Source: Litoribacter populi (GTDB lineage Bacteria > Bacteroidota > Bacteroidia > Cytophagales > Cyclobacteriaceae). Taken from it: DNA of 64,000 bases. The position numbers were made by a program, and so were the translations under genes. Of this stretch, positions 1 through 64,000 are shown in pieces. Numbering within the stretch: position 1 is the first letter of the stretch; each line of letters opens with the position of its first letter. The stretch is from NCBI RefSeq assembly GCF_007483685.1, contig NZ_VMKN01000001.1, positions 558,001 through 622,000 on the forward strand. The letters run 5' to 3'. The notes beneath the pieces were generated by a model. The model made no database searches and was not told where the DNA came from. It saw nothing but the letters and a program-made list of their open reading frames with translations.

Positions 1-220
1 CCGTCACCTGTTCGAGTAGGTCCAGAGTTACCGAAAAGCTTTCCTGATCCAAGTCCAACCTACGTAGATAATCTTTACGGAAAAGCACCTTAATGCCAGT
101 GCTTGACTCAAAAAGGTTTACCGCATTAATAAACTCAATTTCTTTCTCATCAGTAATGTGTTGGGCAAACAGTGAACTGGAGATAAGGGTAAACAAAAGG
201 GGAAAAATGTATCTTTTCAT
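1..220 (-). CDS. Exported protein, N-terminal fragment with possible STN-like domain
   Basis: Only the first 73 codons lie in the window; the gene runs off the left edge. The start ATG is at 220 and is followed by a clear signal peptide (Lys-Arg, hydrophobic core, then Ser-Leu-Phe-Ala-Gln as the likely cleavage site near residue 20). The mature part has the flavour of a short secretin/TonB N-terminal (STN) domain: a helix ending in FESSTGIKVLFRKDYL, then an LDLDQESF strand and another helix. That domain is common at the front of Bacteroidota TonB-dependent receptors and of FecR-regulated systems, so a receptor is one reading. The domain call is inference from about 50 residues. It is divergent from the ccm operon. 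Confidence 0.5.
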   Translation of the reverse strand, partial: MKRYIFPLLFTLISSSLFAQHITDEKEIEFINAVNLFESSTGIKVLFRKDYLRRLDLDQESFSVTLDLLEQVT

Positions 221-371
221 CTAAGCAAGCATAAAGTTATTCTCAATGAAGTTCCTAAACTACATCTTTAGAAATATTTGAACAAACTAATGAATAATTT
301 TAACTTTTAATCTTTAACAATTCTTTTTTATTTGGACGGTAATTTGGGTCTAGGTGTCCCACATTCTTTGT

Positions 372-379
372 TATCTTTG
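372..379 (+). promoter_or_regulatory. Putative -7 box (TATCTTTG) of ccmB
   Basis: TATCTTTG matches the Bacteroidota -7 consensus TAnnTTTG. It ends only 5 bases before the ccmB ATG at 385, so the transcript would be leaderless or nearly so. A TTTG at 343-346 lies further upstream than the usual -33 spacing. Confidence 0.5.
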
Positions 380-384
380 CACCC

Positions 385-1041
385 ATGTGGAACCAAGTCG
401 CAGTATTGATCAAAAAGGAGATGACGCTTGAGTGGAGGCAGAAGTATGCCCTCAACGGTATTCTGCTCTATGTGGTCAGCGCCGTGTTCATTACATATCT
501 GAGTGTGCAGGGAGCCCTGTCAATTCCCACTTGGAATGCACTTTATTGGATCATCATATTATTTTCGGCAGTCAATGCTGTAGCCAAAAGTTTCGTTCAG
601 GAGCACCAGGGCCGTCAGCTTTATTATTACATGATTGCCTCTCCGGAAGCCATCATCGTTTCGAAGATCATATACAACACCCTGCTGACTTTATTATTGG
701 CTCTGCTGGGTTATTTGGTCTTTTCGGTGATTTTGGGGAACCCGGTGGAGGACCAGTTACTTTTTATAACCAACCTTGCTTTAGGTGCTGTGGGATTTTC
801 TGCTTGCCTCACCATGGTGTCGGGAATAGCCTCCAAGGCTGGAAATAACGCAACCCTGATGGCAATCTTAAGTTTTCCAATCATCATCCCTATACTTCTA
901 ATGGCCATCAACATTTCTAAAAATGCCATTGACGGACTTGATCGGGGAGTGAGTTATGACAAACTGATAACCTTAATGGCCATCAATGCCATAGTCACAG
1001 CAGTGGCTTATATCCTCTTCCCTTACATCTGGCGAAGCTGA
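385..1041 (+). CDS. ccmB: Heme exporter protein CcmB
   Basis: CcmB is the membrane subunit of the CcmABCD heme-handling ABC complex of System I cytochrome c maturation, in the inner membrane. The 218-residue product has the usual length and about six hydrophobic segments, and starts with the family-typical short cytoplasmic stretch (QVAVLIKKEMTLEWRQKYAL) before the first membrane helix. It heads a plus-strand operon with ccmC, a ccmD-like gene, ccmE and ccmF. The ATPase partner ccmA is not in the window: the gene to the left is unrelated and on the other strand. The start ATG lies right behind a promoter-like box. Confidence 0.92.
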   Translation: MWNQVAVLIKKEMTLEWRQKYALNGILLYVVSAVFITYLSVQGALSIPTWNALYWIIILFSAVNAVAKSFVQEHQGRQLYYYMIASPEAIIVSKIIYNTLLTLLLALLGYLVFSVILGNPVEDQLLFITNLALGAVGFSACLTMVSGIASKAGNNATLMAILSFPIIIPILLMAINISKNAIDGLDRGVSYDKLITLMAINAIVTAVAYILFPYIWRS

Positions 1042-1293
1042 TTGGAACTATTCGTAGATTAAGTTTTTCTTTTCCAATTTCGGTTTGCTTTCTTGAATAA
1101 CATTAAGAAAATCTTACTGAAAACCTCAAATCAGAAGATTTTACTGCTTTTGGTTTGGGAAGAGATCAGGATGTCACAAATAGAATCGAGGCAAATACAA
1201 TTCATATGCAAAAAGGAAATTGGAGATATTTCCGGTAAGTTGTTGATAGGTAATATATTAGCCAAAAAGGGCTGAAATCAGGAACTTATGCCG

Positions 1294-1301
1294 TACTTTT
1301 G
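1294..1301 (+). promoter_or_regulatory. Putative -7 box (TACTTTTG) of ccmC
   Basis: TACTTTTG fits TAnnTTTG and lies 24 bases before the ATG at 1326. The TTG inside this box would extend the ccmC frame upstream by nine codons, but it would lie in the promoter, so it is unlikely to be a start. The 285 bases between ccmB and ccmC show no convincing gene. Confidence 0.5.
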
Positions 1302-1325
1302 CAATTAGTAAGCAAAACAATTGAA

Positions 1326-2003
1326 ATGAAAGCATACTGGTGGAAAGTGTTGGCGATCTTGTTATTAGCATATACTCTGATTGCTGGCCTACTCTTAGAC
1401 GTGCCCCGCTTGGCCATTCTTAACGAAACCATACGGGCATTGCACTTCCATGTGACCATGTGGTTTGGCATGATCATCATGTTGGTGATCGCTGTTTATT
1501 ACAGCATCAAGTATCTTCGTAAAGGAGACCTTAAAGATGACGACATGGCTATTGAGTTTACCTCAGCCGGCATACTTTTCGGTGTTCTGGGTATTGCTAC
1601 CGGCATGCTTTGGGCCAAATTTACTTGGGGCGACTATTGGAGCGGAGATCCAAAGCAAAACGGTTCTGCCATTGCCTTGCTGATGTATTTTGCCTATCTG
1701 ATACTTAGAAATTCCCTTACAGATGTTCACCAGCGTGCCCGAATCGGTGCGGTGTACAACATCTTTGCCTTTGCGGCGTATATCCCCTTGATTTTCGTGC
1801 TACCCAGACTTACCGACAGCCTTCACCCAGGCAACGGTGGTAACCCAGGATTTAATGCCTATGATCTGGACAGCAAACTGAGAATGGTGTTTTATCCCGC
1901 CATCATAGGTTGGACCTTGCTCGGAGCATGGATCGCTACAGTGAGGGTGAGATACAGAAGGCTTGAAAGAAAACTTGAAGACAAACTTATTAACCAAGTA
2001 TAA
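1326..2003 (+). CDS. ccmC: Cytochrome c maturation protein CcmC (CcsA family)
   Basis: CcmC binds heme with its tryptophan-rich periplasmic loop and loads it onto CcmE. The 225-residue product is a polytopic membrane protein. Its WWD-type segment, FTWGDYWSGDPKQNGS at about residues 99-114, is an altered form of the classical W-G-x-x-W-x-W-D sequence. Conserved histidines flank it (for example in the ALHFHVTMWFG helix near residue 40). The ATG at 1326 is preferred over an upstream TTG at 1299 because that TTG lies inside a promoter box and the residues it adds are not family-like. The stop codon directly abuts the next ATG (2004), so the two genes are probably translationally coupled. Confidence 0.93.
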   Translation: MKAYWWKVLAILLLAYTLIAGLLLDVPRLAILNETIRALHFHVTMWFGMIIMLVIAVYYSIKYLRKGDLKDDDMAIEFTSAGILFGVLGIATGMLWAKFTWGDYWSGDPKQNGSAIALLMYFAYLILRNSLTDVHQRARIGAVYNIFAFAAYIPLIFVLPRLTDSLHPGNGGNPGFNAYDLDSKLRMVFYPAIIGWTLLGAWIATVRVRYRRLERKLEDKLINQV

Positions 2004-2246
2004 ATGCAAAAGTGGTTCATTATTCTTTTCCTTTGCTTTAGCCTCAATGCAGTGGCCCAGGAAAAAATCGGCATTTCAGAAGAAGATTATCAAAATGACC
2101 GTATCGAAATGGCGGATGTAATGAGGTCTGAGGGGAAAATTTATGTGGTAGTCGGTATTATCGGGATCATAATGGGAGGAATTCTCCTTTATCTGATCAA
2201 TACGGAAAGAAAGATTACCAAACTCGAAGAGCATTTTAATAATTAA
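2004..2246 (+). CDS. CcmD-like small membrane protein
   Basis: This 80-residue protein has an N-terminal signal-like hydrophobic stretch ending in AVAQ, a polar spacer, one membrane helix (about residues 48-66, VVVGIIGIIMGGILLYLI) and a charged tail with ERKITKLEEHF. That layout, and its place between ccmC and ccmE, match the CcmD family proteins of Bacteroidota. CcmD helps release holo-CcmE from the CcmABC complex. The sequence alone is too short for a motif-based call, so position carries much of the weight. Compared with proteobacterial CcmD it has an extra N-terminal hydrophobic segment. Confidence 0.75.
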   Translation: MQKWFIILFLCFSLNAVAQEKIGISEEDYQNDRIEMADVMRSEGKIYVVVGIIGIIMGGILLYLINTERKITKLEEHFNN

Positions 2247-2278
2247 GGTTTAAGAAGGCCTGCATACCCAGTATTATT

Positions 2279-2677
2279 ATGAAAAAAGGACATATTTTAG
2301 GCATTGGCGTGATTGCAATCGCGATAGTCATCATCATCACCATGATGGGCAGCGCCAGTACTTATGAAAGTTTCAACACCGCTCGCACCATGGCCATTAA
2401 TGGCAATGATAAAGCAATCCACGTGGTAGGTGAGTTGAAGAAAAACACCACCGGCAATGTGGTAGGCATCGAAGTGGGCGAGGATAAAACTTCCTTCCAT
2501 TTTATGATGGTAGACAATGACGGAGTGGAGCAAAAGGTATTCTATAACGAGCCTGTTCCGGCAGACTTTCACCGCTCTGAACAAGTTGTGGTGATCGGCT
2601 CTTACAAAAGAGATGACCTTTTCGTGGCCGACAAGATTTTGATGAAGTGCCCTTCCAAATATCAGGAGGAAGTTTAA
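2279..2677 (+). CDS. ccmE: Heme chaperone CcmE, Cys-type (CxxxY)
   Basis: CcmE carries heme from CcmC to CcmF, anchored in the inner membrane with its OB-fold domain outside the cytoplasm. The 132-residue product has one N-terminal membrane helix (about residues 5-25) and then a compact beta domain. The heme-attachment site near the C terminus reads KCPSKY, with Cys124 and Tyr128, where proteobacterial CcmE has His and Tyr (HxxxY). The CxxxY form is known from Desulfovibrio and archaea (the variant called System I*). Thirty-two bases separate it from the ccmD-like gene, so it belongs to the same operon. Confidence 0.92.
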   Translation: MKKGHILGIGVIAIAIVIIITMMGSASTYESFNTARTMAINGNDKAIHVVGELKKNTTGNVVGIEVGEDKTSFHFMMVDNDGVEQKVFYNEPVPADFHRSEQVVVIGSYKRDDLFVADKILMKCPSKYQEEV

Positions 2678-2739
2678 TAAATGAGTGGTTAAAAGTACTT
2701 CTGGGGGGATTAGCCCCCTGATACATATCCCCTATAATT

Positions 2740-5268
2740 ATGATTAATACCTTTGTTGGTAACCTGGGCCATTTCATGGTGATCTTAGTTTTTGTAAGTT
2801 CCATCGTGACGGCCTTTTCTTATTATAAATACACCCTAGCTAACGAACTCGAGCGGGCAGGTTGGCGGAAATTCAGCAGGATATCCTTTTATGTGCATGC
2901 AGTGGCCAGTATCGCCGTTGTAGCCATACTTTTCAACATCATTTATAATTTCAGATTCGAGTACTTTTACGCCTACTCGCATGCCTCTCGGGCCCTGCCG
3001 GTACATTATATGATTTCCAGTTTCTGGGAAGGACAAGAAGGGAGTTTTCTCTTGTGGATTTTCTGGAATGTGGTTTTGGGAATCGTGCTAGTGCATACTA
3101 ACAAATCATGGGAAGGTCCTGTGATGGTGGTGTTTGCATTGGTACAGGCATTTCTAGTATCCATGATTTTGGGTGTGGTGATAGGTGACCTTAAAATCGG
3201 TAGCTCCCCATTCATCCTTTTAAGGGATGTTTCCAATGCTCCGATTTTCAGCATTGATCCTAATTTTGTCCCTGAAGACGGTACGGGTTTGAACCCGCTA
3301 TTGCAGAATATTTGGATGGTGATTCACCCGCCAACGCTGTTTTTGGGTTACGCTTCTACTTTGGTGCCGTTTGCCTATCTGATGGGTGGACTTGCTACTG
3401 GCAGGTATAAGGAATGGATCCGTCCTGCCTTGCCATGGACTATTTTCTCCGCATTTATCTTAGGAATGGGAATTATGATGGGTGCCTACTGGGCATATGT
3501 GACCTTGAACTTTGGGGGTTATTGGAACTGGGATCCGGTTGAAAATGCCTCATACGTACCTTGGTTGATCCTCGTGGCTTCTATCCACACCATGATCACG
3601 TACAAGAAAAGCAGTACAGCTTTGAAGACTTCCATCGTATTGGTGATCACTTCTTTTATCCTCGTGCTTTATGCAACTTTCCTAGTGAGAAGTGGTGTGC
3701 TTGGTGATACCTCTGTACACTCATTTACTGACTTGGGACTTTCCGGTCAACTACTGATTTACCTTTTATTCTTCCTGTTTGTGGCTATTTTCATTTCTGC
3801 CAAAGTATGGAAGCATATACCTTCTTCAGAAAAAGAGGCTTCTGTTTATAGCCGTGAGTTCTGGATTTTCATTGGAGCCACTACATTGAGTTTGATGGCC
3901 TTCCAGGTGATTTTACCCACTTCGATCCCGGTTTTCAATGCCGTGATCGAAAGCTTTGGTGGTATTTCCAACATGGCCCCACCTGCAAATCAGGAGGAGT
4001 TTTACAGCAAGTTCCAGTTATGGTTTGCCGTGGCCTTGGCGATATTGACAGGAGTTGGCCAGTTCTTCTGGTGGAAGAAAATGGATAAGAAAGCGTTGAA
4101 GGATGCTTTGACTGTGCCTTATGTAATAGCCATGATTGTTTCGGCTATCATCATCACGTTGGGAAAAGTTTATAACATTTCCTATATCGTTATCGTGGTG
4201 GCTGGTGCATTTACCATAATAGCCAATGGTACTATACTGATTAAAATTCTTAGGAAATCCAGTTTTAAATTGGCTGGAGGTTCTTTGGCCCATATAGGAT
4301 TGGGTATGATTTTGATTGGGGTGATGTTCTCATCCGGTTATTCCCAAGTCATCTCTACCAACATGTCAGGATTGACCTACAAGAAGGACTGGGAGGATGA
4401 GCTTAATAAGGAAAACGTCCTGCTCTGGATCAACAAACCTCTGCAGATGCTGGAATACGATGTGATCTACCGTGGTCGTCATAAGAAAGTATCCGGTGTA
4501 CCTGGCTATGTAAGCGTCAACAAACTTCAGAGCACCGAAAAGGTGAATGAGGCAATTGCATTAGCGGACATTGAAGTCAAGGGAAAAACCTATCATAAAA
4601 AGGGTGAGAAAGTGGAGATCGTGCTGGAAGAAAACAGCTACTTTGAGATCGAATATTACAAAGGGGATGATTATAAATTCACCCTTTACCCAATGTCCCA
4701 GCCTAACCCGACCATGGGGTTGATATCCTCTCCGGATTCCAAATGGTTTGTAGGCAAGGACCTTTATACTCACATTTCAGCCATCAATGATTACGATGAG
4801 CCGGAGTGGAAAGATGATGAGTTTTACGAAGCATCTCCAGGAGAGCAGTTCCACATCAGTGACTATGTAACCACTTTCGAAAGCGGTGAAGTCTTGGATG
4901 AAGTGGAAGGCTTGAATCTTAAAGAAGGCGATGTGGCCGTTCAAGCCAATCTTATAATATATGACAATGACATTGAAAAGAGGTTGAAACCAATTTTCAT
5001 CATCAGTGGCAACCAGGTGGGCCGTGTTCCAGTTATCGACCAGGAACTTGGAGTAAAGGTTGAGCTGAACAACATTATCCCAGAGGAGAATAAGTTTAGC
5101 TTCAAGGTAAACCGCTACCAAAAAGATTACGTGGTGATGAAGGCCATGGTCAAACCCCATATCAATATCTTATGGGCAGGGACCTTGCTGATGCTTATAG
5201 GTTTCGGCGTGGCTATCTACCGTCGCTATGATGAGTTTATAAAAATGCGTGACAAAGGACTTGAATAA
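2740..5268 (+). CDS. ccmF: Cytochrome c heme lyase CcmF (CcsA/CcmF family)
   Basis: CcmF transfers heme from CcmE to apocytochrome c in the inner membrane. The 842-residue product has many membrane helices and the textbook WWD heme-handling motif, FGGYWNWDPVENASY at about residues 258-272, preceded by WMVIHPPTLFLGY, which holds a conserved heme-ligand histidine. It is clearly longer than the roughly 650 residues of proteobacterial CcmF: after about residue 530 it carries a large soluble, probably periplasmic region of some 270 residues before a final membrane helix (about 815-832) and a short basic tail. No ccmG, ccmH or ccmI gene follows; a terminator closes the operon. Confidence 0.93.
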   Translation: MINTFVGNLGHFMVILVFVSSIVTAFSYYKYTLANELERAGWRKFSRISFYVHAVASIAVVAILFNIIYNFRFEYFYAYSHASRALPVHYMISSFWEGQEGSFLLWIFWNVVLGIVLVHTNKSWEGPVMVVFALVQAFLVSMILGVVIGDLKIGSSPFILLRDVSNAPIFSIDPNFVPEDGTGLNPLLQNIWMVIHPPTLFLGYASTLVPFAYLMGGLATGRYKEWIRPALPWTIFSAFILGMGIMMGAYWAYVTLNFGGYWNWDPVENASYVPWLILVASIHTMITYKKSSTALKTSIVLVITSFILVLYATFLVRSGVLGDTSVHSFTDLGLSGQLLIYLLFFLFVAIFISAKVWKHIPSSEKEASVYSREFWIFIGATTLSLMAFQVILPTSIPVFNAVIESFGGISNMAPPANQEEFYSKFQLWFAVALAILTGVGQFFWWKKMDKKALKDALTVPYVIAMIVSAIIITLGKVYNISYIVIVVAGAFTIIANGTILIKILRKSSFKLAGGSLAHIGLGMILIGVMFSSGYSQVISTNMSGLTYKKDWEDELNKENVLLWINKPLQMLEYDVIYRGRHKKVSGVPGYVSVNKLQSTEKVNEAIALADIEVKGKTYHKKGEKVEIVLEENSYFEIEYYKGDDYKFTLYPMSQPNPTMGLISSPDSKWFVGKDLYTHISAINDYDEPEWKDDEFYEASPGEQFHISDYVTTFESGEVLDEVEGLNLKEGDVAVQANLIIYDNDIEKRLKPIFIISGNQVGRVPVIDQELGVKVELNNIIPEENKFSFKVNRYQKDYVVMKAMVKPHINILWAGTLLMLIGFGVAIYRRYDEFIKMRDKGLE

Positions 5269-5291
5269 AAGGTCCTTTCTAACAATTAGCA

Positions 5292-5323
5292 ACAAAGCCC
5301 TTAGGAATACCTGAGGGCTTTGT
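5292..5323 (+). terminator. Hairpin terminator after ccmF
   Basis: ACAAAGCCCTTAGG (5292-5305) pairs over its whole length with CCTGAGGGCTTTGT (5310-5323), with one G-U pair and a 4-base loop. It lies 24 bases after the ccmF stop. The T tract behind it is short, so efficiency is uncertain. Confidence 0.65.
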
Positions 5324-5759
5324 CGTTTATAGGCGCAGTAGGCTTTAGGATTGTGTAAGTTGAATCAAAAGCACTTCTTCTCCATCTTTTCCAGGAGACA
5401 AATTGAACATACATTGCCAGCCACTCCGTATCCACACCGAACCCACTCCGTACCCACTATGTATTTTGACGGAGTGGATTGAGAGTGGACACTGAGTGAT
5501 GTGGGGTTGGATATGTCTGAATATTAGCACTATGTAGTGGATTGCTTTATTTATTGATTGTGATAATATAAAGGAAGGTTGTCTGAAAGATAACGCTTGG
5601 ATAGATTCAAGCAGTCAGATTTAATGGTAGTGATAGTTTGGAGTCCATCGGCTTAATATTTATGATTGTTTATTCACAAAAAATATACCTGGCAGTAGTT
5701 TTTTGCTGAGTTGAGATACGTTTTAACAAAATCTCAACAGAAAATCCATAAATTCACCT
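5324..5759. other. Gene-free stretch between ccmF and the DUF2520 gene
   Basis: No convincing gene is seen in these 436 bases. The left half holds short direct and inverted repeats (5421-5477, listed separately). A minus-strand open frame at 5345-5530 covers the repeats and reads as Ser-Gly-Tyr/Trp-Gly-Val low-complexity protein; it may be a remnant of coding sequence but has no recognisable domain. The right half is AT-rich and should contain the promoter of the gene at 5760; no clear TAnnTTTG box is visible there. Confidence 0.5.
5421..5477. repeat. Short direct and inverted repeats with core CCACTCCGT
   Basis: CCACTCCGTATCCAC (5421-5435) recurs as CCACTCCGTACCCAC (5443-5457), a 22-base period with one mismatch. 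The reverse complement ACGGAGTGG follows at 5469-5477, so the second unit can form a 9-bp stem with it. The function is unknown. Confidence 0.6.
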
Positions 5760-6536
5760 ATGCATTTTAAGATAGCGATCATTGGTACGGGTAATGTCGC
5801 CTGGCATTTGGCATCTGCCTTTGAGGATGCCGGGCATGAGATTACCGAAATATATGGAAGGAGTATTGAAAAGGCCGAAAAATGGACCGAGCGGGTTTAT
5901 CAAGGAGAGGCGACCGATAGTCTGGATTTTACGGACAGCAAAGCTGAAATATTTGTACTTGCGGTAAGTGACAGCGCCATCTCTGAGGTGGCCGATGAGA
6001 TCATTTTGCCGGAGGAAAGCATTCTTGTTCATACCTCGGGAAGTGTACCCTTGGAGATCTTGGGATATAGCTCAGCGGCTTATACCGGGATTTTTTATCC
6101 ATTGCAGACCTTCACTAAGGGTAAAGAAGTGGACTTTCAGCAAGTGCCTATTTTATTGGAGTCGGATGATCAGCAGACCTTGCTGATCTTAAAAAAGCTT
6201 GCCAGGTCGATATCGCCCCTTCAATATGTAGTTAAATCTAAGGACAGGAAGGCGCTGCATATTGCGGCGGTGTTTGCAAGCAACTTTACCAACCACATGG
6301 TGAGGATCGCAGAGGAAATTATGCACAGGCAGGGATTGGATTTCGAAATGCTCAAACCCTTGATCATCGAGTCCATGACCAAAACCCTGGAAATGGGTGC
6401 CAGAAGAGCACAGACCGGTCCTGCCCTTAGGGGGGATATGGATACTTTGGAAAGTCACCACCAGTTTTTGAACTACAATGAGACCATTGCAGAGATCTAT
6501 AGATTGGTGAGCCAGGATATTATTGATAGTAATTGA
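5760..6536 (+). CDS. DUF2520 Rossmann-fold oxidoreductase-like protein
   Basis: The N terminus has a dinucleotide-binding glycine motif (IIGTGNVAWHLASAFEDAGH, residues 6-25) and resembles NADP-dependent F420 oxidoreductase and 6-phosphogluconate dehydrogenase-like proteins. The C-terminal half is helical and fits the DUF2520 domain (HIAAVFASNFTNHMVRIAEE and the ALRGDMDTLESH region). Length (258 residues) is normal. The substrate is not known. In many Bacteroidota this gene stands next to a geranylgeranylglyceryl-phosphate-synthase-like UbiA gene, as here (6715), often with a HAD phosphatase between them. That phosphatase is missing: 178 bases without a gene separate the two. Confidence 0.85.
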   Translation: MHFKIAIIGTGNVAWHLASAFEDAGHEITEIYGRSIEKAEKWTERVYQGEATDSLDFTDSKAEIFVLAVSDSAISEVADEIILPEESILVHTSGSVPLEILGYSSAAYTGIFYPLQTFTKGKEVDFQQVPILLESDDQQTLLILKKLARSISPLQYVVKSKDRKALHIAAVFASNFTNHMVRIAEEIMHRQGLDFEMLKPLIIESMTKTLEMGARRAQTGPALRGDMDTLESHHQFLNYNETIAEIYRLVSQDIIDSN

Positions 6537-6714
6537 ATGCATTACAAAAGGACTCAGAGTTCCATTGAGTTTGACACGGAGTTTCACGGTGCCTATTCGG
6601 GGATAAAATGGAGATTTAAGGGGGGCTGTTTTCCGTTGGAAAATTTGGTTTTCGTGTTGTTATTTATTTTTTGTAAACACCTGATTCAAATATGGTTTTT
6701 TGTAATTTACGGGT

Positions 6715-7587
6715 ATGAAAGTACAGCGAAGGGCGAAGAAGTTTACCATGGAGGCATTTTGGAAGATCATCAGGCCTGCCAACTTGTTGATTGTGGCTCT
6801 AGCCCAGCTGATGACGGCATTTTTCCTGATTGAAGAGACCCGCTTAGGATTGCCCATTCTTCAGGATTACAACCTCTATCTTATTATTTTATCCACCGTT
6901 CTGCTTACCGCGTCCGGTTACATGATCAACGATTACTATGATGTGAAGATTGATTATGTCAACCGTCCCGATGCTGTGGTGGTTGGACGGGGAATGCGGC
7001 GAAGGATGGTAATGATCTTACACACCATTTTCAACTTCACGGGTATCGGCATTGGCTTCTTGGTGGGTCCAAGGATTGCCTTGATTAATTTCTTTGCGGC
7101 CTTTGTACTTTGGCTATACAGCAACACCTTGAAAAGAATGCCTTTTATCGGTAACCTAACCGTGGCTTTGCTGGGAGGGATGGCCATCTGGATAATTGGA
7201 TACTATTACCAAACTACCAAGCTTTATGTACTCACCTACGCCATCTTTGCTTTTTTCATTAACCTGATCCGGGAGATTATCAAGGATATTGAAGACAGAC
7301 AGGGGGACAGAAAGCATGGGTGCCGGACTCTGCCAATCGTGATCGGATTTAGGGCTACCAAGAAGGTAATCTTTGCTATTGCGGGGCTATTTGTGTTGTC
7401 AATTTTGGTAGTGACATTCAAGGTTGGGAGTGATTTGCTCTATATCTACTTTGGAGGGCTTAGCATCCTGTTTTTTTACTTCATGTACCGAATTTACTAT
7501 GCGGATAGGAAGAGGCATTTCACCCAGCTCAGCCTGTTGGCGAAGATTCTGATGTTGACGGGGATATTGAGTATGGCATTTTTGTGA
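6715..7587 (+). CDS. UbiA-family prenyltransferase
   Basis: This 290-residue polytopic membrane protein has the polyprenyl-diphosphate binding motif of UbiA enzymes, NDYYDVKIDYVNRP at residues 72-85, and the second acidic motif in REIIKDIEDRQGDRKHG (about residue 190). Bacteroidota proteins of this kind are usually named geranylgeranylglycerol-phosphate geranylgeranyltransferase, but the true acceptor is not proven, so no symbol is given. The ATG at 6715 follows TAATTTAC (6703-6710), a weak version of the -7 box. A second Met at residue 12 (MEAFWKIIRPANLL) is a possible later start because the membrane domain begins right there. Confidence 0.85.
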   Translation: MKVQRRAKKFTMEAFWKIIRPANLLIVALAQLMTAFFLIEETRLGLPILQDYNLYLIILSTVLLTASGYMINDYYDVKIDYVNRPDAVVVGRGMRRRMVMILHTIFNFTGIGIGFLVGPRIALINFFAAFVLWLYSNTLKRMPFIGNLTVALLGGMAIWIIGYYYQTTKLYVLTYAIFAFFINLIREIIKDIEDRQGDRKHGCRTLPIVIGFRATKKVIFAIAGLFVLSILVVTFKVGSDLLYIYFGGLSILFFYFMYRIYYADRKRHFTQLSLLAKILMLTGILSMAFL

Positions 7588-7611
7588 AAAATAACAAAGT
7601 GAGCACATAAG

Positions 7612-7643
7612 AATTAACCGCAAAGGACGCGGAGTTTCGCAAT
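7612..7643. repeat. Intergenic repeat of the AACCGCAAAG type
   Basis: The stretch contains TTAACCGCAAAGGACGCGGA followed by GTTTCGCAATG. Similar AACCGCAAAG / CTTTGCGGTTA blocks occur at 8954-9076, 13412-13445 and 61864-61940, always between genes, so this is a dispersed intergenic family. Confidence 0.5.
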
Positions 7644-7734
7644 GGGTAAAAAAAGAAGTGAATTTTACAAATTCTATGCGCTTCTTTAATTTAATTAGGA
7701 AGGGTTTTTAAATGTTCTCAACCTTGAGAAGGTC

Positions 7735-7770
7735 TTGTACGTTTTAGAGAGTACGTTATTAAGTACTTAA
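7735..7770 (+). promoter_or_regulatory. Probable YefM operator with three GTAC cores
   Basis: Three GTAC tetramers at 7737-7740, 7751-7754 and 7763-7766 sit 14 and 12 bases apart just before the antitoxin ATG at 7781; the last is in the palindrome TTAAGTACTTAA. E. coli YefM binds palindromes built on TGTACA, so an autoregulatory operator is likely by analogy. Confidence 0.5.
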
Positions 7771-7780
7771 CTTTTATTTT

Positions 7781-8038
7781 ATGATAGCTGCAAATTATTC
7801 GGAATTTCGTTCAAATATGAAAGACTATTTGGATCGGGTTGAAGAAGATAAAGAGACTTTGATCTTAAAAAGAGGGACTGGTAAAGGTGCAGTTATTATT
7901 TCATTGGAAGAATATAACTCGATAATGGAAACCCTTCATCTTCTCAGCTCTCAGGCAAATGCTAAAAGGTTGTTTGAATCAATCGAGCAGATGAAGACAG
8001 GGAAGTCTTTTGAGAAAAAACTTATTGATGATAAATGA
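7781..8038 (+). CDS. yefM: Antitoxin of the YefM/Phd family
   Basis: This 85-residue protein has the Phd/YefM N-terminal fold (a strand, then FRSNMKDYLDRVEEDKETLILKR with a following VIISLEEYNSIMETLHLL segment), which binds DNA, and an acidic/basic C-terminal tail that wraps the toxin. It would neutralise YoeB and repress the operon through the GTAC-rich operator just upstream. Its stop overlaps the toxin start by four bases (ATGA), the usual coupling. The pair sits between a prenyltransferase gene and purN, a typical random landing place for such modules. Confidence 0.9.
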   Translation: MIAANYSEFRSNMKDYLDRVEEDKETLILKRGTGKGAVIISLEEYNSIMETLHLLSSQANAKRLFESIEQMKTGKSFEKKLIDDK

Positions 8039-8295
8039 GAATAGTTTTTACTGAGAATGCTTGGGAAGACTATGTTTCATGGCAAAAAGACGATAGAAAA
8101 AGTCTCAAAAAGATTAATGAGTTAATCAAGGCAATCATTAGAGATCCATATGAGGGGATAGGGAAGCCAGAACCTTTAAAATATGAATTGGCTGGTTTTT
8201 GGTCCAGACGCATAGAAAGGGAGCATCGGTTAATGTACCAAGTGCAAACTGATGAGGTTCTAATTTATGCTTGTAAGTTTCACTATGATTTGTAA
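8035..8295 (+). CDS. yoeB: YoeB-family mRNA interferase toxin
   Basis: YoeB is a ribosome-dependent endoribonuclease that cuts mRNA in the A site. The 86-residue product has the normal length, and the residues known to act in E. coli YoeB are conserved at the same numbers: Glu46 (in GKPEPLKYEL), Arg65 (in EREHRLMYQV) and His83 (in ACKFHYDL). This makes an intact, active toxin likely. The start overlaps the antitoxin stop by four bases, so the toxin is translated after its antitoxin. Confidence 0.93.
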   Translation: MRIVFTENAWEDYVSWQKDDRKSLKKINELIKAIIRDPYEGIGKPEPLKYELAGFWSRRIEREHRLMYQVQTDEVLIYACKFHYDL

Positions 8296-8327
8296 TAACC
8301 ATTCCTAAATTCCTGAGTCTATTTTCT

Positions 8328-8335
8328 TACTTTTG
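8328..8335 (+). promoter_or_regulatory. Putative -7 box (TACTTTTG) of purN
   Basis: TACTTTTG lies 27 bases before the purN start at 8363 and matches TAnnTTTG. It gives purN a promoter separate from the toxin-antitoxin operon that ends at 8295. Confidence 0.45.
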
Positions 8336-8362
8336 CCTACCTAACCTTTTTACCCTAAAGTT

Positions 8363-8920
8363 TTGAAAAAAATAGCCATTCTTGCTTCCGGCAGCGGCAC
8401 CAATGCCGAAAAGATTATACAGTATTTCCAGAATAGCGAAAAGGCCAAGGTGGCTGTGGTGGCCTCCAATAAAAAAGATGCTTTCGTATTGGAAAGGGCC
8501 AAAAAATACGGCATTCCGACTTTTGATTTTGGCAAACCTGACTTGGAGGAAGGGTTGGTAGGCGATCAGCTGGCCAAAATGCATATAGACTTAATTGTGC
8601 TTGCAGGCTTTTTATTGAAAATCCCCGACCAACTGATCCAGGATTTCCCTGATCAGATTATCAACATCCATCCGGCCTTGTTGCCCAAATATGGTGGCAA
8701 AGGCATGTATGGGATGAAGGTGCATGAAGCGGTGAAAGAAAAGGGGGAGAAGGAAACTGGCATCACCATTCATTATGTCAATGAGCGCTACGATGAGGGT
8801 AGGGTGATCTTCCAGGAAAACGTGGAAGTGACTGAAGAAGACAGCCCCGAGGATATAGCTAATAAGGTACACGCATTAGAACACAAATATTTCCCGAAAG
8901 TCATAGAAAGCCTGCTTTAA
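8363..8920 (+). CDS. purN: Phosphoribosylglycinamide formyltransferase PurN
   Basis: PurN uses 10-formyltetrahydrofolate to formylate GAR in purine synthesis, in the cytoplasm. The 185-residue product starts with the canonical MKKIAILASGSGTNAEKI phosphate-binding end and keeps the catalytic core: Asn and His in the IINIHPALLPKYGGKGMYG segment, and the Asp of the late HYVNERYDEGRVIFQ segment. The start is TTG: an in-frame stop lies at 8342-8344, there is no ATG in between, and the residues right after the TTG are the normal N terminus. purH follows after 167 bases. Confidence 0.93.
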   Translation: MKKIAILASGSGTNAEKIIQYFQNSEKAKVAVVASNKKDAFVLERAKKYGIPTFDFGKPDLEEGLVGDQLAKMHIDLIVLAGFLLKIPDQLIQDFPDQIINIHPALLPKYGGKGMYGMKVHEAVKEKGEKETGITIHYVNERYDEGRVIFQENVEVTEEDSPEDIANKVHALEHKYFPKVIESLL

Positions 8921-8934
8921 TGAGTTGGTTTTTT

Positions 8935-8942
8935 TACCTTTG
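8935..8942 (+). promoter_or_regulatory. Putative -7 box (TACCTTTG) upstream of purH
   Basis: TACCTTTG fits the -7 consensus and lies 145 bases before the purH ATG, just behind the purN stop. If used, it would give purH an unusually long leader that contains the intergenic repeat at 8954-9076. Confidence 0.35.
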
Positions 8943-8953
8943 CAAATTAAAAT

Positions 8954-9076
8954 TTAACTGCAGAGGCTCAGAGAAAAAGTGGGCTTGGTCCAATTTTATT
9001 CCTTTGCGTTAAGTTATTTTCTATTCATAATAAAAAAAGACCGCTCGACTAAGTTTTCTTCGTCACTTTGCGGTAA
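8954..9076. repeat. Intergenic repeat blocks between purN and purH
   Basis: TTAACTGCAGAGGCTCAGAG (8954-8973) faces CCTTTGCGTTAA (9001-9012), an imperfect inverted repeat, and CACTTTGCGGTAA follows at 9064-9076. These blocks belong to the same AACCGCAAAG-like family as those at 7612 and 61864. The last block ends 11 bases before the purH start. Confidence 0.45.
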
Positions 9077-9087
9077 AATAAAGAAAC

Positions 9088-10614
9088 ATGGCTGTAAAGA
9101 AAATCCAATCCGCACTCATTTCCGTTTTTTACAAGGACAACCTTGAGCCTATCGTGGCTTTGCTCAAAGAGCAGGGGGTGAAGATCTATTCCACGGGAGG
9201 TACCCAAAAGTTTATCGAAGAGCAGGGAGCCAAGGTTACGGCCGTGGAGGACCTGACAGGTTATCCCTCCATTTTTGGCGGTAGGGTAAAGACATTGCAT
9301 CCCATGGTTTTTGGAGGCATACTTCACAGAAGAGACAATGAGGGTGATAAGGATCAGGCAGCCGAATATGGAATTCCTCCAATCGATCTTGTTATCGTGG
9401 ATCTTTATCCTTTTGAGGAAACAGTCGCATCCGGTGCCACTGATGCAGATATTATTGAAAAAATAGACATTGGAGGTATCTCTCTTATCAGAGCGGCCGC
9501 TAAAAACTTCCAAGACGTGACCATAATCGCCTCCAAAGACCAATATGGTGAATTGGAGGAAAGGCTAAAAGCCAATGGTGGCGGAACCACTCTGGAGGAT
9601 AGAAAATACTTTGCTGCCCAAGCGTTTAAAGTATCTTCCAATTACGATACCCACATATTCAACTATTTCAACCAAACAGAGGAAATCCCTTCTCTGAAAG
9701 TTTCCGAATCCAATGCAAAAGCTTTGAGATATGGGGAAAACCCGCACCAAAAGGCACACTTCTACGGCAAGTTGGAAGACTTGTTTGACCAACTTAACGG
9801 TAAGGAGCTTTCCTACAACAACCTAGTTGATGTGGATGCAGCGGTAAACTTAATTGCTGAGTTTGAAGGAGAAACCGCCTTTGCAATCCTTAAGCATACA
9901 AATGCCTGTGGAATTGCCACTGGTTCTTCTGTGCAGGATGCTTACAAAAAAGCCTTTGCTGCAGATACATTGTCAGCTTTTGGGGGGGTATTGATTACCA
10001 ACCAAAAAGTGGATAAAGCCGCTGCTGAAGAAATGCATAGCCTTTTCTTTGAAGTTTTGATTGCCCCAGAATTTGACCAAGATGCTTTGGAAGTACTGAT
10101 GGGTAAAAAGAATCGAATCTTGCTTCAACAGAAGATGAACCTTCAGGGAACCAAGCAGATTAAAACCTTGCTGAATGGAATTATTGAGCAGGATAAGGAC
10201 CTTCAGACCGAGACTAAAGAAGATTTCAAGGTAGTGACCAAAAAAGCCCCTTCTGAGGAAGAGAAAGATGCTTTAGTATTCGCGGCCAAAGTTTGTAAAC
10301 ACACTAAATCCAACACCATCATCCTTAGCAACCACAATCAGATGTTTGCCAGTGGAGTAGGGCAGACTTCCAGGGTTGATGCTTTAAAGCAAGCAATTGA
10401 AAAAGCCAAGCATTTCGGCTTTGATCTGAATGGAGCGGTAATGGCATCTGATGCCTTCTTCCCATTCCCAGACTGCGTGGAGATAGCTTCCAAAGAGGGG
10501 ATTTCCTCAGTGGTGCAGCCAGGCGGATCCATTAAGGACCAAGACAGCATCGACTTCTGCGACCAAGCCGGTATGAGCATGGTGCTGACTGGAGTGAGAC
10601 ATTTCAAGCATTAA
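9088..10614 (+). CDS. purH: Bifunctional AICAR formyltransferase / IMP cyclohydrolase PurH
   Basis: PurH performs the last two steps of IMP synthesis. The 508-residue product has the N-terminal MGS-like cyclohydrolase domain (LISVFYKDNLEPIV, IYSTGGTQKFIEEQG, GGRVKTLHPMVFGGIL) and the C-terminal formyltransferase domain with the conserved ILKHTNACGIA segment (about residue 270) and a normal end ([17 protein letters not shown]). The gene is intact. A decayed second copy of its last roughly 90 codons plus its terminator lies at 12985-13298, on the far side of an AT-rich insert. Confidence 0.96.
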   Translation: MAVKKIQSALISVFYKDNLEPIVALLKEQGVKIYSTGGTQKFIEEQGAKVTAVEDLTGYPSIFGGRVKTLHPMVFGGILHRRDNEGDKDQAAEYGIPPIDLVIVDLYPFEETVASGATDADIIEKIDIGGISLIRAAAKNFQDVTIIASKDQYGELEERLKANGGGTTLEDRKYFAAQAFKVSSNYDTHIFNYFNQTEEIPSLKVSESNAKALRYGENPHQKAHFYGKLEDLFDQLNGKELSYNNLVDVDAAVNLIAEFEGETAFAILKHTNACGIATGSSVQDAYKKAFAADTLSAFGGVLITNQKVDKAAAEEMHSLFFEVLIAPEFDQDALEVLMGKKNRILLQQKMNLQGTKQIKTLLNGIIEQDKDLQTETKEDFKVVTKKAPSEEEKDALVFAAKVCKHTKSNTIILSNHNQMFASGVGQTSRVDALKQAIEKAKHFGFDLNGAVMASDAFFPFPDCVEIASKEGISSVVQPGGSIKDQDSIDFCDQAGMSMVLTGVRHFKH

Positions 10615-10648
10615 AGAGCATCCTCAATATATGAGTTAGTTAGAAAAG

Positions 10649-10675
10649 CACCTCGGGAGACTGGGGTGTTTTTTT
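10649..10675 (+). terminator. purH terminator
   Basis: CACCTC (10649-10654) pairs with GGGGTG (10663-10668) around an 8-base loop and is followed by seven T. The same hairpin, with one loop-side change, recurs at 13271-13298 behind the purH remnant. Confidence 0.7.
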
Positions 10676-11080
10676 ATCAATCAAGGCTTTGTTCGCCATC
10701 TTTGTACTGAGAATTTAGGTTCAGTATTATTACTAACCAATTCCTTATCTTGATATGATCCTCATAAGGGTACAATCAATATTTAAGTTCAAAATTTAGA
10801 TTTAACTGATTGATTATCATAATGATATATGAAAAGTGCAATATTTTGCCTAACTTCTCATTCTTGATTATTTCAATTAATTTATTATTCTTCATTAAAC
10901 AATATTTAGGAGTCAGGTATTTACCACTCATGATGAGCTTAGAAAATTTTGTGAGATTTATTTTGCGTATAATTTTTTTTTTTTTAGTTTTCCGTAACTA
11001 AAGTTAGCGGCTAAAGTTTAGTAAAGCGGAACTCGAAAAGCTTATAACAGAGTAGAGATTTTCTATTTAATATTTTAGAT
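10676..11080. other. AT-rich leader region before the secreted-peptide gene
   Basis: These 405 bases show no convincing gene. An open frame at 10810-11001 starts at TTG and encodes only a low-complexity hydrophobic string, typical of chance AT-rich sequence. A 14-base T run precedes position 10986. A short tandem repeat (CTAAAGTTAGCGG at 10998-11010, then CTAAAGTTTAG at 11011-11021) lies 60-80 bases before the peptide gene and could be a regulatory site. The base composition is visibly more AT-rich than in the flanking purine genes. Confidence 0.5.
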
Positions 11081-11347
11081 ATGTCTAAAATTAAATTTTC
11101 TTTCGCAGCATTTTTTTTTATAATGCTTTTAAACCTTTCATTTGCCAGCGATTCTGTGTTGATGAAGTCATGTGATTCAGGAGGGCCTGGCTCTGATAGT
11201 TGTTCTTCATCCTACTCCGTGGAGGGTTCAGTAGCAGGTTCTGGTGGCGGAACCTCCTCAACGGCAAGTATTTCATGTAAAGAAGGTTATTATTCCTGTT
11301 GTAATTCAGGTCCTACTGGAGCTACAGCTAGTTGTGAACAAGAGTAG
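11081..11347 (+). CDS. Small secreted peptide, six cysteines, Ser/Gly-rich
   Basis: The 88-residue product has a signal peptide (residues 1-22, hydrophobic core, likely cleavage after FA before SDS). The mature part of about 66 residues is rich in Ser and Gly and contains six cysteines at 31, 41, 66, 73, 74 and 85, including a CC pair in CKEGYYSCCNSG. An even number of cysteines outside the cytoplasm suggests three disulfides. It matches no enzyme family I know. Short Cys-rich or NVEALA-type exported peptides placed before six-bladed-propeller lipoproteins occur in Bacteroidota, and the same order is seen here with the gene at 11423. The function is unknown; secreted signal, toxin or natural-product precursor are all open. 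Confidence 0.75.
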   Translation: MSKIKFSFAAFFFIMLLNLSFASDSVLMKSCDSGGPGSDSCSSSYSVEGSVAGSGGGTSSTASISCKEGYYSCCNSGPTGATASCEQE

Positions 11348-11355
11348 ATTTATAT

Positions 11356-11386
11356 TATTGGCCGAAACAAATTGTTTCGGCCAATA
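11356..11386. promoter_or_regulatory. Perfect 15-bp inverted repeat between peptide and lipoprotein genes
   Basis: TATTGGCCGAAACAA (11356-11370) is followed after one base by its exact reverse complement TTGTTTCGGCCAATA (11372-11386). Downstream on the plus strand comes a run of A rather than T, so it is not a standard intrinsic terminator. It may be an RNA hairpin protecting the peptide mRNA 3' end or limiting read-through, or a protein-binding site. Confidence 0.6.
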
Positions 11387-11422
11387 AAAAAAAATATTCT
11401 ATTGTCTTTATTATATAATTCT

Positions 11423-12586
11423 ATGATGATTAAATTAAGGTTTTTGTTAATATTATTTATTTTTACCCTTAGCTGCAGTGATAAAAATGGGGAGCAATTG
11501 GGGTATACACTTATAAATGTCCATAACCTGAAGGATGATGGGAATAAGCTGATTGAAATGGTTTCTGAATATGAGTTAATTCCTCTTCAGTATGCAGGCG
11601 CCGAAAGCCTGGTTAGTATGATTATTAAAACAGAGATCACCTCTCAGAATATATATCTTTTGTGTTCAAGATCTAATGGTTCAAAATACCTGTTAATTTT
11701 CGATATTGAAGGAGATTTTAGAAGGAAAATAGAGGAAATTAGTTCCGATGAATTGATTTCAAGTAAAGTAAAGTATTTTGCTCTTGATAATGATGGGCAA
11801 TTAATAATTTTGGATGATAAAAATAATTTACTCTTTTTAGATGAGAACTATGATTACCACATGCATACCTCACTTCCATTTAAATTTGATACATTCTATA
11901 AAAATGGAGAACATTTTTTAAGTTACGCAAATCTTCATGCTTTTGATTTACAGCCTGATAGTCTTTTTTTTAATCTTATGGTGGTAAATGAGCATTTTGA
12001 ATTGGAAAATAAATACATGCCCTTTGAAATAAACGTCGGAGAAACTCGCTACCATAATAGAATTCATGGAAATATTCAGCCAAATTTGAATGGTTTCCTT
12101 TTTACTGAATTTCTTAATGATACCATATATGAGGTTGACGAGCAAAGTATGATGCCGAAATATGTATATAACTTTGGTAAAGATAGAGTCGATAAAGAGG
12201 GATTTGAGAATGTACATATTTCTCCTTTTTCACCTATACTTGTAGAAAAATTTAAGTGGGGATTAAACAGCCCAATAGAAACTGAGAAATATTTATTTGC
12301 TCATTATTGGGATAAGAAAACACCAAAAGGAATTCTTTATAATAAAACAAATAATACAACTGCTGTTCATAATCCGATGAATCTTTTGGAGGATCAAGAT
12401 ATTATACCTTGGCCTAAAATTCATAGAGACGGTTATTTTTACGGTTATTTCACTGAAGGGGATTTTGGGGGTATGGATATTGACAGGATAATCAATTATC
12501 CTAAAACTTCTTCAGTTAAACAAATCTATGAACATATACAGGCTAATGCAAACCCGGTTTTTGTCAAATATAAAATAAATAATTAA
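11423..12586 (+). CDS. Lipoprotein resembling six-bladed beta-propeller proteins
   Basis: The product of 387 residues begins with a lipoprotein signal: basic start, hydrophobic core and a lipobox TLSC with the lipidated Cys at residue 18. The rest is dominated by short beta-type segments (for example YLLIFDIEGDFRRKIEE, KYFALDNDGQLIILDDKNNLLFLDE), the pattern of the six-bladed TolB-like propeller lipoproteins of Bacteroidota. The family call is by overall look, not by an exact motif. Start choice: a longer frame from TTG at 11372 would begin inside the hairpin at 11356-11386, so ATG 11423 (or 11426) is used. Codon use is AT-rich, unlike the neighbouring core genes, which suggests recent transfer. 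Confidence 0.65.
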   Translation: MMIKLRFLLILFIFTLSCSDKNGEQLGYTLINVHNLKDDGNKLIEMVSEYELIPLQYAGAESLVSMIIKTEITSQNIYLLCSRSNGSKYLLIFDIEGDFRRKIEEISSDELISSKVKYFALDNDGQLIILDDKNNLLFLDENYDYHMHTSLPFKFDTFYKNGEHFLSYANLHAFDLQPDSLFFNLMVVNEHFELENKYMPFEINVGETRYHNRIHGNIQPNLNGFLFTEFLNDTIYEVDEQSMMPKYVYNFGKDRVDKEGFENVHISPFSPILVEKFKWGLNSPIETEKYLFAHYWDKKTPKGILYNKTNNTTAVHNPMNLLEDQDIIPWPKIHRDGYFYGYFTEGDFGGMDIDRIINYPKTSSVKQIYEHIQANANPVFVKYKINN

Positions 12587-12594
12587 TTTTAATT

Positions 12595-12927
12595 ATGAAA
12601 CTAATTGTTGTATTGTTTAGTTTAATATTCAGTTATAAATCTACTAATGAACCTTTTCATGAGGTTAGGATTGATTCAAACACCACAAAAGAGGAACTTG
12701 AGGAGAAAATTAAAAACGCAGAAAAACTTGGATTGCTAATTGACTTGCCTTATGCCACTTATTTGGAGAGCGGAAAAGTTTCTGTTTTGCAGATTAAAGC
12801 CGAAGTAAAGGAAGTGGGTAATGCGTCTTCTACATATGATTTTAATAGTGAATACACTTGTGTAGTTGTATTTAAAGATTTACGGATTAATTCAAAAAGT
12901 GCGTTTGGTTTTAAAGAATGTGAATAG
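12595..12927 (+). CDS. Small exported protein of unknown function
   Basis: This 110-residue protein starts eight bases after the lipoprotein gene and so is likely co-transcribed. It has a short hydrophobic N terminus (MKLIVVLFSLIFSYKS) that looks like a signal peptide. Residues from about 26 to 70 (IDSNTTKEELEEKIKNAEKL and a later YLESGKVSVLQIKAEV) resemble a small module found C-terminally in some Bacteroidota M56 peptidase and TonB-type proteins: a strand, a Thr-Thr-x-x-Glu-Leu helix, then a strand with Gly-Lys. Two cysteines (in the YTCVVVF segment and near the end) may pair. Function unknown. Confidence 0.6.
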   Translation: MKLIVVLFSLIFSYKSTNEPFHEVRIDSNTTKEELEEKIKNAEKLGLLIDLPYATYLESGKVSVLQIKAEVKEVGNASSTYDFNSEYTCVVVFKDLRINSKSAFGFKECE

Positions 12928-12984
12928 GTTATTCATGAATTTAGTTAATTAAAAATAGCTTCATAGGCATCAGCGATCAATTGT

Positions 12985-13298
12985 GTGCAAGGTGTTGGTC
13001 CGAGTGGATACTTTGAAACAGGCAGTAGCCAAGGTCAAGGAGTTTGGATTTGAGCTGAAGGGAGGGTCTGACTTGGGATGCCTTCTTCCTTTCTCTGACT
13101 CTGTGGATATAGCTAAATAGGGGATTTCCTCAGTGTGCAGCCCGGGGATCCATTAAGGACCAAGACAGCATTGACTTCTGCGACCAACCCTGTATGAGCA
13201 TGGTGTTGACTGGAGTGAGACATTTCAAGCATTAAAGAGCATCCTCAATATATGAGTTAGTTTAGAAAAGCACCTAGGGAGACTGGGGTGTTTTTTTT
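12985..13298 (+). pseudogene. Decayed partial copy of the purH 3' end
   Basis: The sequence aligns with 10345-10677, the last part of purH with its 3' flank and terminator. The first section (to 13120) can still be read as a PurH-like peptide (RVDTLKQAVAKVKEFGFEL against RVDALKQAIEKAKHFGFDL) but is clearly diverged and ends in a TAG where purH has GAG. From 13121 onward the copy is almost base-identical, including the stop codon, the ATGAGTTAGTT spacer and the terminator, with a one-base deletion in GTGGTGCAG. No start or N-terminal part exists, so this cannot make an enzyme. It marks the right end of the accessory insert. Confidence 0.9.
13271..13298 (+). terminator. Second copy of the purH terminator
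   Basis: CACCTA and GGGGTG flank the same GGGAGACT loop as at 10649-10675, followed by eight T. It may still end transcripts coming from the accessory genes at 11081-12927. Confidence 0.6.
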
Positions 13299-13454
13299 TA
13301 TGCCAAAATAAAGGTCATAGAGCAGCACAGATTTGGTCATAGTGAATAGCAAAAGGAGAAGAGCTATGGTCGCTGAGAGAGAATCATGTGGTGGCCCCAA
13401 TCTAGCATATTAATCTCTGTGTACTCTGAGGCTCCGCGGTTATTAATTTTTCCA
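13299..13454. other. Gene-free stretch between purH remnant and lspA
   Basis: No gene is seen. The right part, 13412-13445, contains CTCTGTGTACTCTGAGGCTC and CGCGGTTATTAA, another member of the AACCGC-type intergenic repeat family in reverse orientation. Confidence 0.45.
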
Positions 13455-13484
13455 ATAAAAAAACCTCAGCGTTTGCTGAGGTTT
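13455..13484 (-). terminator. lspA terminator
   Basis: AAACCTCAGC (13461-13470) and GCTGAGGTTT (13475-13484) form a perfect 10-bp stem with a GTTT loop. Read on the minus strand it is followed by six T (13460-13455), ten bases after the lspA stop. Confidence 0.85.
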
Positions 13485-13493
13485 GAATGTTTC

Positions 13494-14135
13494 TTAAGAC
13501 TCTTTCAAAAACTGTTTTTGCACTTCATCTTCTTCGACTTCTCTTTCTGCCTGCGCTTTTTCATGCTCGAAGAATCTGGTTTGGAAGATTAGAATTATGG
13601 CTACTCCAACAAAGATAGCTGCATCCGCCACATTGAAGATTGGCCATAGCGCGGTATAGCTGCCTCCCCAAATCGGGACCCATTCGGGAAGGAAACCTTC
13701 CCAGATATCGATGTAAAACATGTCTACTACTTGGCCGTGAAACCAAGGTGAAGGAGCATTGTAGGGGGCGTTTTGAAGCAAAACTCCGTAAAATATACTG
13801 TCAATTAGGTTGCCGATAGCTCCGCCTAAGATCATAGCTATGCAGACAATATAGCCTACATGTGCTTTTTTGCTGATCAGATAATAAAGGTAGTACCCAA
13901 TACCAAACATGGCTATCAATCTGAAACTGGTCAGAATGAGTTTGCCGTATTCGGAGCCCAGCTGCATGCCAAAGGCCATCCCGGGATTGGTGGTGTAATG
14001 AAGCTTAAACCAATCGCCGATTACTTTGATCTGGCCCGGGGTTCCAAAATCCATTTGGGTGTGCACCAGAAGTTTGGACGCCTGGTCGATGATGATCACC
14101 AATAAGGCAATGCCAAAATATTTTAAATACTTCAT
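13494..14135 (-). CDS. lspA: Lipoprotein signal peptidase (signal peptidase II)
   Basis: LspA cleaves prolipoprotein signal peptides in the inner membrane, an activity needed for the many lipoproteins in this window. The 213-residue product has four membrane segments and the two catalytic aspartates in their usual motifs: Asp138 in GQVVDMFYIDIW and Asp171 in WPIFNVADAAIF. The GGAIGNLID motif is also present. It is longer than the typical 160-170 residues because of an insertion between about 115 and 160 and an acidic C-terminal tail of some 25 residues, both common in Bacteroidota. It follows ileS by 71 bases on the same strand, a linkage known from many bacteria. Confidence 0.95.
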   Translation of the reverse strand: MKYLKYFGIALLVIIIDQASKLLVHTQMDFGTPGQIKVIGDWFKLHYTTNPGMAFGMQLGSEYGKLILTSFRLIAMFGIGYYLYYLISKKAHVGYIVCIAMILGGAIGNLIDSIFYGVLLQNAPYNAPSPWFHGQVVDMFYIDIWEGFLPEWVPIWGGSYTALWPIFNVADAAIFVGVAIILIFQTRFFEHEKAQAEREVEEDEVQKQFLKES

Positions 14136-14206
14136 ATGATCTCTTTGCTTGCTTCTCAGGGATGCAGGGCCAATATACTTTTTTATTTTATAAAAGTGGA
14201 AAAGTC

Positions 14207-17200
14207 CTAAGCCTTTTCCACCTTAACTGTTAACTCAAAGTCATCCATATCCAAAATGGTTCCCTCCTCAAGGTTGCCATTCACGCTCAGAGAGAGCGCC
14301 TGAGTTTCCTCTTGGATGTATTTGGAAAAGTTTTCCAAAGCCAAGTTGACATTCTCATCATGCTTGGCGACTTTGATATTGATCTTATCCTGTACTTCCA
14401 GTCCCATGTCTTTTCTGAGGTTCTGGATCCTGTTGACTAGGTCCCTGGCGATACCTTCTTGCTTCAACTCGTCGGTCAAAGTTACATCTAAAGCAACTGT
14501 AACGCCGTTTTCTGTTGCTACTGACCAGCCTGGGATATCTTCAGAAGTGATTAGAACATCTTCCAGAGTCAAGGTAACCTGCTCTCCATCCAAGTCAATA
14601 AAGATGGCGCCATTTTTCTCCACTTCAGCGATTTGGTCTTTACCCCATTTGCCAATGGCTGCTGCCACTAGCTTCATTTTTGGACCGAACTGCTTGCCGA
14701 GTTTGGCAAAATTAGGTTTAACATTTTTTACCAAAATCCCAGAAGTGTCATCGATGTATTCGATATGCTTGATGTTCACCTCAGCCTTGATGAGTTCTTC
14801 CACATGCTGGATCTGCGTTCTGGTCTTCTCAGCCAGGATAGGAACCAGTATTTTCTGCAAAGGCTGTCTTACCTTCATCTTTTCCTTCTTACGCAGACTA
14901 TGCACCAAAGAACAGATATCTTGGGCCAATTGCATGCTTTGTAGCAGATCTTCATTGATCAAAGAGCTGTCAGCACCTTTCCACTCAGTCAAATGGATAG
15001 ATTCGGGGATTTCCTGCCCTGCTTCACGAGCTCCTTCAGTTAGGTTTCTGAACAACCAGTCTGAATAGAATGGTGCGAAAGAGGACATCAACTGTGAAAG
15101 AGTGCTCAAACATTCATATAAAGTCTCATACGCTCCCTGCTTGTCGGTATTAAGTTCCCCTCTCCAGAACCGCTTTCTTGCCAACCTCACATACCAGTTG
15201 GACAATTGATCCACGGTAAAGTTCATGATAGCCCGAATCGCTCTGGTGGCATCGTAGGCATTCATGCTGTTTTCAACCTCTTCGATTAAAGATTGCAGTC
15301 TGGAAATGATCCACTGATCCAGTTCAGGTCTTTCCGCTACAGGGATTTTATTGGCTTCCACATAAGTGAAGGAGTCCAAGTTGGCGTAAAGTGCAAAGAA
15401 ATTATAGGTGTTTTGAAGGGTTCCAAAGAAACGTCTCTGTACCTCACCCACACCGTCAAGGTTGAATTTCAGGTTGTCCCAAGGATTTGCATTGGAAAGC
15501 ATGTACCAGCGCAAGGCGTCAGGACCAAATTCCTTCAAAGTTTTGAATGGATCAACGGCATTGCCAAGGCGTTTGGACATTTTATTGCCGTTTTTGTCCA
15601 GTACCAAACCATTGGCGATAACGTTTTTGAAAGCCACGCTGTCAAAAAGCATCACGGCAAGAGCATGAAGGGTAAAGAACCATCCTCTTGTCTGGTCAAC
15701 ACCCTCTGCGATATAATCAGCAGGGTAATTGGCTTTGAAAATATCTTCATTCTCAAATGGATAATGCCACTGCGCATAAGGCATGGCCCCAGAGTCGAAC
15801 CAAACGTCGATCAAGTCCGGCTCACGGAACATTTTTTCTCCCGTAGAGGAAACCATGATCACGTCATCCACATAAGGACGGTGAAGGTCTGCCTGCCCAT
15901 CGGGGAAAGGTGAACCAGTCATGAACCCTTTCTCGATGGATTTTTGGATTTCCGCATTCAGCTCATCAATGGAGCCGATGCATTTTTCCTCTGTTCCATC
16001 CTCTGTTCTCCAGATAGGTAATGGGGTTCCCCAGAACCTGGAGCGGCTCAGGTTCCAATCCACTAAGTTCTCCAGCCAGTTGCCAAATCTACCGATCCCG
16101 GTGGATTCCGGCATCCAGTTGATGGTTTTGTTGAGTTCTACCAATTTGTCCTTGTAAGCGGTGGTCTTCACAAACCAGCTTTCCATAGGATAATAAAGGA
16201 TTGGCATGTCAGTTCTCCAGCAGTGCGGGTAACTGTGCTCGTATTTCTCTACCCTGAAGGCCTTGTTTTCATTTTTAAGAATGATGGAAATGACAATGTC
16301 GGTGTTCTTGTAATCGGCGACATTCTCATCATCCTTTGTGTAATTTTTCACATAGAAATCATCAGCTCCAAATTCTTTATGGGCTGCGATGTTGTGTTCC
16401 TTCATTTTAGAAGCCAGGTACTCTCCAATAACTGGAAGAAACTTACCCTGCTTATCCACCACCGGAAGGTCCGTTCCGTTTTCGTCCTTTACAAAAACGC
16501 CCGGGATATTGTTTTGCTCTAGAGTTCTGAAGTCATCTGCACCAAAAGCTTTGGCCAAGTGAACGATACCTGTACCGTCCTCTGTAGTTACATAGTCTCC
16601 AGAAATAACGGTGTAGGCAGGGTGTGGCAACTTTATTCCTTCAATTGGGAAAAGCGGTTCGTATTCTAACCCAAGTAAGTCAGAGCCTTTCACCTCCTCT
16701 TCTACATGGTAAGGGATAAGTTTGTCTCCAGGCTTATAATCTTCAATCTGGATATCCTTAGCTTTGGAATTGAAGTAGGAGCTCATTCTGGCTTTGGCCA
16801 GGATTACCGTTTCTGCTTCAAAGGTGTATGGGTTGAACGTTTTTACTTTTACGTAATCTAGCTTTTCACCAATGGCCAACGCGGAGTTTGACGGTAGAGT
16901 CCAAGGTGTGGTGGTCCAAGCCAGGATGTAGGCGCTATCTTCTCCTTTCACCTTAAACTGGGCCGTGATGGAAGTATCCTTCACGTCACGGTAGCAACCC
17001 GGCTGGTTAAGTTCGTGTGAACTCAATCCTGTACCCGCTGCTGGGGAGAAAGGCTGGATGGTGTAGCCTTTGTAAAGCAAATCTTTATCATAAAGTCTTT
17101 TCAAAAGACTCCATAAGGTTTCTATATATTTTGGATCAAAGGTGATATAAGGGTCGTCCAAGTCTACCCAATAACCGATCTGCTCGGTCATCTGGTCCCA

Positions 17201-17593
17201 CTCGTCCTTAAATCTCATCACCGTTTCCTTACACTTTTTGTTGTATTCCTCGACGGAGATTTTCTTGCCGATATCCTCTTTGGTGATCCCAAGCTCTTTC
17301 TCAACTTGAAGCTCTACTGGAAGACCATGAGTATCCCAACCGCCTTTACGCTTTACCTGAAAGCCTTGGAGGGTTTTGTATCTGCAGAAAATATCTTTGA
17401 GGGTTCTGGCCATCACGTGATGGATACCCGGGGTACCATTGGCTGAAGGGGGGCCTTCAAAGAAAGTAAAGGTCTCGGCGCCTTCGCGGTTGGCCACAGA
17501 TTTTTTGAAAATGTCGTTTTCTTTCCAAAACTTCAATACACTTTCCCCTATGCCGGGATAATCTACTTGCTTGTACTCCTGATATTTTTTCAC
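14207..17593 (-). CDS. ileS: Isoleucyl-tRNA synthetase
   Basis: The enzyme charges tRNA-Ile in the cytoplasm. The 1128-residue product has the class I signatures: the HIGH-type motif in PPSANGTPGIHHV (residues 49-61) and KMSKR at 671-675 within LDKNGNKMSKRLGN. The editing domain and an anticodon-binding domain lie between and behind. The length and the GIHHV form fit the longer, eukaryote-like IleS clade that Bacteroidota carry. lspA lies 71 bases downstream in the same direction and is probably co-transcribed. A putative TAACTTTG box lies about 100 bases upstream; no T-box leader is seen. Confidence 0.97.
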   Translation of the reverse strand: MKKYQEYKQVDYPGIGESVLKFWKENDIFKKSVANREGAETFTFFEGPPSANGTPGIHHVMARTLKDIFCRYKTLQGFQVKRKGGWDTHGLPVELQVEKELGITKEDIGKKISVEEYNKKCKETVMRFKDEWDQMTEQIGYWVDLDDPYITFDPKYIETLWSLLKRLYDKDLLYKGYTIQPFSPAAGTGLSSHELNQPGCYRDVKDTSITAQFKVKGEDSAYILAWTTTPWTLPSNSALAIGEKLDYVKVKTFNPYTFEAETVILAKARMSSYFNSKAKDIQIEDYKPGDKLIPYHVEEEVKGSDLLGLEYEPLFPIEGIKLPHPAYTVISGDYVTTEDGTGIVHLAKAFGADDFRTLEQNNIPGVFVKDENGTDLPVVDKQGKFLPVIGEYLASKMKEHNIAAHKEFGADDFYVKNYTKDDENVADYKNTDIVISIILKNENKAFRVEKYEHSYPHCWRTDMPILYYPMESWFVKTTAYKDKLVELNKTINWMPESTGIGRFGNWLENLVDWNLSRSRFWGTPLPIWRTEDGTEEKCIGSIDELNAEIQKSIEKGFMTGSPFPDGQADLHRPYVDDVIMVSSTGEKMFREPDLIDVWFDSGAMPYAQWHYPFENEDIFKANYPADYIAEGVDQTRGWFFTLHALAVMLFDSVAFKNVIANGLVLDKNGNKMSKRLGNAVDPFKTLKEFGPDALRWYMLSNANPWDNLKFNLDGVGEVQRRFFGTLQNTYNFFALYANLDSFTYVEANKIPVAERPELDQWIISRLQSLIEEVENSMNAYDATRAIRAIMNFTVDQLSNWYVRLARKRFWRGELNTDKQGAYETLYECLSTLSQLMSSFAPFYSDWLFRNLTEGAREAGQEIPESIHLTEWKGADSSLINEDLLQSMQLAQDICSLVHSLRKKEKMKVRQPLQKILVPILAEKTRTQIQHVEELIKAEVNIKHIEYIDDTSGILVKNVKPNFAKLGKQFGPKMKLVAAAIGKWGKDQIAEVEKNGAIFIDLDGEQVTLTLEDVLITSEDIPGWSVATENGVTVALDVTLTDELKQEGIARDLVNRIQNLRKDMGLEVQDKINIKVAKHDENVNLALENFSKYIQEETQALSLSVNGNLEEGTILDMDDFELTVKVEKA

Positions 17594-17692
17594 GTTGGTT
17601 TCTTTTCTATGTCAATAGGTTCGGGAAGGTAACTTCCACATTTCAACACCTTAAGGATAGGTACAATTCCCTAATCCTTTCAAAAGCAGGCA

Positions 17693-17700
17693 CAAAGTTA
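17693..17700 (-). promoter_or_regulatory. Putative -7 box (TAACTTTG) of ileS
   Basis: Read on the minus strand, TAACTTTG fits TAnnTTTG. It would give ileS a leader of roughly 90-100 bases. No -33 element was identified. Confidence 0.4.
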
Positions 17701-17780
17701 GGGTTTTTGGGGGTTATATGGGAGTTTAAAAAGGGAAAAATGAAGATTATGAATCCAATAGGAAAATAGTGCCTTTGATC

Positions 17781-17824
17781 ATACCAATAGGAATTATACC
17801 AAATGGTATTATACCTATTGGTAT
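17781..17824. repeat. 44-base near-perfect palindrome between ileS and dgt
   Basis: The ends ATACCAATAGG (17781-17791) and CCTATTGGTAT (17814-17824) are exact reverse complements, and the inside is built from further ATACCAAATGGTAT-type units, so the whole 44 bases read almost the same on both strands. A partial unit (CCAATAGG) also occurs at 17755-17762. It could be a protein-binding array, a strong hairpin, or a small repeat element. The spacer around it (17594-17985) holds no other clear feature apart from a doubtful 39-codon frame. Confidence 0.7.
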
Positions 17825-17835
17825 AAAATATAATT

Positions 17836-17955
17836 ATGGACCAATCACCCTTCAAATACTGTCTGTATGGAAGCCAAAAGCACATGATGAGGGATATTTT
17901 CAACAATCCCTCAAAGCCATTTTACAGGTTTGGGGATATCATATTGCTTCAATAG
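17836..17955 (+). CDS. Doubtful 39-codon open reading frame
   Basis: An ATG at 17836 opens a 39-residue frame (begins MDQSPFKYCLYGSQKHMM, later NPSKPFYRFGDIILLQ) that stops at 17955, just after the palindrome and before the dgt stop. The composition looks more protein-like than random AT-rich sequence, but no family is recognised and no promoter or ribosome site is evident. It may be chance or a gene remnant. Confidence 0.2.
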   Translation: MDQSPFKYCLYGSQKHMMRDIFNNPSKPFYRFGDIILLQ

Positions 17956-17985
17956 ATTTAAGATTGATAAACAGAATTTGCCTCC

Positions 17986-19335
17986 TTAGGCTCCTGGAAG
18001 CGCTATTCCTTTTACTTTTCTATACAAGGAAAGGGCGTATTTGTCGGTCATTCCTGAAATGAAATCGATCAAGGCTCGCAAAATTGCATAGGCATCCTGA
18101 CCATCGAAAGCATCAAGGTCCATATCTTCAGGCAAAAGCCTGAGGATGCTCTTGTCTTGCCCGGAATAAAGCTCAGGCTTATAATATTTGTGAAATAGAG
18201 CTTTGGAAAAGACGGTCAGCAGGCCTTCCAAAACTTGAAAACCTGCGGCTTCCTTCTCCAATACAGGTTTGCTTCTATATATTTTCTTAATAGAAATACG
18301 CGAAATCACCGCCAAAGCTTTTGCGGACGGGATATAATCGGTGAGGGCTTGATCAAAGCTTCCATCTAGTATTTCCTTTTCTTTCTCTATAAATGCGTTG
18401 GAAGCTTCGGATACCAGTTTGTTGATAGTCATGGCTCGCAGGATGGCGAGTTTTTGCCCGGTGGTTTTGTATTCGTTGAGTTTTTCTTGGGAAAACCTTT
18501 CGCCAAGGATTGCTGCAAACAGGCTGATGCTTTCCTCAAGGCTAACAAGTCCCAGTGTGCACCCGTCCTCCAGGTCTATAATGCTGTAACAGATGTCATC
18601 GGCTGCTTCTACTAGAAAAGCTAGGGGATGTCTCATCCAGACACCTTCCGCTGACTTTTCCAAGCCGAGACTTTCCGCTAATACGCCATAGTGTTCCTTT
18701 TGGTCGGTGAAGAAGCCGAATTTTTTATGGCTGCGTCTTTCTTTGTCAGGGCTTTGCAGCATTGCCGGCCGCGGATATTTTGTAAAGGCCGCTAGGGTTG
18801 CAAAGCTAATTTTCAGCCCGCTGTTTTTGGCAGTCAGCATTCGGAATCCTTGTGCATTTCCTTCAAACTTCACCATGTCCTCCCATTGATCAGAGTTTAA
18901 GTGAACTTTCCAGCGTTGACCTTCTTTATGAAACTTGAAGAAATCCGAAATGGCATCTTCGCCGGAGTGGCCGAAAGGTGGGTTGCCAATGTCATGGGTA
19001 AGTGCGGCCGCAGCCACGATTGCTCCTATATCAGCAGATGTGATACCTTGATCGGTAAGTTCTGGGTATGTAGAAATCAGATATTCCCCAGCGATTTTCC
19101 CAAGGGATCTTCCCACGCTGGAAACTTCCAGACTATGGGTTAGACGGGTATGGACAAAATCATGCTCGGGCAGAGGGAAAACTTGTGTTTTATCCTGAAG
19201 ATTTCGGAAAGGTGCAGAGAAAATGATCCTATCATAGTCCCGCTCAAACTCACTTCTGGAGTTATCCAGCGTTGCTACTTGTTTGTCCTTCAGGTCGAAA
19301 CGGCCCGGCTTCAGTAAATTCTCCCATTTCATCAT
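17986..19335 (-). CDS. dgt: dGTP triphosphohydrolase-like HD protein (Dgt)
   Basis: The enzyme hydrolyses dGTP (or dNTPs) to nucleoside and triphosphate. The 449-residue product carries the HD-domain metal ligands: HTRLTHSLEV (H and R/H region, about residue 60), ALTHDIGNPPFGHSGE (HD pair, about residue 115) and the later VEAADDICYSIIDLEDG aspartate. The N-terminal SRSEFERDYDRIIFSAPFRN motif is typical of Dgt. The first ATG at 19335 (MMKWENLLKPGRF) is chosen; a TTG two codons upstream lies inside a TATTTTTG promoter-like box. Confidence 0.93.
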   Translation of the reverse strand: MMKWENLLKPGRFDLKDKQVATLDNSRSEFERDYDRIIFSAPFRNLQDKTQVFPLPEHDFVHTRLTHSLEVSSVGRSLGKIAGEYLISTYPELTDQGITSADIGAIVAAAALTHDIGNPPFGHSGEDAISDFFKFHKEGQRWKVHLNSDQWEDMVKFEGNAQGFRMLTAKNSGLKISFATLAAFTKYPRPAMLQSPDKERRSHKKFGFFTDQKEHYGVLAESLGLEKSAEGVWMRHPLAFLVEAADDICYSIIDLEDGCTLGLVSLEESISLFAAILGERFSQEKLNEYKTTGQKLAILRAMTINKLVSEASNAFIEKEKEILDGSFDQALTDYIPSAKALAVISRISIKKIYRSKPVLEKEAAGFQVLEGLLTVFSKALFHKYYKPELYSGQDKSILRLLPEDMDLDAFDGQDAYAILRALIDFISGMTDKYALSLYRKVKGIALPGA

Positions 19336-19338
19336 ATT

Positions 19339-19346
19339 CAAAAATA
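19339..19346 (-). promoter_or_regulatory. Putative -7 box (TATTTTTG) of dgt
   Basis: On the minus strand TATTTTTG ends three bases before the dgt ATG at 19335. If used, the mRNA would start at or very near the start codon, as for ccmB. Confidence 0.4.
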
Positions 19347-19433
19347 AACAACTCTTTTAATATCTCATGCTTCTAATGGTATTATGGGGCACGAAACTTG
19401 CGAAAGCACAATTTGTTCTAAAAAATTACAATT

Positions 19434-20267
19434 ATGAGTAAAATTAGTTTTAAGAGTGTGTTTTTGGGCTTGGCAGTATTGATTATGGCAGCTTCTTGTG
19501 CCCAAGATGAGGACCGTTTCAATGGAAACGCCATGTTGAACATTTCCTTAGTGGACGCCCCGGCTGATTATGACGAGGTGTGGATTGAAGTGGTGGGTGT
19601 GGAGGTACTGCCAAACGGAAGAAGTGAAGATGAAGGTTCTGCATGGATTTCCATTCCATACACGCCGGATAGAGATGACAGACAAGTGGATTTATTGACT
19701 TTGGTGGGTGATCAGATTCTTTATATTGGTTCGGAGGAAGTGCCGGCAGGTAGACTTTCCCAGATCAGGTTACTGTTGGGCGACAATAATTATATTGTTA
19801 TCGATGGTGAAAGATTTGATTTAACTACCCCAAGTGCTCAGCAGAGTGGTTTGAAGCTACAAGTGAATAAAGATTTGCAGGCGGGGATCCAGTATGACAT
19901 GATGTTGGATTTTGATGCGGACCGTTCTATTGTACGAGCTGGTAACTCTGGGCAGCATATTTTGAAGCCAGTCATTAGAGTGATCACCGAAGAATCGGCA
20001 ACTATCAGAGGGAAAGTGTTGCCAATAGATGCCAGTGAAGAGCCGGTATTGGTGCATGGAATTCTGGATCAGGACACCGTGAGCACTTTTACTGATCACA
20101 ATGGTGTATTCATGTTAAGAGGATTGGCTAATGGTGCTTATCAAGTTGATATTCATCCCCAAGCGCCCTATGCTTCGAAAGTTCTTACGGAAGTGGCCGC
20201 AAGCAGAGGTGAGGTTGCCGATCTTGGAGAGCTCGAATTGGAGTTGGAAGCAGCACCAGAGGAATAA
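19434..20267 (+). CDS. DUF4382 lipoprotein (first of a tandem pair)
   Basis: The 277-residue product has a lipoprotein signal with the Cys in MAASCAQDED (about residue 23). A DUF4382 domain follows (MLNISLVDAPADYDEVWIEV and later QVDLLTLVGDQ, VPAGRLSQIRLLLGDNNYIV), and a C-terminal carboxypeptidase-regulatory-like beta domain (ATIRGKVLPID to DHNGVFMLRGLANGAYQVDI). The last residues are a low-complexity Glu/Leu tail. The role of DUF4382 proteins is unknown; they are surface or periplasmic lipoproteins. The next gene encodes a paralogue of the same architecture, so the pair arose by tandem duplication. Confidence 0.85.
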   Translation: MSKISFKSVFLGLAVLIMAASCAQDEDRFNGNAMLNISLVDAPADYDEVWIEVVGVEVLPNGRSEDEGSAWISIPYTPDRDDRQVDLLTLVGDQILYIGSEEVPAGRLSQIRLLLGDNNYIVIDGERFDLTTPSAQQSGLKLQVNKDLQAGIQYDMMLDFDADRSIVRAGNSGQHILKPVIRVITEESATIRGKVLPIDASEEPVLVHGILDQDTVSTFTDHNGVFMLRGLANGAYQVDIHPQAPYASKVLTEVAASRGEVADLGELELELEAAPEE

Positions 20268-20290
20268 GCAAGGAAATACATAAATTATGA

Positions 20291-20318
20291 AACCCGGTTA
20301 ACTTTAGCCGGGTTTTTT
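20291..20318 (+). terminator. Terminator between the two DUF4382 genes
   Basis: AACCCGG (20291-20297) pairs with CCGGGTT (20308-20314), followed by a T run. It separates the tandem paralogues into different transcription units. Confidence 0.75.
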
Positions 20319-20397
20319 GTGTTGTAGGGTCTCCATATTTGTCTAAATAAGGAAACCTTCCTAAGTTTGATAACACTATTAGCGTGGAATTGAAGAG

Positions 20398-21168
20398 ATG
20401 AAACTAAAAATATTAATAGCAGCCTTATTTGTTTCCATTCTTCTGACTGGTTGTGGCCAGGATGAGGAACGGGTTGATGGCTTGATGAATATCTTTTTGA
20501 TCGATGCCCCAGGGGATTTTGACCAGGCATGGGTAGAGGTGCTCGGAGCTGAAATTGTTGTGAATGGAACTACTCATTTTCTAGAATATGTGACTGCTGA
20601 TAAAAAAGTCAACGTAAGCGCTTTAGTCGCCGACAATTCCCTTTTAGTGGGTAGGAAAAAGGTGCCAGCAGGGCAAATGACTGAAGTAATTTTGATTTTG
20701 GGAGAGGAACTTTACGTTATTCGTGCTGGGCAAAGAACAAATATGCAATATCTTACCGCTGATTCCAGAAGGTTTACATTCCCAGTAGATTTTACAATTG
20801 ATGGAGGAAACAGTTACGATTATTACGTGGATTTGGATATGAGTCGATCGGTTAGAAGGGCAGCCAATGAATTTGTGTTTGACCCGATAGGCAGAGCATT
20901 TTCAAGCCGTGGGATGGGTATCCTTAGTGGAACCATTCTTCCTGCACAGGCAGCTCCCTATATTTATGCTATCCAGGATGGCGATACAGTTGGCACGATG
21001 ACTAATTTTGCCAACGGACAGTTTTACTTCCGTGGATTGAATGCTGGGGACTATCAGCTGTTGATCCAACCTAGGTCAGGATTTGCAGATACCCTGATCA
21101 ACATCCCCATCCGGACCGACACCGTCAACCAAATAGGTAATATTGACCTAAGAGTGCTTGGTCCATGA
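20398..21168 (+). CDS. DUF4382 lipoprotein (second of a tandem pair)
   Basis: The 256-residue product has a lipoprotein signal with lipobox LLTGC (Cys about residue 20), then the DUF4382 domain (LMNIFLIDAPGDFDQAWVEV, aligned with the same region of the gene at 19434) and a C-terminal beta domain (ILSGTILPAQ to ANGQFYFRGLNAGDYQLLI). Its stop overlaps the ribD start by four bases (ATGA), so it is translationally coupled to riboflavin synthesis, perhaps only by chance of operon assembly. Function unknown. Confidence 0.83.
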   Translation: MKLKILIAALFVSILLTGCGQDEERVDGLMNIFLIDAPGDFDQAWVEVLGAEIVVNGTTHFLEYVTADKKVNVSALVADNSLLVGRKKVPAGQMTEVILILGEELYVIRAGQRTNMQYLTADSRRFTFPVDFTIDGGNSYDYYVDLDMSRSVRRAANEFVFDPIGRAFSSRGMGILSGTILPAQAAPYIYAIQDGDTVGTMTNFANGQFYFRGLNAGDYQLLIQPRSGFADTLINIPIRTDTVNQIGNIDLRVLGP

Positions 21169-22190
21169 GGGTAGATGAAAATTATATGCGTAGAGCCTTG
21201 GAGCTTGCAGAGTTGGGTAGAGGGTATGTTAGCCCCAATCCACTAGTGGGCTGCGTAATTGTATATCAAGAGCGCATTATTGGCGAAGGCTACCATCGAC
21301 AATATGGAGGCCCCCATGCCGAGGTCAATGCGATTAATGCTGTAGAGGACCAAAGCCTTTTGCCAGAATCCACGGTATATGTGACTTTGGAGCCATGTGC
21401 CCATTTTGGAAAAACCCCGCCATGTGCCGACCTACTGGTGGAGAAGAAGGTTAAGAAAGTTGTCATTGCAGCAGTGGATTCCAATCCATTGGTGGGTGGT
21501 AAAGGGATAGAGAAGCTTCAGAATGCAGGGATAAAAGTGGAAAGCGGGCTATTTGAAAAGGAAGCCCAGCAGCAGAATACTCGTTTTTTTACCTTCATGG
21601 AAAAAAAACGACCATATATATTACTTAAGTGGGCACAGACAAGTGATGCCTTTGTGGCAAGGGCTAATTATGACAGTAAGTGGATCAGCAATTCTTACAG
21701 CAGGCAGCTTGTGCATAAGTGGAGAGCCGAGGAGCAGGGGATAATGGTAGGAACAAAAACTGCACACTTTGACAATCCACGATTAAATGTCAGAGGACTG
21801 GCTGGGAAAAACCCAATAAGGATCGTAATTGACAAGCAGTTGACTCTGGATCCAAACAACCACCTATTTGACCAAAGTATCCAGACAATTTGCTATAACA
21901 ATTTGAAAACTGAGGAGAAGGAAAACCTTGCGTTTGTTAAGTTAAAAGAGGATTTTACTTTAAAGGCATTGTTAGATGACTTGTATGAGAGAAAAATCCA
22001 AAGTGTCATGGTGGAGGGAGGTGGCTTTTTGCTTCAAAAGTTAATTTCTGAAAACTTATGGGACGAAGCACGTGTTTTCACCGGAAGTACGCGATTTGAA
22101 TCGGGGATTCCGGCTCCACATTTAGATGTGCCGGCCAGAAGAGTTGAAGACGTTTTTGGAGACCGGTTGGAGTTTTATTTTAACAACTAA
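21165..22190 (+). CDS. ribD: Bifunctional riboflavin biosynthesis deaminase/reductase RibD
   Basis: RibD deaminates and then reduces the pyrimidine intermediate in riboflavin synthesis. The 341-residue product has the N-terminal zinc deaminase domain with His51 and Glu53 in GPHAEVNAI, and Cys78 and Cys87 in LEPCAHFGKTPPCADLL, and a C-terminal reductase domain (YILLKWAQTSDAFVA, RIVIDKQLTLDP, VMVEGGGFLLQKLI). It starts inside the end of the DUF4382 gene and is followed after eight bases by the free-methionine-sulfoxide reductase gene. Confidence 0.95.
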   Translation: MRVDENYMRRALELAELGRGYVSPNPLVGCVIVYQERIIGEGYHRQYGGPHAEVNAINAVEDQSLLPESTVYVTLEPCAHFGKTPPCADLLVEKKVKKVVIAAVDSNPLVGGKGIEKLQNAGIKVESGLFEKEAQQQNTRFFTFMEKKRPYILLKWAQTSDAFVARANYDSKWISNSYSRQLVHKWRAEEQGIMVGTKTAHFDNPRLNVRGLAGKNPIRIVIDKQLTLDPNNHLFDQSIQTICYNNLKTEEKENLAFVKLKEDFTLKALLDDLYERKIQSVMVEGGGFLLQKLISENLWDEARVFTGSTRFESGIPAPHLDVPARRVEDVFGDRLEFYFNN

Positions 22191-22198
22191 AAAAGATT

Positions 22199-22681
22199 AT
22201 GGCAGAATCATTATATATACCTGAGTCAGCAACAAAAGCTGAAAAATACGAAGCTATCCTTCCACAAGTCGAGGCCTTGGTGACTGGAGAAGAAGATATC
22301 ACGGCTAATTTGGCCAATGTTAGTGCCGTGTTAAGGGAGTCGTTTGGATTCTTTTGGGTGGGCTTCTATTTGGTGAAAGGTGAACAGATGGTGCTTGGGC
22401 CATTCCAAGGTCCTATAGCCTGTACACGGATAAATTTTGGTAAGGGCGTATGTGGCGCTGCTTGGAAAGAGGGCAAAACTCAACTCGTTCCCGATGTAGA
22501 AACATTCCCAGGTCACATCGCATGCAGCTCTGCCTCCAAGTCTGAAATCGTACTTCCAGCATTTAAAGACGGGAAAGTAGCTTTGGTGTTGGATATTGAT
22601 AGTGACCAGTTGAACGATTTTGATGAGGAAGATGCGTTGCAGTTGGAAAAGTTAATGAGAATTGTTGAAAGTTTCCTTTAA
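22199..22681 (+). CDS. Free methionine-(R)-sulfoxide reductase (GAF domain)
   Basis: The enzyme reduces free L-methionine-(R)-sulfoxide in the cytoplasm. The 160-residue product is a single GAF domain with the family's active-site pattern: Cys75 in LGPFQGPIACTRI, Cys85 in GKGVCGAAW and Cys109 in FPGHIACSSASKSEIVLP. These three cysteines correspond to the redox-active ones of the fRMsr (MsrC/YebR) family. It lies eight bases after ribD and overlaps the next start by one base, so it is part of a tight operon. Confidence 0.92.
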   Translation: MAESLYIPESATKAEKYEAILPQVEALVTGEEDITANLANVSAVLRESFGFFWVGFYLVKGEQMVLGPFQGPIACTRINFGKGVCGAAWKEGKTQLVPDVETFPGHIACSSASKSEIVLPAFKDGKVALVLDIDSDQLNDFDEEDALQLEKLMRIVESFL

Positions 22682-23727
22682 TGGACGAAATCAAAACTGG
22701 CCTTGTTGGTTATGGTTCGGTTGGGGAGGGGATGCATGCACCTCTGATCCACCATTGCGATGGTCTGGAATTGTGGGGAGTGGTTGAAAGACATCACGAG
22801 AAGTCGAGACAGAAATATCCTGAGGTAACAGTTTTTAAAAGTCTGGACGACCTACTGGCTTCGGAGGTCGAACTTGTGGTGATTGTCACCCCCAATTATT
22901 TACACTTTGAGCAGGCCAAGAAGTCACTTCTGGCTGGCAAGCACGTGGTGGTCGACAAACCCCTTTGTGTAACTTCGGACGAGGCGCTCGAATTGCATGA
23001 ACTTGCTAAAAGCAAAGGAATAATTCTTTCTGTTTTCCAAAACCGGAGATGGGACGGCGATTTTTTGACGGTAAAGGATCTTTTGAAAAAAAACCATTTA
23101 GGCAGGGTCGTTCACTTTGAGTCTCATTTCGACAGATTCAGACCGAATCCCAAAAACCACTGGAAGGAAAAAGAACATCCGGGGAGCGGAATGCTCTATG
23201 ATTTAGGTCCACATCTGATCGATCAAGCTTTGGTGCTCTTCGGTCGGCCAGATTGGCTATATGCAGAAGTCTTGAAGCAACGCCCAAATGCTACTATGGA
23301 TGATTTTTTTGAGATTAGTATGAAATGCGGAGATGTAAAGGTTAGACTTACGGCAAGTATTTACGTAAACGCCCCGATACCCCGATTTTTGATTTTGGGA
23401 GAAAAGGGAAGCTTCAGCAAATATGGTTTGGATGTGCAGGAGGCGGCATTGAAAGCTGGAAACCTACCAGTAGGAACTGAATGGGGAAAAGAGTCTGAGG
23501 CGTATTATGGCGTATTTTATGGTGAAGGTTCCCAAGACCAAATTCCAACCTTAGCCGGAGACTACAGGCAGTTTTATCAAAACATTTTTGAAGCGATCAG
23601 AGGGCAGGCAAATTTACACGTTGCTTCTGACCAGGTAATTGACGGTTTGAAGGTCATAGAGGCATGTTTAGAAAGCCATAAGTCTGGCAGAAGGGTTTTG
23701 GCAGAGAAAATCTTTTCAAATAAATAG
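22681..23727 (+). CDS. Gfo/Idh/MocA-family NAD(P)-dependent oxidoreductase
   Basis: The 348-residue product has an N-terminal Rossmann fold (GLVGYGSVGEGMHAPLIHH, residues 7-25), the conserved KPLC motif (HVVVDKPLCVTSDEALEL, about residue 95), and a C-terminal sugar-oxidoreductase-like domain with the GSGMLYDLGPHLIDQAL segment that supplies a catalytic His. This is the YdgJ-like part of the family; the substrate, probably a sugar or inositol derivative, cannot be told. The ATG shares its first base with the stop of the preceding gene. Confidence 0.88.
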   Translation: MDEIKTGLVGYGSVGEGMHAPLIHHCDGLELWGVVERHHEKSRQKYPEVTVFKSLDDLLASEVELVVIVTPNYLHFEQAKKSLLAGKHVVVDKPLCVTSDEALELHELAKSKGIILSVFQNRRWDGDFLTVKDLLKKNHLGRVVHFESHFDRFRPNPKNHWKEKEHPGSGMLYDLGPHLIDQALVLFGRPDWLYAEVLKQRPNATMDDFFEISMKCGDVKVRLTASIYVNAPIPRFLILGEKGSFSKYGLDVQEAALKAGNLPVGTEWGKESEAYYGVFYGEGSQDQIPTLAGDYRQFYQNIFEAIRGQANLHVASDQVIDGLKVIEACLESHKSGRRVLAEKIFSNK

Positions 23728-23861
23728 AAAATTTCAGCTCTATACTTTTTAATTTAATTTTAAAGGGTTAGTTTTAGTGGCTTTACCTTGGTTTTACCAT
23801 ATTTTTTATTGGAACCTAGGGTTGAGCGATTGTTTTATTGTATCCCTAAACTGTTTTAAAA

Positions 23862-26645
23862 ATGAAAAAACGTTATGCCCTATTTCTTTGGGTAGGCCTT
23901 TCGGGAGCTGTTTATGCCCAGCAGACAGCCAGTGTCACCACTACCCCGGCCACTACGACCCAGCAAAAGGAATTGCCCTCTCCCAAAAAGATTACCAGTG
24001 TGGAAGGCATTACCGAGTATCAACTTGACAATGGCCTGCGGGTACTTTTGTTCCCTGATGACTCAAAACAGACTATTACGGTTAATGTAACCTACCTTGT
24101 AGGCTCCAAACATGAAAATTACGGTGAAACTGGGATGGCTCACCTGTTGGAACACTTGGTTTTCAAGGGTACACCTAAGCACCCCAACATCCCGCAAGAA
24201 CTTACCGAGCGGGGAGCCCGACCAAACGGAACAACCTGGACCGATCGTACCAATTACTTTGAAACCTTCAACGCCACTGAGGATAACCTGAGATGGGCGC
24301 TTGATTTGGAATCTGATAGGATGGTTAATTCTTTTATAGCCAAAGAGGATCTTGAAAGTGAGATGACCGTGGTTAGAAATGAATTTGAATCTGGGGAGAA
24401 CAGTCCTTTCCGGGTTTTGATGCAAAGAACCATGTCAGCAGCTTATGATTGGCACAACTACGGGAAATCCACCATTGGTGCCCGTGCGGACATAGAAAAT
24501 GTGGATATTGACAGACTGCAGGCTTTCTATAAGAAGTATTACCAGCCGGATAATGCTGTGTTGGTGGTGGCGGGGAAGTTTGACGAGGAGAAAACATTGG
24601 CCATGGTTAATGAATTTTTTGGTCCAATTCCACGCCCGGAGCGGGAGCTTCCAAAAATGTACACCTTTGACCCTGTTAAAGACGGGGAAAGAACTGTTAC
24701 GGTGAGAAGAGTAGGCGATGTGCAGTTAGTAATGGCGGCTTATCACATCCCTCCAGGATCACATGAGGACTATGCACCTGTACAGGTACTGAGCAGAGTG
24801 CTTGGAACCAATCCATCAGGTAGACTATATAAGGCCTTGGTAGATACCAAAAAAGCGACTTCAGCCAGTTCCTCCAGTTACGAATGGAAGGATCCGGGAT
24901 TGCTTATGGCTTTTGCCCAAGTGTTAAAGGAAAAGGATTTGGATGAAGCAAAAGAGGCAATGTTGGGGACTTTTGAAGATTTGATGACAAATCCTCCTAC
25001 AGAGGATGAGGTAGAAAAAGCCAAAAACGAAATTTTGAAGCAGACGGAATTGATGTTCAACTCATCGGAAAGAGTAGGTTTGTCGCTTAGTGAAGCTATT
25101 GGAACTGGTGATTGGAGGCTTTTATTCCTTAACCGTGATAGAGTTGAAGAAGTGACTGCTGAAGATGTGAAAAGGGTAGCGGAGAAATATCTCGTGCCTG
25201 ACAACAGAACCATTGGCATGTTTATCCCAACCCAGACTCCATTAAGAGCAGAGATCCCATCAGCTCCTAATGTTGCAGAATTGGTAAAAGACTATAAAGG
25301 CAGAGAATTGGTAGCTGCAGGTGAAAACTTTGACCCTTCTCCTTCCAATATTGAATCCCGAACCGTGCGTACTACCTTGGCCAACGGTATGGAGCTGGCC
25401 TTGCTTCCTAAGAAAACTAGAGGGGAGTCAGTGGAGGCAAGAATGGTCTTCAGGTTTGGTGAATTAGAGTCGCTGAAGGACAAGTCTACGGCGGCATCTT
25501 TTGCAGGTAGTTTATTGAATAAAGGTACTTCCACAATGAGTAGGGAAGAGATTAAGTCGAAATTGGACAAGCTTAAGGCTAATGTTTACATCGGGGGAAG
25601 CTCAACAAGTGCGGTGGTGAATATTTCCACCACTAAGCCAAATCTGCCGGAAGTGATGAAGTTGGTGGCTGAGATGCTTCAGGATCCGATCTTCCCTGAG
25701 GATGAATTTGAAAAGGCTAAGGCTGAAAGGATTTCTGGAATAGAATCCCAAAGAAGCGAACCTCAAGCAGTTGCCTTCAACAGAATGCAACGTCATACCT
25801 CGCCTTATGAAAAAAGCGATCCAAGATACGTTGGCACTTTTGATGAATCGGTAGAGGATATCAATTCATTGACCTTGGATCAGGTTAAAGAATTTTACAA
25901 GAATTTCTACGGAGGAAGTGATGCAACCATGGCTGTGGTAGGGGATTTTGATAAAGACGAAATCGAAAGCATTACTCAGGAATTGTTTGGGGAATGGAAA
26001 AGTCCAGGAAAATATACAAGAATGGAATCTAGGATGGCAGATGTAAAACCTTTGAGAGAAAACCTAGAGACACCTGACAAGGCAAATGCATTCTTTGTAT
26101 CAACCTACCAGTTTGAAATGGACGATAGCCATGAGGATTATGCGGCCTTGGTATTGGGTAACTATATGCTAGGAGGTGGCTTCCTTAATTCCAGGCTTGC
26201 TACTCGTATCCGTCAAAAAGAAGGTTTAAGCTACGGAGTTGGTTCTAATTTTAGTGCGGGAACTCTTGATCCTATTGCCAACTTTATGGCCTATGCTATC
26301 TATGCCCCTGAAAATGCCGATAAGTTAGAGGCAGCTTATTTCGAAGAAATTCAGAAGGTGATTACTGAAGGTTTCTCTGAAGAGGAGATAAAGGCTGCCA
26401 AATCCGGCTGGCTGCAATCCAGAACAGTGAGTCGTGCCCAGGATGCATATTTATCTTCAGCTTTGAACAACTACTTGTATTTGAATAGAAATATGGAATG
26501 GGACGCACAGTTAGAAGAAAAAATTGAAGGCCTGACCGTAGATGATATTAATGGCGCTATGAAGCGTCATCTCAAACCAGATGCGATGCATGTGATCAAA
26601 GCCGGTGATTTTGCAAAAACCAAACAAACGGCAGAGAATTTATAA
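23862..26645 (+). CDS. Secreted M16-family zinc metallopeptidase, double length
   Basis: The 927-residue product has a signal peptide (residues 1-19, cleaved after VYA) followed by a Thr-rich linker and two tandem M16 units. The first unit carries the inverted zinc motif HLLEH (His94, Glu97, His98) and the distal glutamate in the EMTVVRNEFESGEN segment about 75 residues later. The second unit (from about residue 500) lacks HxxEH and is structural, as is normal for two-domain pitrilysin-like enzymes. It acts outside the cytoplasm, probably in the periplasm. A smaller cytoplasmic-type M16 gene lies at 52569-53804. Confidence 0.93.
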   Translation: MKKRYALFLWVGLSGAVYAQQTASVTTTPATTTQQKELPSPKKITSVEGITEYQLDNGLRVLLFPDDSKQTITVNVTYLVGSKHENYGETGMAHLLEHLVFKGTPKHPNIPQELTERGARPNGTTWTDRTNYFETFNATEDNLRWALDLESDRMVNSFIAKEDLESEMTVVRNEFESGENSPFRVLMQRTMSAAYDWHNYGKSTIGARADIENVDIDRLQAFYKKYYQPDNAVLVVAGKFDEEKTLAMVNEFFGPIPRPERELPKMYTFDPVKDGERTVTVRRVGDVQLVMAAYHIPPGSHEDYAPVQVLSRVLGTNPSGRLYKALVDTKKATSASSSSYEWKDPGLLMAFAQVLKEKDLDEAKEAMLGTFEDLMTNPPTEDEVEKAKNEILKQTELMFNSSERVGLSLSEAIGTGDWRLLFLNRDRVEEVTAEDVKRVAEKYLVPDNRTIGMFIPTQTPLRAEIPSAPNVAELVKDYKGRELVAAGENFDPSPSNIESRTVRTTLANGMELALLPKKTRGESVEARMVFRFGELESLKDKSTAASFAGSLLNKGTSTMSREEIKSKLDKLKANVYIGGSSTSAVVNISTTKPNLPEVMKLVAEMLQDPIFPEDEFEKAKAERISGIESQRSEPQAVAFNRMQRHTSPYEKSDPRYVGTFDESVEDINSLTLDQVKEFYKNFYGGSDATMAVVGDFDKDEIESITQELFGEWKSPGKYTRMESRMADVKPLRENLETPDKANAFFVSTYQFEMDDSHEDYAALVLGNYMLGGGFLNSRLATRIRQKEGLSYGVGSNFSAGTLDPIANFMAYAIYAPENADKLEAAYFEEIQKVITEGFSEEEIKAAKSGWLQSRTVSRAQDAYLSSALNNYLYLNRNMEWDAQLEEKIEGLTVDDINGAMKRHLKPDAMHVIKAGDFAKTKQTAENL

Positions 26646-26650
26646 CTAGT

Positions 26651-26687
26651 AAAAGGAGATCTTTGTAGGTCTCCTTTTCTTTTTTTT
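26651..26687 (+). terminator. Terminator of the M16 protease gene
   Basis: AAAAGGAGA (26651-26659) pairs with TCTCCTTTT (26670-26678), followed by CTTTTTTTT. It lies six bases after the stop codon. Confidence 0.85.
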
Positions 26688-26729
26688 GTTAGGTTTGTTT
26701 TTGATCAATCTAAACCAATTTTATTTGAC

Positions 26730-27152
26730 ATGAAAATTTCAATTTTAACATTTGCCATTTGTCTAATTGCTATAGTAGATTCCCATGCCCAAGTGAGTGC
26801 AGGGGTCTATAGGTTGTCATCCAATACCTTTGCGGCAATAGGAAGTGACCCCGACAAAAAGGTGTTTGGGGAGGCGAGAATTTCTACCGGTGGAAGAGTA
26901 GGCTTGGAGGGTACTTTAGGTTATAATTTTGTACAAAGAGCGGAGGCCAATTTCTACAGTGGATTTCATCTAGGTGTAAAAAATAATAGTAGTAACGATT
27001 TTTACTTAGGTGTCCCTTTTGGATTGCTGCTTAAACCTTTTTCTGAGGCAAGAAATTTCGGGTTTTTACTTGAGGCAAGTCCGATTCTCAGGACTGACTC
27101 AGGAAGCGGTCATTTTAGGGCTGGTTTAGGTATTAAATATACGTTTAGATAA
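26730..27152 (+). CDS. Small outer-membrane beta-barrel-like protein
   Basis: The 140-residue product has a signal peptide ending in SHA before QVSAG. The rest alternates short polar turns with strands of the kind found in small barrels (GGRVGLEGTLGYNFVQ, NFYSGFHLGVKNN, FRAGLGIKYTFR) and ends in an aromatic-plus-basic C terminus typical of outer-membrane proteins. No specific family is recognised. Terminators stand on both sides, so it is probably transcribed alone. Confidence 0.65.
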   Translation: MKISILTFAICLIAIVDSHAQVSAGVYRLSSNTFAAIGSDPDKKVFGEARISTGGRVGLEGTLGYNFVQRAEANFYSGFHLGVKNNSSNDFYLGVPFGLLLKPFSEARNFGFLLEASPILRTDSGSGHFRAGLGIKYTFR

Positions 27153-27162
27153 ACTGAAGAAA

Positions 27163-27184
27163 AGAGACCGGAGACGGAAGATGG
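27163..27184. repeat. Intergenic GACCGGAGACGGAAGA-type repeat
   Basis: AGAGACCGGAGACGGAAGAT lies just after the stop of the beta-barrel gene. Similar blocks occur after other genes at 41011-41036 (reverse), 54157-54196 and 56472-56497. Confidence 0.45.
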
Positions 27185-27193
27185 CTATTAAAT

Positions 27194-27229
27194 AAAATAT
27201 CCCCTGAATTTATTTTCAGGGGATATTTT
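27194..27229. terminator. Bidirectional terminator between the beta-barrel gene and psd
   Basis: A 14-15 bp stem with core ATATCCCCTGAA / TTCAGGGGATAT is flanked by A on the left and T on the right, so it can stop transcription from both sides of this convergent junction. Confidence 0.85.
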
Positions 27230-27892
27230 TTAGTTTCTTAATTTAGCTATCGGAGTTCTTCCGCCTTTAGTGACCTGATTGAGCTCCACCAGAATCTCAG
27301 CGTCAAGTGGTAAAAACACATCCACTCTAGAACCAAATTTGATAAAGCCGAACTCACCCCCTTGTTGGACTGGGTCGCCTTCTTTAACATACCATTTGAT
27401 CCTCCTGGCAAGAGCGCCGGCAATCTGTCGGATCAGAAGCTTTTCCCCGCTTTCGCGTGCCACTACCATTGTCGTACGCTCATTTTCAGAACTGGACTTA
27501 GGATGCCAAGCAACGAGGTATTTTCCAGGATGGTATTTGAAATATTCCACTGTACCCGATATAGGTGCTCGGTTTATGTGCACATTAATCGGAGACATAA
27601 AGATAGAAACTTGCTTTCTGCGGTCATGAAGGTACTCTTGTTCATCTGCTACCTCTATCACCACCACTTTCCCATCTGCAGGGGCGTAGACTAGAGTTGG
27701 GTCTTCATTAGTGAAAATCTTGGGATTTCTGAAAAACTGGAGAACCAGTAAAAACAAGACAATGCTGGCAAGCAACACTACATTGAGCATGGTGTCCTGT
27801 CCTGGGAAGATTTGATGAAGGGCAAAGTTGAGGCCCGCTAAGATCATCAACATCCAAAATAGTAATTTTTTGCCTTCTTTATGTATAGTCAT
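27230..27892 (-). CDS. psd: Phosphatidylserine decarboxylase proenzyme
   Basis: The enzyme makes phosphatidylethanolamine from phosphatidylserine at the inner membrane. The 220-residue product belongs to the short form. It has two N-terminal membrane segments (about residues 10-58), a conserved VFMSPINVHINRAPISG-like segment (FMSPINVHINRAPISG), and the self-cleavage site FGSR. There Gly187-Ser188 would be cut to give the beta chain and a 33-residue alpha chain with the pyruvoyl group. cdsA, which supplies CDP-diacylglycerol to the same pathway, lies upstream on the same strand, with gdhA between. Confidence 0.93.
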   Translation of the reverse strand: MTIHKEGKKLLFWMLMILAGLNFALHQIFPGQDTMLNVVLLASIVLFLLVLQFFRNPKIFTNEDPTLVYAPADGKVVVIEVADEQEYLHDRRKQVSIFMSPINVHINRAPISGTVEYFKYHPGKYLVAWHPKSSSENERTTMVVARESGEKLLIRQIAGALARRIKWYVKEGDPVQQGGEFGFIKFGSRVDVFLPLDAEILVELNQVTKGGRTPIAKLRN

Positions 27893-28088
27893 TTTATTCT
27901 GATGTTATCAAAAACCGTATCGTTTGTCAGTTTCTGGCTGGATTCCTCGATTTCAGAATCCTTGGATAATTATAATAACCCTGCAATTTGTGAATATTTT
28001 GCGGTATGTTAAAATAAAAAATTGACCAATATCAATATTTTGCTGAAAATGAGGATGATAGATAGGGTCAAATTTTCAGAACTCTATA

Positions 28089-28125
28089 AAAGAAAAGTGG
28101 GATGCAATCCAAAAACTGCATCCCA
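28089..28125 (-). terminator. gdhA terminator
   Basis: TGGGATGCA (28098-28106) and TGCATCCCA (28117-28125) form a perfect 9-bp stem; on the minus strand a T-rich tract follows. It stands 26 bases after the gdhA stop. Confidence 0.75.
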
Positions 28126-28151
28126 AATTATATTTCTATTAAACTACTGCC

Positions 28152-29429
28152 TTAATAACCACCTCGATAGGTATATGTTTTGGCAACTTTGTCAATCGCA
28201 ACAATATAGGCAGCGATTCTCATTGGAACATCGTATTTGATGGAAGCTTTGTAAACGTTATTGAACGCTTCTTTCATGATTCTATCGGATCTTCTGTTGA
28301 CACGCTCAGCTGTCCATTTGTAACCCAAACGGTTTTGAACCCATTCGAAGTAAGAAACAGTCACACCACCTGCGTTGGCAAGAATATCCGGTACAGCCAT
28401 GATGCCTTTATCATTGATGATATTGTCAGCTCTGGCCGAAGTGGGGCCGTTAGCACCTTCCACGATCAGTTTGGCTTTCACCTTTTCAACGTTTTTGATG
28501 GTAATCACATCTTCAACAGCAGCTGGAACCAATACGTCTACATCTAGCTCTAGCAATTCCATTGGATCAGAAAGTTTTTCCGCACCGGTAAAACCTTCCA
28601 GAGTTCCATTATTACTGTCTCTGTATGCGATTGCATCCTGAATATTGATTCCATTGCTATTGTGATAAGCACCAGAAATATCGGAAACAGCCACTATCTT
28701 CAATCCTCTTTCTTCCAATAGGGTGGAAGCCCAAGAGCCTACATTGCCAAAACCCTGTACGGCGCAAGTAGCTTGGAAAGGGTTGATCTTAAGTTTTTCC
28801 ATTGCGGCGAGGGCAGAAACCATCACACCACGACCTGTAGCTTCGGTACGCCCCAAAGAGCCTCCCAGAACCAAAGGCTTTCCTGTCACAACAGCGTTCA
28901 CTGTAGTGCCATGCGCTTTGGAGTATTCATCCATTAACCAGGCCATTTCTCTTGGTCCTGTACCCATGTCTGGGGCTGGAATATCTTTGTCTGGCCCAAA
29001 TACGTCGATCATCGACAGGGTGTAAGCCCTCATCAGTCGTTCGATTTCACCGGCAGACATTTCCCTTGGGTTACATCTCACGCCTCCTTTACCCCCACCA
29101 TAAGGGATATCTACTACTGCACATTTCCACGTCATCCAAGCAGCCAAAGCCCTTACCTCATCCAAGTGTACATCTGGGGCGAATCTGATGCCACCTTTGG
29201 CAGGGCCAAGGATGTTAGAGTGAATCACTCGGATGCCTTCGAAAACTTGGATTTTACCACTGTCCATGGTAATAGGGAGGGAGACGATTACTTGTTTGGC
29301 GGGATTTTTCAGCACGTTATAGACTTCGTCTGATAGTCCTAACTTTTCTGCTGCAATGTTAAACCTTTCCATCATTGACTCCAGAGGATTTTCTTTATCC
29401 TTAATCGGAGCGGGTTCAATGTAAGCCAT
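28152..29429 (-). CDS. Glutamate dehydrogenase family protein (Glu/Leu/Phe/Val dehydrogenase)
   Basis: The 425-residue product is a complete amino acid dehydrogenase. It shows the substrate-binding GPAKGGIRF segment (residues 75-83), Lys102 in MTWKCAVV and Lys114 in PYGGGKGGV. The spacing of the two lysines equals that of the two active-site lysines of clostridial glutamate dehydrogenase. A nucleotide-binding domain follows (CAVQGFGNVGSWASTLLEE). Glutamate is the most likely substrate, interconverted with 2-oxoglutarate and ammonia; cofactor preference cannot be told. It has its own terminator. Confidence 0.92.
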   Translation of the reverse strand: MAYIEPAPIKDKENPLESMMERFNIAAEKLGLSDEVYNVLKNPAKQVIVSLPITMDSGKIQVFEGIRVIHSNILGPAKGGIRFAPDVHLDEVRALAAWMTWKCAVVDIPYGGGKGGVRCNPREMSAGEIERLMRAYTLSMIDVFGPDKDIPAPDMGTGPREMAWLMDEYSKAHGTTVNAVVTGKPLVLGGSLGRTEATGRGVMVSALAAMEKLKINPFQATCAVQGFGNVGSWASTLLEERGLKIVAVSDISGAYHNSNGINIQDAIAYRDSNNGTLEGFTGAEKLSDPMELLELDVDVLVPAAVEDVITIKNVEKVKAKLIVEGANGPTSARADNIINDKGIMAVPDILANAGGVTVSYFEWVQNRLGYKWTAERVNRRSDRIMKEAFNNVYKASIKYDVPMRIAAYIVAIDKVAKTYTYRGGY

Positions 29430-29503
29430 ATTGGGTTCTGGTTTGTTGTTAACTGAAATTACTATACAATATTAAGCCTTTTTTATTATCTAAGAGGCCA
29501 ATT

Positions 29504-30343
29504 TTAAAAGATTTTCAAAAAAGCTGCAATGAATGGAGCGGACAATAACAGGCCGTCAAAACGGTCCATAAATCCCCCATGTCCAGGCAGCTTATTTCCC
29601 GAATCTTTTATGGCAATACTCCTTTTAAACAAAGATTCTATCAAATCCCCATACGTGCCAGCTATTACAATAATAGCGGTGACGCAAAACCACTGCCATT
29701 GCTCCAAAACAAGAAAGAACCTTGCCAAAACCATAGCAGTGATAAAAGCTGCCACTGCACCACCCAAACTTCCTTCCCAACTTTTTTTTGGTGATACTCT
29801 TTCGAAGAGCTTGGTCTTGCCAAATTTGGTTCCAGCAAAATATGCTCCGGTGTCACTAGCCCAAAGGATCAACAAAGCACCGACAATGATCTCGGCATGG
29901 AAAGTATCGTCGATGGCAAAGGCCGAAACAGTAAGCAGACAGAAGGGGATGGCCACATAAAATATTCCCAGAAAAGTGTAAGCTATCCCAGTGAAGGGTT
30001 TTTTGTCAGATTTTCGGTATAGCTTTACAAAGAATACCAGAGAGACAAGGGGGAAAAGGATGAAATAATACTTGTCTGGCATATTTTGCATTTCGACCAG
30101 AAAAACAAGGACGAAAATTGATAGCCCGATAAAGGTCCCGAAACTCTTGAGCGGTAGCATGCCGTCAAGACCCGAAAGTTTATAGAATTCCATTTGGCAG
30201 AAGGCCAAAATCACTCCGAAGATCAGAAAGTAGGTCCATTCGCTATAAATGGAGCCGGCGATGATTGCAGATGCTCCAATGATGGCTGTGATAACGCGTT
30301 GGGCAAGGTTGCTGTAATTGCTGATATTAAAACGTGATCTCAT
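29504..30343 (-). CDS. cdsA: Phosphatidate cytidylyltransferase
   Basis: CdsA makes CDP-diacylglycerol for phospholipid synthesis in the inner membrane. The 279-residue product has about eight membrane helices and the family signature near the C terminus: SPKKSWEGSLGG (about residue 195), then GDLIESLFKRSIAIKDSG and the end GHGGFMDRFDGLLLSAP. The ATG at 30343 lies inside the end of the DUF2007 gene (17-base overlap). A GTG at 30379 would add twelve residues that look unlike the family and is not preferred. Confidence 0.95.
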   Translation of the reverse strand: MRSRFNISNYSNLAQRVITAIIGASAIIAGSIYSEWTYFLIFGVILAFCQMEFYKLSGLDGMLPLKSFGTFIGLSIFVLVFLVEMQNMPDKYYFILFPLVSLVFFVKLYRKSDKKPFTGIAYTFLGIFYVAIPFCLLTVSAFAIDDTFHAEIIVGALLILWASDTGAYFAGTKFGKTKLFERVSPKKSWEGSLGGAVAAFITAMVLARFFLVLEQWQWFCVTAIIVIAGTYGDLIESLFKRSIAIKDSGNKLPGHGGFMDRFDGLLLSAPFIAAFLKIF

Positions 30344-30533
30344 TCTTGATGATGTTAGCTGCCTGAAGAGCCTGGTCACGTAGGACCAGAATCTCGTAAT
30401 GACCGTGAATATGGTACACGGACTCCTTTTTATTTATGACCATAGCCATAATGCCATGCTGCTCTAGCACGCCTTTGATAATCTCTGCCCTCACAGGAGA
30501 TTCAATTGTTGTTACGGTTTGCCATTTTCCCAT
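30327..30533 (-). CDS. DUF2007 small protein
   Basis: The 68-residue product (MGKWQTVTTIESPVRAEIIK, then QHGIMAMVINKKESVYH and ILVLRDQALQAANIIKN) is a complete DUF2007 domain, a ferredoxin-like fold with the typical helix that follows the first strand (RAEIIKGVLEQHGI). It has been proposed to act as a signal-transducing or PII-like small domain; no function is proven. The start lies inside the CPBP gene (32-base overlap) and its end overlaps cdsA, so the three genes are strongly coupled. Confidence 0.88.
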   Translation of the reverse strand: MGKWQTVTTIESPVRAEIIKGVLEQHGIMAMVINKKESVYHIHGHYEILVLRDQALQAANIIKNEITF

Positions 30534-31467
30534 TGAAAGGCGAATTGTGGCTTTGGTCTATGAATGCCTTAAAACTAAACACAAAGATGACCAAGCCAAT
30601 GATTAGGTAATGCCATTCCAGCTGGTCGTTTTCTTCGATGTTGAATTCAACCCAGCCTATTTTACTGAAATATACCATCGTCACCGTGAAGGTATTGTTC
30701 AGAATGTGGGCTACTATCGGATAGATCAAACTGCCGGAATAAAGGTAAAGATAACCAAATAATGCTCCTAAAAGCATTCTTGGGAAAAATCCATAAAACT
30801 GGAAGTGTATAGCCGAGAAAATGGCTGCTGCCAACCAAATGCCAACATGTGGGTTGCCGGTGTACTGGTGCAGCTTGGGCTGGAGCACTCCGCGAAACAG
30901 GTATTCCTCCCCCAATCCAGCTAATATTCCGATGACGATTATGCCTACGAAGAACTCTCCGATATGGGCAAAGTCTGTAAAATATTGTGTCAGACGCAGC
31001 ATCTCAGCTTCCTTGGTTTGTGCGTAAATCTCAAATGCCCTCATGAATTCAGGAAAGTTGATATTGCTGTTCCAGTAGATGATAAGGGAATTGATGGTGA
31101 TGAAGCTCAGTAGGATAGGGATAATTAATATAGATTGATTGAACTTTGTATTCTTCAATTGTTGTTTCCACCGCAATGATCCGCGGTCGATGAACTTTAT
31201 GAACACCAGACTGCCGACCAAAAAAGCTAGTCCGGAGCCTATGCCCTGAATGAACAGAAATGCAAATCTGGCATTTGGGTGGTCGTAGTTACCGCCGAAA
31301 ATGTAGATAATGTCCTCTATGGGTATTCCAAACAAGGGTGGTACTAAGAAAAGGGATAATCCCTGCAAAACGGCAAGGACTCCAAATATGATCAATAACA
31401 GCAGAACCAGAGATAAGAGCCAGTTGTGTTTTTTGCCAATTTCGCTTCGGGTTTCGTAAATCTCCAT
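30502..31467 (-). CDS. CPBP-family intramembrane metalloprotease
   Basis: The 321-residue membrane protein has the CPBP (CAAX protease and bacteriocin-processing) motifs: GLGEEYLFRGVLQPKLH (EExxxR, about residue 185) and HFQFYGFFPRMLLGALFGYLYLYSG (the F/Hxxx H region), with HILNN further on. Such proteins cleave inside membranes; substrates are mostly unknown. It is the first gene of a CPBP-DUF2007-cdsA unit. It diverges from dus, 37 bases away, with a palindromic GTAAATTTAC between them that could serve as a -7 element in both directions. Confidence 0.9.
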   Translation of the reverse strand: MEIYETRSEIGKKHNWLLSLVLLLLIIFGVLAVLQGLSLFLVPPLFGIPIEDIIYIFGGNYDHPNARFAFLFIQGIGSGLAFLVGSLVFIKFIDRGSLRWKQQLKNTKFNQSILIIPILLSFITINSLIIYWNSNINFPEFMRAFEIYAQTKEAEMLRLTQYFTDFAHIGEFFVGIIVIGILAGLGEEYLFRGVLQPKLHQYTGNPHVGIWLAAAIFSAIHFQFYGFFPRMLLGALFGYLYLYSGSLIYPIVAHILNNTFTVTMVYFSKIGWVEFNIEENDQLEWHYLIIGLVIFVFSFKAFIDQSHNSPFNGKMANRNNN

Positions 31468-31474
31468 AATTGCG

Positions 31475-31484
31475 GTAAATTTAC
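31475..31484. promoter_or_regulatory. Palindromic GTAAATTTAC between divergent CPBP and dus genes
   Basis: The 37-base divergent spacer contains GTAAATTTAC, which reads TAAATTTA on both strands, one base off TAnnTTTG. It may be a shared promoter core. Confidence 0.3.
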
Positions 31485-31504
31485 ATCAAAATTATAAATC
31501 AGTA

Positions 31505-32494
31505 GTGGTAAAGATAGGAAACTTGGAGTTGGGGGAATTTCCCCTTTTGCTTGCACCAATGGAAGATGTGAGTGATCCGCCGTTTAGGGCGGTGTGTAAG
31601 GAGAATGGTGCGGACCTGATGTACACCGAATTTATCAGCTCTGAAGGCCTCATTCGTGATGCGGCCAAAAGTGTGCAGAAGCTTGATATTTTCGAATACG
31701 AAAGGCCTATTGGCATTCAGATTTTCGGTAATGATATTGAATCCATGAGGGAGGCGGCGGCCATTGCCGAAGCTGCTGGGCCTGATATTTTGGACATCAA
31801 CTATGGTTGCCCAGTGAATAAGGTGGCCTGTAAAGGTGCCGGAGCGGGTATTTTGCTTGATATCGATAAGATGGTCTCCATGACTGAAGAAATCGTGAAA
31901 AGCGTCAAAATTCCCGTGACTGTCAAAACCCGCCTAGGCTGGGACGAAAACACCATCCGGATAGTAGAGGTTGCTGAGAGGTTGCAGGATGTGGGTATCC
32001 AAGCCATCAGTATCCATGCCCGTACTAGAAAGCAAATGTATAAGGGAACTGCCGATTGGTCATACTTGAATCTAGTAAAGGCCAATCCAAGATTGCATAT
32101 CCCTGTTTTTGGAAATGGTGACATTGATAGTCCTGAAAAAGCAGCCGAATACCGTAAGAAGTACGATGTGGACGGCATGATGATCGGAAGGGCGTCTATT
32201 GGGTATCCATGGATCTTTGACGAGATCAAACATTATTTTAAAACGGGAGAACACTTGCCGGCCCCAGATTTGGACGAAAGGATTGCCGTAACCAAGAAAC
32301 ACCTTGATTTTTCAGTCAAGTGGAAAGGTGAAAAGCTTGGCATTTTGGAAATGCGGAGACACTATACGAATTATTTTAGAGGCATGCCTAATTTCAAGCC
32401 TTTCAGAACAGAAATGGTCACAGCTGAGTCTTATGACCATGTGTGTTCCATTTTGGATCAGGTAGGAGAAGTTTATGCCGATTACCAATTTTAA
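31505..32494 (+). CDS. dus: tRNA-dihydrouridine synthase
   Basis: Dus enzymes reduce uridine in tRNA with FMN. The 329-residue product has the TIM-barrel signatures LLAPMEDVSDPPFR (N-terminal FMN loop), DINYGCPVNKVACKGAGAGI with the catalytic Cys, and GNGDIDSPEKA and MMIGRASIGYPWIF. The start is GTG: there is no ATG upstream in frame, and MVKIGNLELGEFPLLLAPME is the normal N terminus of Bacteroidota Dus proteins. Which of the DusA/B/C classes it belongs to cannot be settled here; DusB-like is most likely. Confidence 0.94.
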   Translation: MVKIGNLELGEFPLLLAPMEDVSDPPFRAVCKENGADLMYTEFISSEGLIRDAAKSVQKLDIFEYERPIGIQIFGNDIESMREAAAIAEAAGPDILDINYGCPVNKVACKGAGAGILLDIDKMVSMTEEIVKSVKIPVTVKTRLGWDENTIRIVEVAERLQDVGIQAISIHARTRKQMYKGTADWSYLNLVKANPRLHIPVFGNGDIDSPEKAAEYRKKYDVDGMMIGRASIGYPWIFDEIKHYFKTGEHLPAPDLDERIAVTKKHLDFSVKWKGEKLGILEMRRHYTNYFRGMPNFKPFRTEMVTAESYDHVCSILDQVGEVYADYQF

Positions 32495-32512
32495 AAATAG
32501 TTTCAAAAGATT

Positions 32513-33412
32513 TTGACACTGCAAACTAACCCAGAAAGAGCCCTCAAAAGTTGGCTCTTTCTAATTTTATTGGCCCTGATATGGGGGAGCTCATTTATTT
32601 TGATCAAAAGGGGACTGCTTGTTTTTTCCCCAGGGGAGGTAGGAGCCTATAGGATTGTTTCGGCCGGAGTGTTTTTACTGCCCTTGTCCATTCCTCGATT
32701 GAGGCGGCTCAATAAAAAGCAGGTGTTTAATCTTATTGTGGTGGGTTTTGTGGGAAGCTTCGTTCCCGCTTTCCTGTTTGCCAAGGCCCAGACACAGCTT
32801 TCTAGTTCCCTTACCGGAGTACTCAATGCCCTCACACCGCTTTTTGTCGTTCTCGTGGGCGCGCTTTTCTTCAAGTCTAGGATTTCACAGAGAAATGCTG
32901 TTGGCTTACTCATCGCATTCGTGGGAGTCAACTTGCTGATTCTTTCTAGAGAAGGCGGAAGCGTTGGCGGACTGCTTGATATTAATTTCTATGCGTTTTT
33001 TGTGCTTTTGGCCACTTTGTGTTACGGAGTCAATCTCAACTTGATCAAGCATTGGTTTGTCTTGTTAAAGCCGGTCGAGATTACAGCCATTTCATTGATG
33101 ATGGTGTTGCCCATCGCTGCGATATATTTGTTTTTAGGAACTGACTTTTCTTTCAAATTAGTGCATGAGGAAGGTGCTATGTTGGCTGCCGGATACATCA
33201 CCATTTTGGGAGTATTGGGGACAGCGATAGCGTTGATTTTATTTAATATGTTGGTGAAAATTGCATCCCCGGTTTTTGCCAGCACAGTAACTTACCTTAT
33301 TCCAATCGTGGCAATCATATGGGGTGTTTGGGATGGGGAAGTTTTATTGCTTGGCCATTATTTTGGTATTGCAGCCGTTATTTTGGGAGTTTGGGTAGGA
33401 AACAGACGGTAA
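32513..33412 (+). CDS. EamA/DMT-superfamily transporter
   Basis: The 299-residue product has ten membrane helices in two EamA repeats. The first begins with LALIWGSSFILIKRGLL and includes TGVLNALTPLFVVLVGALF; the second ends in VTYLIPIVAIIWGVWDGEVL. The substrate is unknown (amino acids, sugars or drugs in the superfamily). It starts 18 bases after dus, so both are probably in one operon. The start must be TTG at 32513: a stop lies 15 bases upstream in frame (32498-32500) and the first helix begins too early for a later start. The stop lies next to the antiporter stop of the opposite strand. Confidence 0.85.
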   Translation: MTLQTNPERALKSWLFLILLALIWGSSFILIKRGLLVFSPGEVGAYRIVSAGVFLLPLSIPRLRRLNKKQVFNLIVVGFVGSFVPAFLFAKAQTQLSSSLTGVLNALTPLFVVLVGALFFKSRISQRNAVGLLIAFVGVNLLILSREGGSVGGLLDINFYAFFVLLATLCYGVNLNLIKHWFVLLKPVEITAISLMMVLPIAAIYLFLGTDFSFKLVHEEGAMLAAGYITILGVLGTAIALILFNMLVKIASPVFASTVTYLIPIVAIIWGVWDGEVLLLGHYFGIAAVILGVWVGNRR

Positions 33413-33413
33413 A

Positions 33414-34874
33414 TTAAACGCCGAGGGTGGCCTTCACCTTGTGTTCTTCATTTTCAGAATTCATCATAATAAGGAGTTTGTCTCCCCCTTTGAGCTCTGT
33501 AAGGCCATTTGGGGTGATAAACTTTTCGTTTCTGTTGATTAATACAATCAGGGATGTTTTTGGAAAATCTAACTCCCAGATCTTTTTACCGCCAATTTCA
33601 GAATCTTCTGGTAAATCAACTTCCACCAAGGCATTTTTAAAATCTTCAGATAACTCCAGGTCAAGAAGAGATCTCCTTTTGAGTCCTTCAGGAACGGCCA
33701 AAGACAGCCATTTAGCCATTATTGAAAGTGTAGTGGCCTGTAGTGCCACTGAGGTAAGAACGATGAAAAATACAATATTGAATATAATATTTGATTTTTC
33801 AACCCCTGCAATCAAGGGGAAAGTGGCAAATACAATTGGAACTGCGCCTCTTAAGCCTACCCAACTTATGAAGAGTTTATCCCTGATTTTATACTTAAAG
33901 AATGCAAGTGAAACAAATACCCCCAATGGTCTTGCTACAAAGATTAGGAATAGAGATACCAAAGCGCCTAATCCTATGATAGGCATGACCTGAGAAGGGA
34001 ATACTAATAAACCCAAAGTAATGAACATCACGATTTGCATCAACCAGGCCACACCATCGAAAAACTTGATTAAGCTTTTTTTATGCACCATTTTACCATT
34101 GCCGATAGCTAAAGCTGCCACATAGACGCCCAAGAATCCATTTCCTCCCGCAAAATCAATTAGAGCGTAAAGCATCGCTACCATACCCAACATTAAAACA
34201 GGATAAAGCCCTTCATACTCTAAATTAATGCGATTGATGATGAGTACGATTCCTCTTCCGAGTAGGTAGCCCCCAGCTCCACCAATGGCCATCTGCATGA
34301 AAAATACTGGGATGAGGTCAATAAATGTAAATTGCTCTATGGACAACATGGAAGTAAGACCAATGGTAAGGAAATATGCCATCGGGTCGTTACTACCAGA
34401 CTCTAATTCCAACATTGGCCGTAAATTCCCTTTTAACCCAATGCTTTTTGCCCTTAAAATTCCAAATACGGCGGCTGCATCAGTAGATGATACAATGGCG
34501 CCCATAAGCAAGCCTTCCAAAAGAGAAAATGAACTCACAGCATGTACAAACAGCCCTACGGAAACTGCGGTAAGCAATACTCCCACGGTGGATAGGACAA
34601 GCCCGGGGCCTAAAACCGGCTTGATGGATTGCCATTTGGTATCAAGTCCACCCGAAAATAGGATATAGGTAAGTGCGGTGATTCCCAAGAACTGGGTCAA
34701 GTTGGGATCGTTGAAATATATCCCACCGATCCCTTCTGAACCTGCAAGTATTCCAATAGCAAGGAAAAGTAGTAAAATAGGAATTCCTGCTTTACCGGCG
34801 GTTTTGCTGGCAACTATACTCAAAATGAGTAAAACCGAAGAGATAAAAAGGATATTTTCGGGAGTTACTACCAT
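33414..34874 (-). CDS. Potassium/proton antiporter (CPA1/NhaP2 type) with TrkA-C domain
   Basis: The 486-residue product has a dozen membrane helices of the CPA1 exchanger fold (for example MLELESGSNDPMAYFLTIGL with the ND pair, LMGAIVSSTDAAAVFGIL) and a cytoplasmic C-terminal TrkA-C/RCK domain from about residue 400 (SEIGGKKIWELDFPKTSLIV, LKGGDKLLIMM). This is the architecture of NhaP2/CvrA-type exporters that move K+ in exchange for H+. The ATG at 34874 is chosen; a TTG six codons upstream lies inside the TACCTTTG promoter-like box. Confidence 0.88.
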   Translation of the reverse strand: MVVTPENILFISSVLLILSIVASKTAGKAGIPILLLFLAIGILAGSEGIGGIYFNDPNLTQFLGITALTYILFSGGLDTKWQSIKPVLGPGLVLSTVGVLLTAVSVGLFVHAVSSFSLLEGLLMGAIVSSTDAAAVFGILRAKSIGLKGNLRPMLELESGSNDPMAYFLTIGLTSMLSIEQFTFIDLIPVFFMQMAIGGAGGYLLGRGIVLIINRINLEYEGLYPVLMLGMVAMLYALIDFAGGNGFLGVYVAALAIGNGKMVHKKSLIKFFDGVAWLMQIVMFITLGLLVFPSQVMPIIGLGALVSLFLIFVARPLGVFVSLAFFKYKIRDKLFISWVGLRGAVPIVFATFPLIAGVEKSNIIFNIVFFIVLTSVALQATTLSIMAKWLSLAVPEGLKRRSLLDLELSEDFKNALVEVDLPEDSEIGGKKIWELDFPKTSLIVLINRNEKFITPNGLTELKGGDKLLIMMNSENEEHKVKATLGV

Positions 34875-34889
34875 GGCTAAGTTTAAATA

Positions 34890-34897
34890 CAAAGGTA
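34890..34897 (-). promoter_or_regulatory. Putative -7 box (TACCTTTG) of the antiporter gene
   Basis: On the minus strand TACCTTTG lies 15 bases before the ATG at 34874 and gives the antiporter its own promoter inside a minus-strand gene row. Confidence 0.5.
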
Positions 34898-34932
34898 AGT
34901 AAAAAAGATCTGGATAAAACGTTGGCCAATTT

Positions 34933-36009
34933 TTACTCGCCCTTTAATCTATTCCTCCAGGCATTTGCCAGCATGGGTAGCTGTTGATAGCTCATCACAC
35001 CAGCTTTTACACCTTGTGTTTTGAGAAAGATGTCATTTGATCTTTTGCTCAGCTCATTGGAAATTGGCTTTACTTCTTCCTTGTTTTTCAGAATTGATGA
35101 AAGGTCATTTTTTATCCCCTTGTTTAGCCGTGAGAAAGTTTGTCGATAAAGATTTGGGCTTATCCGGTAAAGATCACTGAGCTGGTAGCGCAAAAGTCTT
35201 AATTGTCCACTGTATTGCAATAAGGGGTCATTGCTATTTGAACAGATCACCCAGCCAATGAAATTAGCCTCGCCCTCATCGGTCACCCCGTAGCTATGAG
35301 CCATCTCATGGGCTACTGTAAAAGGTCGCTCAAGAGGGTGAAGTGCCGCATCAATATAGCTTTCTCCTGTAAAAGGAAAATAAATTCCCAAAATCCCCAT
35401 CCGGGTCATAAATCCTGCCGGGTAAAAGAGTTTTGTGCGTGGATGTCCGGTGAAGTTGAGTCCTAGTAAGTAAAGGTTTTCACGGATATTTGCCCTTACG
35501 ATTTCTTCCACTTCTTCATAGGGGATGGTTTCCTCTATAGGCTCGTCGTCCAAGGTGAGGTTTTGGCGAAGTTGAACCAAGATATTGCTGGTCAAGTTGA
35601 TCTCTCGCATGATTTCCTCTTCACTTAATGGGCGAGGCGATAGATCTAATTGCTGGAAGATTGGCACCCTTTGGTAATTGTAGCCCCATAAAACGAGGAA
35701 AAAGAATATCAGGGCTCCAGCAAAATTAAATATAGAGCGGAAAGTGTAAGCCACTTTCATTTTGAATCCAGGTTTGCGGGTCAACAGAAAATAAAAGTAG
35801 ACGCCAATGGCTATGAAAATAGAAAAAACGAAAAGATAAACGGTAGGGAATGGGAGTCTGGAAACAGTGAGATCAATCACATTTCTGACTACAGGGAAAA
35901 AAGTCCTCGAGTATATCTCCTCCGTCTTCTCAGGATTTTGCGCCGCAAAATACCGGATGACAAGGGCAATTAATCCAAGGAGGGCCCATGCCCAGTCTTT
36001 TCTAAACAT
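34933..36009 (-). CDS. DUF3810 membrane-bound putative metallopeptidase
   Basis: The 358-residue product has three N-terminal membrane helices (to about residue 115) and a soluble C-terminal part with a zinc-peptidase motif HEMAH (His234, Glu235, His238) in PFTVAHEMAHSYGVTDEGEANFIGW; the glutamate in DEGEAN would be the third ligand, as in gluzincins. This is the DUF3810 family of Bacteroidota and Firmicutes. Substrate and role are unknown. It lies between nfu and the antiporter gene on the same strand. Confidence 0.88.
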   Translation of the reverse strand: MFRKDWAWALLGLIALVIRYFAAQNPEKTEEIYSRTFFPVVRNVIDLTVSRLPFPTVYLFVFSIFIAIGVYFYFLLTRKPGFKMKVAYTFRSIFNFAGALIFFFLVLWGYNYQRVPIFQQLDLSPRPLSEEEIMREINLTSNILVQLRQNLTLDDEPIEETIPYEEVEEIVRANIRENLYLLGLNFTGHPRTKLFYPAGFMTRMGILGIYFPFTGESYIDAALHPLERPFTVAHEMAHSYGVTDEGEANFIGWVICSNSNDPLLQYSGQLRLLRYQLSDLYRISPNLYRQTFSRLNKGIKNDLSSILKNKEEVKPISNELSKRSNDIFLKTQGVKAGVMSYQQLPMLANAWRNRLKGE

Positions 36010-36083
36010 AGATTAGGAGTAATCGGGGCTTAAAGGTGAAAAGCCGATGCAGTTAAAACCACACCGGCTGAGATTTTTTACTA

Positions 36084-36668
36084 TCAGACGCCTTCGGCTT
36101 CTACTGATGTGACTTCGTTGGGAAGCATTCGGGTCAGCAGGTTTTCAATTCCCGCCTTCAGCGTCACTGTACTGGAAGGGCAGCCAGAGCAGGATCCTTG
36201 CAACAATACCTTCACTACTCCATCGTGGAAACTGTGAAATACAATGGCGCCACCGTCTTGCTCTACTGCAGGTCGGATATATTCATCCAATATACCTTTG
36301 ATTTTCTTAACGGTTTCGCTGTCGTTTTCGTCAAAAAGTGGATCCTTGTCGAAAGCTTGGTTAACGGGTGGTTTGCCTAATTCCAAATAAACTTTAATTT
36401 GAGCTCTTACATGATCTCTAATATCTTCCCAAGCTACATCGTCTTTCTTGGTCACCGTCACAAAATTGGAGGCGATAAAAACCCGATCAACTGCTGCAAA
36501 ATTAAAGAGTTCCTTTGCCAAAGGGGAGTTTTCAGTACTTTCTGCAGTAGGGTAGTCAAAGCTGATCCCATCGTCGGCAAGCATGAAGTTTACCACAAAC
36601 TTCAGTGAGTTTGGATTTGGATTTTCCTCCATGTAAATCTGTACCGGTCTTTTCTGTGCTTGAAGCAT
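36084..36668 (-). CDS. NifU-like iron-sulfur cluster carrier (Nfu)
   Basis: The 194-residue product has an N-terminal Nfu-N domain (IYMEENPNPNSLKFVVNFML) and a C-terminal NifU domain with the cluster-binding CxxC, Cys160 and Cys163 in LLQGSCSGCPSSTVTLKAGI. Such proteins receive [4Fe-4S] clusters from the SUF machinery and deliver them to client enzymes; QueG (41039) and the nitrite/sulfite reductase (63312) are possible clients in this window. The length is standard for the Bacteroidota form. Confidence 0.93.
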   Translation of the reverse strand: MLQAQKRPVQIYMEENPNPNSLKFVVNFMLADDGISFDYPTAESTENSPLAKELFNFAAVDRVFIASNFVTVTKKDDVAWEDIRDHVRAQIKVYLELGKPPVNQAFDKDPLFDENDSETVKKIKGILDEYIRPAVEQDGGAIVFHSFHDGVVKVLLQGSCSGCPSSTVTLKAGIENLLTRMLPNEVTSVEAEGV

Positions 36669-36741
36669 ATTTTCGTTAGTTAAAATCTATTCAGTTATTC
36701 TAATGTTAGAAGTGCTTTTTTAGTTCCTGCAATAGCTTAGC

Positions 36742-38112
36742 TTATTTGGAGTTTTCTACTTCTACAGGGGTGGTTTGTTCTTCAGGTTCGTTTGCAGTTA
36801 GGGGATTAGATCTCCTGATCAGCCCGTCTGGAAGTTCGTTTTCCGTACTGGCTACTACCGTACAAACTGTGGCATCTCCTGTTACATTGACAATTGTCCT
36901 GAACATATCCAAAATTCTGTCTGGTGCTATAATTAGCGCGATGCCCGCCGCTGGTACATTGATAGATTCCAACACGATAATCAGCATGATAATCCCTGCA
37001 CCAGGTACCCCGGCCGAACCTATTGAAGCTAAAGTAGCCGTCAACACGATCATTAATTGCTGCGTGAGAGTCAGGTCCATACCCAAAGCTTGGGCGATAA
37101 ACACAGCTGCTACACCTTGGTAAAGACTGGTTCCATCCATATTGATCGTGGCGCCAAGTGGCAATACAAAAGAACTCACTTCTTCAGATACCCCGATTTC
37201 TTCTTCTACCTGCTTCATGGTTACCGGCAAGGTGGCAGAACTGGAACTCGTTGTGAAAGCCAACAATTGAGCCGGTCGGATGGCCTTGAAAAAGTCCACA
37301 TATTGTACTTTTGTGAACATCTTTAAAATGGTTGGATACACTACTAGAATCAGGAAGAACAATCCCCCTAGTACCACCAAACTATATTTTAATAAAGCCA
37401 ATAATAGCTCCACAGCGGAATCGGGGTTGTCCCCGGCTATTTCCACAATCAGTGATGCCATAAGTGCGAATACACCGTAAGGGGCAATCATCATGATATA
37501 GCCCACTATTTTGATGATGACATCATTCAGTCCATCAAAAAAAGCAATAACCGGTGAGGCTTTGTCTTTAGGCAATTGTAGCAAGGCAATGCCGACAATT
37601 ATCGCAAAGAACACCACTTGTAGCATACTTGCGTTGTCAGTGGCAGCTTGAAAGACATTCTCTGGAACTATATCCACCAAAGGCTGAAGTGGGCTTTGTT
37701 GCTGTAGAAGTTCCGCTTCGGTGGCTTTGGAACCCACGGTGTCATCATACAGGCTCATAAGGCTTTCACGGGTGTCTTCAGGAAGGCTTTTGCCTGGCTG
37801 GAAAACATTTACCATCAGAAGGCCGATAGTCACAGCAAGTACCGTGGTACACATATAGGTAAGGATGGTCTTGCCACCGATTCTGCTCAACTTAGATATA
37901 TCCCCTAGATTAGATACCCCTACAATCAGGGATGCCAACACCAAAGGTACGGCAATCATCTTCAGGGCATTGATAAAGATGGTTCCCACGGGCTTGATAT
38001 AGTCCATTGTAAATTGAGGGGGGATGTTGGTTTTGATGACAACCAAACCGAAAATCAATCCGAGAACCAAACCGATAATGATCTGGGTATGTAAGGGTAT
38101 TCTCTTGAGCAT
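36742..38112 (-). CDS. Dicarboxylate/amino acid:cation symporter (DAACS family)
   Basis: The 456-residue product has the glutamate transporter homologue fold. The HP1 serine-rich loop is TTSSSSATLPVTMKQVEEE, TM7 carries GATINMDGTSLYQGVAAVF, and HP2/TM8 contain GSAGVPGAGIIMLIIVLESI and the TGDATVCTVVAS end. This fits Na+- or H+-coupled uptake of C4-dicarboxylates or acidic amino acids in the inner membrane. A long periplasmic loop (about residues 115-155) is visible. It follows aroC by 22 bases on the same strand. Confidence 0.92.
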   Translation of the reverse strand: MLKRIPLHTQIIIGLVLGLIFGLVVIKTNIPPQFTMDYIKPVGTIFINALKMIAVPLVLASLIVGVSNLGDISKLSRIGGKTILTYMCTTVLAVTIGLLMVNVFQPGKSLPEDTRESLMSLYDDTVGSKATEAELLQQQSPLQPLVDIVPENVFQAATDNASMLQVVFFAIIVGIALLQLPKDKASPVIAFFDGLNDVIIKIVGYIMMIAPYGVFALMASLIVEIAGDNPDSAVELLLALLKYSLVVLGGLFFLILVVYPTILKMFTKVQYVDFFKAIRPAQLLAFTTSSSSATLPVTMKQVEEEIGVSEEVSSFVLPLGATINMDGTSLYQGVAAVFIAQALGMDLTLTQQLMIVLTATLASIGSAGVPGAGIIMLIIVLESINVPAAGIALIIAPDRILDMFRTIVNVTGDATVCTVVASTENELPDGLIRRSNPLTANEPEEQTTPVEVENSK

Positions 38113-38134
38113 TTTTACAGAATTACTATTGGGT

Positions 38135-39211
38135 TTACAATTTACTCAATTTATTGAGCAATAAATGATCTGCTAGTACCAAAGCGCACATAGCTTCCAC
38201 AATCGGTACTGCCCTGGGAACAACACAGGGGTCATGGCGGCCTTTGCCGGATACAGTCACAGCATCCCCCGCCTCATTGATGCTGGATTGGTCCTGCATG
38301 ATGGTGGCCACAGGCTTGAAAGCCACCCTGAAATAAATATCTTCACCATTGGATATTCCGCCTTGAATGCCTCCGGAATGGTTGGTTTTGGTTTTTACTT
38401 TCTCACCTTCTGTGAAAAACTCATCGTTATGCTGAGAGCCTCTCATGGTAACGCCAGTAAAGCCACTTCCGTATTCAAAACCTTTTACCGCGTTGATGCT
38501 GAGCATGGCTTTTGCTAGATCAGCATGCAGGCGGTCAAAAACGGGTTCGCCCAAGCCAACTGGGGTATTTTGAACCACACAACTGACAATTCCCCCGACT
38601 GTGTCGCGAGCTTTTCTCACCTGGTCGATATAGTCAATCATTTGGTCAGCCATGCTCGAATCGGGACACCTTACGATGTTGGAGTCGGTTTTGGATAGGT
38701 CGAGTTCCTGATAAGATTTCTCTACCTTTATCTCGCCTACCTGACTGACAAAGGCACTGATTTTCACTCCATAATGCTTGAGTAGTAGCTTCGCAATAGC
38801 CCCGCCTGCCACTCGAGCGGCGGTTTCCCTGGCGCTGCTTCTTCCGCCACCTCTATAGTCCCTTAGACCGTACTTGGCCTGATAGGTGAAGTCGGCATGG
38901 GATGGTCGATAGCTTTCTGCAATATGTGAATAATCTTTACTCTTTTGATCTTGATTGCGGATAAGCATGGCGATGGGAGTACCTGTGGACTTCCCCTCGA
39001 AAGTTCCTGATAAGATTTCCACCTGGTCTCCTTCTTTCCGCTGAGTGGTGATTTTGGACTGTCCGGGCTTTCTCCTTTCCAGTTCCAATTGAATGAAAGC
39101 TTCATCGATCTCCAAGCCAGCGGGGCAACCGTCAACAATCACACCTATGGCCTTCCCGTGAGACTCACCAAAGGTGCTGATTCTAAATACCCTCCCAAAT
39201 GAATTGCCCAT
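38135..39211 (-). CDS. aroC: Chorismate synthase
   Basis: AroC converts EPSP to chorismate using reduced FMN, the last step of the shikimate pathway. The 358-residue product begins with the family signature [20 protein letters not shown] and contains the further conserved [19 protein letters not shown] region and the [20 protein letters not shown] end. It starts five bases after the batD stop and is followed by the symporter gene; nothing suggests a functional link to either. Confidence 0.96.
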
Positions 39212-39216
39212 TAAGT

Positions 39217-40650
39217 TTATTTTTTCCTTATTATCAATGCAGCTAACAGAATGACTGCCGCAACTAATAGAATGTTAATAAAGGTGGAAAAATAATACTT
39301 ATATCGTTGGTTTAAAAGTTTATTGTCCTCTACTTCTATTAAATCATAGATTCCGCCCAGTCGGTTTGTAGAGATAGCCTGATTGGTTTTGCTCTCCCCC
39401 GATACTGCCAAAATGGCCCCAGGACGCAAGGTGTCGTACCTGTCCAAGCTTGTATTGAAGAATATCCATTCAAAATGATCCTTCAAGTGGATTTCATCGG
39501 GTTCATTAATGCTCATGAAGTAACTGTATTCCTTCAAACCTGTGACTCGTCCCCGCCCCCTGTTGATTTGTTGTCTTACGTTAGGATCGTATGTGTTGAA
39601 CTTTTGCAAGTTGTATTTGCGGGGAGGTTGAATGGAATTAATATTCCCTTCCCCGGTGATGCCAAATGTATAGGTCACCCCTTCTCCAGTATCGGCCTCT
39701 TTTCGGCTAAAGTTTTCGCGAAGACGGAAATTACCCACACTTACCTCATTCCGAAGTGGATGGGGAGGTAGTTGTTTTACCTTTACGTTTTTAGCTGAGG
39801 AATTAAAGGTTTTGAAATCTTCTTGGCGGTTGCTGCCGAAAAAAGATGGATTTTTGGCTATTCTATACTTAATCATCTGCCAGCCAATTTGAGGAAGTTC
39901 TATCTGACCTTCGGCAAAAGGATAGAAGGTAGCCTCATAAACTCTAAATCTGGTCCAGAATTTTCCGTTGATTTCCACTCGCTCAGGTTGAATATTGGTT
40001 ACGTTGAAATTTTCTTCCCAAGCATTGGTAGGTTTGATTTTCCGGATGATTTCCTCCAGTTGCCTACCTGGTTCATAAAATTGGAACGGTGCCTGGTTGG
40101 TTTCTGCCATATAAAAAGCCAGAGAGACATTGAAACCCTCTCCCACATACACCTCATCTTTATCTACGGCCATAGAGAAAAATGCTTCGTCGTCCACTTC
40201 AACATATTCTACTTCCTCATCCCTGCCGAAAAAGTCATCAAATGGGTCTCTGCCTCGCCTTTGAGCTTGACGTGCATCTGACACGGTTACACTTTTTCCC
40301 TCGGACCGAGCTTGGTGACCATTTACTGTCATCGTGAAGGGCTCGACTCTGTAAGTTCCTTGACGTATAGGCTTATAGTATTGAATCACACTGTTAGTGC
40401 TGGTCATTTGGCCGTTTACGATGTTCATGGAGGAGGATTGTGAGATTCCTTGCTTTTGAAATCCACTTATTTCAGGAAATTGATCATATGATTTTATTTT
40501 TTCATCGGAAATTACTATTTTTACGCTGAACGTTTCATTGACCCCGATCTCATCCGGTCCAAGTTCTATTCGAACATCCTGACCCAAGAGTGGCAGACAA
40601 TAAAAGGATATCAGGAATAATAGTAAGGGTTTCAAATACGTTATATTCAT
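39217..40650 (-). CDS. batD: BatD-family exported protein
   Basis: BatD belongs to the Bacteroides aerotolerance group (BatABCDE), cell-envelope proteins of uncertain mechanism. The 477-residue product has a signal peptide ([20 protein letters not shown], cleaved near LLGQ), a beta-rich exported body ([37 protein letters not shown]), and a single C-terminal membrane helix with a basic end (about residues 455-477). A TTG nine codons upstream is rejected because the signal peptide begins at the ATG 40650. The other bat genes are not in the window. Confidence 0.85.
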
Positions 40651-40767
40651 AGACGGCTTTACACTTATTAACTGCAAATTAATAAGGATATTTTAAACGT
40701 AACAAACTGTTCGGAAAGCCGTACTAGATTTTAATATTATTTAATATAAACCTAAATTCAGAGAGCC

Positions 40768-40959
40768 ATGATTGAATACGTTAAGACCATTTTACTTAAG
40801 GTGAGTTTTGACAAAAAGCTTTTCGAAAAAGAATTGAAGAAAGGCTTAAGTTTATTGGTTCCGTCCGAAGTGCAGGAGTTTAAAACATGGTGTTACGGCA
40901 CCTTCTCCAATCTGTACGGTCCAGTTCTTAACAAACACTTTACACAAATAGCAGCCTAG
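40768..40959 (+). CDS. Small protein of unknown function (63 residues)
   Basis: ATG 40768 opens a 63-codon frame encoding a compact, partly helical and basic protein (MIEYVKTILLKVSFDKKLFE, KGLSLLVPSEVQEFKTWCYG, then NKHFTQIAA). It has no signal peptide or membrane helix. It is followed within ten bases by a strong terminator and stands alone between divergent and convergent neighbours, which argues for a real, separately transcribed gene. I do not recognise the family. Confidence 0.65.
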   Translation: MIEYVKTILLKVSFDKKLFEKELKKGLSLLVPSEVQEFKTWCYGTFSNLYGPVLNKHFTQIAA

Positions 40960-40968
40960 ATAACTTAC

Positions 40969-40997
40969 AAACCTCCCCTAAAAAGGAGGTTTTTTTA
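40969..40997 (+). terminator. Terminator of the 63-residue protein gene
   Basis: AAACCTCC (40969-40976) pairs with GGAGGTTT (40985-40992) and a run of T follows. It begins ten bases after the stop. Confidence 0.85.
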
Positions 40998-41010
40998 TGC
41001 CATTCCTTAC

Positions 41011-41036
41011 TTCAGTCTCCGGTCTACCGTCTCTCC
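41011..41036. repeat. Intergenic CAGTCTCCGGTCTACCGTCTC-type repeat
   Basis: TTCAGTCTCCGGTCTACCGT is the reverse-strand counterpart of the block at 27163-27184 and sits directly before the queG stop. Confidence 0.4.
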
Positions 41037-41038
41037 CT

Positions 41039-41971
41039 CTATTTCAAAAAATCAATATTTCTTTTTAATCCTGTCAATTTTGTTCTCTTGACAGCAGATT
41101 TCTGAAAAACCTTACTAAAAGTTTCCTGGGTAATTTCTTCCCAGTCTTGGTTAGTCATGTTTTTTAAGTCGGGATGAGGGAGAAACTCTGGCTCTTGGTG
41201 CGGTTTGGAAAATCTGTTCCAAGGGCATACATCCTGGCAAATGTCACAACCAAACATCCAATTTTCGAACTTACCCTTCATTTCCGAAGGTAATTCATCT
41301 TTCAATTCAATAGTGAAATAGGAAATACACTTGGAACCGTCCACCACTCCAGCTTGCGTGATGGCATCGGTAGGGCATGCGTCAATACATTTTGTACAAC
41401 TGCCGCAAAAATCCTTGGCCATTGGCATGTCGGGGCTTGCTTCCAAATCAATGATCAATTCGGCTAAAAAGAAGAAGCTACCCATTTTTCTGTTCAAGAG
41501 AAGGCTGTTTTTGCCCAGCCAGCCAATTCCTGATTTGGCTGCCCATTGTCTCTCCATTACTGGAGCCGAATCAACAAAAGCCCTTCCATCCACCTCGCCG
41601 ACCTTTTCTTTCAAAGAAAAAAGAAACTCCTTCAATTTATCCTTGACGACAAAATGGTAATCCTTTCCGTAAGCATATTTGGCAAGTTTGTAATCCTGCT
41701 TTCCTTCGGGCAGTTTTTCCGGAGGATAATAATTATAAATCAAGCTTACCACGGTTTTGGCGCCATCCACCAAAAGCCTGGGATCAAGTCTTTTGTCGAA
41801 ATGATTAGCCATATAGGCCATTTTTCCATGATAATTGCGAGAAAGCCATTCTTCCAGTTTTGGGGCTTCCTCCTCCAAAAAATCCGCTTTGGCAATACCG
41901 CAAAAATCAAAGCCCAACTCTACTGCCAGGCTTTTGATAATAGTTGCGTTATTGTCAGGGTTTAAATTCAT
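41039..41971 (-). CDS. queG: Epoxyqueuosine reductase QueG
   Basis: QueG reduces epoxyqueuosine in tRNA to queuosine with cobalamin and two [4Fe-4S] clusters. The 310-residue product has the N-terminal DUF1730-type region ([36 protein letters not shown]), and the two ferredoxin-type clusters [16 protein letters not shown] and [13 protein letters not shown]. Its start overlaps the ruvB stop by four bases, so the two are translationally coupled. Confidence 0.95.
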
Positions 41972-43011
41972 GATTGTTCCGAAAATAGGGTGCCTGTGGC
42001 TCCCCCAAAGTTGGATTTGATATTTAAATGTTGGTAAGCAAGTTCGGTAGCCATTCTGCCTCGGCTCGTTCTTTTGAGATAACCTTCCTGGATTAGGAAA
42101 GGCTCATACACCTCCTCGATAGTTTCGGCTTCCTCGCTACAGGCGGTAGCAATAGTGCTAAGGCCCACCGGCCCACCCTTAAATTTTTCTATAATGGTCA
42201 GCAGAATTCTGTTGTCCATCTCATCAAGTCCGTTTTCATCCACATCCAGTGCATTTAGCGCAATTTTGGATATTTCCAGATTGATCTTTCCGTTTCCTTT
42301 GATTTCGGCAAAGTCCCTTGTCCTTCTCAATAGATTGTTAGCAATTCTAGGTGTACCCCGGCTTCTGCGGGCGATTTCATAGGCCGCTACATCGTCGATG
42401 GGTGTATTGAGGATTTGTGCTGAGCGGCCTACAATCGTGGTCAAAAGCTTGGCGTCGTAATATTCCAGCCTGGCATTGATGCCAAACCTAGCCCTAAGTG
42501 GGGAAGTAAGCAGACCGGACCGCGTAGTTGCACCAATTAGTGTAAAAGGGTTCAGAGAAATCTGCACCGTACGGGCATTTGGTCCTGAATCCAGCATGAT
42601 ATCAATTCTGAAATCCTCCATGGCAGAATACAGGTATTCTTCCACGATAGGATTGAGGCGGTGGATCTCATCAATGAAAAGCACATCCCCATCATCCAAA
42701 TTTGTCAAAAGGCCTGCAAGGTCTGAAGGTTTGTCCAATACTGGTCCCGAGGTGATCTTGATATTGGATTCGAGTTCATTGGCGATGATGTTGCTTAAGG
42801 TAGTTTTGCCCAACCCGGGAGGTCCATGAAGCAACACATGATCAAGCGATTCCCCCCTCTTTTTAGCTGCCGACACGAAAATTTTCAGGTTCTCAACAAT
42901 TTTATGCTGTCCGGTAAAATCTTCAAAGGAAAGCGGCCGCAATGCCTTTTCAATTTCCCTGTCGCTTTGGTTAAGGTGGTCATTTTCTCCGCTCAAATAA
43001 TCTTCTCTCAT
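41968..43011 (-). CDS. ruvB: Holliday junction branch-migration helicase RuvB
   Basis: RuvB is the AAA+ motor of the RuvABC complex. The 347-residue product has Walker [10 protein letters not shown] (about residues 63-71), Walker [12 protein letters not shown], the sensor [18 protein letters not shown] and the C-terminal winged-helix part ([35 protein letters not shown]). The ATG at 43011 is chosen ([13 protein letters not shown]). A TTG nine codons upstream falls inside the TATCTTTG promoter-like box and is rejected. Confidence 0.96.
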
Positions 43012-43035
43012 GCGCTTTACTAATTCTGGATTCCA

Positions 43036-43043
43036 CAAAGATA
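43036..43043 (-). promoter_or_regulatory. Putative -7 box (TATCTTTG) of ruvB-queG
   Basis: On the minus strand TATCTTTG ends 24 bases before the ruvB ATG. A GTTGTTG sequence lies about 23 bases upstream of it and could act as the -33 element. Confidence 0.5.
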
Positions 43044-43141
43044 AACATCTGCCCTGGCATTCACAGCAACAATATCAGGCAGGAACTATTTTTCCCAGGC
43101 AATGGCTTTAAAGCTTAAAGGCAAAATTGTTGAGAAACCAT

Positions 43142-43149
43142 TACCTTTG
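43142..43149 (+). promoter_or_regulatory. Putative -7 box (TACCTTTG) of apbE
   Basis: TACCTTTG lies 18 bases before the ATG at 43168. This argues that an in-frame ATG at 43102, upstream of the box, is not the real start. Confidence 0.45.
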
Positions 43150-43167
43150 CAGGAAATTTCCTTGAAT

Positions 43168-44232
43168 ATGCGAAACAACGCTCGAAAAAACGTCATTTAC
43201 TCCATCATTTTATTATTGATTGTCTTTATAGTATTCCTCTACAGGCAAAATCAGCAAAATCCACCCGAGTCTGGTTCTGTGGAGCAGGACGGGAAGGTGA
43301 CCTTGACTGGAGAAACAATGGGCACCACTTATAGGGTGGTTTACTTAGATGAGCAATCAAGAGATTTCAAAAAGCAGATTGATTCGGTATTGGTAGCCTT
43401 TAATAATTCCCAATCGACCTACATCCCTGATTCGGAGATCAGCAGATTCAACCGTCAGGATACTTTGGAGTTTGAAAGTAAGTATTTTTTGGAGGTTTTG
43501 GAGGCTAGCAAGGATGTTTTCGAACTTACATCTGGTGCTTATGACCCCACTATTGGACCATTGGTGAATGTATGGGGGTTTGGACCCGAGGGTGCCCAGC
43601 GTAAGGACAGTACTGAAATCAAGGATTTACTTCGGTTGGTAGACTTTAATTTGATACAATATGATTCCAGCAAGGTTTGGAAAACCAAGCCAGGAGTTTA
43701 TTTGGACTTCAGCGCTATTGCCAAGGGGTACGGTGTAGATGTAGTGGTTGACTTCCTTGAAGGGCAGGGTATCTATAATATGTTGGTGGAAATTGGTGGG
43801 GAACTCGTTGGAAGAGGGGTTAACGAAAACGGTGAGCTTTGGAAAGTGGGTATCAACCAGCCGGATGAGGATGGGGCTAGGGATGATCTTTTCAGCATCA
43901 TAGCTCTTGACGACCAAGGACTGGCCACATCAGGTAATTACCGTAATTTTTATGAAAGAGATGGGGTAAAATATTCCCATACCATCAGTCCTAAAACTGG
44001 CTTTCCGGTTAGGCACGGCTTGCTCAGTGCTACGGTGGTGGCTGAAAACTGTATGCTTGCCGATGCTTATGCCACAGCTTTGATGGTAATGGGGACCGAG
44101 GAAGCCATTGCCTTGCAAAAGTCTTCCAAGGCTTTTGAAGTACTTTTAATTTACAATGACGAGGAAGGAAATCTGGCCACTTTTGTAAGCGAGGGTTTAA
44201 AACCGTTCATTTCATTTATTGATAGAGATTAA
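43168..44232 (+). CDS. apbE: FAD:protein FMN transferase (ApbE)
   Basis: ApbE attaches FMN to threonine in Nqr/Rnf-type flavoproteins outside the cytoplasm. The 354-residue product has an N-terminal membrane anchor (VIYSIILLLIVFIVFLY) and the ApbE motifs: LTGETMGTTYRVVYLD, GAYDPTIGPLVNVWGFGP, DFSAIAKGYGVDVVVDFL, and the late GLATSGNYRNFYERDG with SHTISPKTGFPV and the Asp/Ala of MLADAYATALMVMG. The start at 43168 (MRNNARKNVIY) follows a promoter box; ATG 43102 would add 22 residues of non-family sequence. Confidence 0.93.
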   Translation: MRNNARKNVIYSIILLLIVFIVFLYRQNQQNPPESGSVEQDGKVTLTGETMGTTYRVVYLDEQSRDFKKQIDSVLVAFNNSQSTYIPDSEISRFNRQDTLEFESKYFLEVLEASKDVFELTSGAYDPTIGPLVNVWGFGPEGAQRKDSTEIKDLLRLVDFNLIQYDSSKVWKTKPGVYLDFSAIAKGYGVDVVVDFLEGQGIYNMLVEIGGELVGRGVNENGELWKVGINQPDEDGARDDLFSIIALDDQGLATSGNYRNFYERDGVKYSHTISPKTGFPVRHGLLSATVVAENCMLADAYATALMVMGTEEAIALQKSSKAFEVLLIYNDEEGNLATFVSEGLKPFISFIDRD

Positions 44233-44993
44233 TGGAGAGTGTAGAAGCTGTAGACAAGAAGGATTGGTTTGGAAAGTGGTTTGATAGCCCTTATTACCAT
44301 ATTTTGTATAAAAATAGGGATTTTGCTGAAGCTAGAAGGTTTATTGACAATCTGGAGGGGCACTTCCAACTAGACAGCACTTCCCATGTGATGGATCTTG
44401 CCTGTGGAAAGGGCCGGCATAGTATATATCTTAACCAAAAAGGTCATCGGGTGACCGGTTTGGACCTCTCGCCTCAAAACATAGCATACGCAAAAAGTTT
44501 TGAGAACGAGCTTTTGGACTTTGATGTACATGACATGCGGGAAGTATATGCCAAAGCAAGATTTACCCATGTTGTCAATTTATTCACCAGCTTTGGCTAT
44601 TTTAGTGATGAGGAAGATAACATCCGTGTATTCCAATCTGTATATGAATCGCTTAAGCCTGGAGGTTTCTTCCTGTTGGACTACCTCAATCCCGACAAGG
44701 TAATCGAGGTGATGAAGCCTCAGGAGGTGAAAGCCGTAGATGGGGTCAAGTTTGATATTCGTAAACAGGTTCAGGACGGTTTTATTGTCAAAGACATTTT
44801 CTTTGAAGATGGAAGCCAATATCATTTTCAGGAAAGAGTGCAGGTACTGAGAGAAGAGCAGTTTGAACACTTCTTCGAAAAAGTGGGGTTGGAATTAAAG
44901 GTAGTGTTTGGGGATTATAATTTGGCCCCCTTTAGTTTTCACGAAAGTGACAGAATGATTTTTATAGCGCAAAAACCCATAGATGCTCATTAA
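44232..44993 (+). CDS. Class I SAM-dependent methyltransferase
   Basis: The 253-residue product has the SAM-binding motifs of small-molecule methyltransferases: VMDLACGKGRHSIYLNQKGH (motif I), VTGLDLSPQNIAYAKS (motif II with the acidic residue) and a GGFFLLDYLNP segment. The substrate is unknown. It shares one base with the apbE stop and overlaps the ZIP transporter start by 11 bases, so apbE, this gene and the transporter form one tight operon. Confidence 0.88.
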   Translation: MESVEAVDKKDWFGKWFDSPYYHILYKNRDFAEARRFIDNLEGHFQLDSTSHVMDLACGKGRHSIYLNQKGHRVTGLDLSPQNIAYAKSFENELLDFDVHDMREVYAKARFTHVVNLFTSFGYFSDEEDNIRVFQSVYESLKPGGFFLLDYLNPDKVIEVMKPQEVKAVDGVKFDIRKQVQDGFIVKDIFFEDGSQYHFQERVQVLREEQFEHFFEKVGLELKVVFGDYNLAPFSFHESDRMIFIAQKPIDAH

Positions 44994-45720
44994 TTTTGGC
45001 TTACTTTTCTTTTCGGCTTTGCTGGCTGGGCTAGTGGCGATTCTTGTGCCCCATTGGCGAGAACAGGACTTTAAAAAGGTACTGATATTTGCCGGGTCCT
45101 ATCTTTTTTCCATCACTATTCTACATATTTTCCCTGAGCTTTTTGCAGATCGGGAATCGGCCTACTACATGGGACTTTATATCCTTTTGGGTTTTCTCTT
45201 GCAGCAGCTTTTGGAATTTATGTCCTCTGGTATTGAACATGGGCATTTACATACCCATGGAAATGGTCATAAGGGAAATACTGTGACTACCTTAATGGTC
45301 GGGCTTTTCCTACATGCCTTTTTGGAAGGAACGCTTCTTTCCAAGCAACCTGAGCTTTCTGGGCATCACCATGGTAGTGAGACCCTCCTGATCGGGATGA
45401 TTTTGCACAAGATCCCTGAAGCTTTTGCTTTGGTGGCGGTCTTGCTTACTAGGCTAAAAAAGAGATTGGTAATGATCCTTTTGGTGGTTTTTGCCTTGGC
45501 ATCCCCTTTTGGTATGTTGTCTACTGATTTGCTTTACAGTGAAGCATTAATTGGTCCGGACACGATCAACATGCTTTTTGGATTGGTAGCCGGAGGATTT
45601 TTGCACATTTCCACTACCATCATTTTTGAAAGCAGTCCCCAGCATAAATTCCAGCTTCAAAAACTACTGATAATAATGCTGGCGGCAGGTCTTGCCATTT
45701 TATCAGAATACGTGATTTAA
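44983..45720 (+). CDS. ZIP-family divalent metal transporter
   Basis: The 245-residue membrane protein has eight predicted helices and the ZIP metal-site residues in HAFLEGTLLS (helix 4) and HKIPEAFALVAVLL (helix 5). A histidine-rich loop, EHGHLHTHGNGHKGN, precedes helix 4 and is typical for zinc or iron handling. Transport direction is probably uptake into the cytoplasm. It is the last gene of the apbE operon and ends four bases inside the convergent TlpA-like gene. Confidence 0.9.
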   Translation: MLINFGLLFFSALLAGLVAILVPHWREQDFKKVLIFAGSYLFSITILHIFPELFADRESAYYMGLYILLGFLLQQLLEFMSSGIEHGHLHTHGNGHKGNTVTTLMVGLFLHAFLEGTLLSKQPELSGHHHGSETLLIGMILHKIPEAFALVAVLLTRLKKRLVMILLVVFALASPFGMLSTDLLYSEALIGPDTINMLFGLVAGGFLHISTTIIFESSPQHKFQLQKLLIIMLAAGLAILSEYVI

Positions 45721-46278
45721 TTCTTTAAATGCTTCTGGATTTCCTTTTCCAATCTAGGGTGGCTGGGATTATATGCCTGATTGTTTAAAATTTTTCCTTC
45801 CTTGGAAATGATAACATATCTCGGTACAGCAATCACTACCCCTTCAAAATCCTTTTCTTTGTAATTGAAATAAACAAACGGGTAAATAGGATTAGTCTCA
45901 TCGGTACCTATCCAGTAGCTGTTTTTGGTCCAGTTTCGCTTGGTGACATAGTCGTTCCAATATTCCTCTCTGTCATCAATGGAAATTTTGACGAACTCTA
46001 CATCCTGGTCTTCAAATTTTTCGGCTAGAGCTTCAAAATAAGGGGTCTGCTGAATGCATGGGGCACACCAACTTGCCCAAAAATCCAATACCAAAAGCTT
46101 TCCTTCGAAATCAGAAAAGTCAATAGTTTTGCCTTCAATATCGGTCAGTGGGCCCAGCGGGGCTTTTTTTCCATTGTCGACAGATTAGGGTCAGCTTTTC
46201 CTGCGGACTCGTAGTAGACTGCGCCATATTGATTAATGGAAAAAGTATGGCAAAAAGTAATAAAAAAAGCTTTTTCAT
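45717..46278 (-). pseudogene. TlpA/ResA-like thiol-disulfide oxidoreductase, frameshifted
   Basis: An ATG at 46278 gives a perfect signal peptide (MKKLFLLLFAILFPLINMAQ) directly after the stop of the DUF4403 gene. The continuation of a normal protein then lies in two other frames: a linker GKADPNLSTMEKK and, after a run of seven A (46164-46170 on the minus strand), PLTDIEGKTIDFSDFEGKLL leading into an intact thioredoxin domain with the active site FWASWCAPC and the VPRYVIISKEGKI segment with the cis-proline. Two frame breaks therefore separate signal and enzyme. Either the gene is dead, or the sequence has errors, or the thioredoxin part is made from an internal start and stays in the cytoplasm. 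Confidence 0.7.
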
Positions 46279-47673
46279 TTAAAGTTGTTTTAACCTGACA
46301 TCCACGTCACCTGTCGAATGCAGATATAAGCGGACATCTTCAGGTGTGGTATAAATCCCAAGTACATCCAATTTAGGGTTTTTTATTGAAATTGATGCAA
46401 AGTCGGTCTGAATGTCACTATGCTTTCTGATTTCAGTTTTAGCCTCCTCGAGATATTCACCTATAGGGAAAAACGCCCTTTTTTCGATTTCAGCTGTGAT
46501 TTTATTCTGTTTAAGCCAGTTGGCTGAGTTGGCCAACAAGTTTTTGGTGTTTAGGTCAAATTCAATTTCCTCAAAATAAATGGCCTCCCGGTCTGCATCA
46601 TAAGCTGGTTTTCCCACCAGATAAAGATCTCCGCTTAGGTCCTTTTTGCCGGTTCTTTTGGCGGTGAAGTTCATTTTTACCAATGCCCTATCTCCAAAAT
46701 CCTGAGTGGTGAATTTTTTAGGTATTAAAACTGTGCCTTTTTCGATCTGGAATTGCTCCCCGACCAGTTCGGAGTTGAGATATTGGTCGATTTGGCTATA
46801 TCCGATACTAATTGGCAAGGTGATGTCCGCTCCATTTTTGGACATGTCGTTTTTGACCAATTGTGGTAGGTGGGCGGTTTTAAAAGCTGGTTTTTGGCCA
46901 ACTGTGGTCGCCACATCTCCTTCCAGCCCAATATGCAACAATAAGTTTTGACCGCGGATTTCTTCAGTCAGGTGTAAGGTTTGTGGGCGGGTGGTAACAA
47001 AACCCTGATGTCCATTTTGGGAAAAGGGTAAAGGTTCACTGAAGTTTTGCCAAGCGCTTTCTAATAGCCCCTTAAAGTTTACCCCTTGAAAATTGTTAGC
47101 CATAAGCTGGTTTTCGAGTAGTTTTTGAAGGTGCTTTCGCAAAAGGGGATCCAAGTCTAATTTGTACCCAAGCAACTCGTATTGCAAAGGACGTCCCCAT
47201 CCCTCAATTTGCACATCAGCAAATTTGATATTGTAATCCTTCCCGATTTCTGGTCGGAAGCTGATTTCTGGAGCAAGTATTTCATCAAAAGGTATGGCAG
47301 TGGAAATGGTCTGGCCAAATATCTTTTTCTCCACATTCAATTTGCCCTTCAAATGCACAGGGAGCTGAAACATTAGTTTTTTCTCTAGGTATGGAGAAAG
47401 ACTTGCGTTGCCGGTTTTGGTAACCTCCAAATCAGTGGTCAGGCCGTTGCCTACTGGGATTTGCTTTTCAGAAAACAAAAGATCCTGGAATTCCTGGTTG
47501 AGTTTCTGCTCGATGGAACTTAGTGGAATCTCCAACGGAAAGTAAATAGAGGACCTGGCTTCCGGTAAAGGGGCCGCTTGCTGGGAGGACTTCGGTTTCT
47601 CCGGGTTTATTTTTTTACAGGCACTGAAGGTGAAAGCAATTAAAGCTATATATAGGAGTTGGCGCATTGACAT
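46279..47673 (-). CDS. DUF4403 lipoprotein
   Basis: The 464-residue product has a lipoprotein signal (MRQLLYIALIAFTFSAC, Cys about residue 19). A long body then matches DUF4403: IYFPLEIPLSSIEQKLNQEF at the front, LPISIGYSQIDQYLNSELVG near the middle, and repeated beta-helix-like stretches. The family is of unknown function; its start-of-domain pattern resembles lipid-binding TULIP/BPI-type repeats, which is speculation. ATG 47673 and ATG 47667 are both possible starts. It ends right before the ATG of the frameshifted TlpA gene. Confidence 0.83.
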   Translation of the reverse strand: MSMRQLLYIALIAFTFSACKKINPEKPKSSQQAAPLPEARSSIYFPLEIPLSSIEQKLNQEFQDLLFSEKQIPVGNGLTTDLEVTKTGNASLSPYLEKKLMFQLPVHLKGKLNVEKKIFGQTISTAIPFDEILAPEISFRPEIGKDYNIKFADVQIEGWGRPLQYELLGYKLDLDPLLRKHLQKLLENQLMANNFQGVNFKGLLESAWQNFSEPLPFSQNGHQGFVTTRPQTLHLTEEIRGQNLLLHIGLEGDVATTVGQKPAFKTAHLPQLVKNDMSKNGADITLPISIGYSQIDQYLNSELVGEQFQIEKGTVLIPKKFTTQDFGDRALVKMNFTAKRTGKKDLSGDLYLVGKPAYDADREAIYFEEIEFDLNTKNLLANSANWLKQNKITAEIEKRAFFPIGEYLEEAKTEIRKHSDIQTDFASISIKNPKLDVLGIYTTPEDVRLYLHSTGDVDVRLKQL

Positions 47674-47801
47674 TTATTCTAATTTACAAGAATAACGATA
47701 GTGGCGCAGAATAGTCAATATTCTACCCTTTCTTTTTTCTTAAAAAACTATAATCCACCACTTCTCATTTTTTTGTAGTTTTAGGGAATTATAAAACCGA
47801 G

Positions 47802-47809
47802 TACCTTTG
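47802..47809 (+). promoter_or_regulatory. Putative -7 box (TACCTTTG) of ytxJ
   Basis: TACCTTTG lies 30 bases before the ATG at 47840. The longest frame would start with the TTG inside this box, which is unlikely. Confidence 0.45.
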
Positions 47810-47839
47810 TTAGCAGTAAGTTATCAAAACCATGTATTA

Positions 47840-48181
47840 ATGAATTGGATCAATTTAGAACAAGCAGTACAGCTTGAGGATATAAAAAAAGAAAGCCACG
47901 AACAACCGGTAATGATTTTCAAGCATTCTACGCGTTGCTCTATCAGCGGGATGGCAATTGACCGGCTTACCCGAAACTGGAAGGATGCGGAAACAGCCCA
48001 TATCAAACCTTATTATTTGGATCTTATTAACTTTAGAGATATCTCCAACCAAATAGCTCAAGAGTTTGGTGTTCAACATGAGTCTCCACAGGTTATTTTG
48101 GTAAAAGACGGGAAGGCTATTTATGATAATAGCCACATGGGCATTAGTTATAAAGACATTCTTTCTGAAAGTTCAAGCTAA
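47840..48181 (+). CDS. ytxJ: Bacillithiol-system redox protein YtxJ (monothiol bacilliredoxin)
   Basis: The 113-residue thioredoxin-like protein has the motif FKHSTRCSISGMAIDRL with the single reactive Cys33, and the DUF2847 pattern with IKPYYLDLINFRDISNQIA and SPQVILVKDGKAIYDNSH. YtxJ (BrxC-type) proteins are thought to remove bacillithiol from protein thiols in the cytoplasm. The presence of bshC at 56718 supports this role. ATG 47840 is chosen over a TTG at 47807 inside the promoter-like box. A terminator follows, so it is a single-gene unit. Confidence 0.9.
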   Translation: MNWINLEQAVQLEDIKKESHEQPVMIFKHSTRCSISGMAIDRLTRNWKDAETAHIKPYYLDLINFRDISNQIAQEFGVQHESPQVILVKDGKAIYDNSHMGISYKDILSESSS

Positions 48182-48205
48182 TAATTTCAAAATATTTAGT
48201 GTGTA

Positions 48206-48232
48206 GCTCGGCCCAAAAGCCGGGCTTTTTTT
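48206..48232 (+). terminator. ytxJ terminator
   Basis: GCTCGGC (48206-48212) pairs with GCCGGGC (48219-48225) around CCAAAA and is followed by seven T. Confidence 0.8.
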
Positions 48233-48376
48233 AAACTATTTTTTTACCGCTTGCAACACCCATTATCCACTCAAAACATCTCTCAAATTCCGATTAAACC
48301 TTCATATAGATTCACAGTCTAATTGGCAACAAATCACAAATTTTTGATTTTTTAGGAAACGATTTTAACTATCTAT

Positions 48377-51253
48377 ATGAAAATTTCTACACTTAAGGTG
48401 TTGGCAATCTTATTATTACTTGCCTCGGTAAGTGAAGGAGTTGCCCAACAGAGGGGGACTGGGCAGCGGGGTCCAATGGGTCAAATTAGAGGCCAAGTGA
48501 TGGAGGGAAACACTAATGAACCACTTATTGGCGCCAATGTGCTGGTCAAAACAGTGAATGATTCTTTGGTGACTTCTGCTATCACAGATCTGGATGGGAC
48601 ATTTGCCATTGACCGTCCTAGAATCCCTACCGTAGTGGTGGAGATCGTCTATCTGGGTTTTGAAAGATTTCAGAAAACTATTAGCAGGGGGGAAAGCCTA
48701 GACTTAGGAGTAATCCAGCTTAAAGAGGATTCCAAACTTCTAGATGAATTTGTGCTACAGGGGCAAGCCATGGTGGGCGAGATGAAAGGGGATACGACTT
48801 CCTTCAATGCGGCAGCTTTTAAAACTAGGGAAAATGCGGTCGCTGAGGATATGGTCCGCAAGCTTCCGGGAGTGACTATCCAAAATGGAGAAATTCAGGC
48901 CAGGGGTGAGCAAGTGCAGAAAGTATTGGTAGATGGACGTGAATTTTTCGGTAATGACCCTTTCCTTGCGCTAAGAAACCTTCCGGCGGACGTAATTGAT
49001 AAAGTAGAGATTCTAGACCAACGATCAGATCAATCAAGACTTACCGGTTTTGATGACGGTAATTATAGCCGTACCATCAATATTGTGACCAGGCAGGATA
49101 AGAGAAATGGTCAGTTTGGGCGAGTTTATGGTGGATATGGAACCGACAACCGTTATTCGGCAGGTGGCAACATCAATTTCTTCAAAGGAGATAAGCGTAT
49201 TTCCGTAATCGGACTTTTCAATAACATCAACCAGCAAAACTTCTCCTCCCAAGACATGGTGGGTATTGAAGGAGGCGGTGGTGGCCGTGGAGGTCGAGGT
49301 GGCGGAGGCTGGGGCGGCGGAGGTCGTGGCGGCAACCAGAACTTTTCGGTAGGTCAGGACCAAGGTATCATCACCACCAATTCTCTTGGGTTGAATTATA
49401 GCGATAAATGGGGAGATAAAATCAATTTCACCGGTAGCTATTTTTTTAACTCTACTCAAAACAATGTTTTCCAAAACACCAATAGAGAAATCGTACTTGC
49501 AGGGTCTAGCCAACTGTACAGGGAATCTTTATTGGAAAATGTAAGGAGCAATAATCACAGGGTGAACGCTAGAATGGAATATGACATTGATGAGAAAAAT
49601 GCCTTGATCATTGCTCCATCGGCTAACGTTAGGGCAAACTCCAGCTTTATGGACAGGGATGCTATCAACTTAACGAGTGGGTTTGACCCTTTGAGTAGTA
49701 CTAGGTCAGTAACGGACGGAACGGCCGATTCCTACAATATCAGTAACAACTTGACTTATAGATACAAATTTGACAAACAGGGCAGAACACTATCCGCTAA
49801 CTTGTTTACGGCTTTTAACAAGACTGATGATTTAACTCAGTTGATGGCTGCCAACCGGGATTATATTCAAAACGATTTCGATACCATCAACCAGGAGACT
49901 TTTGCGCTTTCCGATGGATTTAACTACAGAGCCAACTTGACATTTACGGAGCCTTTGACAAGTAAAGCGATTGGTACGGTAAGTTATCAGGTGGGGAATA
50001 ATAAGACTTCTGCAGATCAGCGTACTTTCCAGATTGCCGAACAAGGATTGGTAGTCTTGGATACAGCATTGAGTAACCAGTTTGAGAACCAGTTTTTGAC
50101 CCAAAGAGCGGGACTTGGGTATAGGTACAATAACCAAAAAGGCTTGAATCTAAATGCCAGCTTGGATTATCAGAATGCTTCATTGGATAATCAGGCTTTT
50201 TTCCCTGTTCCAGCTGAATTCCAGCGTTCCTTCAACAATATTTTGCCCACTGTCAATATGCAGTACAGAAAGGAGAATGGCACTTCATTTAGAGTTAGGT
50301 ATCGTAGCAGCACCAATGAGCCGAATGTAATTCAGCTGCAAAATGTTGTAAATAACGCCAACCCACTGGCGATGTCGGTAGGTAATCCAAATCTTGGCCA
50401 AAGCTTCAACCACTCCATTTTTGCAAACATGTCGAAAATCAACATGGAGAAATCCAGGACGTTTTTTGTGTTCCTATTTGCTTCCAAGACGGACAACTTT
50501 ATGGGTAACAGTACCTTCATTGCCCAGCAGGATACCGCTATCAGCCCCGATGTGATTCTTCGTAGAGGTGGGCAATTGGTGAGACCAGTGAATTTGGACG
50601 GTCAATTTAACAGTAGATTATTTATGTCGTACGGAGCTCCGGTAGCGCCATTGAGGTCTCAGTTCAATATGAACTCCAGCATCAGCTTCAACCGTACTCC
50701 AGGTATGATCAATGATGATATAAACCTAAATGATAACATAGGGCTTAGCCAAGGGGTAACTCTAACCAGTAATATCAGCAAGGACGTTGACTTCACCTTC
50801 CAAACTACAGGTACATACAGCATCGTCAACAGCTCCCTGCAGACGACTTTGAACAACAATTTCTACGTTCAAAATTCGAATGTGAGATTCTATTACAGCC
50901 CCAATGATGGGAAACTTTTCATTTCCAATGTGGTCAACAATGCATTGTACAGAGGTCTTTCAGAGGGGATGAATCAATCGATTTGGCTTTGGAACATTGA
51001 GGCAGGATTTAGATTCTTGAAAGACAATAAGGGAGAGCTAAAGTTGAACATATTTGATTTGCTTGGTCAAAACCAAAGCATTGCTAGAACGGTGTCGGAT
51101 GTGTCAATTGATGATGTCTTTACTAGGGTTTTGACTAGATATGCCATGTTGAGCTTTACCTATCACATAGGTAGCTTCAAGCCTCAAGAGAGGCAACAAG
51201 GTCCGGGCGGACCTATGAGAATGATGAGACCAGGTGGAGGTAGGACTTGGTGA
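48377..51253 (+). CDS. TonB-dependent receptor-like outer membrane protein
   Basis: The 958-residue product has a signal peptide (cleaved after GVAQ, about residue 24), a carboxypeptidase-regulatory-like domain (IRGQVMEGNTNEPLIGANVL to DLDGTFAIDRP, about residues 36-110), a plug-like region (VAEDMVRKLPGVTIQNGEIQ, VLVDGREFFGNDPFLALRNL, about 150-220) and a large beta-barrel. It belongs to the Bacteroidota outer-membrane proteins with an OMP-type barrel; the ligand is unknown. Odd points are Arg-Gly-rich segments after the signal, a Gly-rich insertion (about 299-319) with a GGRGGRGGGG core in the first barrel part, and a Gly/Met/Arg-rich end (GPGGPMRMMRPGGGRTW). Confidence 0.87.
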   Translation: MKISTLKVLAILLLLASVSEGVAQQRGTGQRGPMGQIRGQVMEGNTNEPLIGANVLVKTVNDSLVTSAITDLDGTFAIDRPRIPTVVVEIVYLGFERFQKTISRGESLDLGVIQLKEDSKLLDEFVLQGQAMVGEMKGDTTSFNAAAFKTRENAVAEDMVRKLPGVTIQNGEIQARGEQVQKVLVDGREFFGNDPFLALRNLPADVIDKVEILDQRSDQSRLTGFDDGNYSRTINIVTRQDKRNGQFGRVYGGYGTDNRYSAGGNINFFKGDKRISVIGLFNNINQQNFSSQDMVGIEGGGGGRGGRGGGGWGGGGRGGNQNFSVGQDQGIITTNSLGLNYSDKWGDKINFTGSYFFNSTQNNVFQNTNREIVLAGSSQLYRESLLENVRSNNHRVNARMEYDIDEKNALIIAPSANVRANSSFMDRDAINLTSGFDPLSSTRSVTDGTADSYNISNNLTYRYKFDKQGRTLSANLFTAFNKTDDLTQLMAANRDYIQNDFDTINQETFALSDGFNYRANLTFTEPLTSKAIGTVSYQVGNNKTSADQRTFQIAEQGLVVLDTALSNQFENQFLTQRAGLGYRYNNQKGLNLNASLDYQNASLDNQAFFPVPAEFQRSFNNILPTVNMQYRKENGTSFRVRYRSSTNEPNVIQLQNVVNNANPLAMSVGNPNLGQSFNHSIFANMSKINMEKSRTFFVFLFASKTDNFMGNSTFIAQQDTAISPDVILRRGGQLVRPVNLDGQFNSRLFMSYGAPVAPLRSQFNMNSSISFNRTPGMINDDINLNDNIGLSQGVTLTSNISKDVDFTFQTTGTYSIVNSSLQTTLNNNFYVQNSNVRFYYSPNDGKLFISNVVNNALYRGLSEGMNQSIWLWNIEAGFRFLKDNKGELKLNIFDLLGQNQSIARTVSDVSIDDVFTRVLTRYAMLSFTYHIGSFKPQERQQGPGGPMRMMRPGGGRTW

Positions 51254-51260
51254 AAAAGCA

Positions 51261-51296
51261 AAAGGCCCGTGATTTATTCCGGGCCTTTCTTATTTT
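51261..51296 (+). terminator. Terminator of the receptor gene
   Basis: AAAGGCCCG (51261-51269) and CGGGCCTTT (51280-51288) form a perfect 9-bp stem followed by a T-rich tract. Confidence 0.85.
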
Positions 51297-51369
51297 TAGT
51301 GAGACGTGAAAAGTGATCAGTAAGAAGTGGGGCGCTGGCCGTCAGACTTTTTACTATTTACTTATTACT

Positions 51370-52059
51370 TCAAATTTTACTTTTAACCCCTCTGGTCATC
51401 TCCTTTTTACCGGGAGGGCCGGGTAGGGTTTCTACCTCGAGCCCCAATTCTTTCAGATTCCGCTTCAGCTGTCCCTGGGCGCAATAGGTGACGAAAACTC
51501 CTCCTGGGTTCATGGCTTCCACAACTTTTTCCAGCAAGGGCTTTTCCCAAAGTTCGGGTTGCTTGCTTGGGGCAAATGCATCGAAGAAAACTACATCTGT
51601 AGGATACATCTGCACCTCCTCGAGGGTGGTCTGGTCTTTTTTCATGTTGAAATACTCCGAAAGCGCGCCTCCCTGATTCCACTCTGCCTGGTGCAGAAGA
51701 TTAAAGTAAGGCTTAAATCTTTCCAGGTTTTCCTCAATTCCGGTGTAGTTTAGCTGTCCGTAAACCTCCTCTTTCAATGGGAAAGGCTCGATCGTATGAT
51801 AAAGCACGGGGATTTGGTTTTGCTCAGCCCATACCAAAGTCAGCCAAGCATTCAAACCTGTACCGAAGCCAACCTCAAAAATTCGGATAGGCTGCACCCC
51901 TTTGTTTTTGGCCGCCCAAGCTTCCAAGCCGTACAAAAGAAACACATGAACTGATTCTTTGTATGCTCCGTGAAAGGAATGGTAGGTCTCGTTGAGGTGG
52001 GGGAGATAGAGGGAGTGGGACCCATCCTCGGTAGTGATGATTTTGATTTCCCTTTCCAT
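51370..52059 (-). CDS. mnmD: tRNA U34 methyltransferase MnmD
   Basis: MnmD is the stand-alone form of the N-terminal half of E. coli MnmC and methylates the aminomethyl group of U34 in tRNA. The 229-residue product has the SAM-binding FEVGFGTGLNAWLTLVWAEQ (motif I), HTIEPFPLKEE (motif II) and the active-site region VVFFDAFAPSKQPELWEKP, plus the opening TTEDGSHSLYLPHLNETYHS. The start ATG 52059 lies five bases after the ispF stop; a TTG further up lies inside ispF and is rejected. No MnmC-type oxidase domain is fused. Confidence 0.93.
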   Translation of the reverse strand: MEREIKIITTEDGSHSLYLPHLNETYHSFHGAYKESVHVFLLYGLEAWAAKNKGVQPIRIFEVGFGTGLNAWLTLVWAEQNQIPVLYHTIEPFPLKEEVYGQLNYTGIEENLERFKPYFNLLHQAEWNQGGALSEYFNMKKDQTTLEEVQMYPTDVVFFDAFAPSKQPELWEKPLLEKVVEAMNPGGVFVTYCAQGQLKRNLKELGLEVETLPGPPGKKEMTRGVKSKI

Positions 52060-52064
52060 CTGAA

Positions 52065-52547
52065 TTATTTTTTGTTGATCAAGGCCACGCAATACGCCGA
52101 CACGCCTTCTTCCCTTCCGACAAAGCCAAGGCGTTCTGTAGTGGTAGCTTTGATGGAAACCTGATTTTCTTCCACCTCCATCACTTCAGCAAGGCACTGT
52201 TTCATGATTGGAATGTGCGGATTGACTTTGGGTTGCTGCAAGCAGATGGTGGTGTCAAGGTTGCCAAGCTCGTAGCCGTTGTTTCGAAGAAGCTTCATTA
52301 CTTCTTTCAAAAGTATTTTGCTGTCGATTCCCTTATACTTTGGGTCAGTGTCGGCAAAATGGAACCCAATATCGCGTAAATCTGCAGCGCCTAGCAAGGC
52401 ATCGCAAATCACGTGAATCAGAACATCCGCATCCGAGTGACCCACCGCACCCTTGTCATGTTGCAACTTGATGCCGCCCAACCAAAACTCCTCACCTTCT
52501 TTCAACTGATGGACATCATATCCAAAACCAACTCTAAAATTGCTCAT
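52065..52547 (-). CDS. ispF: 2-C-methyl-D-erythritol 2,4-cyclodiphosphate synthase
   Basis: IspF performs the ring closure step of the MEP isoprenoid pathway. The 160-residue product has the metal-binding GYDVHQL (Asp11, His13), the GHSDADVLIHVICDALLGA loop with a further His, and the conserved late region with SIKATTTERLGFVGREEGVS. Length is standard. It lies between an M16 protease gene and mnmD on the same strand, with gaps of 21 and 5 bases, so the three are likely one operon. Confidence 0.96.
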   Translation of the reverse strand: MSNFRVGFGYDVHQLKEGEEFWLGGIKLQHDKGAVGHSDADVLIHVICDALLGAADLRDIGFHFADTDPKYKGIDSKILLKEVMKLLRNNGYELGNLDTTICLQQPKVNPHIPIMKQCLAEVMEVEENQVSIKATTTERLGFVGREEGVSAYCVALINKK

Positions 52548-52568
52548 TTTTATAAATTGTAATGTCTA

Positions 52569-53804
52569 TTATGATTTCTTGTAATAAAGCACGGAAGCAT
52601 TTTCCTCCCGCAATATTTCCTTTGCCACCTTTTGAATATCAGAGGCCGGCACAGCAGTCTTTTTCTCGTATTCGGTCTGGTATAATTCCGGGTCACCCAA
52701 ATGTGCGTAATAGGCCAGGTTCATAGCTCTATTTAGCAACTGAACTCCTTCAAAAGTCTTCATGGCTTCAGCCTGGTTTTTGACCTTTTCAAGTGTGGAT
52801 TCCTCAATTGTAGTTTGGATAAAATCTTGCACTAATCCATCCAATAGTTTTTCTGCTTCCTCGGCAGTTTTTCCCTTTTCCATCTTTCCATTGAACACCA
52901 TGAGTCCTGGATCCACATTGCCCATCACGTAGGCATTGCAAGTGGCAAATACATCCGTGTTTTTAACCAGTTGCTGCTCTAGCAAAGAAGACCTGCCAAA
53001 TCCTAGGATATCTGTGATGAGGTCACACTCTTTGTAATTGGGCTGAAGACGTCCAGGAATATGATAAACTTTATAAAGGGAATCTGTAGGTACGTCCGTG
53101 GTGTAGATTTTAGTTTTCTTCTGGGTTTGAACTGGCTCTTTTTCAATGGTTTTCCTCGGAATATTTCCACTTGGAATCCCCTCAAACCATTTTTTGGACA
53201 GTTGCTTAGCCTGCTCCACGGTTACATCTCCTGCTACTACCATCACTGCATTGTCTGGCCGGTAGTGCGTAAAATAAAACTCTTCAACATCCTGCCGTGA
53301 GTAGTTTTCTACATCTTCCAAACTCTGGCCAATAGTCGGCCAACGGTAAGGATGCCTATCAAAAGCCATATCCCTCACCAAGTGAAAGGCATTGCCATAA
53401 GGTTGGTTAAGATACCTTTGTTTGAACTCCTCGATGACCACCTTCTTTTGGGTGTCGATAGTTTTGTCCGATAGATTGAGCTGCATCATCCTGTCGGATT
53501 CCAGCCAGAAAGCCGTCTCAATATTGATAGCCGGCACGGTGGTGTAGTAATTGGTGATGTCGGTGTTGGTGAAGGCATTGCATTCTCCGCCGACTTTTTC
53601 CAAAGCTGTATCAAACACCGGAACGTTTTTGGACCCCCCAAACATGAGGTGTTCAAAATAGTGGGCCAGCCCGGTTTTACCTACAATCTCGTTGCGAGAG
53701 CCCACTTTGTACAAAATGTTCAATACAGCCATTTTGGTTGTGTGGTCCTCATGGACCAGCACTTCAAGGCCGTTATCCAGTACAAATCTCTCGTATGCAA
53801 TCAT
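52569..53804 (-). CDS. M16-family zinc metallopeptidase, single length
   Basis: The 411-residue product has the inverted zinc motif HYFEH (His48, Glu51, His52) and, about 75 residues later, the distal glutamate in the KKVVIEEFKQRY segment. No signal peptide is visible at ATG 53804 (MIAYERFVLDNGLEVLVHED), so it is probably cytoplasmic, like the processing-peptidase type. A TTG seven codons upstream is rejected because it adds only unrelated residues. It is about half the size of the secreted protein at 23862. Confidence 0.92.
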   Translation of the reverse strand: MIAYERFVLDNGLEVLVHEDHTTKMAVLNILYKVGSRNEIVGKTGLAHYFEHLMFGGSKNVPVFDTALEKVGGECNAFTNTDITNYYTTVPAINIETAFWLESDRMMQLNLSDKTIDTQKKVVIEEFKQRYLNQPYGNAFHLVRDMAFDRHPYRWPTIGQSLEDVENYSRQDVEEFYFTHYRPDNAVMVVAGDVTVEQAKQLSKKWFEGIPSGNIPRKTIEKEPVQTQKKTKIYTTDVPTDSLYKVYHIPGRLQPNYKECDLITDILGFGRSSLLEQQLVKNTDVFATCNAYVMGNVDPGLMVFNGKMEKGKTAEEAEKLLDGLVQDFIQTTIEESTLEKVKNQAEAMKTFEGVQLLNRAMNLAYYAHLGDPELYQTEYEKKTAVPASDIQKVAKEILREENASVLYYKKS

Positions 53805-53812
53805 ATTAGTAG

Positions 53813-53843
53813 GTTTAAACCACAAATGGGCGCAGAATTAATC
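53813..53843. repeat. Intergenic AACCACAAATGGGCGCAGAATTAA block
   Basis: The block TTTAAACCACAAATGGGCGC, followed by AGAATTAATC, looks like a weak member of the AACCGCAAAG intergenic family just before the M16 gene start. Confidence 0.3.
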
Positions 53844-53913
53844 TGGCCCAAGTGGGTATGTTCAAGGCAAAAACAAATTTAGTAAAATAAAGCTGTTAAC
53901 CTTTCAATTTGTT

Positions 53914-54117
53914 TTAAACCGGCTCTCCTTTGTAGCCTGCTTCCTGCAAGGCGGCAATTACGGCCTGGGAGTCGGTATCTCCTTTTACAGTTAGAATTCG
54001 GTCAGGATGCTTAAGGTCCACTTCCCAAGAAGTGTTTTCCAAGCTGTCCAATTTAGGCTTAACGGCCGATTCACATGCGCCGCATTTGATGTTTGTTTTG
54101 AATTGTAATTCGTTCAT
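53914..54117 (-). CDS. Heavy-metal-associated domain protein, copper chaperone-like
   Basis: The 67-residue product is a single HMA domain with the metal-binding pair Cys12 and Cys15 in NIKCGACESAVKPKL and a typical end (QAVIAALQEAGYKGEPV). It resembles CopZ-type chaperones that hand Cu(I) to the ATPase encoded by the neighbouring copA. The usual Met before the first Cys is replaced by Ile-Lys. It lies 89 bases downstream of the copA stop, behind a hairpin. Confidence 0.88.
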   Translation of the reverse strand: MNELQFKTNIKCGACESAVKPKLDSLENTSWEVDLKHPDRILTVKGDTDSQAVIAALQEAGYKGEPV

Positions 54118-54156
54118 GGATTTACTTTTTAAGTTTTTAGATGATAATATTTTGGG

Positions 54157-54196
54157 GACGGAAGACCGAAAGGTGTATTTTCTCCCGTCTTCCGTC
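54157..54196. repeat. Inverted repeat GACGGAAGAC / GTCTTCCGTC between copA and the HMA gene
   Basis: GACGGAAGAC (54157-54166) is the exact reverse complement of GTCTTCCGTC (54187-54196), with a 20-base loop and six T behind it on the plus strand. It is also a member of the GACCGGAGAC-type intergenic family. It could weaken read-through from copA into the chaperone gene. Confidence 0.6.
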
Positions 54197-54206
54197 TTTT
54201 TTATTG

Positions 54207-56384
54207 TTATTTAAGTCTCAAGCTGTTGGTGACTACCGACACTGAACTCAGTGCCATGGCTGCTCCTGCGATCATGGGGCTCAGCAGAAACCCAAAGGCA
54301 GGGTACAGCAAACCCGCTGCAATCGGGATGCCTATAATGTTATAAATAAAGGCCCAGAATAGGTTCTGGTGGATTATGCTTACGGATTTCTTTGAGAGGT
54401 CAAAGAATTTTGAAATCTGTTCCAAGTCCGAATGGATAAGCGTGACCTTGGCCACATCCATGGCGATGTCAGAACCATGGCCCATGGCGATGCTCACGTC
54501 TGCCAAACTCAGCGCCTCACTGTCGTTGATGCCATCGCCTGCCATCGCGACCACTTTTCCTTCTAGTTGTAGACGCTTCACATATTCGGCTTTGTCAGTA
54601 GGCATCATGGCTGCTTGGTAATGGCTTATTCCCAACTGCTCAGCCAAATGGGCCACTGTTTTCTCTTGGTCACCGGACAGGATATGAATGTCTATGCCTT
54701 TGGCTTGTAGTTTTTTGATTGCAGCTTTCGAGGTTTCTTTTACTGGGTCTGCAATGGTAATCGACCCTATCAATTCATTTTCCCTTGCTATGAAAATCAC
54801 TATCTTTCCCTGGGAAAGCTTCTCATCGGCATCTTTTAAGACATCCTCAGCCAGATTAACCCCTTCAGCTGCTAACCAGCTTTTCTTCCCTATTCGGTAT
54901 AGCATACTTTCAAAAACTGCACTGACCCCATTGCCTGTATGGGATTGAAAGTTTTGGATGGAAGGCAGTTCGGTGCTGTCAAAATGACTCACAATTGCCT
55001 TTGCCAGGGGGTGCTCACTTTTCCGCTCAATGGCGGAAATAACACCGGACAGCATATCATCACTTCCTTTTGGGAAAAAAGTACTGACAACTTTTGGGTT
55101 GCCTTCGGTAATGGTGCCGGTTTTGTCTAACAGCAGCGTGTCCACTTTTTTACCCTTCTCCAGACTTTCGGCGTCTTTGATCAAAATGCCCATATTGGCG
55201 CCCTTGCCAATGGCCGCAATCACGGCAGTAGGTGTAGCCAGCCCAAGTGCGCAAGGACAGGCTATGACTAGCACTGTAATCATGGATAGCATTCCCCTGA
55301 GCCAACTGTCCTCAATTCCTGTAAAGCCCCAAACCAGCAAAGTTACAATCGACAACAAGATTACTATTGGCACAAATATCCCCGCAATCTTGTCCACCAA
55401 ATGTTGCACCGGGGCCTTGCTGCCCTGTGCTTCTTTTACACGTTGGATTATTTGGGCGAGCAAGGTGTTATTCCCTACTTGTGTGGCGGTAAAATTGAAG
55501 CTTCCTTTCTCGTTGATGGTGCCAGCAAATACATTGGATCCAATTGACTTTTGTACTGGGATAGGCTCTCCGGTAAGCATGCTTTCAGAAACAAAAGAAC
55601 TTCCCGAGATGACTTTTCCGTCCAAAGGGATTTTTTGGCCTGGCTTTACGAGTATTTCCTCTCCTACTTGCACAGTGGAGGTTTTTTTGACAATTTCTTT
55701 CCCGTTTTCGATGACCGTTACCTCGTTGGGTTGCAAGCCCATAAGTTTTTTAAGGGCCTCACCCGTACCGGCTTTGGCCCTTGATTCGAGAAGGCGGCCT
55801 AGGAGGATGAAGAAAATAATTATGGCGGCAGCCTCAAAATACACATGAGGCTCCAGTCCTCGACTGAGTAACCATTGAGGGAAAAAGGTGTTGAATGTAC
55901 TGTAAATATAGGCTATACCTGTACTGAGAGCCACCAAGGTGTCCATATTGGCCTTGAAGTTTCTTGCTTGCTTCCATGCGTTGATAAAAAACGTACGACC
56001 AAAAATCAACAAAATCGGGGTGGTGAGCAGCCACATTACCTCGTTGCCGTAGGGCATGTGCATCCAGAACATGCCGATGATGAAAACTGGAAAAGCCAAT
56101 ATACCGGAAGCGATGGTGTTGAACCGCAATTGTGCAAGAGCATTTTGCTGATGTTTTTCAATTTCCTCCGCCTTGACCTCTTCGACAATTAGGTCATAGC
56201 CGTCATCTTGTACCGCTTTCTTCAGGGCATCCAGGTCAAGTGTGTTTTCAGACTCTACCAAGGCAGAATGGGTAGCGTAATTGACAGAAACCTTTTTTAC
56301 CCCTGGGTAGGTTTTGAGTACGTTTTCTACACTGACCGCACAGGCTGCACAGCTCATGCCGCTAACAGGAAATTCTTTTTTCAT
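54207..56384 (-). CDS. copA: Copper-translocating P-type ATPase
   Basis: CopA exports Cu(I) across the inner membrane. The 725-residue product has one N-terminal HMA domain (GMSCAACAVSVE, Cys12 and Cys15), eight membrane helices, the ion-path CPC (about residues 376-378, in IACPCALGLATPTAV), the phosphorylated Asp of DKTGTITEGNP (about 421), an HP motif in KSEHPLAKAIV, and the GDGINDSEAL hinge motif. The CPC and HP pair define the PIB class; Cu(I) is likely from the motif set and the chaperone next door. No regulator gene is seen beside it. Confidence 0.95.
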   Translation of the reverse strand: MKKEFPVSGMSCAACAVSVENVLKTYPGVKKVSVNYATHSALVESENTLDLDALKKAVQDDGYDLIVEEVKAEEIEKHQQNALAQLRFNTIASGILAFPVFIIGMFWMHMPYGNEVMWLLTTPILLIFGRTFFINAWKQARNFKANMDTLVALSTGIAYIYSTFNTFFPQWLLSRGLEPHVYFEAAAIIIFFILLGRLLESRAKAGTGEALKKLMGLQPNEVTVIENGKEIVKKTSTVQVGEEILVKPGQKIPLDGKVISGSSFVSESMLTGEPIPVQKSIGSNVFAGTINEKGSFNFTATQVGNNTLLAQIIQRVKEAQGSKAPVQHLVDKIAGIFVPIVILLSIVTLLVWGFTGIEDSWLRGMLSMITVLVIACPCALGLATPTAVIAAIGKGANMGILIKDAESLEKGKKVDTLLLDKTGTITEGNPKVVSTFFPKGSDDMLSGVISAIERKSEHPLAKAIVSHFDSTELPSIQNFQSHTGNGVSAVFESMLYRIGKKSWLAAEGVNLAEDVLKDADEKLSQGKIVIFIARENELIGSITIADPVKETSKAAIKKLQAKGIDIHILSGDQEKTVAHLAEQLGISHYQAAMMPTDKAEYVKRLQLEGKVVAMAGDGINDSEALSLADVSIAMGHGSDIAMDVAKVTLIHSDLEQISKFFDLSKKSVSIIHQNLFWAFIYNIIGIPIAAGLLYPAFGFLLSPMIAGAAMALSSVSVVTNSLRLK

Positions 56385-56717
56385 GGCCTATTAATTTATT
56401 GTGTATATCCGCTTTATTGCCAGTATGAACCGTCAACTAATGAAAGAATGGCTGAAAACAATATTTAGGCCTCTTCGGTCATCGGTCTTCGGTCATCCTA
56501 CCCCAAAATCAAAGGGAATTGCCAACAGGCAGGATTACGGATAATCATTTAATTTTATACTCAAAATTAAAACATCTAACCCCCAGTTGCTTTACATAAT
56601 TTTTGATTATATTAAACTCTGGTTTGACCGTTCCTGTATTTCCGTTTAATTTTAGAACTTTGCCAATTAAGGGGCCGTTAGCCTCATAATGATATTTTGA
56701 ATCAGAAAAATAAACCC
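56385..56717. other. Gene-free spacer between divergent copA and bshC
   Basis: No convincing gene is seen. A 12-base sequence TCTTCGGTCATC occurs twice (56472-56483 and 56486-56497), again of the GACCGAAGA type. The sequence GATATTTTG at 56691-56699 is close to a -7 box for bshC; the TTG in it would extend the bshC frame by seven codons. Promoters of both genes must lie here, but no copper-regulator site was recognised. Confidence 0.45.
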
Positions 56718-58301
56718 ATGATCAAAGCGACCCTTGAGCCTGAGTGTACCGGGCAGTTTTCAGCTTTCTTTTTAGACTATCTCCGACAGCAACCTTCTCT
56801 TTCCCCATTTTACAAGTTATTCCCCTCAGTGGAGAATTTTGGAAAGGCAGTTGAGGAAAGGAATTTTTCTCAAGAGAAAAGAGAAGTGCTGGCAACTGCG
56901 CTGAACGAGCAATATCAAAAGGCGGGTCTGAAATGTAAAGCTGTGGAAAGGCTCAGGGATTCCAGGACTTTTACCGTGACGACCGGTCACCAGCTCAATC
57001 TAATGACTGGGCCGCTTTATTTCATTTATAAAATTGTCTCTACCATCAATTTGGCCGAAAAGCTGAATAAGGAGTACCCGGAATGCCATTTTATTCCGGT
57101 GTATTGGATGGCCACTGAGGACCACGATTTTGCTGAAATCAACCATTTCAACTTTGATGGAGAAAAATATCAGTGGAACAGCCAACAGACAGGTGCTGTG
57201 GGTGATTTTGTCCTTGATGATGAGCTTAAGGGGCTTCTAAAGAAGTGGAGGTTTTTGCCCGATTTCTTAAAGGATGCCTATGAAAGCTCCGAAAACTTAG
57301 CGGTTGCAGTTCGTAAATATGTACATCACCTTTTTGGAGAAAAAGGCCTAGTAATAGTAGATGGGCATGATGTGAAGTTAAAACAACTTTTCGCCCCCAT
57401 TATAGAAGCAGACATCTTAGAAGGCAAAGCCAGCGAGTTAGTGCAACAAAGCACACAGGAATTAGAAGAGTTGAGCTACAAAACCCAAGTGCATTCCCGT
57501 GAGATTAATTTTTTCTACCTGGATAAAGGGCTTAGGGAAAGGATTGTGAAAGTGGAGGACAGTTTTGAGGTGCTCAATACAGATATTAAATACAGTGAGT
57601 CAGAGCTTAGAAAGTTGATTCAGGAAAGTCCCGAAAAATTCAGCCCCAATGTAGTAATGAGGCCTGTGTATCAGGAGGTAATTCTACCAAATCTGGCTTA
57701 CTTGGGTGGTCCGGCTGAGGTAGTGTATTGGTTGCAGTTGAAGGAAAGTTTTGACCACTACGGCGTAGATTTTCCCATGATTATGCCTAGAAACTTTGCC
57801 ATGATTATTGATTCCAACTCTTCGAGAAAGATTGCTAAACTGGGTGTGCCTTTGAAGCAAATTTTTGAAGATTTCACAATCTGGAAAAAAGCTTACGTAA
57901 AGCAAAGGTCCACTCATGATCTAACGTTAAATGATAAAAAAGAGGCTTTAACTTCCTTAATGGATGAAATCGGGGGACAGGTAGAAGGAATCCATCCGAC
58001 TTTAAAGACGAGCTCAGAAAGTACCAAAACAAGGATGATACAAATTATTGATCATTTTTGTAAAAAAGTGGTAAAGGCTGAGGAGAAAAATTTCTCGGAA
58101 GACTTAAACAGGATGGAGACCGTTAAGAAAACTCTTTTCCCCAAGGGCGTGCCCCAGGAAAGGTTTAATAATCTCTTGCAATTTTACTTGGAGGATGGCA
58201 ATTTTATAGACAAGCTTTTTGAAAATTTTGATCCTATGAACTTCAGTTATATTGTTTTAGAATATCAGGATGGAGAAATCAGAACTACGGAAAATTTATA
58301 A
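56718..58301 (+). CDS. bshC: Bacillithiol biosynthesis cysteine-adding enzyme BshC
   Basis: BshC adds cysteine to GlcN-malate to make bacillithiol. The 527-residue product has the family core VTTGHQLNLMTGPLYFIYKI (about residues 90-110), with FIPVYWMATEDHDFAEINHF next, and a C-terminal coiled-coil-rich part. Length is standard. ATG 56718 (MIKATLEPECTGQFS) is chosen over a TTG seven codons upstream that sits in a promoter-like sequence. The end overlaps the next gene by 32 bases. Confidence 0.94.
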   Translation: MIKATLEPECTGQFSAFFLDYLRQQPSLSPFYKLFPSVENFGKAVEERNFSQEKREVLATALNEQYQKAGLKCKAVERLRDSRTFTVTTGHQLNLMTGPLYFIYKIVSTINLAEKLNKEYPECHFIPVYWMATEDHDFAEINHFNFDGEKYQWNSQQTGAVGDFVLDDELKGLLKKWRFLPDFLKDAYESSENLAVAVRKYVHHLFGEKGLVIVDGHDVKLKQLFAPIIEADILEGKASELVQQSTQELEELSYKTQVHSREINFFYLDKGLRERIVKVEDSFEVLNTDIKYSESELRKLIQESPEKFSPNVVMRPVYQEVILPNLAYLGGPAEVVYWLQLKESFDHYGVDFPMIMPRNFAMIIDSNSSRKIAKLGVPLKQIFEDFTIWKKAYVKQRSTHDLTLNDKKEALTSLMDEIGGQVEGIHPTLKTSSESTKTRMIQIIDHFCKKVVKAEEKNFSEDLNRMETVKKTLFPKGVPQERFNNLLQFYLEDGNFIDKLFENFDPMNFSYIVLEYQDGEIRTTENL

Positions 58302-58836
58302 ATCCAAAAGGAAGCATCTGGAGACTGGGAAAAGATTGATAATATCCAGAATTATCACCGATAAATTGCTTACCTTTCTGGAACTGCATCTAGAAATTAA
58401 ACACATTCACGTTTTTCTTCCGATTGAAAAACTCGGTGAGATTAATACCTTCGAGCTTGTCGACCGACTTGCCTCCAAAAAATACCATCTTTATACATCT
58501 GTAAGTGATTTTGTCACCGGAGCCATGGAGACCATTGAGTTGGATGTTCCATTTTCATACGAACTTGACTCCTATGGAATTCCGGTACCACACCATTATC
58601 ATGTCGTGGATGGCAATGCCGTTCAAATGGTTTTAATACCCCTTTTGGCATATGATTTGGAAGGTAACAGACTTGGTTATGGAAAGGGATTTTACGATCG
58701 TTTTTTGGAATCCCTCGGTCATGAGGTTATAAAAGTGGGCTTGTCATTTTTCCCTCCGGAAAAATCCATACCTGCTGAAGAACACGATGTCAGGCTTGAT
58801 TTTTGTATCAGCCCGGAGCAGATTTATTCCTTTTAA
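58270..58836 (+). CDS. 5-formyltetrahydrofolate cyclo-ligase
   Basis: The enzyme returns 5-formyl-THF to 5,10-methenyl-THF with ATP. The 188-residue product has the N-terminal basic ATP-binding region (LRKIYKSKRKHLETGKRLI) and the signature LIPLLAYDLEGNRLGYGKGF, continuing into YDRFL (about residues 120-143). It begins within the end of bshC (32-base overlap), so translation is coupled; a metabolic link to bacillithiol is not obvious. Confidence 0.93.
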   Translation: MEKSELRKIYKSKRKHLETGKRLIISRIITDKLLTFLELHLEIKHIHVFLPIEKLGEINTFELVDRLASKKYHLYTSVSDFVTGAMETIELDVPFSYELDSYGIPVPHHYHVVDGNAVQMVLIPLLAYDLEGNRLGYGKGFYDRFLESLGHEVIKVGLSFFPPEKSIPAEEHDVRLDFCISPEQIYSF

Positions 58837-58868
58837 AAAATTATTTATTGTTAAATTTTACTACTTAT

Positions 58869-59357
58869 ATGTTTAAAAAAATAATGATTGTCGCCCTGCT
58901 TTTCGCAGGAATGTGTTTAGGCACCGAGGTAAAAGCTCAAGATTACAATACCGGCATAGGTTTGAGAGCGGGAAACAGTGCTGGGGTGACCATTAAGCAT
59001 TTTCTTTCCAATGATGTCGCTTTTGAAGGTTTGATCCACAGCAGATGGAGAGGCATGATGCTGACAGGTCTTTTGGAGGTTCACCGCAACATCCCTGAAG
59101 CTCGTGGTTTGAGATGGTATTATGGCGCTGGTGCCCACGTAGGGTTTTTTAATGCCGCAGATAGAAGGTACCGTGGCTGGGGAGATCCAGACAGATCATA
59201 TACCGTAGTGGGTATAGATGGTATTTTGGGATTGGAATATACTTTTGTAGAAATTCCACTTAACTTATCTTTTGACTGGAAACCTGCCTTTGACGTGATA
59301 GGTTACCAGAGATTATGGGCAGATGGATTTGCGCTTTCTGTCCGATATGTTTTTTAA
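58869..59357 (+). CDS. Small outer-membrane beta-barrel-like protein
   Basis: The 162-residue product has a signal peptide (MFKKIMIVALLFAGMCLG, cleaved near VKAQ). Barrel-type strands follow (NTGIGLRAGNSAGVTIKHFL, GLRWYYGAGAHVGFF, GIDGILGLEYTFVEI), ending in the aromatic LSVRYVF typical of outer-membrane insertion. No named family is recognised. The in-frame region before ATG 58869 is not used because the signal peptide starts there. A terminator follows, convergent with the sugar dehydrogenase gene. Confidence 0.7.
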   Translation: MFKKIMIVALLFAGMCLGTEVKAQDYNTGIGLRAGNSAGVTIKHFLSNDVAFEGLIHSRWRGMMLTGLLEVHRNIPEARGLRWYYGAGAHVGFFNAADRRYRGWGDPDRSYTVVGIDGILGLEYTFVEIPLNLSFDWKPAFDVIGYQRLWADGFALSVRYVF

Positions 59358-59374
59358 ATAAATTATTAAGTCAT

Positions 59375-59408
59375 AAAAAAAGAGGTAGCGATCGGCTACC
59401 TCTTTTTT
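59375..59408. terminator. Bidirectional terminator at a convergent junction
   Basis: AGAGGTAGC and GCTACCTCT form a stem with a short loop, flanked by A on the left and T on the right, so it can serve both the beta-barrel gene and the sugar dehydrogenase gene. Confidence 0.85.
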
Positions 59409-59413
59409 TTGTT

Positions 59414-60553
59414 CTATTCTTCAGGAATTAACTTGACCATAAGTCCCGTTCCTTCGGTGACTACGTAAATGTATCCATCAGGACTTTGAGCTACATGTCT
59501 GACACGGCCGATGTCTTGCAGAAGCTTTTCTTCCCCAGCATACTCAGTACCATCTAGCTCAACTCTAGCGACGTGCTGATGAGCTAAGGCGCCTATGAGC
59601 AAGTTGCCTTTCCAAGCGCCATAGCGGTCACTGGTGACTTGCACCATGCCACATGGAGCGATGGATGGGTCCCAGTAATGAACCGGTGGAGTTACCCCTT
59701 CTTTCTCAGTTTCCTCAGAGATTACGCTCCCGTCATAATCAATCCCATGGGTCACTAAAGGCCAGCCGTAATTTTTCCCTTTTTCGATAAGGTTCAATTC
59801 ATCACCACCTTTTGGTCCATGCTCATGTGCCCAGATTCTGTTGTTTTCTGCATCATAGATCATTCCCTGAGGGTTTCGGTTTCCATAAGTCCAGATTGAC
59901 TTCACCGCATTTGGCTCGTTTACAAAAGGATTGTCATCCGGGATACTTCCGTCAAGGTTTATACGGTGGATTTTTCCGTGCGAGTTCGTCAGGTCCTGGG
60001 CATTAGGCTTAGTGCCGCGCTCGCCAGAACTGAAATATAGGTAGTCTTCATTGTCAAAAACGATTCTGCATCCGAAGTGGACTCCAGAGTCTGTTGCTGG
60101 AGTTGTTTGGATAAGTTCTTCCTGGTCTACCAAATTATTTCCATCCAATCTCGCCCTCATGATAGTGGTGGCGCCACCGCCTTGGGTAGGCTTGGCATAG
60201 GCTATATACAGCCAATCATCCTTTTTCTGAATGTCCATCAAGCCTCCTTGTCCTCTGGCATACACATCCGGCATTCCCTGGACTTGTTCGCCAGTGTACC
60301 CATCATTTTCAAAGATGAGTATTTCCCCGCTTCTCTCTGTTACCAACATTCTGCCATCCTCAAGCCAAACCATTCCCCAGGGGTTTTCAAGATCTGAATA
60401 TAAAGTGTCAACACTGAAGTTGAGCGTTTCGGAATTGACCACGTTGGTAGGGGACAGCGGCTCGCCGGTTTCATTGCCATTATTCTCCGAACAGGAAAAT
60501 AGGGAAGTTGAAAGGGCAGCAGATAATATTAATGTATAGAGTGTGCTTTTCAT
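59414..60553 (-). CDS. PQQ-dependent sugar dehydrogenase-like lipoprotein
   Basis: The 379-residue product has a lipoprotein signal (lipobox LFSC, Cys about residue 21) and a six-bladed GSDH propeller with the features of soluble aldose/glucose dehydrogenases of the YliI type: LENPWGMVWLEDGRMLVTER, then GVHFGCRIVFDNEDYLYFSS, IWAHEHGPKGGDELNLIEKG and HYWDPSIAPCGMV. The HGPxGGDE segment is typical for PQQ and calcium binding. It oxidises sugars outside the cytoplasm if PQQ is available; no PQQ synthesis gene is in view. Confidence 0.88.
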   Translation of the reverse strand: MKSTLYTLILSAALSTSLFSCSENNGNETGEPLSPTNVVNSETLNFSVDTLYSDLENPWGMVWLEDGRMLVTERSGEILIFENDGYTGEQVQGMPDVYARGQGGLMDIQKKDDWLYIAYAKPTQGGGATTIMRARLDGNNLVDQEELIQTTPATDSGVHFGCRIVFDNEDYLYFSSGERGTKPNAQDLTNSHGKIHRINLDGSIPDDNPFVNEPNAVKSIWTYGNRNPQGMIYDAENNRIWAHEHGPKGGDELNLIEKGKNYGWPLVTHGIDYDGSVISEETEKEGVTPPVHYWDPSIAPCGMVQVTSDRYGAWKGNLLIGALAHQHVARVELDGTEYAGEEKLLQDIGRVRHVAQSPDGYIYVVTEGTGLMVKLIPEE

Positions 60554-60724
60554 TTTTAAAAATGGATTTGTGTAACTACAAGATACGCATTTTTCCTGTC
60601 CTTTTAAAAAGCCCTAGATTTTGGAATGGCGAATCCCTATCTGAAAAATCAATCGGCAGAAGGAAAGCATGCCTTAATTTTTTATCTTTAACCTATTACT
60701 TTCAAACCTTAAAAGAATTGACCT

Positions 60725-61846
60725 ATGAACAATCCGATTTGGATTATGACCTCAGCATTTGATCAACTGGACCTTGATCAGACCATCGAGAAAGCCAAGG
60801 AAGCTGGCGTACAGGGACTGGACGTGTGTGTTTTTAGAAAAGACGGCACACGTGATGATTTCGTGGCCACTCATATGGATTATGAGAATTTTTCTCCCGA
60901 TACGGCTAAGGAAATGATTGAAAAATTTAATAGGAATCAGCTTAGGATGTCGCTGGGTGCTTTTGATAACCTTATCGGCGGAGATGAGCAGCAAAAAATA
61001 AACAATCAAAACCACCTCCTTAGGCTTATCCGTATGGCCCACCTCATGGGAGGGGATGAAAACGATATAAAGGTGGGGACATTTGTAGGATATAATCATG
61101 AGCTGGGGGTTCAGGAAAGAGGTTTTCAAAAAAATCTGGAAGAATACAAGAAGGTTTTTGAACCCATCATCAAATATGCCGAGGATCTAGGAGTAACCAT
61201 TTTGTATGAAAACTGCCCAATGGAAGGATGGCGGTCAGCAGGATTTTCCAGTACCTATAACAATCTACCAGGAGTACTTGCCGCAAGGAAACTGATGTAT
61301 GAATTGATCCCGAGTAAAGCACATGGTGAGATTTATGATCCATCGCATGATGTGTGGCAACATGTGGATCCTACAGAGGTAATCGAGCATACGGATATGG
61401 GCCGACTTAAACGGATCCATGTAAAGTCCACAAGAAACGGCAACAGTCCTTTTTGGGGAAATATGTATCCAATGCATTTGGTAGAGGGAGAGTTGGCGAA
61501 GAAAGCCGGAGTGCCGACCAGTCAACATGAATGGGACAGACATCATTATGAGGCAACCTTACCTGGATTTGGGGTTGGGGATAATATGGACTGGAGAAAA
61601 TTTATCAATACTTTAAAAGCCAAAAACTTCAGCGGGCCGTTTGAAATTGAAAATGAAGCCGCACTGAGTAAAGGCACTGGAAATATGGGAGCCATCATGC
61701 AGGGCTGCAAAGCCACGGTGCTCAACCTTGCCCCATTGCTGTGGGAGCTCACTGAGGAGGGATACGCCTATAAAGGGGAACAAAATCCTCTGAAAGACCT
61801 CAACCGCAAGGATGTACCGGTTGTGACTATGAAGGAGCTGAAGTAG
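60725..61846 (+). CDS. Sugar phosphate isomerase/epimerase (xylose isomerase-like TIM barrel)
   Basis: The 373-residue product fits the AP endonuclease 2 / xylose-isomerase-like barrel: MNNPIWIMTSAFDQLDLDQT at the front, a metal-site GVTILYENCPMEGW segment with Glu, HGEIYDPSHDVWQHVDPTEV with His and Asp, then RIHVKSTRNGN and GPFEIENEAALS with a late Glu. The substrate is unknown. It starts 171 bases after a divergent sugar dehydrogenase gene, which may hint at a shared sugar theme, but this is not shown. Confidence 0.85.
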   Translation: MNNPIWIMTSAFDQLDLDQTIEKAKEAGVQGLDVCVFRKDGTRDDFVATHMDYENFSPDTAKEMIEKFNRNQLRMSLGAFDNLIGGDEQQKINNQNHLLRLIRMAHLMGGDENDIKVGTFVGYNHELGVQERGFQKNLEEYKKVFEPIIKYAEDLGVTILYENCPMEGWRSAGFSSTYNNLPGVLAARKLMYELIPSKAHGEIYDPSHDVWQHVDPTEVIEHTDMGRLKRIHVKSTRNGNSPFWGNMYPMHLVEGELAKKAGVPTSQHEWDRHHYEATLPGFGVGDNMDWRKFINTLKAKNFSGPFEIENEAALSKGTGNMGAIMQGCKATVLNLAPLLWELTEEGYAYKGEQNPLKDLNRKDVPVVTMKELK

Positions 61847-61863
61847 GATAGCCTGATGAGAGA

Positions 61864-61940
61864 TAACCGCAAAGACAACAAGAATCGCAAAGTGATGGAG
61901 TTTTCATAAACCTTTACGCTTCTTTATTTCTTTGCGGTTA
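61864..61940. repeat. Inverted intergenic repeat TAACCGCAAAGA / TCTTTGCGGTTA
   Basis: TAACCGCAAAGA (61864-61875) and its exact reverse complement TCTTTGCGGTTA (61929-61940) bracket 53 bases that include a further CGCAAAG. It lies between the stops of convergent genes and is the clearest member of the family seen at 7612, 8954 and 13412. Confidence 0.65.
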
Positions 61941-61959
61941 ATTTTTATTTGTAGTAAGG

Positions 61960-62538
61960 TTAATTTCTGCTCCTGACCAAAGTCTCGGTGATCTTGTTCA
62001 TCAGTTCAACTTTTTCCTCAAAGTCACCCTTTAAAGTTTTTCTGTACTCGTTGAGGTTATTGACCAAGTCATCGATGTCCTCAGGGATCACCTCCTCTAG
62101 CAGCTGCCGTAGCCGCTTTGCCGTAGTGGGTGATTTACCATTGGTACTGATGGCGATTTTGACGTTTCCTTTGGTCACGATGCCGCCGAGGTAAAAATCG
62201 CAATAGGCCGGTGTATCCGCCACATTGACCAACAAATACCTTTCCTTGGCATCATGATAAATCTCATGGTTGGTTTCGGTCACGTCGGTGGCAGCGATCA
62301 CAATATGCTTGCCTCCGAGATACTTGGTTTGGTAGGCATCCACAATAAGCGTGACATGGGACTTCCCTTTGGCCAGCTGCCTTACCTCCTCGCTGATTTC
62401 CTTTGCTACCACGGTAACATGTGCGTTTGGACTGGATTTTAGCAGGAAAGTGAGCTTTTCCAGCCCTACTTTTCCGGCGCCTACCAGCAGCACGTTCAGC
62501 TGGTTGACCTTGAGGAATATGGGATATAACTCGTTCAT
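61960..62538 (-). CDS. Precorrin-2 dehydrogenase / siroheme synthase N-terminal type
   Basis: The enzyme oxidises precorrin-2 to sirohydrochlorin with NAD. The 192-residue product has the NAD-binding start LNVLLVGAGKVGLEKLTFLL and later YLLVNVADTPAYCDFYLGGI and the AISTNGKSPTTAKRLRQLLE segment of the CysG-N/Met8p family; the lysine/serine region is normal. ATG 62538 (MNELYPIFLKVNQ) is chosen over an upstream in-frame ATG at 62586 that lies inside the next gene. It is the last gene of a siroheme cluster with cobA and the reductase gene. Confidence 0.92.
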   Translation of the reverse strand: MNELYPIFLKVNQLNVLLVGAGKVGLEKLTFLLKSSPNAHVTVVAKEISEEVRQLAKGKSHVTLIVDAYQTKYLGGKHIVIAATDVTETNHEIYHDAKERYLLVNVADTPAYCDFYLGGIVTKGNVKIAISTNGKSPTTAKRLRQLLEEVIPEDIDDLVNNLNEYRKTLKGDFEEKVELMNKITETLVRSRN

Positions 62539-62548
62539 GGTTTTGATA

Positions 62549-63322
62549 TTAGTAGTGGTTAATATAAACAGCCTCCCTGTACACATCCATCAGCCTTGGA
62601 CTTTCTCTTACAACCTCGCCGATGATGATAATTGCAGGTGTTCCTACTCCGGCAAGGGTCGCCTTTTCTTCAATGTCCTCAATGTTTCCAGCCACAATCT
62701 TTTCCTCCTTGGTGGTACCGCTTTGGATGACGGCGATAGGAGTGGAGGCGCGATCGGCCATTTTAAAGAGCTGGACGATTTCAGGCAATTTGCCCATTCC
62801 CATTAGCACGACTACTGTAGCAGTTGACTGGGCAGCCAGTTCAACGTCGCGGGACAATTTGCCAGCAGAGGTGGTGCCGGTGATGACCCAGAAACTTTCC
62901 GAAACGCCCCTTTTGGTGACCGGTATGCCCGCAGCTGCAGGCACGGCCACACTGGAGGTGATTCCCGGTATGACTTCAGTGGCCACTCCAAAGCTTTGGA
63001 TATAATCCACCTCCTCTGCCCCTCTTCCAAAGACAAATGGATCCCCGCCTTTTAAGCGAACCACGTGCCCGTGTTTTTTTGCGTGGTAAACACAGAGGTG
63101 GTTGGTCTCCTCCTGGGGATTGCCCTTAACCTTATTCCTTTTGCCTACATAAACTTTCAAGGCTGACTTTGGAGCATGGTTCAAGAGACTTTTATCCACC
63201 AATGCGTCGTATAATACCACATCAGCTTTGCTGAGGGCCAAGATTCCTTTCCAAGTGATCAGTTCTGGGTCCCCCGGTCCTGCGCCAACCAATGTTACTT
63301 TTGGATTGATGTTATTTCTCAT
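62549..63322 (-). CDS. cobA: Uroporphyrinogen-III C-methyltransferase (SUMT)
   Basis: SUMT methylates uroporphyrinogen III twice to give precorrin-2 for siroheme. The 257-residue product has the family motifs VTLVGAGPGDPELITWKGIL near the start, VVRLKGGDPFVFGRGAEEVD (about residue 90) and the PGITSSVAVPAAAGIPVTKR region. It ends ten bases before the precorrin-2 dehydrogenase start, and its own start overlaps the reductase stop by 11 bases, so the three are one operon. Confidence 0.95.
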   Translation of the reverse strand: MRNNINPKVTLVGAGPGDPELITWKGILALSKADVVLYDALVDKSLLNHAPKSALKVYVGKRNKVKGNPQEETNHLCVYHAKKHGHVVRLKGGDPFVFGRGAEEVDYIQSFGVATEVIPGITSSVAVPAAAGIPVTKRGVSESFWVITGTTSAGKLSRDVELAAQSTATVVVLMGMGKLPEIVQLFKMADRASTPIAVIQSGTTKEEKIVAGNIEDIEEKATLAGVGTPAIIIIGEVVRESPRLMDVYREAVYINHY

Positions 63323-64000
63323 TTACTACCTCCTCTCTTCTGTACTCATTTATAGATCCAAACACCTCTAAGGCAGCATTGAAATATTGCTTGGCAAATT
63401 CTGGGGAAGGCTCATTGTCCTTCATCTGGTATACGATGCTGCTGAAAGAATTCCCCAAGTCCAATTTGGAAGTTTCGGTGAAAGCTTCCTCAAATATGGA
63501 AATGATATTTGCATAAGAATTTGTGCTTTCGCCAACTGACAACAATAAGGCCTTGGCCGCATTGATCATCCCGGTATAAGAGTGGTAAATGCTGTCAGCC
63601 CATCTCTGCTCTTCCAAGGCTTCCTCGGCATTGGCCAGTTTTTCCCTAGCCTCAAGCAACAAGGTGGCGACCAAGTCTATGACCACTCCGGCACATTCAC
63701 CGACACCCACTTCCTTGACATACGGCTGGTCATTGCCCCAGTCCACGAAGTCCGACTCCTGTATGTCGTCGGTGGAGGAGAGATCCTTAAGTATGTCGTA
63801 GAAATACTTCTGACCCTGGTGGTCGTAATAGTCAGGGAAGGCAAAGCCATTGCCGTTTGCCTCAAAATCATTCAGCAATACCCTAAGCGCCTGAGGGCCT
63901 CTTTTGCTCGGGATCTTGATCACCTTATCGGCAAATACACCTTTCCCGTCACCTAAAACACGTCCGCCCAGCAATACCTGAAGGGCAGGAACCACGGATT
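63312..64000 (-). CDS. Nitrite/sulfite reductase, C-terminal part with extra helical domain
   Basis: The gene enters from the right edge; 229 codons are visible and the start is outside. The first visible part (VVPALQVLLGGRVLGDGKGV, then ADKVIKIPSKRGPQALRVLL) is the end of a siroheme- and [4Fe-4S]-type nitrite/sulfite reductase. After about 65 residues a second, mostly helical region begins (VIDLVATLLLEAREKLANAE, ADSIYHSYTGMINAAKALLL) that looks like a HEPN-type domain of about 130 residues. The siroheme genes cobA and precorrin-2 dehydrogenase follow directly, which supports the reductase call. Whether it acts on nitrite or sulfite cannot be told. Confidence 0.75.
   Translation of the reverse strand, partial: SVVPALQVLLGGRVLGDGKGVFADKVIKIPSKRGPQALRVLLNDFEANGNGFAFPDYYDHQGQKYFYDILKDLSSTDDIQESDFVDWGNDQPYVKEVGVGECAGVVIDLVATLLLEAREKLANAEEALEEQRWADSIYHSYTGMINAAKALLLSVGESTNSYANIISIFEEAFTETSKLDLGNSFSSIVYQMKDNEPSPEFAKQYFNAALEVFGSINEYRREEVVNEK

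Follow-up and report, generated by a model that had tools for sequence, protein, structure and literature searches.

A hybrid purH 3' end behind a low-GC island in Litoribacter populi, with an apparently foreign first half and a native second half

Introduction

In bacterial genomes direct repeats can undergo gene conversion, by which part of a diverged repeat becomes identical to its partner. Repeats of another kind arise when incoming DNA is anchored by homology on one side, as in an E. coli integration assay in which a PCR product for the duplicated target end was obtained from 56 of 60 clones, and in which 14 sequenced integrants carried duplications of 109-950 bp (PMC3240628). In T6SS effector genes displaced 3' ends lie behind inserted modules, and the rhs genes are cited in the same connection (PMC5361080; PMC2935791). 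Our literature search found no paper on purH as an integration site for genomic islands with duplication.

The locus described here carries such a repeated gene end. Behind an intact purH and a small island of low GC content lies a second purH 3' end, which is dead, and which begins as apparently foreign sequence and finishes as a copy of the native end. What has to be explained is how these two halves came to be joined, and whether the island came with them.

The purH locus and its remnant

The window is the whole stretch of DNA that was analysed, 64,000 nucleotides of Litoribacter populi (contig NZ_VMKN01000001.1, positions 558,001 to 622,000). The features of the purH region, in window coordinates, are as follows.

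9088..10611, plus strand: intact purH, 508 aa (open reading frame; Pfam AICARFT_IMPCHas and MGS)
10489..10677, plus strand: native purH 3' end, 3' UTR and terminator, source of the near-identical half (alignments)
10678..12965, no strand: low-GC island separating purH from the remnant, with no counterpart between purH and lspA in L. ruber or Anditalea
12966-13297, plus strand: dead purH 3' piece (the remnant), behind the low-GC island and before lspA
12966..13114, plus strand: apparently foreign, decayed purH fragment (first half), codons about 414-467, frame broken
13103..13123, plus strand: range supported for the breakpoint between foreign and native sequence, with 13109 as the best position (change-point fit)
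13115..13297, plus strand: second half, copied recently from the 3' end, UTR and terminator of the resident purH and now decaying, with 7/182 substitutions and small indels
13494..14135, minus strand: lspA, the downstream boundary of the insertion site (open reading frame; purH-lspA adjacency in Anditalea)

The resident purH looks vertically inherited in Litoribacter. Its coding tail is nearest to that of L. ruber (0.146), the only other Litoribacter genome compared, and then to that of Anditalea (0.154), its 3' UTR and terminator are of the L. ruber type and unlike those of Anditalea, and its third-position divergence from L. ruber is 0.49, with values of 0.40-0.50 for five neighbouring genes. 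The idea that the resident gene is itself foreign is not supported, its divergence from L. ruber being like that of its neighbours.

An earlier note, made from the letters of the window, had placed a purH remnant at 12985-13298. This placement is borne out, with homology beginning about 19 bases earlier, at about 12966, and the purH terminator occurs again at the end of the remnant, after which comes the gene on the other strand that we take to be lspA. The PurH-like peptide that the note had read in the first half is legible in pieces (QL-A, GVG, RVD-LKQA, FGFELKG and DAFF), and the same half also shows frame breaks and changes at conserved residues.

Repetition of the purH coding end behind purH was found only in the window and in its own overlapping locus (L157) among 136 purH loci that extend 500 nt or more beyond the gene, many of which overlap or share genomes. 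Two others, L057 and L126, have only short repeats, taken from the region of their own stop codon and 3' UTR; in L126 these include tandem copies, about 40-62 bases long, of its own purH 3' UTR downstream of the gene. As to a plasmid origin, neither the remnant nor the beta-propeller gene of the island had a match among 72,556 plasmid records.

The step between the halves

The two halves of the remnant stand at quite different distances from the resident gene. Between 12966 and 13114, 44 of 149 aligned bases differ, in addition to gaps that break the frame, with differences at 11/51, 10/50 and 23/48 of the first, second and third codon positions, respectively. Between 13115 and 13297 just 7 of 182 aligned bases are substituted, alongside a few small indels (Fisher test of the difference between the halves, P = 9e-11). 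When a change point was fitted to 331 aligned sites, the best switch fell at 13109, with a 2-lnL range of 13103-13123; the lnL rose by 24.1, and 2000 permutations never gave more than 11.4. The mosaic that the earlier note had described, a diverged first half followed by a near-identical second, is thereby confirmed, and the breakpoint of 13121 given there falls within the supported range.

Could such a step simply reflect intrinsic conservation of the purH 3' end? This explanation was rejected. Over the coding part of the same columns the resident compared with L. ruber or Anditalea gains only 2.8 and 3.4, with no comparable step, so that the gene itself does not account for the step. The ratio of first-half to second-half divergence is 5.8 for remnant and resident and at most 1.4 for the resident and any other of 112 purH rows, over which variability averages 0.31 in the second half and 0.26 in the first. 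The passage from diverged to near-identical sequence thus occurs sharply within one repeat, as in gene conversion, and the foreign-looking and native purH sequences are joined in register near codon 466, as at a homologous joint.

The second half as a recent native copy

The coding part of the second half is 5% different from the resident, and the next nearest purH is at 18%. At its six coding substitutions the resident has the base of Anditalea in all six cases and that of L. ruber in five (L. ruber carries a third base at 10551), and because of these agreements the remnant is the changed copy. The remnant bases at 10567 and 10551 are the commonest among the 112 other purH (74/112 and 54/112, respectively), so that polarity at these two positions depends upon the two nearest relatives. 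The terminator holds a seventh substitution, at which resident and L. ruber share the base as judged by eye, and the UTR and terminator of the second half follow the L. ruber pattern, unlike that of Anditalea. The native end was thus, we infer, copied into the remnant, and recently by comparison with the split from L. ruber, in keeping with the earlier note, in which the remnant is almost base-identical to the resident up to its terminator.

Ancestry of the first half

The first half has a different relationship to the resident. Among 113 distinct purH rows the resident is only the ninth nearest (0.295, tied with one other), and the nearest are L050 and Anditalea, both at 0.282. For finer analysis 136 sites were kept after five scrambled codons had been dropped, the remnant row being aligned by hand. 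Over these sites remnant and resident differ at 37, of which 21 are third positions, and this third-position excess (21/44 versus 16/92 elsewhere) would arise with P = 0.00045 if a resident copy had decayed uniformly. At the 32 sites where resident and Anditalea differ, the remnant agrees with the resident at 12, with Anditalea at 14 and with neither at 6; none of 20000 uniformly decayed resident copies reached either the resident or the Anditalea match count. Rare shared bases were uninformative, the remnant having 0/3 of the rare resident and 0/4 of the rare Anditalea states.

When the fragment was attached to all 223 branches in IQ-TREE, the Anditalea andensis branch was best and the resident branch came 16th, 6.6 lnL lower, the latter not being rejected by the AU (0.27) or KH (0.064) test. 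Because this test treats the pseudogene as constrained, a placement of our own was written, in which the branch attached to the 113-purH tree consists of a constrained segment (t1) and an unconstrained one (t2), with significance from a parametric bootstrap. With the 136 sites, a copy of the resident followed by decay falls 17.5 lnL below the best placement (0/100 bootstraps), the Litoribacter stem with decay only 7.2 (0/100), and a position inside Litoribacter with both segments, which allows for functional divergence, 10.9 (0/100). The Litoribacter stem with both segments falls 3.95 below (3/100) and is rejected only marginally. With the 101 safest sites the resident copy, the decay-only stem and the position inside the genus are 15.5, 9.7 and 9.7 lnL lower, each in 0/80 bootstraps, and the stem with both segments 5.9 lower (1/80).

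Since resident and within-Litoribacter origins are both rejected, the first half looks foreign to the genus, with good statistical support on 136 hand-aligned sites. A simple recent duplication of the resident purH end, decaying unevenly by chance or through local hypermutation, fits the second half on its own; the first half rejects it by the 17.5 lnL and the third-position excess given above, as does the failure of any of the 20000 neutral copies to match Anditalea as often. It is refuted within the models used, and we give it almost no credence. The earlier note was correct in arguing that the remnant is no plain duplicate with even decay, the first half not being a decayed copy of the resident. 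It had also taken a diverged half closest to the resident and changed at random, including at many conserved positions, as what would speak against its reading. For the most part this is not what was found, with the resident ninth of 113 and third positions enriched; conserved positions are affected in part, 6 of 59 sites conserved at 98% having changed.

An older duplication in the Litoribacter line, before the split from L. ruber, is harder to dismiss. The copy would have diverged and died, its 3' half would have been homogenised afterwards, and L. ruber would have lost it. Its age is permitted by the third positions, at which remnant and resident differ at 23/48 and resident and L. ruber at a similar 25/54, and the stem placement is just 3.95 lnL under the best. 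Against this, the placements reject a within-genus origin (10.9) and neutral decay from the stem (7.2), and L. ruber has one purH match only, so that we regard this history as quite improbable.

The donor lineage probably lies within the same family, Cyclobacteriaceae. In the family, 57 of 390 genomes, that of L. populi included, match 12985-13140 at E <= 0.001, the strongest matches in other genomes being 72-76% identical and shorter, weaker ones reaching 85%. Alignment to many purH genes, by which the earlier note had hoped to show the donor, failed to name one: every one of 113 purH differs by at least 28% over the fragment, and the lineage that is placed best depends on the choice of sites, being Anditalea with 136 sites and L021 or an Algoriphagus-type branch with the 101 sites, in which the less certain first 15 codons are left out. 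L021 belongs to another family of the same order. The note's wider proposal, that a foreign purH end was joined to resident sequence by recombination or conversion, is therefore supported as regards a foreign first half and a native second half and falls short as regards the donor, which was not found.

The island and its insertion site

The island has a GC content of about 0.25-0.38, compared with about 0.38-0.48 in its flanks, is without a match in the 10-kb L. ruber locus, and was probably imported. It has three open reading frames on the plus strand.

11081..11347, plus strand: small Cys/Ser-rich peptide gene, signal-like start by inspection (open reading frame)
11420..12586, plus strand: 6-bladed beta-propeller protein (DUF5128; Pfam PF17170, E 3.5e-15)
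12595..12927, plus strand: small protein whose start looks signal-like on inspection, found next to the propeller in one other genus as well

The peptide gene had no match in Pfam or NCBIfam. Directly upstream of it, at 11023-11058, there is a match to the Rfam cis-regulatory motif DUF805b (RF02914, 41.6 bits). Homologues of the other two genes, about 40% identical, stand in unchanged order in another genus (G093:C2:96832-98318, in L159), where the match to the small protein (39%) is directly downstream of the propeller homologue. A cassette locus shared with that genome was considered and rejected, since the genes around its cassette are different ones and its purH sits on a separate contig; in that genome lspA is about 6 kb away from the cassette, in the opposite relative orientation to that in the window.

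In Anditalea purH is next to lspA with only a short gap between them, representing the empty site. In L. ruber a different insert occupies the gap (L033:3633-4264), soon after the T-run of the terminator, and consists of a small open reading frame without a Pfam match and one with a PIN domain, which together are toxin-antitoxin-like (VapBC-like). Different cargo is therefore found behind purH in both of the two Litoribacter genomes. The sequence past the T-run differs among the two window copies, L. ruber and Anditalea, and the island starts after the proximal T-run. A neighbourhood survey covered 82 purH loci, comprising 80 together with a second L. ruber locus and the window, many of them truncated. 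Within it lspA is in reach of purH in at least four rows (the window, two L. ruber rows and Anditalea), and 58 of the 82 loci match at least one of nine neighbour genes.

Two further observations concern the flanks. At 7781-8295 a YefM-YoeB-type toxin-antitoxin pair lies between purN and a gene that is presumably UbiA-like; the L. ruber locus has nothing that matches the pair, and Anditalea has only a yefM-like match. Between the remnant and lspA, at 13407-13451, a stretch of about 30-38 bases is matched in part, and with divergence, at four other places in the genome (78-90% identity; E is below 0.01 for two of them) and is perhaps a dispersed repeat.

This arrangement, with a gene 3' end repeated on both sides of an island and a different insert after the same terminator in L. 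ruber, is what site-specific insertion of a mobile element at the purH 3' end might give, the remnant then being the displaced old gene end. A displaced end should be native, and the first half is not; moreover, the repeat is about 183 bp rather than an exact short core, and no integrase or recombinase match was found in the three plus-strand open reading frames of the island that were scanned. Site-specific insertion is accordingly held to be very unlikely. A broader notion, that the purH terminator is a recurrent landing site in Litoribacter at which islands anchor by a purH end of their own, is a tentative one that we think doubtful. Under it, one event of the natural-transformation type would bring in the cargo and leave a foreign-native hybrid end as its signature, and hybrid gene ends could be used for genome-wide mapping of ancient imports.

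How the hybrid may have formed

Our preferred reading, which we consider somewhat more probable than not, is that foreign island DNA carrying a purH end entered the cell and recombined with the resident purH to give an intact purH, the island and a hybrid remnant. A small low-GC island linked to the purH 3' fragment of another lineage would have come into the Litoribacter line and been anchored on one side by in-register homology inside purH, at codons about 464-471, with the island side starting directly after the T-run of the resident terminator. The outcome would be a native purH followed by the island and by a dead purH piece that begins foreign and ends as a native 3' copy. Judged only by adjacency, the island and the foreign fragment would have arrived together. 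The native 3' copy probably stems from the same event or one close to it, whether through a crossover near the terminator, with conversion of about 190 bases in the distal copy, or through a one-sided joint that duplicated the target end. Some step of conversion or duplication is needed because a plain crossover of an all-foreign circle at 13109 leaves the proximal 3' end foreign, and the actual end is native.

The main competitor divides this history into two steps, in which the island came in long ago with a foreign purH end, complete with its own terminator, this end decayed, and a much later conversion from the resident purH overwrote its last 183 bases. The decay of the two halves is relevant here. 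The first half seems to have decayed for longer, with a best t2 of 0.1-0.15 as opposed to about 0.04 for the second half (7/182), and it has slightly more gaps. At a 98% threshold, near-invariant sites have changed at 6/59 in the first half and 0/43 in the second (P = 0.038), and the near-identical tract extends to the end of homology at the T-run. Conversely, fixing t2 at 0.04 costs 2.6 lnL, a value reached in 8/100 bootstraps, and since an equal decay time is not rejected one event is possible. Nor is the contrast in near-invariant sites significant at thresholds of 95% (7/64 versus 1/49, P = 0.13) or 100% (3/53 versus 0/38, P = 0.26), and two events are required in place of one. The decay evidence leans towards two steps without deciding the matter. 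The two-step history is a serious possibility, if on the whole an unlikely one, and yet a single event and a later gene conversion both fit and the two cannot be separated.

On the preferred reading the locus is a natural trace of the entry of a cargo island into a housekeeping locus without gene loss, in which the anchor from outside, the switch point and the copied native end are all still legible. Gene ends repeated around islands thus need not be plain duplicates or attachment sites, and testing the halves separately can expose imported anchors.

Comparison with known systems

As a scar left by recombination with imported DNA the hybrid purH is clear, if fairly ordinary, and the kind of process is known. 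As in direct-repeat gene conversion, one part of a repeat has been homogenised and the rest keeps its old divergence.

The locus also resembles homology-facilitated illegitimate recombination, in which there is a homologous anchor in one gene, and the duplication here is about 183 bp. Unlike in the assay (PMC3240628), the anchor in the window is a diverged, apparently foreign copy of the gene, and the event is natural and old.

With the displaced ends of T6SS effector and rhs genes (PMC5361080, PMC2935791) it shares a module inserted behind a gene and an orphan 3' end downstream, but purH is a housekeeping enzyme and the orphan end is apparently foreign in its first half. In the Rhs-type arrangement the orphan is the former end of the resident gene, whereas in the window the first half is rejected as resident or within-Litoribacter sequence.
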